A DNA stretch of 28,146 bases from a virus. Both the position numbers and the translations under genes were made by a program. The notes below the pieces were generated by a model. That model saw nothing but the letters and a program-made list of their open reading frames with translations, had not been told where the DNA came from and made no database searches. This document shows positions 1 to 28,146 of the stretch, piece after piece. How positions within the stretch are numbered: the stretch's first letter is position 1; each line of letters starts with the position of its first letter. The DNA lies in IMG/VR virus record IMGVR_UViG_3300046777_001020, positions 1 to 28,146 of that record. One strand, written 5' to 3'.

Positions 1-584
1 ATCTTGGGGGCAAGTGCTGGGCCTGCATCCTCTGGGAGGGGGGTAGGAGCCACGGAGGCGAGAGTTTCCTGGGCAGGTGGTGTCTCTACTACCCCTGGCG
101 CCATTTCGGGGCTTGGTGCTCCTTGGGCGGCCTCTTGTGCCTGGACCACTGCCGGGTTGTTCTGAGCGGTAAGCTTCTCTGTGAGGAAGCCCTGGACGGC
201 CTCCGGCGGAACCTTACCGCCAGTGGAGCGTGAGATGTTGGCGGCGAAGTCCAGCATCCGCTGGTTGAGGCCCATGACGTCACCGCCAGCAGCGATAGCG
301 TCACGGATCTCGCGGAACTTGGCTACGAAGGCTGGGTTGCCCTTGATGATCTTGGCAATCTCTGCCTCGAAGGCCATGTCTGCGGCTAGACCGGCGGACA
401 TTGGGGCGCCTGGAGCAACAGGTGTAGCCCCAGCTGCCGGAGCGGAGGGGGCGGCAGCAGCTGGGGTCTTAGGTGTCGTTGGCTTGGGCGCAGCCTTACC
501 TTCGATCTGCTGGTCGACAACCTGGTTGGCGTTCTTCAGACCTTCTTCGAGCTGCTTCTGGATCTTGGTGTTCTTCTTTGCCAT
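1..584 (-). CDS. Ala/Pro-rich hypothetical protein, N-terminal part (cut by window edge)
   Basis: An open frame of 194 complete codons starts at the ATG at 584 and runs off the left edge without a stop. A GGGAG ribosome site lies just upstream. The N-terminus (MAKKNTKIQKQLEEGLKNAN) is a charged helix, followed by an Ala/Pro-rich linker (about residues 30-62), a helical segment (about 65-145, with MLDFAANISRSTGGK) and a second Pro/Ala/Gln-rich stretch. No enzymatic motif is visible and the family is not recognised. It is the first gene of a leftward unit facing away from the early genes. The frame continues in phase into the C-terminal fragment at the right edge if the molecule is circular. 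A virion or scaffold-like role is possible but unsupported. Confidence 0.75.
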   Translation of the reverse strand, partial: MAKKNTKIQKQLEEGLKNANQVVDQQIEGKAAPKPTTPKTPAAAAPSAPAAGATPVAPGAPMSAGLAADMAFEAEIAKIIKGNPAFVAKFREIRDAIAAGGDVMGLNQRMLDFAANISRSTGGKVPPEAVQGFLTEKLTAQNNPAVVQAQEAAQGAPSPEMAPGVVETPPAQETLASVAPTPLPEDAGPALAPK

Positions 585-700
585 GTTCTCCCACCCTCTA
601 AGAGGGTATGACTTTCTATTTATAACCCGTAAAACCGTATTAGAGGGTATATCTATTACCCTCTATTTATATCCAATCCTGTCAAGGGTTTACCAACATT
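585..700. promoter_or_regulatory. Divergent control region with repeated TAGAGGGTA half-sites
   Basis: This AT-rich gap separates the leftward gene at 584 from the rightward early genes. It holds four copies of one half-site: ACCCTCTA (593-600), AGAGGGTA (601-608), TAGAGGGTA (641-649) and TACCCTCTA (657-665). They form two inverted pairs, one with adjacent arms and one with a 7-base spacer. TATAAATAGA (read on the minus strand) occurs twice, near 614-624 and 662-672. A TTGACA (minus strand, 680-685) shares its flank with the -35 of the promoter at 12436-12464, but no well-spaced -10 follows it. Divergent promoters under one DNA-binding regulator are inferred. The start sites are not identifiable by eye. 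Confidence 0.5.
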
Positions 701-743
701 AAGGTTCCTTATCAAATGGGTATGTCCAGTGCGGAGGTAGGGT

Positions 744-906
744 AATCCCCCAACGATACGGGGGATTTGGAAAGCCCTCACGGGACCCCCCTTTCCAAAT
801 CTCCCTCTTCGGGATAGGGTTGTTCCCTATCCCGTAAAACCCGCTCACGCGGGGAACCCCCCCCACGCTGGGGGTGGGTTCTGGTGTAGTGCGCCGACAT
901 GGCGCA
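744..906 (+). other. Run of consecutive hairpins in the leader before the first early gene
   Basis: This gene-free stretch is filled by stem-loops: AATCCCCC/GGGGGATT (744-751/760-767), ATTTGGAAAG/CTTTCCAAAT (765-774/791-800) enclosing CCC-TCAC-GGG, CGGGATAGGG/CCCTATCCCG (810-819/825-834, loop TTGTT), CCCGC-TCAC-GCGGG (840-853), CCCCC-ACGCT-GGGGG (860-874) and TGCGCC-GACAT-GGCGCA (890-906). The first two stems share bases and are alternatives. The last ends against the AAGGAGG of the gene at 919. None has a U-tract, so they are not ordinary terminators. A structured 5' leader or small RNA is inferred. Confidence 0.6.
810..839 (+). repeat. Leader stem-loop element, copy 1
   Basis: A perfect 10-bp stem CGGGATAGGG/CCCTATCCCG with pentaloop TTGTT is followed by TAAAA. 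It belongs to the repeated stem, pentaloop and CGTARAA family found before most of the first early genes. Confidence 0.75.
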
Positions 907-918
907 AGGAGGTAGGTC

Positions 919-999
919 ATGTGCGAGGAGTGCCACATCGTTAACACGGACTGGTATCAGTGCCAGTGCGATAACGTGAACGGTGGACTAGAAGACTGA
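919..999 (+). CDS. Tiny cysteine-rich (zinc-binding-like) protein, 26 aa
   Basis: The ATG at 919 follows AAGGAGG with 6-base spacing, and the frame ends at TGA 997-999. The product has a CxxC (MCEECHIV) and a CxC (YQCQCDN), a plausible single metal-binding knuckle. It is the first gene after the structured leader, and its stop abuts the stem of the next leader element. The strong ribosome site, the hairpin TGCGCC/GGCGCA directly before it and the Cys pattern shared with several neighbours support a real gene despite its size. Function is unknown. Small phage zinc proteins often bind host proteins or nucleic acid, but nothing here shows which. Confidence 0.55.
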   Translation: MCEECHIVNTDWYQCQCDNVNGGLED

Positions 1000-1027
1000 G
1001 GTGGGGGATGTTCCCTCACCCGTAGAA
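1000..1027 (+). repeat. Leader stem-loop element, copy 2
   Basis: GGTGGGGG (1000-1007), loop ATGTT, CCCTCACC (1013-1020), then CGTAGAA. The 8-bp stem includes one G-U pair. It begins directly after the stop of the 26-aa gene and ends just before the GGGAGGTGAT ribosome site of the next one. Confidence 0.8.
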
Positions 1028-1040
1028 GGGAGGTGATGAG

Positions 1041-1118
1041 TTGAAGGATGCATTGGCCCTGGCAGCATTCCTGCTGGGCTGGTATCTCCTGCTAGTAGTT
1101 GCTAGCTACAAAGGTTAG
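1041..1118 (+). CDS. Tiny single-helix membrane protein, 25 aa (TTG start)
   Basis: A TTG at 1041 lies 7 bases after a strong GGAGG (1029-1033), and the frame ends at TAG 1116-1118. The product is almost entirely one hydrophobic helix (LALAAFLLGWYLLLVVASY) with a short charged start (KDA) and a Lys-Gly end. The leader element immediately before it and the near-perfect ribosome site argue for expression. An ATG at 1048 lies in another frame and gives a 15-codon peptide without membrane character, so TTG is preferred. The role is unknown: membrane targeting, superinfection exclusion or a small lysis accessory are possible. Confidence 0.5.
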   Translation: MKDALALAAFLLGWYLLLVVASYKG

Positions 1119-1119
1119 T

Positions 1120-1147
1120 GGATGGGGGATGTACCCTCACCGTAGAA
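1120..1147 (+). repeat. Leader stem-loop element, copy 3
   Basis: GGATGGGGG, loop ATGTA (1129-1133), CCCTCACC, then GTAGAA and the AAAGGAGGTG ribosome site. The stem has one A-C mismatch (1122/1140), the least regular of the compact copies. Confidence 0.7.
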
Positions 1148-1161
1148 AGGAGGTGAAATAG

Positions 1162-1431
1162 ATGCCACACTTTATGTGCACAGTGTGCCGCAGGCCACGG
1201 CCTGAGGACACGCAGTCCGGATGGGAGCTCGCAGGGCTCGGCTGGATCTGCGATTCCTGCGTACACAGCTACACGGCGGCAGCTCTGCGAGTAATCGCAG
1301 GCTTCCACACGTGCAGCAACTGCAGCGTGCGCGGTACCGATCTGGATGGTGGTTGGTTCAACCAGGAGAAGGATTGGTATTGCGATACCTGCACATATGA
1401 ACTCCATGGGCCTGCAGCAGGCAAGGAGTAA
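1162..1431 (+). CDS. Zinc-ribbon protein with four CxxC pairs, 89 aa
   Basis: The ATG at 1162 follows AAAGGAGGTG. The protein has four CxxC knuckles (CTVC near residue 6, CDSC near 31, CSNC near 51 and CDTC near 74), giving two likely zinc sites of the treble-clef or ribbon type. The linker has acidic and aromatic residues, and there is no helix-turn-helix or enzymatic motif. Two one-helix membrane peptides flank it. Zinc ribbons of this layout occur in DNA- or RNA-polymerase-binding phage proteins and in uncharacterised early proteins, and the sequence does not decide between them. Confidence 0.75.
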   Translation: MPHFMCTVCRRPRPEDTQSGWELAGLGWICDSCVHSYTAAALRVIAGFHTCSNCSVRGTDLDGGWFNQEKDWYCDTCTYELHGPAAGKE

Positions 1432-1434
1432 CAA

Positions 1435-1463
1435 GGTAGGGGATGTACCCTTACCGTAAGAAA
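1435..1463 (+). repeat. Leader stem-loop element, copy 4
   Basis: GGTAGGGG (1435-1442), loop ATGTA, CCCTTACC (1448-1455), then GTAAGAA and the AAAGGGGGTGAT ribosome site. The TA step of the left arm and TA of the right arm replace the TG/CA of copy 2, a compensated change. Confidence 0.8.
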
Positions 1464-1477
1464 GGGGGTGATAAAGT

Positions 1478-1582
1478 ATGGAGCTAGACGCATTCCTATG
1501 GACGATCATTGCATCGTTCATCGGTACCGTTATGGGTATCGTCGGCTTGGCCTTGCTGGACAAGGCCTATCGTATCTTCTGA
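1478..1582 (+). CDS. Small single-helix membrane protein, 34 aa
   Basis: The ATG at 1478 lies just after the AAAGGGGGTGAT ribosome site, with the stop TGA at 1580-1582 touching the next leader stem. One long hydrophobic helix (FLWTIIASFIGTVMGIVGLALL) is preceded by MELDA and followed by DKAYRIF, so the N-terminus probably faces out and the positive C-terminus in. With the 25-aa gene at 1041 this makes two tiny membrane proteins in one early cluster. No family is recognised. Roles in early takeover of the membrane or superinfection exclusion are only guesses. Confidence 0.55.
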   Translation: MELDAFLWTIIASFIGTVMGIVGLALLDKAYRIF

Positions 1583-1623
1583 GGATAGGGCTTATCCCTA
1601 TCCCGTAGAATGGGGGAGACCCC
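1583..1623 (+). repeat. Leader stem-loop element, copy 5, with a second GAGA-loop hairpin
   Basis: A perfect stem GGATAGGG/CCCTATCC (1583-1590/1596-1603, loop CTTAT) is followed by CGTAGAA (1604-1610). A second hairpin, GGGG-GAGA-CCCC (1612-1623), carries a GNRA-type loop. The GGAAGGAG ribosome site of the gene at 1637 follows directly. Confidence 0.8.
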
Positions 1624-1636
1624 GGAAGGAGACATC

Positions 1637-1975
1637 ATGCCTGTGGCATATGTCAAGCGTGCCCTGGTCCAGGGTGGTATGGACCACGAAGGTGCCCGTC
1701 AGGCACCGAAGGGCTTCAACGGCTCTTGGGACATCCGATATGATTCCAAGACCGGTGCGCCCATGCGCCTGTTCACGATTGAGGAGCGCTCAATCGATGA
1801 CGCAGGCAAGACCAAGGTGACCGGTTATTTCAACTGCGTCGCCAAGGGTGATCTGATGGCGCAGATCGATGCGCTTCAGTGGGCTGAGGTGGAGATCGTA
1901 GCTGAACTCCGCCACAACCGAGACACCAAATACCTCCAGTTCGAGGTGGTGAAGGTCTCTAAGGTAGAGGCCTAA
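1637..1975 (+). CDS. Early protein of unknown function, paralogue A, 112 aa
   Basis: The ATG at 1637 follows GGAAGGAG. An upstream in-frame ATG at 1610 lies inside the leader hairpin and is rejected. The protein aligns without gaps to the product at 2289-2627, with about 82 of 112 residues identical by eye. Shared blocks include APKGFNGSWDIRY, FTIEER, VTGYFNCVA and NRDTKYLQ. The C-terminal half has the alternating strands and FNxVA-type segment of OB-fold ssDNA-binding proteins, but this is a weak resemblance. Codon choice is richer in G/C third positions than in paralogue B. It has its own leader and a long 3' hairpin. No function can be assigned safely. Confidence 0.8.
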   Translation: MPVAYVKRALVQGGMDHEGARQAPKGFNGSWDIRYDSKTGAPMRLFTIEERSIDDAGKTKVTGYFNCVAKGDLMAQIDALQWAEVEIVAELRHNRDTKYLQFEVVKVSKVEA

Positions 1976-1981
1976 GCAACC

Positions 1982-2021
1982 CCAGGTAGGGTGAGGGGAG
2001 TAATCCCCTCACCTTATCTGG
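1982..2021 (+). other. Long 3' hairpin with GTAA tetraloop
   Basis: Bases 1982-1999 pair with 2004-2021 over 18 bp (two G-U pairs), closed by GTAA, a GNRA-class tetraloop. It starts 7 bases after the stop of paralogue A. There is no U-tract, so it is more likely a processing, stabilising or protein-binding structure than a classical terminator. The inner part (GGTGAGGGG/CCCCTCACC) resembles the leader stems. Confidence 0.7.
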
Positions 2022-2203
2022 ATCTGGGTACGCCCTTGCCCTGGCCCGTAAGACTGGGGCAAGCTTGCTCAACCTGGCGATTGCATCTCTAGCTTGAAAG
2101 ACTTGACGAATGCCCTGGATACGAGAGCATCCGCTCCGTGTCAAGCTTTGTCAAGTGATAAGGTAGCAATGGGGTCAAGCGTGGGGGTAGAGCATTACCC
2201 TTT
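2022..2203 (+). promoter_or_regulatory. Gene-free stretch with TTGAC/GTCAA half-site array
   Basis: This lies within the 313-base gap between the paralogues. It contains CTTGCCC/GGGCAAG (about 2036-2064) with CCCGTAAGA in the loop. It also has AGCTTGA (2091-2097) and ACTTGAC (2101-2107), matched in inverted orientation by TCAAGCT (2141-2147) and GTCAAGT (2150-2156), plus a further GTCAAGC at 2174-2180. The inverted pairs cross rather than nest, which fits protein half-sites or a pseudoknot better than one hairpin. No ORF of substance is present. Operator, origin or small RNA are all possible. Confidence 0.4.
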
Positions 2204-2274
2204 GGGTGGGGGTGGATCCCTCGCCCGTAGAAAATCCTGCCCAATGGCAGGCTAGTTTAGTCCCGCTTAGCGGG
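2204..2274 (+). repeat. Leader stem-loop element, copy 6, with two extra hairpins
   Basis: GGGTGGGGG/CCCTCGCCC (2204-2212/2218-2226, loop TGGAT, two G-U pairs) is followed by GTAGAA. Then come CCTGCC-CAAT-GGCAGG (2236-2251) and CCCGC-TTA-GCGGG (2262-2274), directly before the GGAAGGAG ribosome site of the gene at 2289. Confidence 0.8.
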
Positions 2275-2288
2275 GGAAGGAGAAGCAA

Positions 2289-2627
2289 ATGCCAACAGCA
2301 TTTGTTAAGCGTGCTCTCATTCAGGGAGCAATGGATCATGAGGGTGCTAAGCAAGCACCCAAAGGCTTCAACGGAAGCTGGGATATCCGATACAACTCCA
2401 AGACTGGAGACAAGTTGAGGATCTTCACAATCGAAGAGCGCACCTCAGATGAGGCAGGCAAGCTCAAGGTTACAGGCTACTTCAACTGCGTAGCTTCAGG
2501 CGAGATCATGGAAGCTATCGAAGCAGCTCAATGGACTGAGGTCAGCCTAGTAACTGAACTCAAGTTCAATCGGGATACCAAGTACCTTCAGCTGGAGGTA
2601 GTAAAGGTTATCCCAGTAGAGGCATAA
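2289..2627 (+). CDS. Early protein of unknown function, paralogue B, 112 aa
   Basis: The ATG at 2289 lies after GGAAGGAG and a three-hairpin leader. The product is a gap-free paralogue of the protein at 1637-1975. Differences are mostly conservative (V/I, D/E, L/I) and cluster at residues 41-45, 52-59 and 70-93. Synonymous sites are heavily changed: this copy prefers A- and T-ending codons such as GCA, ACA and GTT, like the genes that follow it. A weak OB-fold resemblance in the second half applies here too. A long hairpin with a GNRA-class loop follows its stop, as it does for paralogue A. Confidence 0.8.
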   Translation: MPTAFVKRALIQGAMDHEGAKQAPKGFNGSWDIRYNSKTGDKLRIFTIEERTSDEAGKLKVTGYFNCVASGEIMEAIEAAQWTEVSLVTELKFNRDTKYLQLEVVKVIPVEA

Positions 2628-2655
2628 GGTTCCATTAGGAACCGTGCATTAACCG

Positions 2656-2693
2656 GATAAGTGGCATCCCGCGCAAGCGGGGTGCCACTTATC
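2656..2693 (+). other. Long 3' hairpin with GCAA tetraloop
   Basis: GATAAGTGGCATCCCGC (2656-2672) pairs with 2677-2693 over 17 bp (one G-U), closed by GCAA, a GNRA-class tetraloop. A smaller hairpin GGTTCC-ATTA-GGAACC lies just before it. CCAGG/CCTGG around CTTGAACAA lies just after it and shares CAACCTGGCGA with the sequence at about 2070-2080 downstream of paralogue A. Confidence 0.75.
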
Positions 2694-2742
2694 TCCAATC
2701 CCAGGCTTGAACAACCTGGCGAAGATGATAAGGAGATGACAA

Positions 2743-2922
2743 GTGAACTGCCCATGGTGTGACCAGCCTAGCGTAATGGGAATGCAGGGATTCTGCTCGA
2801 AGGAATGCTTAGATGAAGCAGGCTATGAGTACGAGAAGTACCTCGATAAGTTCAATGACTATATGGCAGGCTATCCAGTAACATTCGAGAAGATCAAGCG
2901 TAAGAAGCAGGAGGAACAATGA
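2743..2922 (+). CDS. Small zinc-finger-like protein, 59 aa (GTG start)
   Basis: A GTG at 2743 follows AAGGAGATGACAA, and the frame ends at TGA 2920-2922. The N-terminal 22 residues carry CPWC and FCSKEC, a CxxC...CxxxC zinc knuckle. The remainder is a charged helix (EYEKYLDKFNDYMAGY) ending in a basic tail (KIKRKKQEEQ). It overlaps the next start by 4 bases (ATGA), so the two are translationally coupled. The cysteine pattern is similar to small HNH-adjacent or ribosome-associated zinc knuckles, but no catalytic residues are present. Function is unknown. Confidence 0.7.
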   Translation: MNCPWCDQPSVMGMQGFCSKECLDEAGYEYEKYLDKFNDYMAGYPVTFEKIKRKKQEEQ

Positions 2923-3143
2923 TCTGCCAGGCCATGACCAAAGGTAGACTATGCACATATGATGGTATCCGTACTATCAGGGGTAAGAAGCTACTATGCA
3001 TTGTACATATCGACCAGTTCTTTAAGGGTGAACAGATTAAGTGGGCGCCCAAGCGCCTACTAGCCTGGGAGATTGAGCGCCGCGCAGCGGCGGCAATCGA
3101 GCGGAAGATACTCAACGATATCAACGCTGAGTACTACCGCTAA
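2919..3143 (+). CDS. Hypothetical early protein, 74 aa
   Basis: The ATG at 2919 overlaps the previous stop, and a CAGGAGGAA ribosome site sits inside the preceding gene. The product starts MICQAMTKGRLCTYDGIRT and has four cysteines near its start (C3, C12, C27 among them). A basic middle is followed by an amphipathic, Ala-rich helix (EIERRAAAAIERKILNDI). The spacing of Cys and His (CIVHIDQF) could hold one metal ion. No family is recognised. It is the last gene before a gap with two hairpins. Confidence 0.65.
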   Translation: MICQAMTKGRLCTYDGIRTIRGKKLLCIVHIDQFFKGEQIKWAPKRLLAWEIERRAAAAIERKILNDINAEYYR

Positions 3144-3148
3144 CGAGA

Positions 3149-3180
3149 AGGGGTGGGGTAGCTCAGGCTACCCCATTCCT
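3149..3180 (+). other. Intergenic hairpin GGGGTAGC-TCAG-GCTACCCC
   Basis: A perfect 8-bp core stem (3155-3162/3167-3174) extends outward to about 3149/3180 through a T-A, two G-T and further pairs. It begins 6 bases after the stop at 3143 and has no U-tract, so it is probably a 3' end or processing hairpin for the upstream plus-strand genes. Confidence 0.6.
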
Positions 3181-3183
3181 CTC

Positions 3184-3218
3184 AAAAAAACCGCTTGCCA
3201 AACTTGGCGAGAGCGGTT
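3184..3218 (-). terminator. Rho-independent-type terminator facing left
   Basis: Read on the minus strand, a GC-rich stem formed by 3218-3205 and 3200-3189 (loop AGTT, a small bulge on one arm) is followed by seven Ts (complement of A 3184-3190). That is a classical terminator layout for leftward transcription. It lies inside the rightward early cluster, where no minus-strand gene is seen. On the plus strand the tail is only GGTTCGTATCTT, so rightward function would be weak. Confidence 0.55.
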
Positions 3219-3227
3219 CGTATCTTG

Positions 3228-3273
3228 GGGGTGGGGTGTTCCCTCTCCCGTAATAGAAGCTGCCTCATGGCAG
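3228..3273 (+). repeat. Leader stem-loop element, copy 7, with a second hairpin
   Basis: GGGGTGGGG/CCCTCTCCC (3228-3236/3241-3249, loop TGTT, one mismatch and G-U pairs) is followed by GTAATAGAA. CTGCC-TCAT-GGCAG (3260-3273) comes next, close to the CCTGCC-CAAT-GGCAGG of copy 6. The AAAGGAG ribosome site follows. Confidence 0.7.
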
Positions 3274-3287
3274 AAAGGAGCAAGCAA

Positions 3288-3698
3288 ATGGAAGGTGAAA
3301 TGGATAGGGTCAAGGTAGACCTAAGCTTTGGGTTCAACAAGGCTGATGCAGATGAGGCATTGCAGATCCTGATCTCAGGATTCTATATGCTCAAGTCTTT
3401 CAACTCAGATCGAGTACGATTCCGGGAGTCATTCCCTGAAGTGTTCAAGACGGGCGAAGAAAACTTGATCATGCTTGGTGCAAGTCACGAGGAAGCAGTT
3501 GATGCTACCTACCAGGCACTTGAACAGTACTTCGATCTGCTCAGCAAGATGGTCTATATGCTAGGCTATGAGCTGGCATCCGAGATGAAGGCACCATTCC
3601 CAGAGGAAAAGGAGCTCACTCAACACCGTCAGGTATCAGACCTAGATAAAGAGGAGGTGATGAATGAACTAAACCGCATCATGAATATCAATAACTAA
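3288..3698 (+). CDS. Hypothetical acidic helical protein, 136 aa
   Basis: The start at ATG 3288 follows AAAGGAG. An upstream in-frame ATG at 3195 lies in the terminator and leader and is rejected. The product (MEGEMDRVKVDLSFGFNKADADE...) looks mainly helical, with a hydrophobic patch FDLLSKMVYMLGYELA about two thirds along and an acidic C-terminus. No motif is recognised. It begins a tight group (3709, 3935, 4374) with spacings of 10 bases or overlaps of 8, so these are probably one mRNA under one leader. Confidence 0.75.
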   Translation: MEGEMDRVKVDLSFGFNKADADEALQILISGFYMLKSFNSDRVRFRESFPEVFKTGEENLIMLGASHEEAVDATYQALEQYFDLLSKMVYMLGYELASEMKAPFPEEKELTQHRQVSDLDKEEVMNELNRIMNINN

Positions 3699-3708
3699 AG
3701 GAGGTACA

Positions 3709-3942
3709 ATGGATTACGATGACAATCAGGAAAAGAATATCTGTGATGGTACTAATCATCACGTAAAGATAGACTTTGTAACATTCATTGAACATCCAGA
3801 CGAGGTCTGGCGCAAGTGGGCAACCGGTACAGCTGAGAAGATAGCTCAAGAGATTAAGAACTATCGAGACAGCAAGGCCCCAAATGTGGATATGTTCATT
3901 GACTATTGCTGTGAAGCATGCAAGGAGGCAAATCATGAGTGA
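3709..3942 (+). CDS. Hypothetical early protein, 77 aa
   Basis: The ATG at 3709 follows AAAGGAGGTACA, 10 bases after the previous stop. The N-terminus is very acidic (MDYDDNQEKN), then comes a strand (VKIDFVTFIEHPDEVWRKW) and a helical part ending in CCEACKEANHE. Three cysteines and a histidine lie within the last 12 residues and could form a metal site. It overlaps the next gene by 8 bases. The family is not recognised. Confidence 0.7.
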   Translation: MDYDDNQEKNICDGTNHHVKIDFVTFIEHPDEVWRKWATGTAEKIAQEIKNYRDSKAPNVDMFIDYCCEACKEANHE

Positions 3943-4381
3943 TATGCACACTCTAAAGGAGACTATTGAAAGCGCTATCAGTCGAGCTGAGTCCGCTGCA
4001 TGGGATGCAGAGCAGGCAGCAGACAATGCAGGCGATGCTAGAGATAGCATTCAGAATGTTGAGAGCATACTCAATGATGTACTCAATGACATCGATGGCC
4101 TTATTGGATTCGATAAGGACGCATTCGATATCGCAGTGAGTAATGTAAAGCCTATCATTAACCTGCTCAAGTTCTATCTTGAGCGAGTTGAAGAGGCTGC
4201 ATCCAAGAACCTAAAGTATGAACCACGTTATAGCATGTTGGTTAGTGCAATCAACCTTGTTACAACTGGGTACCAGGAGATTGGATGGGATGAAGGATAC
4301 ACAATCGAGAGCGACTACATCGATGGTCAGTATTGCATTGTGTTTAAGAAAGTAAAGCAGGAGGAGAATAACAATGGCTAA
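3935..4381 (+). CDS. Hypothetical helical (coiled-coil) protein, 148 aa
   Basis: The ATG at 3935 follows AGGAGGCAAATC. An earlier in-frame ATG at 3884 lies deep inside the preceding gene and is less likely. The first 60 residues (TLKETIESAISRAESAAWDAEQAADNA and onward) form a heptad-like acidic coiled coil. A second helical part and a short strand-rich end (YIDGQYCIVFKKVK) follow. The stop overlaps the next ATG by 8 bases. No enzymatic motif is seen, and a structural or protein-binding role is more likely than catalysis. Confidence 0.7.
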   Translation: MSDMHTLKETIESAISRAESAAWDAEQAADNAGDARDSIQNVESILNDVLNDIDGLIGFDKDAFDIAVSNVKPIINLLKFYLERVEEAASKNLKYEPRYSMLVSAINLVTTGYQEIGWDEGYTIESDYIDGQYCIVFKKVKQEENNNG

Positions 4382-4823
4382 GACAACCGATAACAAGTGT
4401 GGTGCACCAAAGCTTAAGGAACTCCCAGCTGAGTTCAACCAGCAGGTAAGCATCGAAGTACCAAGCGCATCTATTATTGGCTTGATCATGCAGGCATCAC
4501 TGCCTGAGCTGGCCAAGCGTGTTGCCAAGGGCAATAGCTATAGCAACAGTGTCTCTGGTAATATCAAGGCACTGAACATTGCTACAGCTCTTGACATGAA
4601 GGTAACGGATATCAATGATGCATGGGATGGTTACCATGGATTCAATACAGTTCTAAGCGATGAGGGATTGCTGCGCGAGTGGCGAACTCAGAAGCCAGGC
4701 TGTGATTACACTGAGCGGGCAGACACTGCCGATCTGTATGAATCCACAGTAGCCGAGGTGCACATCACCTTCAGCAAGAAGTTGAAGGACAAGAAGTTCT
4801 TGGCATCAAAGGGTGTCAAGTAA
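4374..4823 (+). CDS. Hypothetical early protein, 149 aa
   Basis: The ATG at 4374 follows a GGAGGAG inside the previous gene. The product begins MAKTTDNKCGAPKLKEL, has a hydrophobic helix near residues 30-50 (SASIIGLIMQASLPELAKRV) and an aromatic, acidic middle (DAWDGYHGFNT). It ends in a lysine-rich tail (SKKLKDKKFLASKGVK). The family is not recognised. It is the last gene of the coupled set that starts at 3288, and a hairpin gap follows. Confidence 0.7.
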   Translation: MAKTTDNKCGAPKLKELPAEFNQQVSIEVPSASIIGLIMQASLPELAKRVAKGNSYSNSVSGNIKALNIATALDMKVTDINDAWDGYHGFNTVLSDEGLLREWRTQKPGCDYTERADTADLYESTVAEVHITFSKKLKDKKFLASKGVK

Positions 4824-4840
4824 TAGATAAGTAGGGTGCA

Positions 4841-4878
4841 GCCGGATGGGTAGAGGTATGGTTCACCACCCATCCGGC
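4841..4878 (+). other. Intergenic hairpin GCCGGATGGGT/ACCCATCCGGC
   Basis: A perfect 11-bp stem (4841-4851/4868-4878) has a 16-base loop. It lies midway between genes and is not followed by a U-tract or by CGTAGAA, so it differs from the leader family. The AGGAGG ribosome site of the gene at 4901 follows about 13 bases later. Confidence 0.65.
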
Positions 4879-4900
4879 ACACGCTACAATAGGAGGAACT

Positions 4901-5257
4901 ATGTGCAGAGAATACAATGGCTGGGCCAACTACGAAACGTGGAACATTGCTCTATGGATTGGAGAGGTTGATGGACTTGGCGATATGATTCACGAGCAGG
5001 CAATGCTCGAAGTCAAAGATGCATTCGATGACATCGAAGATGAGTTCGACCATCACGCAGCAACGTGGTCATTGGCTAAGTACCTTGAAGAACTATGCCA
5101 TGAGATGTTTGACTATGGCACAGAAGACCTTAAAGGTCCGGTAGCAGATGCAATCGGTTCTTACTATGCACAGGTTGTATGGTATGACATTGCAAGACAT
5201 TACATTGACGAAGCAGCACGCGAATCTGATATCAATCCAGCAGCAATCATAGTATAG
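4901..5257 (+). CDS. Phage protein with NGWxNYETW signature, 118 aa
   Basis: The ATG at 4901 follows AGGAGGAACT. The N-terminus carries YNGWANYETWNIALWI, a signature I know from a widespread family of uncharacterised phage proteins (probably the DUF7249 group, from memory). The rest is acidic and aromatic, with His pairs (DHHAATW), and probably helical. The role of the family is unknown. It opens a second tight early group (4901, 5266, 5876, 6001, 6288) with short gaps or overlaps. Confidence 0.8.
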   Translation: MCREYNGWANYETWNIALWIGEVDGLGDMIHEQAMLEVKDAFDDIEDEFDHHAATWSLAKYLEELCHEMFDYGTEDLKGPVADAIGSYYAQVVWYDIARHYIDEAARESDINPAAIIV

Positions 5258-5265
5258 GAGGCAGC

Positions 5266-5883
5266 ATGTATAAAGCAGAAGCATTGCAGTCCGGTGAAGG
5301 ACTATACGGTATCAAGTGGGCAGTCGAACAGGACTACCACTACGATATGGATCGTGAGTTCCTAATCGTAGCTACACGTGGCACAGGTAGGCACATTAGT
5401 ATCGATGACGTATGCGATAGCACCGATGAGTTCGATGCCTTCCTCAAGTCACCAACCATTGCATACGCGCAGCCACTGTACATGCTAGTTCACAGCGGAG
5501 TACGCGTCAGCCTTGGCGGATACAATGACCCATGGGATAGTGGTCAGTGCGGCTTCGCATGCCTAACGCAGAAGACAGTCGAAGACTTCGGCCTCAAGCC
5601 AGAAGAGTACGAGCAGTTCCTCACTGCGCTAGTAGATGAGTACGATGCCAAGCTGATTGGTAACGTGGTACAGTACCGCATCTGGCAGGATAAGAAGTGC
5701 GAGTCATGCGGTCACGCAGAGGATCAGTTCCTTGATTCATGCGGAGGGTTTGTACTCACACGTGGATGGGGGAATATGGATGACTTTGTAGATACTAACG
5801 TTCTGCCACAAGTCAAGTACTTCGAAGAGCAGTTCGCTCAAGCTGAGCACCAAGCAGAGAAGGGAGTCAAGTCCGATGATTAG
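5266..5883 (+). CDS. Phage protein with HSGV...DPWDSGQ signature, 205 aa
   Basis: The ATG at 5266 follows AGGAGGCAGC, 8 bases after the previous stop. The central segment (YMLVHSGVRVSLGGYNDPWDSGQ, about residues 71-93) matches a motif that recurs in uncharacterised phage early proteins. A CxxC with His (CESCGHAEDQF) near residue 145 and an aromatic GFVLTRGW follow, then an acidic C-terminal helix. No biochemical role is known to me. The last 8 bases overlap the next ORF. Confidence 0.75.
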   Translation: MYKAEALQSGEGLYGIKWAVEQDYHYDMDREFLIVATRGTGRHISIDDVCDSTDEFDAFLKSPTIAYAQPLYMLVHSGVRVSLGGYNDPWDSGQCGFACLTQKTVEDFGLKPEEYEQFLTALVDEYDAKLIGNVVQYRIWQDKKCESCGHAEDQFLDSCGGFVLTRGWGNMDDFVDTNVLPQVKYFEEQFAQAEHQAEKGVKSDD

Positions 5884-6001
5884 TCTTCAGACTTTAGGTA
5901 TGGCCAAATGCCCTGAGTGCGACAGGGTATTCGACCTTGATGTAGAGCAGCAAGCAGAGGAGTGGTACTATGGCCACGACTGCTTCATAGAGGAGGAGTG
6001 A
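5876..6001 (+). CDS. Small zinc-knuckle protein, 41 aa
   Basis: The frame opens at ATG 5876, overlapping the previous gene by 8 bases, and a second in-frame ATG is at 5900. It ends at TGA 5999-6001. The core is MAKCPECDRVFDLDVEQQ followed by EEWYYGHDCFIEEE: a CxxC and a HDC that could complete a Cys3His site. The stop shares its last base with the next ATG, consistent with coupling. The 5876 start has only a distant GGGAG and the 5900 start has none clear, so the start is uncertain. Confidence 0.55.
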   Translation: MISLQTLGMAKCPECDRVFDLDVEQQAEEWYYGHDCFIEEE

Positions 6002-6279
6002 TGGTAAACTTTGACGCAATGCGCCAGCTCGAGGAAGAGACTCGAGCTAAGCATCTCGATGCCGAGTCAGCATACATCATGAAAGAGATGATCGAACCGC
6101 TGATCGGATGTACAGTAGTGAGTGGGTTGGTAGATAGCACAGACCTAGATGGCACGCCATTGTTTAGCAACCCATTCCCTACCATCACATTCCGCAAGCC
6201 AGATGGTACACTCATCGTCATGCTGGTATCAGCGGACGACGAGTGCAACGAAGGCGGACGCTTGATCCAAATAATCTAG
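6001..6279 (+). CDS. Hypothetical early protein, 92 aa
   Basis: The ATG at 6001 follows a strong AGGAGGAG within the preceding gene. An in-frame ATG at 5962 lies upstream of that site and is rejected. The protein starts with a charged helix (FDAMRQLEEETRAKHLDAE), then a strand-rich part with TITFRKPDGTLIVMLVSADDE, a small beta-sheet fold seen in DUF-type phage proteins. No catalytic motif is recognised. Confidence 0.7.
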   Translation: MVNFDAMRQLEEETRAKHLDAESAYIMKEMIEPLIGCTVVSGLVDSTDLDGTPLFSNPFPTITFRKPDGTLIVMLVSADDECNEGGRLIQII

Positions 6280-6287
6280 GAGGTAGC

Positions 6288-6656
6288 ATGAAGATCTTAG
6301 ACATAGAGCTAAGCGACCTAGAGGTAGTGAACATCTACACTACAGCGCTCGAAGGTGGCATTGGGTATTGGGCAGTGTGCGATGAGTACAGGTGGCAATA
6401 CCTATATGAGGATTGGGAGAATGACATTGTCAAGCCACTCGATCCAGACCAAGTGCTAGTAGTTCTATCTGATACCGAAGAGACAGACTTCAAGAACGAA
6501 AAGCTAACTCCAGCTAAGATCAGAGCTGGTGTCAAGCTGCTCATCGAGAAGTACCCTCACAAGTATCAGATCCTCGACAACCAGTTCCATGTCGACGCAG
6601 ATGGAGCTGACTTAGTAGTACAGCTGGGACTATTCGGTGAGGTAGTATACGGCTGA
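6288..6656 (+). CDS. Conserved-looking phage protein, 122 aa
   Basis: The ATG at 6288 follows AGGAGGTAGC. An in-frame start at 6243 overlaps the preceding gene and lacks a ribosome site. The N-terminal part has LEVVNIYTTALEGGIGYWAVCDEY, a pattern (GGI.YWA) I recognise from uncharacterised phage early proteins. The C-terminal half is a helical segment (KIRAGVKLLIEKYPHKYQIL) and an acidic end. It is the last rightward gene, with the terminator beginning 8 bases after its stop. Confidence 0.75.
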   Translation: MKILDIELSDLEVVNIYTTALEGGIGYWAVCDEYRWQYLYEDWENDIVKPLDPDQVLVVLSDTEETDFKNEKLTPAKIRAGVKLLIEKYPHKYQILDNQFHVDADGADLVVQLGLFGEVVYG

Positions 6657-6663
6657 CAACAAA

Positions 6664-6707
6664 GCCCTAACAGTGGATTCCTTCCCCACTGTTAGGGCAT
6701 TTTTTTT
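6664..6707 (+). terminator. Strong rho-independent terminator between convergent genes
   Basis: GCCCTAACAGTGG (6664-6676) pairs perfectly with 6686-6698 over 13 bp, loop ATTCCTTCC, followed by A and eight Ts (6700-6707). It ends the rightward early transcript. On the minus strand the tail is TTTGTT, so it may also stop the leftward transcript from 6742 onward. Confidence 0.95.
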
Positions 6708-6741
6708 CAAGCGCACCCACCCGTAGCACTTGGCGAAAGCG

Positions 6742-6978
6742 TTAGTTTAACAAATCAGTCTTCCGTTTTCCCCTAGCCGGTGGCTTTGGTGTGTCGGACG
6801 GAGGGTTGATTCCTTTTGCCCGGAGCACAGAGTTCAACAGGGCGAAGGCAGCATCCCATCCGTCGTCGTACCCTTCGTCGTACGCATCTTGCAATAGCTG
6901 CGTCATCTTATGTTCGCTGTGTTCGCATACTGCGACTGGACATTTGCACTCTATCTCCATGAATACTTTCTTTGACAT
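6742..6978 (-). CDS. Small Cys-rich protein downstream of DnaB, 78 aa
   Basis: The ATG at 6978 starts 1 base after the DnaB stop. Its AGGGGG ribosome site lies in the last codons of dnaB, so the two are probably coupled. Cysteines (CKCPVAVCEH) near residues 11-19 form a likely metal site. A helical middle (DAYDEGYDDGWDAAFALL) and a Pro/basic tail (KPPARGKRKTDLLN) follow. It is the last gene of the leftward transcript before the terminator. The family is not recognised. Confidence 0.7.
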   Translation of the reverse strand: MSKKVFMEIECKCPVAVCEHSEHKMTQLLQDAYDEGYDDGWDAAFALLNSVLRAKGINPPSDTPKPPARGKRKTDLLN

Positions 6979-6979
6979 G

Positions 6980-8257
6980 TTACCCCCTGAAACTTGCGGT
7001 CGACTTGACGAACTCTAGATCGCATACACCGGTCGGACCATTGCGGTGCTTGGCAATCTTGCAGCTGACTACCTCAGACTGCTTGGTGAAGTCGGGTTGT
7101 TCCTTGCGCCAGAGCATGAGCACCATGTCTGCATCCTGCTCGATGGCACCGGAGTCACGCAAGTCGGAGAGCCTAGGCTCACCGCTGTCACGGTACTCAC
7201 TCATGCGACTCAGCTGGGACAGCGCAATGATCGGCACGTCTAGCTCACGGGCGATACCCTTGAGCGCACGGCTAATGTCGGCCACCTCGTTGACCCTGTT
7301 CTGATCCTTGCCACTACGGTCAGGGACCATGAGCTGCAGGTAATCGACGATGATCAGATCAACGCCACGCTCCGATGCAATCTTGCGGCACTTCGAACGC
7401 ATGACTGATGGGCTAGCTGTTGGTGAGTCGTCGACGTAGATTCCCATCTTAGACACTGTCTCAGCCCACTCCTCTAGCTCGCTCATCTGCACCAAGTCAA
7501 TGCCACCATTACGGATAGCAGCGAGCGGGATGCCGGACGCTGACGAGAGGATGCGTGCACCCACCTGCTCAGCGCTCATCTCGATGGAGAAGATAGCCAC
7601 CTTCTTGCCAGTCGCAGCTGCTGACAACGCCATGCTAGTAGCAAGCGCCGTCTTGCCCACGCTAGGACGAGCAGCCAGGATGATGAGGTCGCTCTTCTGC
7701 CAGCCCCCAGTGATGGCATCGATCTGGCCAATGCCAGAGCGTACGCCAGGGCGCAGCCCGTCGATGACGATGGACTTGACTCGCCCCTTCGTCATGTTCA
7801 TAAGGTCGAGTGCATCGTTCCACCGGGCAGCACGTCGCTTGTTGCCGATGCGGAAGAGGATCTTCTCCGCCTCGTCGATGGCAGTAGCTGGGTCTTCCGG
7901 CATCTTATATGCGCTCTCGACAATCTCAGTGCCAGCCTTCACCAGCCCACGCAACACAGCCATGCGCTCGACGATGTCGTAGTAGCTCTTCGCATGGATG
8001 GATGTTGGCACTGAGTCTGATAGCTCAGCCAGGTACAGCATTGGCACGGACTTGCCAGCCAGCGCATCCGATACCGTCACGATGTCGACAGCAGAACCGG
8101 ACGTGTGTACGTCTACGATGGCACGCGCAATCTTCACATGGCGTGGGTCGTAGAAGTCGTCTGGGTTCAGCTCGAAGTCAGAGAGCACTGCCTGGTCGAT
8201 GAGGATCGACCCTAGCAGTGAGCGCTCAGCCTCAATAGAGTGCGGGGTTTGATGCAT
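6980..8257 (-). CDS. dnaB: DnaB-type replicative DNA helicase
   Basis: The product is 425 aa with the two-domain layout of DnaB. An N-terminal helical domain (about 1-150, opening with HSIEAERSLLGSIL) precedes a RecA-like motor. Walker A is ARPSVGKT (196-203), Walker B is LIIVDYLQLM (301-310) and the H4-type segment is LSDLRDSGAIEQDAD (363-377). The arginine-finger region is KHRNGPTG (403-410). All catalytic residues are present and the length is slightly below the family's usual 450. It unwinds the phage fork as a hexamer. AAGGAGGTAAT precedes the start. No primase or polymerase is encoded in the window, so host enzymes or genes outside it must serve. Confidence 0.97.
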   Translation of the reverse strand: MHQTPHSIEAERSLLGSILIDQAVLSDFELNPDDFYDPRHVKIARAIVDVHTSGSAVDIVTVSDALAGKSVPMLYLAELSDSVPTSIHAKSYYDIVERMAVLRGLVKAGTEIVESAYKMPEDPATAIDEAEKILFRIGNKRRAARWNDALDLMNMTKGRVKSIVIDGLRPGVRSGIGQIDAITGGWQKSDLIILAARPSVGKTALATSMALSAAATGKKVAIFSIEMSAEQVGARILSSASGIPLAAIRNGGIDLVQMSELEEWAETVSKMGIYVDDSPTASPSVMRSKCRKIASERGVDLIIVDYLQLMVPDRSGKDQNRVNEVADISRALKGIARELDVPIIALSQLSRMSEYRDSGEPRLSDLRDSGAIEQDADMVLMLWRKEQPDFTKQSEVVSCKIAKHRNGPTGVCDLEFVKSTASFRG

Positions 8258-8507
8258 AGATTACCTCCTTGTCTAGTATGGTTGTGCCACAGGCCTCTTC
8301 AAATATAGATCCATGCACTAACTCTAGCTTACTCTCTATCTCTGCGCAACCCCAGGCGTCGCAGTTGTAGCAGCCCACTGACGTCGACTGCCGGTCGCCA
8401 CGAACTAGGCGTGGCTCGTGCCCCTTGGTTAGTGCGAACCGAAGGGCAGCTGCCTCGAGCTTGCCGATCTTGGTTCGTTCCCGAAAGTACTTATCCCTCT
8501 TGCTCAT
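8232..8507 (-). CDS. Small protein overlapping dnaB, 91 aa
   Basis: The ATG at 8507 follows AAGGAGGCGGACG. The basic N-terminus (MSKRDKYFRERTKIGKLEAA) is followed by a CYNCDAWGCAE cluster near residues 46-56 that may bind zinc. The last 26 bases overlap the start of dnaB in another frame. No family is recognised. Its place directly before dnaB invites comparison with helicase loaders, but the protein lacks an ATPase motif and is short, so that is not claimed. Confidence 0.7.
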   Translation of the reverse strand: MSKRDKYFRERTKIGKLEAAALRFALTKGHEPRLVRGDRQSTSVGCYNCDAWGCAEIESKLELVHGSIFEEACGTTILDKEVIYASNPALY

Positions 8508-8634
8508 CGTCCGCCTCCTTAACTCTGTCCCACATGTAGCAGGGCTTCATCGTCCCCGCGTCGATCTGCTTGCGGTACTTACCGCAGATGGGGCACTCGC
8601 CCACTCCAATGTCAGCGTCCTCCGTATCGTACAT
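8491..8634 (-). CDS. Tiny zinc-knuckle protein, 47 aa
   Basis: The ATG at 8634 follows GGAGG with 6-base spacing, and the TAA is at 8491-8493. The product has ECPICGKYRKQ (CxxC) and a later KPCYMW, flanked by acidic ends. It overlaps the upstream gene by 23 bases and the downstream gene by 17, as is common in this block. Function is unknown. Confidence 0.6.
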   Translation of the reverse strand: MYDTEDADIGVGECPICGKYRKQIDAGTMKPCYMWDRVKEADDEQEG

Positions 8635-9031
8635 AGTAAGCCTCCATGGTTACTAGCACCCTGCCTGTCCCCAACGTTGACAGTCGCATGAATGCTGCCG
8701 GTGACAAGTCTATCATATTCTTTGTCTTCTTGCTGCACAGGCAGTCACGCACAGTCACTATGACGCAGCGGTCAGGGTACTTGACCCGGCATACCTTGAC
8801 CATGTACGGCCTATCGTAGAAGCCGAAGCCAGGTACAGCTGCGTACATAACGAGTTCGCCCCCACGTCCGCCCTCAGAGACCGGAACGTAGGGGCTACAG
8901 GTATTGCGATACCCACCGTAGCAGCCCTTAGGACCGCCCGGTGTGGTATCGCCATACCATGTGGCGTAGCCAGTCTGAACTCCCGTAGTTTGAAAGGCCA
9001 GCGCCACTGTTAAGAGTAGTGAGCTAATCAT
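8612..9031 (-). CDS. Secreted RlpA-like (double-psi beta-barrel) protein, 139 aa
   Basis: The first 18 residues (MISSLLLTVALAFQTTGV) form a signal peptide or N-terminal helix. The mature part opens with TGYATWYGD, like the ASWYG start of RlpA domains. It ends with VTVRDCLC...NMIDLSPAAFMRLSTLGTGRV, matching the vnDrGp...iDLS.aA...LG..G pattern, so the Asp of the family (VRD) and the IDLS motif are kept. Six cysteines suggest disulfides outside the cell. RlpA-type barrels bind or cleave peptidoglycan glycan strands, so a role in wall degradation or virion release is inferred. It sits in the replication block, not beside the lysin. Confidence 0.75.
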   Translation of the reverse strand: MISSLLLTVALAFQTTGVQTGYATWYGDTTPGGPKGCYGGYRNTCSPYVPVSEGGRGGELVMYAAVPGFGFYDRPYMVKVCRVKYPDRCVIVTVRDCLCSKKTKNMIDLSPAAFMRLSTLGTGRVLVTMEAYYVRYGGR

Positions 9032-9257
9032 CTATGTCCTCCGTACTGCGACCGTTGAGGATGGAGTTCATCCTACATACGTCACAAGTACGGTAGTCCA
9101 GGTGTTCATGCTTTGTCAAGGGGTCCTTTTTCTCAAGGCCACCCAGCGACTCATACTCAATACCAAACCTTCGACAGTACTCGCGGATGCCAATACCCAT
9201 ACGTTTAGCATCCTCCTTAAAGAACTCAGATGCGTCCTGATCTTGTCTCTTGGTCAC
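9024..9257 (-). CDS. Small protein with helical N-terminus and CxxC, 77 aa (GTG start)
   Basis: A GTG at 9257 follows GGAGAAATGGC, and the gene overlaps its upstream neighbour by 32 bases. The N-terminal part (DASEFFKEDAKRMGIGIREYCRRFG) resembles a short helix-turn-helix-like bundle. The C-terminal part has TCDVCRMN, a CxxC. It may be a small DNA- or protein-binding factor, but no family is recognised. The stop overlaps the start of the RlpA-like gene by 8 bases. Confidence 0.65.
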   Translation of the reverse strand: MTKRQDQDASEFFKEDAKRMGIGIREYCRRFGIEYESLGGLEKKDPLTKHEHLDYRTCDVCRMNSILNGRSTEDIDD

Positions 9258-9468
9258 GCCATTTCTCCGCTAGCTCCACCGCTATCTGACGAGCTGACTC
9301 CGGACCAAGTAAGTCAGTGCCCTCAGCCAAGACAGAAGCCAATGGGGTGCTCTTGTCATGGTGAGCAACGTGTGCCTTCCACCCACCATTACCGTAGATG
9401 ACGGTGATGGATGCAGCCCTCTTGCCGTTGATCAAGATGGGCATTACTTCAATCTCCGGAAGCGACAT
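9226..9468 (-). CDS. Hypothetical protein, 80 aa
   Basis: The true start is taken as the ATG at 9468, after CGGGAGGCAGACG. The same frame is open further upstream to 9708, but that part is Ser/Arg/Thr-rich shadow sequence of the neighbouring gene. The protein has a strand-rich first half (MPILINGKRAASITVIYGNGG) and a helical second half ending in VELAEKWRDQETRSGRI. It overlaps the upstream gene by 20 bases. The family is not recognised. Confidence 0.65.
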   Translation of the reverse strand: MSLPEIEVMPILINGKRAASITVIYGNGGWKAHVAHHDKSTPLASVLAEGTDLLGPESARQIAVELAEKWRDQETRSGRI

Positions 9469-9970
9469 CGTCTGCCTCCCGTGATACCTGGCTCCACTTC
9501 TCCTGCCCAAGGGCAATGAGGATGGCAGCGTAGTTGATTGTATCGATGAGCGCATCGTGTACCTCTGGACCGTACCAGTCCTCGTCGACAATGAGCTGAC
9601 CATTGACGATCTTCCCATTGAGCGCGTTAGAGATACGCCCCACCTTGTCCATTGCCATGCGGGAGAAGACACCAACCGGGCCCAGGTTCTCCACGTTGAC
9701 AGGCCCATACGATGCCTGACGTGTGACCATGATGCCGTGTGCCTCAGAGAACAAGTCCCTGAAGTAGTGGCTGAATGCCTCCGGAACCCTACCGCTTGGT
9801 GACGACATAGATGAGGATTGCGAGACTTGCTGCTTGCGCAGGGTGGTCAAGTCCGACTGCCAGTCCAGCTGCTGCCGCAATGAGTAGGCTTCTTTCGCCA
9901 ACTCCCTGGACTGCTGCCTTCGCCGTTCGTAGTACTCTTTCATATCCCGCATAGCTTTCCCCTTGTCCAT
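9449..9970 (-). CDS. DUF1599 / nucleotide-modification-associated domain-like protein
   Basis: The frame codes for 173 aa from ATG 9970, which overlaps the previous stop as TGATG. The conserved part lies in the last 110 residues: SYGPVNVENLGPVGVFSRM, DKVGRISNALNG and DALIDTINYAAILIAL. These match the YG...G..GV..R...DK..R......D.l.D..NY pattern of DUF1599 (Nmad1) proteins, which occur in phages and are linked to nucleotide metabolism, possibly with a MazG-like fold. The start is doubtful. The best ribosome site nearby serves another frame (9986), and an in-frame ATG at 9808 would give 119 aa containing the whole domain. The N-terminal 50 residues are a charged helix rich in Arg and Gln. Confidence 0.65.
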   Translation of the reverse strand: MDKGKAMRDMKEYYERRRQQSRELAKEAYSLRQQLDWQSDLTTLRKQQVSQSSSMSSPSGRVPEAFSHYFRDLFSEAHGIMVTRQASYGPVNVENLGPVGVFSRMAMDKVGRISNALNGKIVNGQLIVDEDWYGPEVHDALIDTINYAAILIALGQEKWSQVSREADDVASGD

Positions 9971-9986
9971 CAGGCGTTGTCGCCAT
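9789..9986 (-). CDS. Possible overlapping small membrane protein, 65 aa
   Basis: The ATG at 9986 has the best ribosome site of this stretch (AAGGAGGG, spacing 5-6). The frame ends at TAG 9789, lying almost wholly inside the first third of the 9449-9970 frame. The product has a polar N-terminus and a hydrophobic C-terminal half (SLLIAAAAGLAVGLDH then AASLAILIYVVTKR), as in small membrane proteins. Third-position G+C is lower (about 45% by count) than in the competing frame (about 75%), which weakens the case. Either this gene is real and the DUF1599-like gene starts near 9808, or it is a shadow with a fortuitous ribosome site. Confidence 0.4.
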   Translation of the reverse strand: MATTPDGQGESYAGYERVLRTAKAAVQGVGERSLLIAAAAGLAVGLDHPAQAASLAILIYVVTKR

Positions 9987-10143
9987 TGGCGCCCTCCTTA
10001 GCTAGAATGTTTGCTGCACCTGCTGCGATGTTGTCGGCATCTGCTACCTCCAACTCCTTGAGCCGGGTGCGAATAAGCTCAAAGATCTTTGCCCATGCAA
10101 CTGCAAGGTCAAAGCTATTTAGTTTCTTCCGTGGCCTCTGCAT
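9970..10143 (-). CDS. Small helical protein, 57 aa
   Basis: The ATG at 10143 lies 5 bases after GGAGG. A TTG four codons upstream is less likely. The basic N-terminus (MQRPRKKLNSFD) is followed by two helices (LAVAWAKIFELIRTRLKELEV and ADNIAAGAANILAKEG). It overlaps the nuclease-like gene by 29 bases, and its stop overlaps the ATG at 9970. No family is recognised. Confidence 0.65.
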   Translation of the reverse strand: MQRPRKKLNSFDLAVAWAKIFELIRTRLKELEVADADNIAAGAANILAKEGANGDNA

Positions 10144-10462
10144 CGTCGCCTCCAATCAGATTGAGGAAGTCGGTCTCCTCAATGATAACTACTACCCTCC
10201 GCTTAGCCCCGGAACCCGGAGCATCACCAACTACGAGGAGCGGAACCTGATCCGCCTTGCGTGGTACTGCCTGCAACCAGCGCCAGTACTTCTCGCTAAA
10301 CATCTGGCCACACTTAGCCTGGATGTTGAACTGCCCTGCCGCTACGTCCTCAGGCCCACCGTACTGCCCAACCCTCTTGCCGCCAAACTTCTTGGCGACC
10401 TCCCGCTCGAAGGCATTACCCCTCGAGCGGTTGAGCCTGCCCCTACGTGAGGCATCACTCAC
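10115..10462 (-). CDS. Holliday-junction-resolvase-like PD-(D/E)XK nuclease, 115 aa
   Basis: A GTG at 10462 follows GGGGGAGGTCCTAA. The product shows the compact endonuclease core: E19 and E21 in NAFEREVAKKF, D39 in GGPEDVAAG and Q48-A-K50 in FNIQAKCG. These are followed by a helix (EKYWRWLQAVPRKADQVPLL) and a strand (RRVVVIIEE). This order matches archaeal Hjc-like and phage resolvase-like nucleases, with Gln in place of the usual Glu of ExK, a variation known in the superfamily. It sits among recombination genes, so a role in resolving branched replication intermediates before packaging is inferred. It overlaps the upstream gene by 8 bases. Confidence 0.75.
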   Translation of the reverse strand: MSDASRRGRLNRSRGNAFEREVAKKFGGKRVGQYGGPEDVAAGQFNIQAKCGQMFSEKYWRWLQAVPRKADQVPLLVVGDAPGSGAKRRVVVIIEETDFLNLIGGDDAEATEETK

Positions 10463-10790
10463 TTAGGACCTCCCCCACCAGGTTCTCGTACGTGTCCTCC
10501 AAGAACACAGGCATGCCACGCCCGATGTACGCACCTGCGATGTTGTAGTCAAAGAACTCCACAGCGTCGTCGTACGCAGACTTGGCAAGCTCAGCTCGCT
10601 CTTCATCCGACGTGTTGACCCGGTTGTTAATCTCCTTGACGATGTCATTCGCAATGGTTTCGATGATAGCCTTCTTGCTATAGATGAAGATGTAGACCTG
10701 CCCACCTTCGGTGAACTGCTGGCCTACCCCGACGATGCAGTCGTCAAAGCCGTCAGCCTTCCACGCGTCGATGCTGCCTACGATCTTCAT
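10455..10790 (-). CDS. Hypothetical protein, 111 aa
   Basis: The start is taken at ATG 10790 (MKIVGSIDAWKADGFDD), with GAGAG upstream. In-frame GTG/ATG codons further up (10823, 10811) add a short basic extension and cannot be excluded. The N-terminal half is strand-rich (CIVGVG, QVYIFIYSKKAI), then helical and acidic (DEERAELAKSAYDDAVEFF). The sequence resembles phage proteins usually left as hypothetical. It lies between the SSB-like and nuclease-like genes, suggesting a DNA-metabolism accessory role by context only. Confidence 0.65.
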   Translation of the reverse strand: MKIVGSIDAWKADGFDDCIVGVGQQFTEGGQVYIFIYSKKAIIETIANDIVKEINNRVNTSDEERAELAKSAYDDAVEFFDYNIAGAYIGRGMPVFLEDTYENLVGEVLSE

Positions 10791-10803
10791 AGAAAGCTCT
10801 CGC

Positions 10804-11184
10804 CTAGCCATTCTTCTTACCACGCAGTGGACCGTAGCGTAGCGGTGAGATGTCAGACACCAGCATGGTGAAGTACATCTTCCCGTTGTACTCGCGGTCC
10901 TCGTTAAGCTTGCCTACAACGTGGACGTTTGGACGTGGGTCCTTCTCCTGCGAGACGGCCCACTCGTACACCTTGCCGACATGATCCTCAGCCTCAGCAT
11001 CGAAGAACCGTAGCGTTACGTAAGCGTAGCGGTCAGGTGCCGGATTGCTCCGGTCGCTGTCTGCCCACTCCTCGTACGCTGCCGTCTGCATGGTGCCGTA
11101 CACTTCGAGATAGTTGTTACCGTTCTTGGATACCTTGTTGACTGGCGTCTTCTTGTCGCTCAGCCAGATGTCTAGTCTTGCCAT
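10804..11184 (-). CDS. Probable single-stranded DNA-binding (OB-fold) protein, 126 aa
   Basis: The ATG at 11184 overlaps the stop of the ERF gene (TGATG). The protein has the strand order of an OB fold: LDIWLSDKKTPVNKV, YLEVYGTM, YAYVTLRFFD, a helix (AEDHVGKVYEWAVS), NVHVVGKLNEDREYNGK and MYFTMLVSDISPL. The VHVVGKL...Y.GKMYF stretch matches SSB-type proteins, in which it reads V.V.GrL....y.Gk. There is no acidic C-terminal tail, and the end is basic (RGKKNG), unlike typical bacterial SSB. Adjacency to ERF supports a role in covering ssDNA during annealing. Confidence 0.65.
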   Translation of the reverse strand: MARLDIWLSDKKTPVNKVSKNGNNYLEVYGTMQTAAYEEWADSDRSNPAPDRYAYVTLRFFDAEAEDHVGKVYEWAVSQEKDPRPNVHVVGKLNEDREYNGKMYFTMLVSDISPLRYGPLRGKKNG

Positions 11185-11705
11185 CAGAATGCAAACTCCT
11201 CTCCTACTACATCAGCCTTCTTCTTGGTCGGCTGCTGAACCACCCCGTTGAAGAGATCCTTAGCCTTAGCTGCGATGATCTCATCATCCGTCTTGCCGTC
11301 TGCCTCTGGGTCATCACCTGTTGGGATCAGGAACCCTGTGAGCAGAGCGTACTTGAGTGCGCCGGTAGCTGCCTTATACGCAGCCTTGTCGCCGCTGTCC
11401 GCCCCCGTGCCGATGGACTGGAACGAGATGGTCTCGCCACTGTCACCGTCGGTGAGCGTCCAAGTGAAGCGAAGAGTGAGCAGCGCCTGCTTACCAGACG
11501 GTGTCAGCCCCTCGCTAATCACGTCAATGTTAGTCGGGGTCATCGACACGTTGAGCTTGCTCAGCTCAGCGCGTACCTTGTCCGCAACGGCAGATGCCTG
11601 TACGAACTTGTACCCCTGGGCGCTATTCGTGCCGCCCTTCTGCACGTAGCCAACGGCCTCCATGACCTTGGCAATCTTGGTAGCTAGACTGATCTTATCC
11701 GCCAT
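11184..11705 (-). CDS. erf: ERF-family single-strand annealing protein
   Basis: The product is 173 aa. The N-terminal part SLATKIAKVMEAVGYVQKGGTN plus YKFVQASAVADKVRAELSK is the classic ERF opening. LRFTWTLTDGDSGETI and the QSIGTGADSGDKAAYKAATGALKYAL block match the conserved S.G.g.D..DKa..kA.t.A.Ky.L motif. ERF proteins anneal complementary single strands and drive phage recombination and circularisation. The C-terminus is acidic and linker-like. The start is ATG 11705 after a GGGGGTAAT ribosome site. With the Cas4-like exonuclease just upstream and the SSB-like protein downstream it makes a Red-like recombination set. Confidence 0.93.
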   Translation of the reverse strand: MADKISLATKIAKVMEAVGYVQKGGTNSAQGYKFVQASAVADKVRAELSKLNVSMTPTNIDVISEGLTPSGKQALLTLRFTWTLTDGDSGETISFQSIGTGADSGDKAAYKAATGALKYALLTGFLIPTGDDPEADGKTDDEIIAAKAKDLFNGVVQQPTKKKADVVGEEFAF

Positions 11706-11706
11706 A

Positions 11707-12387
11707 TTACCCCCTGCACTTCGTCAGCCATTGGCACCCTGTGCATGGCCACATCTTCTTTGGATCCTTACCCTCCGGCACAGGTAGTTGGAACGGGATA
11801 CGATCCTGCTCCTTAAACTTATTGCCGACCTCGAGAACCCTGATAGCCCTATCATACCAGGACCTGTCAATAGTATACTCACTAATCAGGAAGTCATCTT
11901 TGCTCACGTAGACAACGCGAGCAGCAACCTTAACCGCCGGATCTAGTGTCCGCTCTAGGGATACCGCATAGCTAGCAGCCTGGATGGCATGCTCTGGCTT
12001 CGGTCCCTTCAGGTACTTGAACCCGTTAGAGTTCATGGACTTCATCTCGATGACCTCTAACTGGTCATTAGATGCCCACTGTACCAGGTGGTCGATGTTG
12101 CCAGAGAAGTTGTACTCCGGCATCTCGACTGGCACCTCTGACTTGAATACGCTGAACAATCCGGACGCACGCAAGTTGCGCTCGAACGCCTCAGCGATGA
12201 CGTGACCCTGCTCGAAGATGCGGTACAACCGATCCTCGAATGGGTTAGTGACAGGCTCACCAGTCGCCTCGTAGTACTGCTGACGCAGGCACGAGCCAAG
12301 CTTGCTGCCACGAAAGAACGTACCGGAAGGACGATCCTTACGGTTGGCTTTCAACCCCAGGTCAAACGCCTTAGCTATTGTTTCCAT
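11707..12387 (-). CDS. Cas4/RecB-like PD-(D/E)XK exonuclease, 226 aa
   Basis: Motifs appear in order: LGSCLRQQYYE with C33, QGHVIAEAFE with H62, FSGNIDHLV with D99, LEVIEMKS with E114-x-K116, QAASYAVSL with Q136 and Y140, and a C-terminal CTGCQWLTKC (C215, C218, C224). One early and three late cysteines are the iron-sulphur ligands of Cas4-type nucleases. There is no CRISPR array here, so the role is end resection feeding the adjacent ERF protein. GGAGGAGCT precedes the ATG at 12387. It is the first gene after the promoter at 12436-12464 and so opens the replication and recombination operon. Confidence 0.88.
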   Translation of the reverse strand: METIAKAFDLGLKANRKDRPSGTFFRGSKLGSCLRQQYYEATGEPVTNPFEDRLYRIFEQGHVIAEAFERNLRASGLFSVFKSEVPVEMPEYNFSGNIDHLVQWASNDQLEVIEMKSMNSNGFKYLKGPKPEHAIQAASYAVSLERTLDPAVKVAARVVYVSKDDFLISEYTIDRSWYDRAIRVLEVGNKFKEQDRIPFQLPVPEGKDPKKMWPCTGCQWLTKCRG

Positions 12388-12400
12388 AGCTCCTCCTATA

Positions 12401-12435
12401 AACTAAAAGACCCCCAGTGGGTCCGTCCACTGAGG
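12401..12435 (-). terminator. Leftward terminator after the lysin gene
   Basis: On the minus strand CCTCAGTGG (12435-12427), loop ACGGAC, CCACTGGGG (12420-12412) forms a 9-bp stem with one G-U pair, followed by GTCTTTTAGTTT. It would stop late transcripts entering from the lysin gene. The 5' arm is overlapped by the predicted start of the promoter just upstream. Confidence 0.75.
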
Positions 12436-12464
12436 ATCTTAGTACACCCCGCATGGGATGTCAA
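12436..12464 (-). promoter_or_regulatory. Consensus sigma70-type promoter for the replication block
   Basis: On the minus strand TTGACA (12464-12459) and TAAGAT (12441-12436) are separated by exactly 17 bases. The transcript is expected to begin near 12429 and to read the Cas4-like gene, ERF and onward. This is the only match to both consensus hexamers with ideal spacing that I found on the minus strand. Confidence 0.8.
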
Positions 12465-12467
12465 GCG

Positions 12468-13052
12468 TTACTTCTTACGTGCGATCAGGCAGCGCTTGTG
12501 CGGCGCATCCCCCTTCGAGCTAGCAATCTGCAGGAGCTCAGCCCAGGTGACCGGCACAGCGTACGTCTCCGCACCAGTACCGCTCATCGTGGGGCAAGCC
12601 CATGCGAGTCCGCTGTCCGTCAATGCAGCACAGGTCATGTGACCGTACGGCTTGCCTGGCTTGCGCTTCTCGCGGTCCTTGTGCCACTTGCTCATCCGGA
12701 CGTTAGGGTAGTTGTTGGCCTGATCCACGTTGATCAGAACAACAGCCCCGCCCTTGACTGCGTTGACTACCGAAGCCCAGTCCTTTGCATAGCTCAACTT
12801 CAGACCAGCCAAAGGCGCAGCCTTAACCAGTTGTGCCAGCGACGTTGGGTCAGGCAGACCATCCCGGTCCTTGCGCCCGACCTGCTCGCCCCACTCGATG
12901 CCATCCGATGACGTGAACTTAGAGCCAGTCAAATGGTTGGCAGCGCAGGCCAACGTAGCCCAGGCGCAGTCATCCATCCAGTTGTCGAGTACTGTCTTTG
13001 TCTTCTTGCCTTCGATGTTATCCGTCTGCGTTACGATCTTTAGCTTGCTCAT
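12468..13052 (-). CDS. C39-like cysteine peptidase, probable endolysin, 194 aa
   Basis: The N-terminal part carries MDDCAWATLACAANHL, with catalytic-type C29. A later GHMTCAALTDSG gives H138, in the layout of C39-type peptidases. An Asp such as D146 may complete the site. There is no wall-binding repeat and no signal peptide, and the protein is short for a multidomain lysin. Such domains form the N-terminal peptidase module of many actinophage LysA proteins and cut peptide cross-bridges. It is the last gene of the late operon. Its ATG overlaps the upstream stop (ATGA), and the terminator follows. A virion-processing protease is the alternative. Confidence 0.7.
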   Translation of the reverse strand: MSKLKIVTQTDNIEGKKTKTVLDNWMDDCAWATLACAANHLTGSKFTSSDGIEWGEQVGRKDRDGLPDPTSLAQLVKAAPLAGLKLSYAKDWASVVNAVKGGAVVLINVDQANNYPNVRMSKWHKDREKRKPGKPYGHMTCAALTDSGLAWACPTMSGTGAETYAVPVTWAELLQIASSKGDAPHKRCLIARKK

Positions 13053-13417
13053 ACTTTCCCCTTCTCGATGATTACTCTTGCGATGTCCATCCAGTTGTCC
13101 GCGAACCGTAGACCACGGTCGTCGATGTACGCCATGGCTGGTGGCTTGCCCTTGCCAGCGTAGACCTCATCGTACGGGATCTCCCAGCTATTAAGCAGGT
13201 TAGTCATCTCGTTCTCTCGCTCGATCCTGTCTTGCCAATGCTCCCACGAACGAGCAGAGTGGATGATGATCTTGTACCCTTGGTCCCTCAGTATCTGCAG
13301 GGCTTCGATGCAATCCTTGGCAGGAACCAAAGTGCCGAAGACCCTGACGACAATCGTGTCGTCAAAGTCCACGGCAATGGTCTTATCGAAGTGTGCCTGG
13401 ATCTGGTCTTCGGTCAT
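13049..13417 (-). CDS. HAD-superfamily phosphatase-like protein, 122 aa
   Basis: HAD motif I is AVDFDDTIV (D17 and D19), motif II is IIIHSAR (S54), a lysine region GKGKPP lies near 88-93, and motif IV is AYIDDRG (D99, D100). All four motifs are present in a minimal fold without a cap, so an active phosphatase is plausible. Small HAD proteins in phages may act on nucleotides or polynucleotide 3' ends, and the substrate cannot be told here. The ATG at 13417 overlaps the exonuclease stop by 4 bases. Confidence 0.8.
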   Translation of the reverse strand: MTEDQIQAHFDKTIAVDFDDTIVVRVFGTLVPAKDCIEALQILRDQGYKIIIHSARSWEHWQDRIERENEMTNLLNSWEIPYDEVYAGKGKPPAMAYIDDRGLRFADNWMDIARVIIEKGKV

Positions 13418-14130
13418 CGGTGAAGGATGGTCACCATCGGCTTAAGCTTGGCGTACACATCCCGAAGGACCAGCACGTCCGCCTCGCAGTGCTCGATGAT
13501 CTTCTCGTATGCTGCGCGGTCACCATGATCCGCATCGTCCCACGTGCGTGGGTCAAGCGGGGTCTTCTTGTTCTGAACACCGAAGTACTTGGACACATTG
13601 TCCAGAGACTTACGGCCAATCGCAATGGACGAGCCGGTAGCCTTGTACATAAGGTCGAGATGCATGCGTGGATTGTACGGCTTGAACCCGTGGTACAGCA
13701 TGCGCGAGTTGAGTACCGGCACGTCAAACAACTTGGAGTTCCAGCCGACGATCACGTCGTACTTGTCGAGCTCCTCGCAGTACGCCTTCACGAGCACGCT
13801 ATCATCCTGCCAGTTCTTTCCAGGATGCGTGTCGTGGCTAAGCGTGATGACATTACCAAGGCTGTCGGCAATCGAACCGCACAGCATGCGTCGCCAGTTA
13901 CTGAACGTTGTCTCGATGTCGAAGTAGGCGATGTCGATCCCCACGAACGGCGGAGTTTTCGCAGCCTTCTTCTGTGCTGGCAAGAGATCTTCTGGGATCC
14001 CCTCAGCGTAGCGCTTATGGAACTTCTGAACCTGGTCCTTGCTCATGTTGAGCAGCTCCCCAATCTTGGAGAAGGACAGGCCCTGCTCCTTGAGCTCGCC
14101 CACGCGATCTACTAGGTTAGCCTTTGCCAT
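13414..14130 (-). CDS. HTH-DnaQ-like 3'-5' exonuclease fusion, 238 aa
   Basis: Residues 5-42 (VDRVGELKEQGLSFSKIGELL and NMSKDQVQKFHKRY) form a helix-turn-helix of the resolvase/sigma-like type. After a linker comes an RNase H-fold exonuclease. Its Exo I is YFDIETT (D71, E73), Exo II is VGWNSKLFDVPVL (N131, D136) and Exo III is IEHCEADVLVLRDVY (H214, D218), giving the DEDDh-like set of proofreading nucleases. A free-standing exonuclease with its own DNA-binding head suggests sequence-directed or structure-directed trimming. TAATG overlap couples it to the holin-like gene. No polymerase domain is attached. Confidence 0.85.
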   Translation of the reverse strand: MAKANLVDRVGELKEQGLSFSKIGELLNMSKDQVQKFHKRYAEGIPEDLLPAQKKAAKTPPFVGIDIAYFDIETTFSNWRRMLCGSIADSLGNVITLSHDTHPGKNWQDDSVLVKAYCEELDKYDVIVGWNSKLFDVPVLNSRMLYHGFKPYNPRMHLDLMYKATGSSIAIGRKSLDNVSKYFGVQNKKTPLDPRTWDDADHGDRAAYEKIIEHCEADVLVLRDVYAKLKPMVTILHR

Positions 14131-14354
14131 TACTTACCTCCGTTTGTCAAGGCGTCGTACACCTTGGCTATCAGGGTTACGAGTCCGCCCACAATGGACG
14201 CTACGATCCCTGCCTTCCATTTTGCCTCTAGATCGCCAGCTTGTCTAGCCTTCCGCACAGCTTTAGTTCCGGCGTTCTCCATCTCTAGGGCGCGGATGCG
14301 CACGTCAATCTCATCCAGCTTGGCAAGCAGGATCTCAAACTGCCCCCTGGTCAC
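14130..14354 (-). CDS. Holin/XhlA-like membrane protein, 74 aa (GTG start)
   Basis: A GTG at 14354 overlaps the stop of the tail gene. An N-terminal coiled coil (FEILLAKLDEIDVRIRALEME) and a basic linker lead to one membrane helix (AGIVASIVGGLVTLIAKVYDAL) and a short polar end. This is the layout of XhlA-type holin-associated proteins and of small phage holins. With the lysin two genes downstream it fits a lysis role, though the coiled coil could equally anchor a virion component. Confidence 0.65.
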   Translation of the reverse strand: MTRGQFEILLAKLDEIDVRIRALEMENAGTKAVRKARQAGDLEAKWKAGIVASIVGGLVTLIAKVYDALTNGGK

Positions 14355-16867
14355 AGCCCAACTCTCCCGCCTTTTGTGTTCCTCGGCAGGCCTACTGTAT
14401 TACCGCCGCTGTACGTCGGTGGCTTCGGAACAGCAGGAGCGCCGGACGTGCCAGGATACATGTACGACGTGCCAGTAAAGGCGCCAGTCATACCCTCTGG
14501 AGATGTAGGGTCAGGAAGCTCATTGCCGGCTGGGTCCGTGCGAGGAGGAGGCTTGCGCCCAACGTACGGGGTAGGTGTTGGGGCAGGTGTGCTAGCAGGT
14601 TTCTGCTCCCAGGTAATAGCAGCGCCCTTAAACTTATTGGGTTTTACCAGGTCAAGGGAGAGCGCCTCGGTGCCGTCAATCTTAGCCACCCACTGCATGC
14701 CGCCAACGTTGTACAATCCGGATAGCTCGTCGCCGCCGACAGTAACATTCTTACGACGTACAACCACGCGCACAGTCTCTCCAAGCTTAGGAGTACCGGA
14801 CACGCCAATGGGGCCGAACTGCTCAGTTCGCAAAGACACCCTGATTGCTTGGTTATCTGCGTCCTCACCAAAGTCATTGATAATACCCTGAGCAAAGTTA
14901 CCTGCCGCGTCAGCAGATAGGAACCCTCCTTGGTTTGTTACGGTTGGCAGAGCAGGACTGGCACTAGTTATGCCAGAAGAAGTCTTTACTGACCCCTTGG
15001 TCTTAGCGCCTGAAGATCCTTCAGTATTGGAGCCAATAAGGAACGCAGTCGTGGGGATAACTCGAGCGGAAGTAACCTTTGCGCTGCGCTTATTTGTTAC
15101 ATTGAAGTCCTTGATCTGGCCTGGGTAAACTAAGGTAGCCTGTGGATTTGGCGAGACAGAGTGGTGTACACTTAGCTTCTTGCCGTCGGGCGACGCGGAG
15201 GGAACACCATAGAAGTTAAATACCACCTTAGTCCCGTCACTACGGGAACCCATCTCGGTATCTGCAAGATCCCTCATGAAGTCTACCGGGCCTTGACCTG
15301 CTGTTACATATGGATGTTTGGTTGTGGTTGGTGTACCTAGGTGTTCGATAGACATGAACTGGATTAGTGGCTTGCAGTCTATAGCCGGCTTGGTCATGAC
15401 GCCGCCTGTTGCAGATGTAGATGAAGCTGGCTGGAATGACTGGCTAACGTAGAACGTCATCCTGCTAGAAGATACTTCTGTAATAGTGTATGTAGTATTG
15501 AAGTACGCAAGGGAAGTACCCGTAACGTTAACAACTGTACCTGGGCCAACATCAACTGGAAGCTTAGATGCCATTTCAAATACAAACCAATACCTATTCA
15601 GGCCAGATGGGGCGACAGTAGTAAGGTAGTTGTTCTGGAAACAGCTTGTGATATTTACCTTTACCTCTGGATAATCTCCTGTACGGTCTAGGATATTTCC
15701 AGGATCGTTTGGATCAAATAGGTCTGAGAAAGCCTCATTGATCGCATTGGTCTGAAGGCCTGAGGTAAAGGCAGACTCGGGAGCTCTCGTTGTTGCTCCC
15801 CAGATATACTGGTTGTAGTCTACGTTGCCTGTCCCTGTTGGAGAAGCTGCTGGGCTAAGGTTTCCGTAGTAGTACGGCGTGATGTAAAACTCGTAGCTTA
15901 CTCCCTCTGAAAGGATTGACATTGTTCGGTTAAGGTTCGTTGCGCTTGTGTTGCTATTTGCTTCGTCGCTGGAGTTATAGTTAGATACTGGCCTAAGCTT
16001 GACGCTGAAGTTAAGCGGTACGTTGGCTGTTAATCCAAGGTCGACGTTGCTAGCAGCAGCATAAAGATCGTACTCAACCCTAGCTAGCGGGCCACCTGGG
16101 CTTGACGAGATGATGAATCCAATCTTCCCCTTAGCCGTAGAGCTAGTACCAATGGAGAAGTTCCCTTCGATGACCTCGCCTGTTTCGCCATCTTGGAATG
16201 CATTGGCAGCCGAGCTTCTCCATATATACAGTGCTCCGCTAAGGATAACTGTACCAGTCTTAACGCCGCCAGACTCTTCGTATGTTGCAGTAATAGCATC
16301 CCTTGTTCCGCTTGGATTCGCCCCAGACTGGGCTGACCCAGAGTATGCCGCAATCTTTCCGACGTTTGCATAACTAGAGTTTGTTACGGATACAGCGTAA
16401 CTCTCGGAAGCTTTTAGACGATCCTTAGAGATGGCCGCGTCAATGATAGCCTTTGGCGTTGTAGACAGGATTGGAGTCAGGTCGGTGTTTGGGATAGCCT
16501 TAGCGCCTAGCTCTGGTCCGTGGATTGGAGTGTAATATTTGTTCAAAGTAGTCATGTAGTCAACGCCACTGATTACTACTTCGTTTGGGCTGGCATCATA
16601 GTCAGTGATGAAGCCTGACTGGATGGTGTCATAGCTGCTGCCATTCCAGCGCTGCACAACGTAGTGCTGGTTAATCGGGTCGATTAGCGGCAGTGCAGGA
16701 TGATCTACAGGAAGGGTAAAGTACATTGAGCCAGCATCGTTTGCATACAGCTGGACGCCAAGGTCACGCGCATCAGTGATTACGGCAACGGGCGCACCCT
16801 GCCAGAACTCATCTGCTGCGTTGTAGGCATTGCGGCTTCTGATTACTACAATGTTCTTAGCTGCCAC
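14351..16867 (-). CDS. Large tail/baseplate protein, ReqiPepy6 Gp37-like, 838 aa (GTG start)
   Basis: A GTG at 16867 overlaps the distal-tail stop (TAGTG). The first 120 residues (IVVIRSRNAYNAADEFWQG ... LPVDHPALPLIDPINQHYVV) and the block near 490-610 (GPVDFMRDLADTEMGSR...) resemble the siphovirus ReqiPepy6 Gp37-like tail proteins. These occupy the baseplate-hub position after the distal tail protein. The middle, roughly 170-450, is Ser/Thr/Gly-rich and beta-structured, as in adhesion modules. The last 70 residues are Pro/Gly-rich (TPAPTPTPYVGRKPPP). It probably forms the tail tip that contacts the cell wall. Confidence 0.75.
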   Translation of the reverse strand: MAAKNIVVIRSRNAYNAADEFWQGAPVAVITDARDLGVQLYANDAGSMYFTLPVDHPALPLIDPINQHYVVQRWNGSSYDTIQSGFITDYDASPNEVVISGVDYMTTLNKYYTPIHGPELGAKAIPNTDLTPILSTTPKAIIDAAISKDRLKASESYAVSVTNSSYANVGKIAAYSGSAQSGANPSGTRDAITATYEESGGVKTGTVILSGALYIWRSSAANAFQDGETGEVIEGNFSIGTSSTAKGKIGFIISSSPGGPLARVEYDLYAAASNVDLGLTANVPLNFSVKLRPVSNYNSSDEANSNTSATNLNRTMSILSEGVSYEFYITPYYYGNLSPAASPTGTGNVDYNQYIWGATTRAPESAFTSGLQTNAINEAFSDLFDPNDPGNILDRTGDYPEVKVNITSCFQNNYLTTVAPSGLNRYWFVFEMASKLPVDVGPGTVVNVTGTSLAYFNTTYTITEVSSSRMTFYVSQSFQPASSTSATGGVMTKPAIDCKPLIQFMSIEHLGTPTTTKHPYVTAGQGPVDFMRDLADTEMGSRSDGTKVVFNFYGVPSASPDGKKLSVHHSVSPNPQATLVYPGQIKDFNVTNKRSAKVTSARVIPTTAFLIGSNTEGSSGAKTKGSVKTSSGITSASPALPTVTNQGGFLSADAAGNFAQGIINDFGEDADNQAIRVSLRTEQFGPIGVSGTPKLGETVRVVVRRKNVTVGGDELSGLYNVGGMQWVAKIDGTEALSLDLVKPNKFKGAAITWEQKPASTPAPTPTPYVGRKPPPRTDPAGNELPDPTSPEGMTGAFTGTSYMYPGTSGAPAVPKPPTYSGGNTVGLPRNTKGGRVGL

Positions 16868-17718
16868 TAAAGGATAGCCTCCCTGATTGTGATGCTAACT
16901 GTTTGTCCGGACTGTCCAACCACAGTTACTGTTGAGGTTCCAGGCGGGATGCTAAAGAACTCATAGCTAGTAAGGGTTGACGAGTCAGTAGAGGATGCAG
17001 TCTTGAATGTATCTGTAACCGTAGAGGTCTCGTTAGTATGCTCGACTGTTTCGCTGCCAAGCGTAACCGACACAGTGCTAGTGGACGTAATGTTCCACGT
17101 AACCGTTGGCCACGCAATAGTGGTGCCGCTGTTGACAACAGACAGCGTTCCGCTGCCAGTGCGCGAAACTGTGGTCTCGCTTGCGAAGTACTTGTATGGG
17201 TCTTCTGCCATGAGCGCAATGGTGCACCGAACAGAGTACCCACGGTTCTCGTCACCAGCTGCCGAAGAAGCGTCGGTAACGAATCGCGGCAACGCCATAG
17301 GCCGTACCATCATGTACAGGCTGTAGCTTCCTGACGCCTTAGGCTGCGAGAACGACAGCTTCCGCTTGCCGTCTGCGTCTAGGGCCGGATAGGTTCCAGT
17401 GTCGGCTGCCTTAGGCTGGGCTTGGAAGGCTGCGTTTAGCGCAGTGATCTTATCCCAGAAGTCACCGTAGGTGCTGCCGTATACCGACAACACAATGCTA
17501 ATAGTGCGTGATGACAGGTATGGATCGTAGCTATCAACGCCGTCCACGAGTGGGGTGTCTTCTGTGAACGCAGTAACTGGCACAGACGAGAAGTCTACCT
17601 GCTCAATCATGTACCCAGAAACAGGAGATGATCCGATAGCATTCGGATCACGGACACTATTGATGTCTAGGGGTGCAGCCCCAGGACGCTGGATAGTTAC
17701 TGCTGCGCTAAGATCCAT
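16867..17718 (-). CDS. Distal tail (Dit)-like protein, 283 aa
   Basis: The ATG at 17718 overlaps the adaptor stop (TAATG). The N-terminal half follows the Dit pattern: SSRTISIVLSVYGSTYGDFWDKI, a later RKLSFSQPKASGSYSLYMMVRP and CTIALMAEDPYKY. The C-terminal half is a Ser/Thr-rich beta domain (TVTWNITSTSTVSVTLG) like the galectin-type lobe of Dit proteins. Dit forms the hub between tail tube and tip. Finding it directly after a head-tail adaptor, with no tail tube or tape measure between, suggests a short-tailed particle or tail genes elsewhere. Confidence 0.75.
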   Translation of the reverse strand: MDLSAAVTIQRPGAAPLDINSVRDPNAIGSSPVSGYMIEQVDFSSVPVTAFTEDTPLVDGVDSYDPYLSSRTISIVLSVYGSTYGDFWDKITALNAAFQAQPKAADTGTYPALDADGKRKLSFSQPKASGSYSLYMMVRPMALPRFVTDASSAAGDENRGYSVRCTIALMAEDPYKYFASETTVSRTGSGTLSVVNSGTTIAWPTVTWNITSTSTVSVTLGSETVEHTNETSTVTDTFKTASSTDSSTLTSYEFFSIPPGTSTVTVVGQSGQTVSITIREAIL

Positions 17719-18353
17719 TAGGGTGTCTTCCTTACTCGGCGTACTGCGCTAGAGATCTTGTCCCAGCGGCGCTCTGCCGCGTTGTATAGCTGGGCAAGCT
17801 GGATGCTGTTAGTGTCTGATGCGCCTGCTGCGACCTGCCATTGCTGGAATCGGACGCGGTCAGAGATCAGCATGAACATTGCTTCCTTCTGGACCCAGGC
17901 ACGCACGGCGTTAGTAGCATCGTCGTCGAGCTCGATAGAGGACGCGTCAACCGTGGGCTGCGTATAGTGTTTGTATCCAAACACCCGCAGTGTAGATCCG
18001 TTAGGCAAGACGAGATAGGGTGGCATGTGCAGCTTTCCATTGATAAAGTCCCATCCACCAGTAGCCTGGGCATCTTGGGCAAACGGAACTGAAGCAACAA
18101 GCTTGCTGTTCTTATACGCGTCAACGCGGTAAACAGCATCGAGAGTAAGTGTGTCAATGGTAAAGAAAGCCCCAACGGCAGGAGCTGTGTAAGCAACTTC
18201 TTCATACGTCTCCTGTGGGCGGATACGCGAGACCTCCTGGACGCCCCACTTGATCATGTCGTTGACTTCGTCGTCACTCCATGTCTTAGTAGCACCAGAG
18301 TCACGCAGGTCTCGCCGTACTATAGTCCTGAGTGATGATAGTGTGATAGCCAT
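17718..18353 (-). CDS. Head-tail adaptor (connector)-like protein, 211 aa
   Basis: The protein opens with LSSLRTIVRRDLRDSGATKTWSDDEVNDMIKWGVQEVSRI, the helix pair typical of phage adaptor proteins that dock under the portal. Strands follow (FFTIDTLTLDAVYRVDAY, LVLPNGSTLRVFGYKH), then a long helix (NAVRAWVQKEAMFMLISDRV) and a basic end. It lies directly downstream of the capsid gene, the usual connector position. The ATG at 18353 follows AAGGAGACCTT. Confidence 0.75.
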   Translation of the reverse strand: MAITLSSLRTIVRRDLRDSGATKTWSDDEVNDMIKWGVQEVSRIRPQETYEEVAYTAPAVGAFFTIDTLTLDAVYRVDAYKNSKLVASVPFAQDAQATGGWDFINGKLHMPPYLVLPNGSTLRVFGYKHYTQPTVDASSIELDDDATNAVRAWVQKEAMFMLISDRVRFQQWQVAAGASDTNSIQLAQLYNAAERRWDKISSAVRRVRKTP

Positions 18354-18372
18354 AAGGTCTCCTTGCGGTTGC

Positions 18373-18398
18373 GGGGGCCGGGCCGAAGCCCGACCCCC
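18373..18398 (-). other. Hairpin with TTCG tetraloop after the capsid gene
   Basis: On the minus strand GGGGGTCGGGC, TTCG, GCCCGGCCCCC forms an 11-bp stem with one G-U pair, closed by C(TTCG)G, an unusually stable loop. It lies between the capsid stop (18414) and the adaptor ribosome site and has no U-tract. Partial termination or 3'-end protection of abundant capsid mRNA is inferred. Confidence 0.8.
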
Positions 18399-18413
18399 AC
18401 TCCCTAGTTACGA

Positions 18414-19424
18414 TTACAGAGCGGTTGCGGTCGACTCAATGCGGAGGTAGCGCGGCTGGCCGGTCGAGGTATTGCTACCATCGAACTCGCCCGTCGTGCC
18501 CTCACCACGGAGAATCGCGCCGAAGCGCATCTTGAAGCCAAGCGTTGCAACCTGGGCGATTGGATCGCTGTGGTCGCCGCCCGGAGCCACGAAGTAGCTC
18601 TGGAGCGTCTGGCTGTCACCAACGATGTAGGAGTCAGGCCCAAAGAGGAACGTCGAGAAGACGTCCGCCGAGCTTGCGCCTGCGCCGGTGAAGACCTTTG
18701 CGTTTGGCGAAACGAGGAAGCGAACACCAGCGTACGCGCCGATCTCACCGTTGAGGAGGTCGAGCGACTTGGTGTACTTCGTTGCCTCGAGGAAGCCGTT
18801 TGCGCTGGTATCCGTCAAGAGGTCGAACTCGACCCCTGGGTGGATGATTGCGCGGTAGAAGCCGTCAGCGAACGTTGGGACGTTTGCTGCCTTGAGCTTC
18901 GCAACAGCCTTCTTGATGGTCAGGCCAGCAAGGTTGTCATTGCCGCCCGTGCCGAGTGCACCGCGTGAAGCGGCGTCGCCGGCGTACATCACGTTGGTGC
19001 CCTGAGCAATGACGTCACGGATGATGTTGTCCATCGACTCCGTAGCGGCACGAGCAAGACGCTCCGACGCAATGGCGATCAGGTCATGCGGGCTGTCAAG
19101 CTGCGCAAGATCCGAGATCTTGAGAACCTTACCGTACTGCTTTGGCACGAACGACTCGGTCGTAACCGTGAGGTCGTACTCAGCAGGGGCGCCTGCCTCG
19201 GTAAGGGTGTCCGCCACGCCAAGCGGCGTGAGGTCTGGGTAGCGCGCATAGCGGATCTCGTTGCTGCCCTTCTGGAAGCGACCCGAGGTGTAGTTCCCCG
19301 GCATTGCATGGACCAGTCGGTTGCGCAGGTTCTCCTGAGCCTGCTGCGAAACGAGCTCCGTAATGAGCGCGGAATAAGCATTGGATGAGCCAGCGTCAAT
19401 CGTGGCTCGCGTATTCGTTGCCAT
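18414..19424 (-). CDS. Major capsid protein, N4-gp56 family, 336 aa
   Basis: The product has the family hallmarks: an N-terminal arm (ATIDAGSSNAYSALITELVSQ), RLVHAMPGNYTSGRFQKGS..IRYARYPDL and LTEAGAPAEYDLTVTTESFVPKQYGKVLKISDLAQL. The ERLARAATESMDNIIRDVIAQGTN spine helix and a late IVGDSQTLQSYFVAPGGDHSDPIAQVATLGFKMRFG follow. The length is normal for the family. It builds the icosahedral HK97-fold shell. AAGGAGTAAATA precedes the ATG at 19424. The scaffold gene lies 14 bases upstream. Confidence 0.93.
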   Translation of the reverse strand: MATNTRATIDAGSSNAYSALITELVSQQAQENLRNRLVHAMPGNYTSGRFQKGSNEIRYARYPDLTPLGVADTLTEAGAPAEYDLTVTTESFVPKQYGKVLKISDLAQLDSPHDLIAIASERLARAATESMDNIIRDVIAQGTNVMYAGDAASRGALGTGGNDNLAGLTIKKAVAKLKAANVPTFADGFYRAIIHPGVEFDLLTDTSANGFLEATKYTKSLDLLNGEIGAYAGVRFLVSPNAKVFTGAGASSADVFSTFLFGPDSYIVGDSQTLQSYFVAPGGDHSDPIAQVATLGFKMRFGAILRGEGTTGEFDGSNTSTGQPRYLRIESTATAL

Positions 19425-19438
19425 TATTTACTCCTTCT

Positions 19439-19957
19439 TTACTCGCCCCAAGGATTGCCAAGGGCAGCGATGTCCCTAACAATATCCTCAGAGGAGCGCT
19501 TCTTTCCGGTCGAAGGAACGCCCTTCGCCGGCTTGTTTGGATCTACGAACTCCTGCTTGGGGGTCCCACCTGTCTTCATGAGTTCCTCAAACTGCTTGGC
19601 ACGCTCCTCAACGGAGAGTTCCTTAGTAGCCTCAGCAAACTGAACATAGGTTGGATATTCCTTGGCCAGGCGCTCGCGCTGCTCGGACTCCCGAGTAGCC
19701 TTAAGTTCCTGTTCCAAAGTGGCGATGCGGCGCTGCGCACGCTCAAACTCCGTGAGGCTTGCCTCCTCCATCTGGAGCTTCCAAGCCTGAACCTTATCGT
19801 ATTCAGCCTTGATGTCATCCAGCTGCTTCTTGGTAGCCGTCAGAGCCTGGTCCTTGCCAGCGAGACGCTTCTTCCAAGTGGTGATGTCGTTATCCGGGTC
19901 AGTGGCAGGCGTATCCTGCGACTCTACCTGGTCGTTCAACACGACTTCTTCCGTCAC
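19439..19957 (-). CDS. Capsid scaffolding protein, 172 aa (GTG start)
   Basis: A GTG at 19957 follows AAGGAGGTAGAAA. The protein is acidic at the N-terminus (EEVVLNDQVESQDTPATDPD), then a long charged coiled coil (about 30-100, including KKQLDDIKAEYDKVQAW and RRIATLEQELKATRES). It ends in a Pro/Gly/Lys linker and a C-terminal GKKRSSEDIVRDIAALGNPW that probably contacts capsid subunits. This composition and its place just before the major capsid gene are typical of scaffolds, which direct procapsid assembly and leave before DNA entry. Confidence 0.88.
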   Translation of the reverse strand: MTEEVVLNDQVESQDTPATDPDNDITTWKKRLAGKDQALTATKKQLDDIKAEYDKVQAWKLQMEEASLTEFERAQRRIATLEQELKATRESEQRERLAKEYPTYVQFAEATKELSVEERAKQFEELMKTGGTPKQEFVDPNKPAKGVPSTGKKRSSEDIVRDIAALGNPWGE

Positions 19958-19968
19958 TTTCTACCTCC

Positions 19969-22900
19969 TTAGTAGATGTCGAAGTAGTCCTTATCGGACT
20001 TAATCCGGTAAGGGTCTAGCTTCGGCTGATTTCCACCCGTCAAGGTATTGACGATCTGCTGACCGGCACCCAGAGCGGATGGGATTGATGTTGCTGGCCC
20101 GAGTTTCGAAACCGAGCCAAAGATGTCGCGTCCAAGGAAGTCTTCAAGGAATCGGTAATCCTTATCCTTTCCAGACATACTCATAGCGACAGCTCTTACA
20201 TATGATGGTGGCATGGCCGAGATATCCCACGGCACGCCAGGGAATAGCTGCGTAATAAGGAACGCAGCTTCGTCGTTATCTTCCATAAACTTACGGAAGC
20301 TGTAGTCAGTTTCCATTTGGTTTTCAAAGTATTCTCGTACGTGCATGTACGCCTGGTACCCAGCGCCAGGAGCCTGGTATCCAAATGGTTTCTTGAATAG
20401 GAAGTTAACCAGTTCCGGCAGGATCTTCTTGAACATATAGCTATATGGGTAGAATCCCAAGTACGGATGGTTTACTGTTCGTTCAAACAGACTGCGCTCA
20501 GGATTGAAGTAGGTGATCTTGTTTGCCTCTGTTAGGGACTTCTGGTACACATGCTCGAAGGCACGGTACAACTTCTCCTCTGCGCCATGTCGTGTTAGCA
20601 GTTCGTAGTTAGCATTAGTAATAGCCGTAGCTAGGTCTGTGCTCTTGGCTGCCTCTGATGCATTTTGTCGGATGATGCCGAATAGCCTCTCTCGCTGAGC
20701 TGGGTTTCTCTTTAGCAGTCTGACGTTGGCGCCGAACTCAGCTTGTAGCTGGGTCTTTGCGTTCTCGACAATGCGCTGAAGCGAAGTGGTTACGTCTACA
20801 ATCTCACTGCTATAGGCGTGCCCTAGAGCAAGAGACTGCGCCATGATTCCTGCGTCGTATCCTAGTTGTCCAACTGCACCGCCCATGCCAAGCTCGAGCA
20901 TAATGGTCTCAGCGGCAACGCGGCGCATAACGGCATCTTCGTAGTATGACTCAACTTTGGAGATTGACTTACTAAGGTTTTCCCTTGCAGCAACAAGTCG
21001 CTGCACCGCCTCTTCCTCGCCAGGGCCAGCGCCAAACGATGCAGCCGATGGCCTAGACTTCTTAAGGTCGTCAATATGATAGAGTGCTGCTTTTACTTCA
21101 GCAATAGACGGATCGAGTAGCGACATGTCGTAACCGGCATCTCGCATTCTATCCGCCTGCACAGTAAGGTCTATTGCTGATTCATATGGTGCGTTGATGT
21201 ATTGCATAAAGATGTCATCTGAGGTTTGGATTTCTGAGCCAACATTCATACCACCAACAGTGTTGAACTTGAACTCGTCCATAGCCTCAAGGTTTTTGTC
21301 TGGGATTCTTCGGAACCCGTACCCTGCAGGTCGTGAAGCTTCGATGTCGCTTAGTACCCGCTCAGTATTGCGAAGACGCTCGCGCATATCAACGTATCGG
21401 ACAAATAGCTCAGTCGAGTCGCTAGTGCCGTAGCTAGTAATAAGTGCATTCAGGAGTCGTGGGTCCCTTTCTGCAAGCTCTTTGTAGAAGTTCTGCGCTG
21501 AAAGATTAAGGGCAGCTCGGCTGTTAGCCTGGTCTTTTGCAACCGTTAGCCTCTCTCCCATTTGCCCTGATGTCAGCTTCCTGAGGCCATCCCTCCAGCC
21601 CTTGCTATTCCAGCTGCTGTCCAGAGCTTTCTCAAGGGCGTTGTTGCGGAACACCGTGAGGAAGCTAACGTTGTCCACGATGCTTTGTGCCTCTGGACCA
21701 ATAGTGCTAAGGTCTCGGAGTGAGTCTGCACTCACGGAAATAGTCCTGCCCTCTTTTGTCAAGACGCTAAGGACTTCCTGGTTGACGCCTCTTGCCTTGT
21801 TAAGAGTTGGAGACTCTAGCCACTCCTGGAGCCAATAGAGTGGGTTTCTCTTAAACCGGATCTCGGGATAAAGGTTGTCTGTGATTCTGGCAAGAGATGG
21901 CATGTAATACTTGAGGGCACCAGTGAACTTCTGCGTAGCGCCGACTGTCTTGAGATTGCCCTCGAAGGCAAACATGATTGCCTTAACGGCGTCGAACTCA
22001 CCAGATCCGGGGATTGCTAGGTTCTGGGCCCAGCTATCCTTGAACATCTTAAACGATCCAGGGCCGGAGTAGTCTTGGAATGCCTGGAAGAAGGCGTCCT
22101 CAATCTTGTTGCGAGCAAGGCCGCGTGCCGACACGCCGTCATCCATTGCTACCTTGACCACCTCATCCATGATCCTGTCTAGCTGCCCAGGAGTGATGCC
22201 GCCTCTTGCCATGTATGAGGCAAGTCGGTTCTTGATATTCGCTGTAACCTGCTTTGTGCCAATAGGGCTGAACAAGTTGGTGTAGAGCTCTTGCAGTTTT
22301 CCAGCCGAATACCTTGGCGCAAGATTGCCAACCTCATCCAACACCGGAGCCGTCATGTCAACAAATGGAGTAACCCGTGTTTGGTAGATGAATGCCTTAG
22401 TCCCATCGTCGATGTTTGGATTCCGCAGAAGAGCGGATGTTCGGTGGTATGGAGCCTTTGGCTGACGTACAGGCACGTATCGCCCAGATCCATCGGCACC
22501 GCTAAACATGCCAATAAGCCTGCGGTCCATTCCACTGTTCTCGATGAATGTGCGTAGTGCTCCGCGTTCTGCTGCGCTAAGGTCGGTTGCCGCAAATCCA
22601 TCATCGACGGCACGCTGAAGGTACCTAGCAATATCCCTCACATTGGATGAGTCACCAAAGATGGTTGCCATATCCTCAGATGACTTAAGAGCATGGGACT
22701 TCCAGATCTGACGTGCCTCGTCTAGGTCGTTCGCGTTCTTTAGCTCGCTAATAAGATTCTTTAGCATTCTGAATGTTCGGACGTCACGGGCCTTAAACGC
22801 CTCGCCTGACATCTTTCTAGCACTTTCAACAAGCGCGTCAACGTGCGCCTTTGTCCCCTTGTAGGTGTGCATGGCCTCCTGACCAACAACCTGCCTTACC

Positions 22901-25101
22901 TCTGCGCTGGGGCTTACACCCTTACGCGCATCCTGGCTGAGCCTGTTAATCTCTTCGAAGACGTTGATCAGACCGTTTGCAACTGGCCCAAACAGATAGC
23001 CCTTTCGCACGAGCATGAGACCACCGCCCTTAGTGTCAAGGAACCGACGTGCGATTTTCTGCATTGTATAGAATGTATGTTCGCCGTATTGAGCAATAGC
23101 TTCTGAGATCTTCTTAGGGTCCTCAGTGAGGAACATGCGCATCTGCTCGTTGACTCGAGCGATTGCCTTATTTGATGACGCGAACGAAGCCATGTCTACG
23201 GCAACCATTGCCCTTGCTGCATCCTCTAGGTTTGTCCTGGCTGCGTCAAGCTTGCCGCCTACGGCAGTTCCTGAGGCATCGTAGAACTTACCAAACAAAT
23301 CTTCAAACTGCTGGTTGACCTGGGCGTCGAAGAGCTTTTCATCTAGTCCCGCGCCAGTCCCGTCAGAGACGGCAGAGCGGATGCTGCGAGCCCTGACCTT
23401 AAACGCTTCTAGTGCTGTAGCCTTGCTTCGCATGTGCGGGATCATGTCGTAGATGAGCTTATCGATTTCATCGGCAACTAGGCGTCCAACGCCCTCTGGC
23501 CCCATGTCTCGGAGCAGCTCAACTACCTCACCGGCAACGTTCTGTGACGTGCCCATCGTGCTTAGCTTAGATGTAATAAGTTCGTTTTGGATATGAAGGG
23601 ATAGGTTGTCTACCGCTGGCTTAGTTGCAATGGCGCTGACTCGAGCCTCGCCAACAGAACTGCGCATCACGTCGATTCTCTTTACCAGCTCTGCTGTGCC
23701 CTCAGGCGTGTCTGAAATCCTAAGGGCTCGGTTTGTACCGCCCATGTCAGCTTCCTTGGCACGCTTGATCATGACGCTTGCGATCTCGTCGCTTGACAGG
23801 GCAACGTCTCCGCCCTTGCCTGCTACGCCGCGCAGATAGTCAACAGCATCATAGAACTGAGTCAGAGTCGTGTTGGCAATACTCCTAGATAGTGCAACGT
23901 CTGGTGCAGCGAGAAGGCGAGTTGCGGCAACAACAGCGATGTTAGAAGCCCCTCGCCCAAACATCTCTTCTACTGACTGCCGCATTGTTGGCGGCAGGAG
24001 AGATGCAATGGAATCCATGACCTGGTTAAACTTGTGCCCGCCAAGCTTGTACGATACTGTCTGTGTGGTTGGGATGCTGAGGGCTGCGGAGACGGCACGA
24101 AGGCCACCACCGACGGATGATTTAGCTCCTACCAGTCCGTTGTACACTCCGATTGCAAAGCCATTCGTTACGTCTTTGCCGACTTCCATTGCGTTAAGAG
24201 TTGTCTTCCTCTGCGTCTCAAGATCAGCAATGCGGTCAGCAATAACCCTGTCGCCAGGAGATGTGGCAAGTTCCGCCTTTCGTACTTCGAGCTCTTCGTC
24301 AATCTTGTTGATCTGGGCAAGGTTCCTTGCCCCAGCTGGAACCCTTGTTCCTAGGTCTAGGCCGCGTGGCTTGCTTAGCGCTGCAGTAATCTTGTCTAGT
24401 GTTGTTACTGCACCGAGCTCCGCCCTAGTCGGACCGGCCATACCGGCAACTTTGTCGGTAAGGTTAAATGCCTTCCTTGCAGCCGCTCCGCCCTTCCAGG
24501 CAACACCTGCTCCGACCACAGCTCCGACTGGCCCAGCCACAGCCGCACCGCCAAGGATGGCTCCGGCCTTGCCTGCTGTCTTGAGGAGGTTGACCTTGCC
24601 AAGCGCTAGAGGGGTGAAGTTGAGAGGGTCGAGAACGATCTGCCAGAACAGGTTCGCCGCCTCGTCGTTTGAGAATGCGCGACCAGACTTATACATATAG
24701 TCAGCAACATCGTCGATGTTTGCACCAGACGCGAGCATGTTTCGTACGTCTGCTGGAAGGCTGTTCTTATCTGTGACAGCCAAGCGGAATCGAGCAACGC
24801 CTTGCTGCAGGAGCCAGCTTGGGATGTTAAGTGCGTCAAGCGCTTTTCCGCCAAGCCATCCAACCGGTGAGTCAGCAATGAACTTAGCAACCGGCTCAAC
24901 ACCAGGTAGCTTCGTAGCAATGTTGACTCCAGCCTGCATGGTATCCTGAATAGCGACACCGAACTTCTTAGCCATTTCATCTTGAGGGGACAGTTGCTCT
25001 TTAGTCCTGCCGCCAATGTCGAGTGTGATGCCAAGATCTCGGCCACGGAGTTTCTGCTCCTCTGGAAGTCCGACCTCGTTGTCAGAATAAATAAACGGCA
25101 T
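19969..25101 (-). CDS. Giant virion-type protein, 1710 aa
   Basis: The ATG at 25101 overlaps the upstream stop (TAATG). The protein is mainly helical. There is a Gly/Ala-rich, membrane-compatible segment near residues 176-206 (AGAILGGAAVAGPVGAVVGAG), several Ala/Glu/Arg helices, and an aromatic C-terminal part (HPYLGFYPYSYMFKKILPEL, about 130 residues from the end). No peptidase, transglycosylase or polymerase motif was found by eye. Size and composition fit the internal, ejected virion proteins of short-tailed phages, or a tape-measure-like protein. Its place upstream of scaffold and capsid, rather than with tail genes, favours the internal protein idea. The function is inferred. Confidence 0.7.
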   Translation of the reverse strand: MPFIYSDNEVGLPEEQKLRGRDLGITLDIGGRTKEQLSPQDEMAKKFGVAIQDTMQAGVNIATKLPGVEPVAKFIADSPVGWLGGKALDALNIPSWLLQQGVARFRLAVTDKNSLPADVRNMLASGANIDDVADYMYKSGRAFSNDEAANLFWQIVLDPLNFTPLALGKVNLLKTAGKAGAILGGAAVAGPVGAVVGAGVAWKGGAAARKAFNLTDKVAGMAGPTRAELGAVTTLDKITAALSKPRGLDLGTRVPAGARNLAQINKIDEELEVRKAELATSPGDRVIADRIADLETQRKTTLNAMEVGKDVTNGFAIGVYNGLVGAKSSVGGGLRAVSAALSIPTTQTVSYKLGGHKFNQVMDSIASLLPPTMRQSVEEMFGRGASNIAVVAATRLLAAPDVALSRSIANTTLTQFYDAVDYLRGVAGKGGDVALSSDEIASVMIKRAKEADMGGTNRALRISDTPEGTAELVKRIDVMRSSVGEARVSAIATKPAVDNLSLHIQNELITSKLSTMGTSQNVAGEVVELLRDMGPEGVGRLVADEIDKLIYDMIPHMRSKATALEAFKVRARSIRSAVSDGTGAGLDEKLFDAQVNQQFEDLFGKFYDASGTAVGGKLDAARTNLEDAARAMVAVDMASFASSNKAIARVNEQMRMFLTEDPKKISEAIAQYGEHTFYTMQKIARRFLDTKGGGLMLVRKGYLFGPVANGLINVFEEINRLSQDARKGVSPSAEVRQVVGQEAMHTYKGTKAHVDALVESARKMSGEAFKARDVRTFRMLKNLISELKNANDLDEARQIWKSHALKSSEDMATIFGDSSNVRDIARYLQRAVDDGFAATDLSAAERGALRTFIENSGMDRRLIGMFSGADGSGRYVPVRQPKAPYHRTSALLRNPNIDDGTKAFIYQTRVTPFVDMTAPVLDEVGNLAPRYSAGKLQELYTNLFSPIGTKQVTANIKNRLASYMARGGITPGQLDRIMDEVVKVAMDDGVSARGLARNKIEDAFFQAFQDYSGPGSFKMFKDSWAQNLAIPGSGEFDAVKAIMFAFEGNLKTVGATQKFTGALKYYMPSLARITDNLYPEIRFKRNPLYWLQEWLESPTLNKARGVNQEVLSVLTKEGRTISVSADSLRDLSTIGPEAQSIVDNVSFLTVFRNNALEKALDSSWNSKGWRDGLRKLTSGQMGERLTVAKDQANSRAALNLSAQNFYKELAERDPRLLNALITSYGTSDSTELFVRYVDMRERLRNTERVLSDIEASRPAGYGFRRIPDKNLEAMDEFKFNTVGGMNVGSEIQTSDDIFMQYINAPYESAIDLTVQADRMRDAGYDMSLLDPSIAEVKAALYHIDDLKKSRPSAASFGAGPGEEEAVQRLVAARENLSKSISKVESYYEDAVMRRVAAETIMLELGMGGAVGQLGYDAGIMAQSLALGHAYSSEIVDVTTSLQRIVENAKTQLQAEFGANVRLLKRNPAQRERLFGIIRQNASEAAKSTDLATAITNANYELLTRHGAEEKLYRAFEHVYQKSLTEANKITYFNPERSLFERTVNHPYLGFYPYSYMFKKILPELVNFLFKKPFGYQAPGAGYQAYMHVREYFENQMETDYSFRKFMEDNDEAAFLITQLFPGVPWDISAMPPSYVRAVAMSMSGKDKDYRFLEDFLGRDIFGSVSKLGPATSIPSALGAGQQIVNTLTGGNQPKLDPYRIKSDKDYFDIY

Positions 25102-27908
25102 TAGACCCCCTGGCCAGGCTTAAATGGACTGCCCGGCTTAATCTTTGGCTGTGTGCCAGTGCTAAACTTAGGCTTTGTATAGTCTGGCAGAGTGCCACTT
25201 GGGTTAATCTTTGGGGTAGACCCGACGGTCTCTGGCTTCATGCCAGGCCGATTGCGGAATGCATCGTTAAGGAAGCTGCTACCTGGTGTTGTTCCAGGCA
25301 CAAGACCAGGAATCATATTCTTGTACTTGTCTTCTTGCTGCTTTTCCCACGGGCTCTTGCCACGTTCTCCTGGCGGTCGAGTGTCCTGAGATGCGCCAGG
25401 CATTTCTGGCATCTTATAGAACGGATTTAGGTTGCGCCACTGCTGTGCATAGTCAGTATTCTCAGCAGCTGGGCTAATGGATACTCGCTTAACCTCTGGG
25501 AATCTACTGTCCATGAACGTCTTCCACACAGGGTTCGATTGAATCTTTCCAGCTACAGTTGTATAAGCAAGGTTGTTTGCAATGCCGTTGCCTTGCAGGG
25601 CGGCGTCAATAAGGTCCTTGCTGTCAAACACAGCATCGGCACCACGACGCGTTCTTGCTAGCTCGAGAGCAGCTGACGATAGCGCAGCTGGGTCTTTGAT
25701 GAGCCCTGCCACCCACTTGTCAATATCTGCATTCGAGTTGAGCAAACCAGTGAACTGGAACTCTTTCTCGTTGAAGCTTGGGAACGCTCTTGGGCCATTA
25801 GGCTGATCTGCATTAAGTGGCAGGTTCTTTGGGTAGTAAGGGCTCGATGGGTTGGCCATGTTTTCCCAGATCTCTTTGTTCCCAGACATAGACCCTATAA
25901 AGGAAACAAATGCGTCAGCGGTCCCATCCTTTGGTGGATTGTTGAAGTTAGTAAAATCAAACTCTGCACCAAAGGCTGACCGAGCATACGTCTCAAACTC
26001 GCTGATGGTAAACTTGACAGACATAGGTGAAGATCCGCCACTGCCATCCTTCATGGTGCCAGTGATGATTACGAATCCATCAGCTTGCTGCCCTGGCATA
26101 TTGCTGTAGTTGCCAGGAAGGCGGTACAGCTGCACCTGGTACCCATTGGTCATACCAAGATCCATGTCATCGTAGTTACCATTGTTATTCTGTTTAATGG
26201 TAACTGGCTTTACGTAGACAATAGAGTCTACACCGTTTACGGTGATCTTGGCAGGTAGAAGCTCTCTGTCTCCGGCCTGCTTGTCACCCCACTCAGATAC
26301 CTTCGTATACCCACGATCATCAACGATCATGATTGATCCGTGCTTAAGAGCCTCACGGTTATACGCAGCCTCAACGAAAGCGTATGCAAGGGAAGCTGGG
26401 TGGATATTGCTTCCAGGGATATCCTCTGTGCTCATGGCATTCATCATGATTTTAAGCTGATCTTCTAGCTCAACGTTGTTCATATCGCCAGTTGAGAAGA
26501 ATGCTCCAAACTCATCTGCTGTAATAATGTCGTCGTTGTTTGTGTCTGCCTGGACAAGGGTGCTATCACCAAGGTAACTCGTTCTAAGCTGGCCTTGAGA
26601 TAGGTCATTGATCCATGGATAGGTCTCGGTACCACGGTCCCCAACAAGGGCACCCAATCCCTTTAGGGATGCCAGCACTGCTTCTGGGTGGCCGCCACGG
26701 ACCGTGGTTTGTCCTGTTTGCTCGTCCACGCTGAATGACGTGCCCGCAGTTCCAAGGTTGGTTTTCATTTGAGACATAACCGAAGATGCATTACCAGAGG
26801 TAAACTCGATACCGCTATCGGATAGGAAAGTAAGTCCATTGCCGCGAATACGGTTAGCAAGAACAGTAAGTTGGTTGCTCATAGTCTTCCCTGCTGCAGC
26901 GAAACCGTCGTCAAGTAGCTGAGAAACTTTTCCGTTTGCTTCTACGACTGCCTCAGCAAAGAGCTCATCTAGATTTCCACCTCCGACGCTATTCATAAGG
27001 TCGCCATAAAGCTGTCCACCAGCACCTTGCCCCTTAAGGGCGGCAAGCTTCTGCATAAACTCATAGTATGGTGCAGTGCTATTGCCATCTACTTGGTTCC
27101 AGATCTGGCCCATCTCGTCCTTGAACGGACCATCGTAAGCTTCGATCATTGCCTTTGCTGCAGCGTCGACATCGGACATTGCTCCCATAATGGCTTTCTC
27201 GTAGTCCTGACCGGCCTTCTTCTCGTCTTGCTCCTTGGCAACCTTATTGATCTCAGATTGGATCTTTAGAATATTTCGGTAGGCCTCGCTGTCCTTTGTA
27301 AAGCCAGCGTTCAGCGCCGCTTGAAGCTGCCCTCCAAGCCACTTGCCATACGACGCGTAGGTGATGTCTCCGTTATTCAAGGCGGTTTCTTTGCCGTCAC
27401 GGTCTACGTTGAACCCGGCTACGAACACTGCTCCCTTAAGCTTATCGGCCTGGGTGATATCCCCGTTGGCTTCTAGCTCAGCGATTGCGCTAGTGGACCA
27501 GTCCCTGACGTCGGTTAGTGTAACCTCGTCAATGCCACGATTCTCGAAACCATCCCCAAGCAGGCCGAAGTCCACTTTTGTTCCGTTGTTCATGGAGTCG
27601 ATTACCAAGTTTTGCACATCAGTCTTGTACTGCTGCTCAAACGATGACAGCTGAGATCGGAGCGTCTCGTACTCAGTTGATCCAGGCGGGAAGCCTGCAA
27701 GCATAGACTGGTAATAGCTAAGCACAAACTTACCGTCAACGTTCTGACCGTTGAACTGAGCATTGTACTGCCCGGCCTTCATGTTGGTCTGATACGCCGT
27801 CAAGATGTTCTGAAGCTCAGTCTGCATCTGCTCCTTGAGCAGCTGGTAGACAAGCATTGATAGGTTCTGTGTTGTTCCTGACCGTCCGAAGCTACCGCGT
27901 CGTGCCAT
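25101..27908 (-). CDS. Large virion-type protein with an EF-hand-like loop, 935 aa
   Basis: The ATG at 27908 follows AAGGAGAATAAGAG. The N-terminal third is helical and Gln/Asn-rich (SMLVYQLLKEQMQTELQNILTAY). Residues 455-466 (DTNNDDIITADE) match the 12-residue EF-hand calcium loop: D1, N3, D5, I8 and E12. A strand-rich middle follows (ITVNGVDSIVYVKPVTI). The last 130 residues are Pro/Gly/Lys-rich and disordered (GTTPGSSF, KPGSPFKPGQGV). No enzyme is recognised. The position between the edge fragment and the 1710-aa gene suggests both are packaged in or attached to the particle. Confidence 0.7.
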   Translation of the reverse strand: MARRGSFGRSGTTQNLSMLVYQLLKEQMQTELQNILTAYQTNMKAGQYNAQFNGQNVDGKFVLSYYQSMLAGFPPGSTEYETLRSQLSSFEQQYKTDVQNLVIDSMNNGTKVDFGLLGDGFENRGIDEVTLTDVRDWSTSAIAELEANGDITQADKLKGAVFVAGFNVDRDGKETALNNGDITYASYGKWLGGQLQAALNAGFTKDSEAYRNILKIQSEINKVAKEQDEKKAGQDYEKAIMGAMSDVDAAAKAMIEAYDGPFKDEMGQIWNQVDGNSTAPYYEFMQKLAALKGQGAGGQLYGDLMNSVGGGNLDELFAEAVVEANGKVSQLLDDGFAAAGKTMSNQLTVLANRIRGNGLTFLSDSGIEFTSGNASSVMSQMKTNLGTAGTSFSVDEQTGQTTVRGGHPEAVLASLKGLGALVGDRGTETYPWINDLSQGQLRTSYLGDSTLVQADTNNDDIITADEFGAFFSTGDMNNVELEDQLKIMMNAMSTEDIPGSNIHPASLAYAFVEAAYNREALKHGSIMIVDDRGYTKVSEWGDKQAGDRELLPAKITVNGVDSIVYVKPVTIKQNNNGNYDDMDLGMTNGYQVQLYRLPGNYSNMPGQQADGFVIITGTMKDGSGGSSPMSVKFTISEFETYARSAFGAEFDFTNFNNPPKDGTADAFVSFIGSMSGNKEIWENMANPSSPYYPKNLPLNADQPNGPRAFPSFNEKEFQFTGLLNSNADIDKWVAGLIKDPAALSSAALELARTRRGADAVFDSKDLIDAALQGNGIANNLAYTTVAGKIQSNPVWKTFMDSRFPEVKRVSISPAAENTDYAQQWRNLNPFYKMPEMPGASQDTRPPGERGKSPWEKQQEDKYKNMIPGLVPGTTPGSSFLNDAFRNRPGMKPETVGSTPKINPSGTLPDYTKPKFSTGTQPKIKPGSPFKPGQGV

Positions 27909-27911
27909 CTC

Positions 27912-28146
27912 TTATTCTCCTTGCTGTGGCACGCCGCCTTGCGCGGCCTGCAACATTGCCATTAGATCAGCTCCACCACCCTGCGCGTTCTGTGGCAGGG
28001 ACTCTTCTGGCGGCATAGCCTGCTCGCTAGGCGAGTTCAGCATTGGCATACCACCAGCCGGAGGGTTCATGCTGGCCATAGCTTCCATAGCGCTGGCCTG
28101 TTGCTGCTCAGATAGCTGCTGAGCCCCGGCAGGAGCCTGCTGCTGC
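27912..28146 (-). CDS. C-terminal fragment of an upstream protein (5' part outside or at the left end)
   Basis: The frame is open to the right edge and ends at TAA 27912-27914, leaving 77 residues. It is rich in Gln, Met, Ala and Pro (QQASAMEAMASMNPP, GGMPMLNSPSEQAMPPEE, DLMAMLQAAQGG). Such tails are frequent at the C-terminus of phage portal proteins, which would fit its place at the head of the structural genes. Alternatively, if the molecule is circular, this fragment joins in phase to the frame at 1-584 to give one 272-residue protein of similar composition. The two readings cannot be separated from this sequence. Confidence 0.7.
   Translation of the reverse strand, partial: QQQAPAGAQQLSEQQQASAMEAMASMNPPAGGMPMLNSPSEQAMPPEESLPQNAQGGGADLMAMLQAAQGGVPQQGE

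Follow-up and report, generated by a model that had tools for sequence, protein, structure and literature searches.

The single-stranded DNA-binding proteins (SSB) gp32 of phages T4 and RB69 repress their own mRNA via leader structures that have diverged in sequence, and each represses the target of the other (PMC535899). M13 gp5 represses the mRNA of gene 2 (PMC535899). The DNA polymerase of T4, gp43, binds a hairpin situated some 40 nt before its own start (PMC3014915).

Two types of repeat are found at gene starts in cluster K mycobacteriophages: SAS is a 13-bp sequence, GGGATAGGAGCCC, which is located 3–7 bp from the start codon and includes the Shine–Dalgarno (SD) core, and ESAS is a 17-bp imperfect inverted repeat with a variable spacer of 4–13 bp (PMC3203893). 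The authors report departures in the arms of ESAS which do not support RNA pairing, and they propose a role at the DNA level, as an operator or a promoter (PMC3203893). The PeSL cassettes of T4-like phages are stem-loops that are repeated in early intergenic regions (PMC4503421).

Leader hairpins of the early region

The window (the whole stretch of viral DNA that was analysed, 28,146 nt) was said in a preliminary description to carry seven hairpins ahead of early genes; all seven are found, on the plus strand, before the starts at 919, 1041, 1162, 1478, 1637, 2289 and 3288. The plan of the element is an 8-bp stem, a 5-base loop (in nearly all copies) and then a CGTARAA tail. These hairpins, and the additional ones that can be drawn from the sequence around them, are the following (the element types are described below).

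810 to 839, plus strand: leader hairpin 1, CGGGATAGGG-TTGTT-CCCTATCCCG, tail CGTAAAA, precedes gene 919
891 to 905, plus strand: second hairpin, GCGCC-GACAT-GGCGC, 5' of the ribosome site of gene 919
1000 to 1027, plus strand: leader hairpin 2, GGTGGGGG-ATGTT-CCCTCACC, tail CGTAGAA, TGA of gene 919 immediately 5', precedes gene 1041
1121 to 1147, plus strand: leader hairpin 3, imperfect, GATGGGGG-ATGTA-CCCTCAC, tail CGTAGAA, precedes gene 1162
1435 to 1462, plus strand: leader hairpin 4, GGTAGGGG-ATGTA-CCCTTACC, then CGTAAGAA, precedes gene 1478
1583 to 1610, plus strand: leader hairpin 5, GGATAGGG-CTTAT-CCCTATCC, tail CGTAGAA, TGA of gene 1478 immediately 5', precedes the SSB-like gene 1637
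1612 to 1623, plus strand: second hairpin, GGGG-GAGA-CCCC, 5' of the ribosome site of gene 1637
2021 to 2054, plus strand: degenerate eighth copy, CCCTGGCCCGTAAGAC, 15.3 bits, E 1.5, pairing 5/8
2204 to 2232, plus strand: leader hairpin 6, GGGTGGGGG-TGGAT-CCCTCGCCC, tail CGTAGAA, precedes the SSB-like gene 2289
2236 to 2251, plus strand: second hairpin, CCTGCC-CAAT-GGCAGG, before gene 2289
2262 to 2274, plus strand: third hairpin, CCCGC-TTAG-CGGG, between the second hairpin and gene 2289
3227 to 3255, plus strand: leader hairpin 7, one U–U mismatch, 7/8 pairs, tail CGTAATA, precedes gene 3288
3260 to 3273, plus strand: second hairpin, CTGCC-TCAT-GGCAG, 5' of the ribosome site of gene 3288, retained in type A relatives

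The stem is fully paired before 919 (10 paired positions and zero mismatch, in a copy that is picked up via its 3' half alone) and before 1637 (8/8 pairs). The preliminary description needs correcting for two copies: there is one mismatch before 1162 (6/7 pairs) and the U–U mismatch before 3288. The CGTAGAA tail of hairpin 3 runs into an extended SD, AGAAAGGAGGTGA. Another local fold is preferred for the hairpins at 1121 and 1583 once 30 nt upstream are included, and these two copies may not fold in context. The degenerate copy is located away from any gene start or ribosome site, yet it is present in type A relatives.

In the pairing test, copies were selected by the pattern CCCTNN(N)(N)CGTA only, and the 5' side was then scored at a fixed 5-base loop. 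The window has 12 matches to this pattern, of which seven have at most one unpaired position; they coincide with the seven leader copies. Windows shuffled by dinucleotide (n = 200) contain on average 0.015 pairing copies (maximum 1), and in the DNA of unrelated phages (785 kb) none of the 25 pattern matches pairs. The covariation score is 0.387 for the window copies alone, versus 0.126 ± 0.045 after shuffling, and 0.252 for 29 copies, versus 0.113 ± 0.019; 0/500 shuffles reach the observed value in each case, which bears out the early remark that the arms change together. The proportion of paired cells in the 29 copies is 90.9%, versus 81.9% after shuffling. Simple hairpins account for this covariation.

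The two middle pairs of the stem vary freely while staying complementary. Because these pairs covary (0/500 shuffles), we favour a folded strand, most simply RNA, over a DNA operator. We dropped the excess of G–U wobbles over A–C mismatches as a proof of RNA: it is owing to one column only, in which A or G stands opposite an invariant T, and it vanishes when this column is removed (8 G–U versus 9 A–C).

A covariance model built from the seven window copies recovers the leader copies of the relatives; it matches their leaders and no coding copies, and the only hits above 17 bits on the opposite strand of type A genomes are these palindromes again, read in mirror image and with lower scores.

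Placement relative to stop codons and ribosome sites

The copies are located between the upstream stop codon and the ribosome site, within an operon. Several sit 0–3 nt 3' of the upstream stop codon, and at the compact sites the SD begins 5–8 nt 3' of the stem, so that neither a promoter nor a terminator role is required. The covarying stems, this placement inside an operon and the lack of an equivalent in coding DNA uphold the initial preference for an RNA element over a DNA operator. The case for RNA, as opposed to a hairpin of single-stranded DNA, is made from placement rather than from wobble pairs, and the folded strand would be the mRNA.

If a phage DNA-binding protein read the palindrome, as an operator or as part of a promoter, the hairpin would be incidental. 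The consensus is indeed palindromic and lineage-specific, with few sites, all confined to the early region, and the consensus of ESAS likewise differs by subcluster (PMC3203893). However, middle positions that are free yet complementary are unnecessary for a DNA dyad, and the arms of ESAS do otherwise; with the ribosome site so close to the stem at compact sites, there is no space for transcription to start 3' of a −10 element in the tail. We consider this explanation improbable.

Other identities were rejected. An intrinsic terminator is at odds with the absence of a T-run: in every type A copy, what comes after the hairpin is CGTARAA or a closely similar sequence. Reading the tail as a −10 promoter element (TARAAT-like) was discarded on account of the ribosome site that lies a few bases downstream in compact copies. 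The GGA loop of a CsrA-type site is confined to the 2289-type leader. A search of Rfam with positions 1–8000 returned no family at gathering score (the top match, 21.6 bits, is below gathering).

Genes 919, 2289 and 3288 had been noticed to have a second hairpin just before the ribosome site; we confirm this position for 919 and 3288, whereas in front of 2289 the hairpin at 2262–2274 intervenes. At the position of the 1612–1623 hairpin, relatives have different sequences.

The leader hairpin could also do no more than set up translation, by keeping structure further upstream away from the strong ribosome site or by spacing re-initiation once the upstream stop codon has been passed. The compact copies do join a hairpin that is right behind a stop codon with a match of 12–14 nt to the 3' end of 16S (AGAAAGGAGGTGAT). 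However, the copies before 919, 2289 and 3288 (at about 812, 2205 and 3228) have no gene end immediately upstream and are 26–73 nt from the SD, and such a function leaves the sequence conservation and the swapping unexplained, which makes it highly improbable.

It may also be that the stems shield the 5' ends of cistrons or direct cleavage to the tail, and thus act on the stability or the processing of the mRNA without any dedicated phage reader: a hairpin opens every cistron of the leftmost operon, right behind the stop codons, and a nuclease could plausibly cut in the unpaired purines of a tail that has a hairpin on either side. However, this would need structure only, yet the loop, CCCT and CGTA are conserved more than pairing requires, and dispersed copies swap sequence in step with two proteins. 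Stems of 8–9 bp are also short for RNase III. We think that this explanation is unlikely.

Element types and the proteins that track them

The relatives share the layout but carry a different element sequence, which is lineage-specific and uniform in type within each genome (types A–D); type E, judged from two copies, is probably also genome-wide. The stems of types B and C are weaker or register-shifted at some sites.

Dispersed copies change type together while the genes between them stay similar. The window and L119, a type B relative, are 94% identical over 592–753, 84% over 2723–3103 and 79.5% over 3304–3703, and 754–2722, 3104–3303 and the 3709 gene are exchanged; hairpin 7 has its type B version in L119, flanked by conserved genes. 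The type A relative L031 aligns to the window unbroken across 2727–3942. A single type A clade is rejected by the tree of gene 3288 (p-AU 4e-5), whereas the SSB tree recovers one (99/99) with 3 changes of type, the fewest possible, and the 3709-gene tree likewise needs no more than 3.

We scanned 29 early and replication ORFs. Of those that can be aligned with counterparts elsewhere, only two follow the element type, the SSB-like protein of 1637/2289 and the 77-aa Cys/His protein of 3709, which were singled out post hoc from about 29 genes.

1637 to 1975, plus strand: SSB/PriB-like protein, predicted OB fold, 112 aa, candidate element reader
2289 to 2627, plus strand: second SSB-like gene, paralogue of 1637, 73% identical
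3709 to 3942, plus strand: 77-aa protein with conserved C12, H17, C67, C68 and C71, tracks element type

The AF2 model of the 1637 protein has a pLDDT of 87.6, and its best Foldseek matches are bacterial SSB and PriB; phage SSBs are matched too. An element copy is directly 5' of the SSB-like gene in types A–D. The model of the 77-aa protein is weak (pLDDT 74) and no structural relative of it was found. The 3709 gene co-segregates with the element type from beyond the conserved 3288 gene.

Part of the tracking signal is physical linkage within the swapped 754–2722 module.

Another explanation dispenses with a reader: gene conversion or quasi-palindrome template switching, to which short inverted repeats are prone, would homogenise the copies and make the arms complementary, and there is indeed one type throughout each genome. 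However, the copies inside one genome are not near-identical (the stems vary while the loop and tail motifs are constant), and one would expect neither the restriction to gene starts nor the co-segregation of 3709 past 3288. This is quite improbable.

The idea that L115–L118 have "no SSB, no element" turned out to be wrong: L116 has a diverged SSB-like ORF, recognised by eye, and its own two-copy repeat. Cultured relatives were found neither by DNA nor by the 4374 protein. The pattern matches in the viral contigs L019, L022 and L023 are isolated singles that we regard as chance, and a pattern scan of bacterial genomes for host or prophage copies gave two matches resembling homologous coding sequence, without leader context.

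A proposed translational operator

The preliminary description left open whether the element is a translational switch, an RNase site or a protein-binding hairpin. We now favour an operator that is read by a protein, because the element type swaps together with two phage proteins, and we propose with moderate confidence that the leader hairpins serve as translational operators, with a phage protein co-adapted to them as the reader. In each early transcript, the hairpin and its CGTARAA tail would be followed, in some cases after a second hairpin, by a strong ribosome site. A phage RNA-binding protein of matching lineage would recognise the hairpin and the tail at every genomic copy, and would adjust, most likely repress, the translation of the leftmost early genes, one of which encodes this protein. 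We regard the 1637/2289 protein, SSB-like and with a predicted OB fold, as the best candidate for the reader, and the 77-aa Cys/His protein of 3709 as the second. Protein binding, the identity of the reader, the sign of the effect and mRNA as the strand are what we infer.

More tentatively, the SSB-like protein, the 77-aa protein and all the hairpins could possibly form a lineage-specific post-transcriptional regulon that is exchanged as a whole upon recombination: the replication protein, when it exceeds single-stranded DNA, would shut off translation of the leftmost early genes, and the hairpins would be readable by the matching protein only, so that the set would have to be exchanged whole.

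The phage SSB operators known to us each consist of a single site, and no mechanism is generally accepted for the repeated start-associated elements found elsewhere. Here, one covarying element stands before up to seven early genes and is replaced wholesale with two proteins while the intervening genes are kept, a natural experiment which points to a trans-acting reader with two candidates; what start-associated repeats do can thereby be put to the test, using a reporter and the two proteins in purified form. Since the hairpin signal is exchanged as a lineage-matched set with two phage proteins, we suggest that it is a private RNA switch that times the translation of these genes.

The PeSLs consist of an early promoter and a stem-loop terminator and mediate shuffling. 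The elements described here lack a T-run, their compact sites would leave too little space for a promoter with its start site, and they differ between genomes that exchanged genes.

The parallel with the start-associated repeats of cluster K, which had been pointed out early on, holds for placement, the repeats being found in both cases just 5' of the starts of non-structural genes, with a consensus that varies by subcluster in cluster K (PMC3203893). It does not hold for the rest, as the arms of ESAS do not pair as RNA (PMC3203893), whereas the present stem has 8–9 bp, a fixed 5-base loop and arms that covary (0/500 shuffles); unlike in SAS, the SD is separate and 3' of the tail.

Like the gp43 operator (PMC3014915), which is a single site, the element is a hairpin upstream of a start, here a candidate site for a replication protein. 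As in the case of T4 RegA (PMC3014915), whose sites are unstructured and A+U-rich, one regulator would serve many early mRNAs.

The gp32 operator resembles the present element in associating a phage SSB (here a predicted fold) with a structured leader 5' of the ribosome site, whose sequence diverges between related phages while its placement is kept (PMC535899). The gene downstream of a gp32-type operator encodes an SSB, to which the predicted fold of 1637/2289 corresponds here. The leader read by gp32 has a pseudoknot and, after it, a stretch without structure, and the gene under control is that of gp32 itself (PMC535899), whereas the hairpins that we describe, to which a protein would bind, are repeated before up to seven genes.

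Leader hairpins of the early genes

The window (28,146 bases) covers an entire virus record. Genes for capsid, tail, the exonuclease subunit of DNA polymerase and DnaB lie on its - strand, a series of small early genes on its + strand. No near relative was found among cultured phages; relatives are present in IMG/VR.

The seven leader hairpins claimed in the preliminary description are all present. The stem has 8–9 bp (10 with a C-G extension) and the loop 5 bases, often NNGTT or ATGTA; the 3' arm begins with an invariant CCCT, and the tail is CGTARAA. In the compact arrangement this tail leads directly into the SD, often AGAAAGGAGGTGAT, a sequence that matches 16S rRNA at its 3' end over 12–14 nt. 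In the extended arrangement (genes 919, 1637, 2289 and 3288, named by start coordinate) one or two more hairpins stand ahead of the SD; at the SSB-like gene, relatives keep a second hairpin in this place, though with differing sequences.

To avoid circularity, copies were picked on both strands of 23 loci by the 3' half alone (CCCTNN, 0–2 bases, CGTA); pairing was checked only afterwards, against the bases lying 5 nt upstream. Early-strand leader copies pair at 7–8 of 8 positions, with few exceptions, and the window's seven copies all pair at every position or at all but one, while matches in coding regions or on the opposite strand pair at 0–5, apart from mirrored leader palindromes. Dinucleotide-shuffled windows (n=200) hold on average 0.015 copies that pair to this extent, and in 785 kb of unrelated phages none of the 25 matches does. 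Folding predictions in context have five of the window's stems dominant, whereas the remaining two, at 1121 and 1583, face competing folds.

The divergent control region at 593–674, between a - strand gene and the early genes, holds a ACCCTCTAAGAGGGTAT palindrome, a diverged repeat (634–650) and a repeated TATTACCCTCTATTTATA block, kept in distant relatives; it has the look of a set of repressor operators or of a replication origin. Probably a promoter and regulatory region, the leader that separates the SSB gene from the transcription unit after it has short blocks (ACCTGGCGA/ACCTGACGA, GGATACGA, TGATAAGG, GTATTACC) kept in several lineages and similarly spaced (window 2060–2200; in three related contigs, L119 3600–3780, L114 3400–3560 and L109 3180–3400).

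Covariation and the RNA question

Covariation, already visible in the window's own seven copies, was tested statistically on 29 aligned copies of the window's element type (type A). Pairing cells amount to 90.9% versus 81.9 ± 1.5 in shuffles, and the covariation score is 0.252 versus 0.113 ± 0.019; none of 500 shuffles matches either value, and sliding either arm by any step abolishes the signal. The middle two stem pairs occur as five and six standard pair types. A hairpin needs covarying arms and a DNA dyad does not, which favors the hairpin. The excess of G-U over A-C is due to a single column, so that it is not taken as proof of RNA. RNA is nevertheless preferred over single-stranded DNA, since the copies sit in the gaps between co-directional genes, past the stop codon and ahead of the ribosome site; the earlier reading as an RNA element rather than a DNA operator is retained.

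Element types and their replacement with two genes

Other sequences occupy the element positions in relatives.

Element types in the window and in related viral contigs (L numbers)
Type A element: window, L018, L009, L010, L020, L021, L011, L031
Type B element (GGTCTGCCCCCCGAAG; one copy GGGGGCGG-ATGTA-CTGCCCCC): L119, L121, L105, L106, L107
Type C element (GGTCTGCCCCCCGTAG): L109, L123, L038
Type D element (GGTTCTCCCAAAG..GTAGCAT): L114
Type C long hairpin (GGTCTGCCCCCCATAGGGGGAGACC), reverse strand: L109 2672, L123 2681, L038 2944

In L116, a 16-base repeat that stands before an SSB-like ORF and again before another early gene further on is possibly a type E element. Dispersed copies in one genome share their type; judged from sequence, the type characterizes the genome. 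The first type C copy forms the 5' arm of the long hairpin; this leader therefore contains a strand complementary to the element, and the hairpin may be a decoy or attenuator. The proposed covariance model, built from the seven window copies, recovers copies in L009, L020 and L011, and reaches that of L031 at 15.5 bits only. Beyond type A genomes it scores highest on leader copies of type B, those of L024, L029 and L036 (16.8–17 bits, not significant alone).

The window and L119, whose types differ, share 592–753 (94%), 2723–3103 (84%), 3304–3703 (79.5%) and 4345 onward (87%); exchanged are 754–2722, 3104–3303 (where the 3288 leader lies) and gene 3709. L031, of type A and about as distant from the window in shared genes as L119, aligns with it across 2727–3942, element included. 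Type A as one clade is rejected in the trees of the 3288 protein (p-AU 4e-5) and of the 4374 protein (2.5e-5, the very long branch of L011 included), whereas in the SSB-like protein tree it is one clade (99/99 support) and the four types require three changes, the minimum; the 3709 tree likewise needs only three.

A scan covered 29 ORFs of the early and replication groups; identity falls with element type in two genes, a count restricted to ORFs with alignable counterparts in other types: 1637/2289 (64–100% within A; 25–33% to B and C) and 3709 (55–95% within A; 31–34% to B, C and D). ORFs 919, 1041 and 1162 lack counterparts in the other types, hence no verdict. L011 is an instructive case: its 3709 homologue is 70% identical to that of the window, but those of 4374, 3288 and 4901 only 32–34%.

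Protein 3935 (window 3935–4381) is hypervariable, its L018 version being only 38% identical, with neighboring genes at 92–96%. A RadC/JAB-like protein (HNHPSGD motif, by eye) is encoded among the early genes of some relatives (L009 3931–4410, L114 4086–4568), none being seen in the window's early region.

Candidate readers and known systems

The 1637 protein is predicted to be a small beta-barrel with good confidence (pLDDT 87.6), whose best structural matches are bacterial SSB, PriB (OB folds) and annotated phage SSBs; sequence profile searches fail to detect this SSB-like nature. Type A genomes have two paralogous SSB-like genes (window 1637–1975 and 2289–2627), types B–D one. In the 77-aa product of 3709 a C-H-CC-C pattern is conserved, a possible zinc-binding site; the predicted model of this protein is weak and without structural match.

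The conserved loop and tail, the covarying stem, the placement at the ribosome site, the single type per genome and the joint replacement with two proteins are most simply explained by a translational operator that a phage protein of matching type recognizes. We infer that such a protein, for which these two are the candidates, would bind the leader element and, once bound, would repress translation of the element-bearing genes. The main weaknesses of this proposal are linkage within a swapped module and the after-the-fact choice of the two proteins; linkage alone is disfavored because 3709 lies past the conserved 3288 gene.

The element matches no Rfam family. The parallel to SAS, previously drawn for placement, does not extend to the defining features of SAS/ESAS (PMC3203893), which the element lacks. 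Phage replication proteins with translational-operator action include M13 gp5 (PMC535899) and T4 gp43 (PMC3014915), and the SSBs gp32 of T4 and RB69 are autogenous repressors whose leader targets have diverged in sequence (PMC535899). An operator of the gp32 or gp43 type is the closest in working mode, here multiplied over several genes, as a likeness and not as a family assignment.
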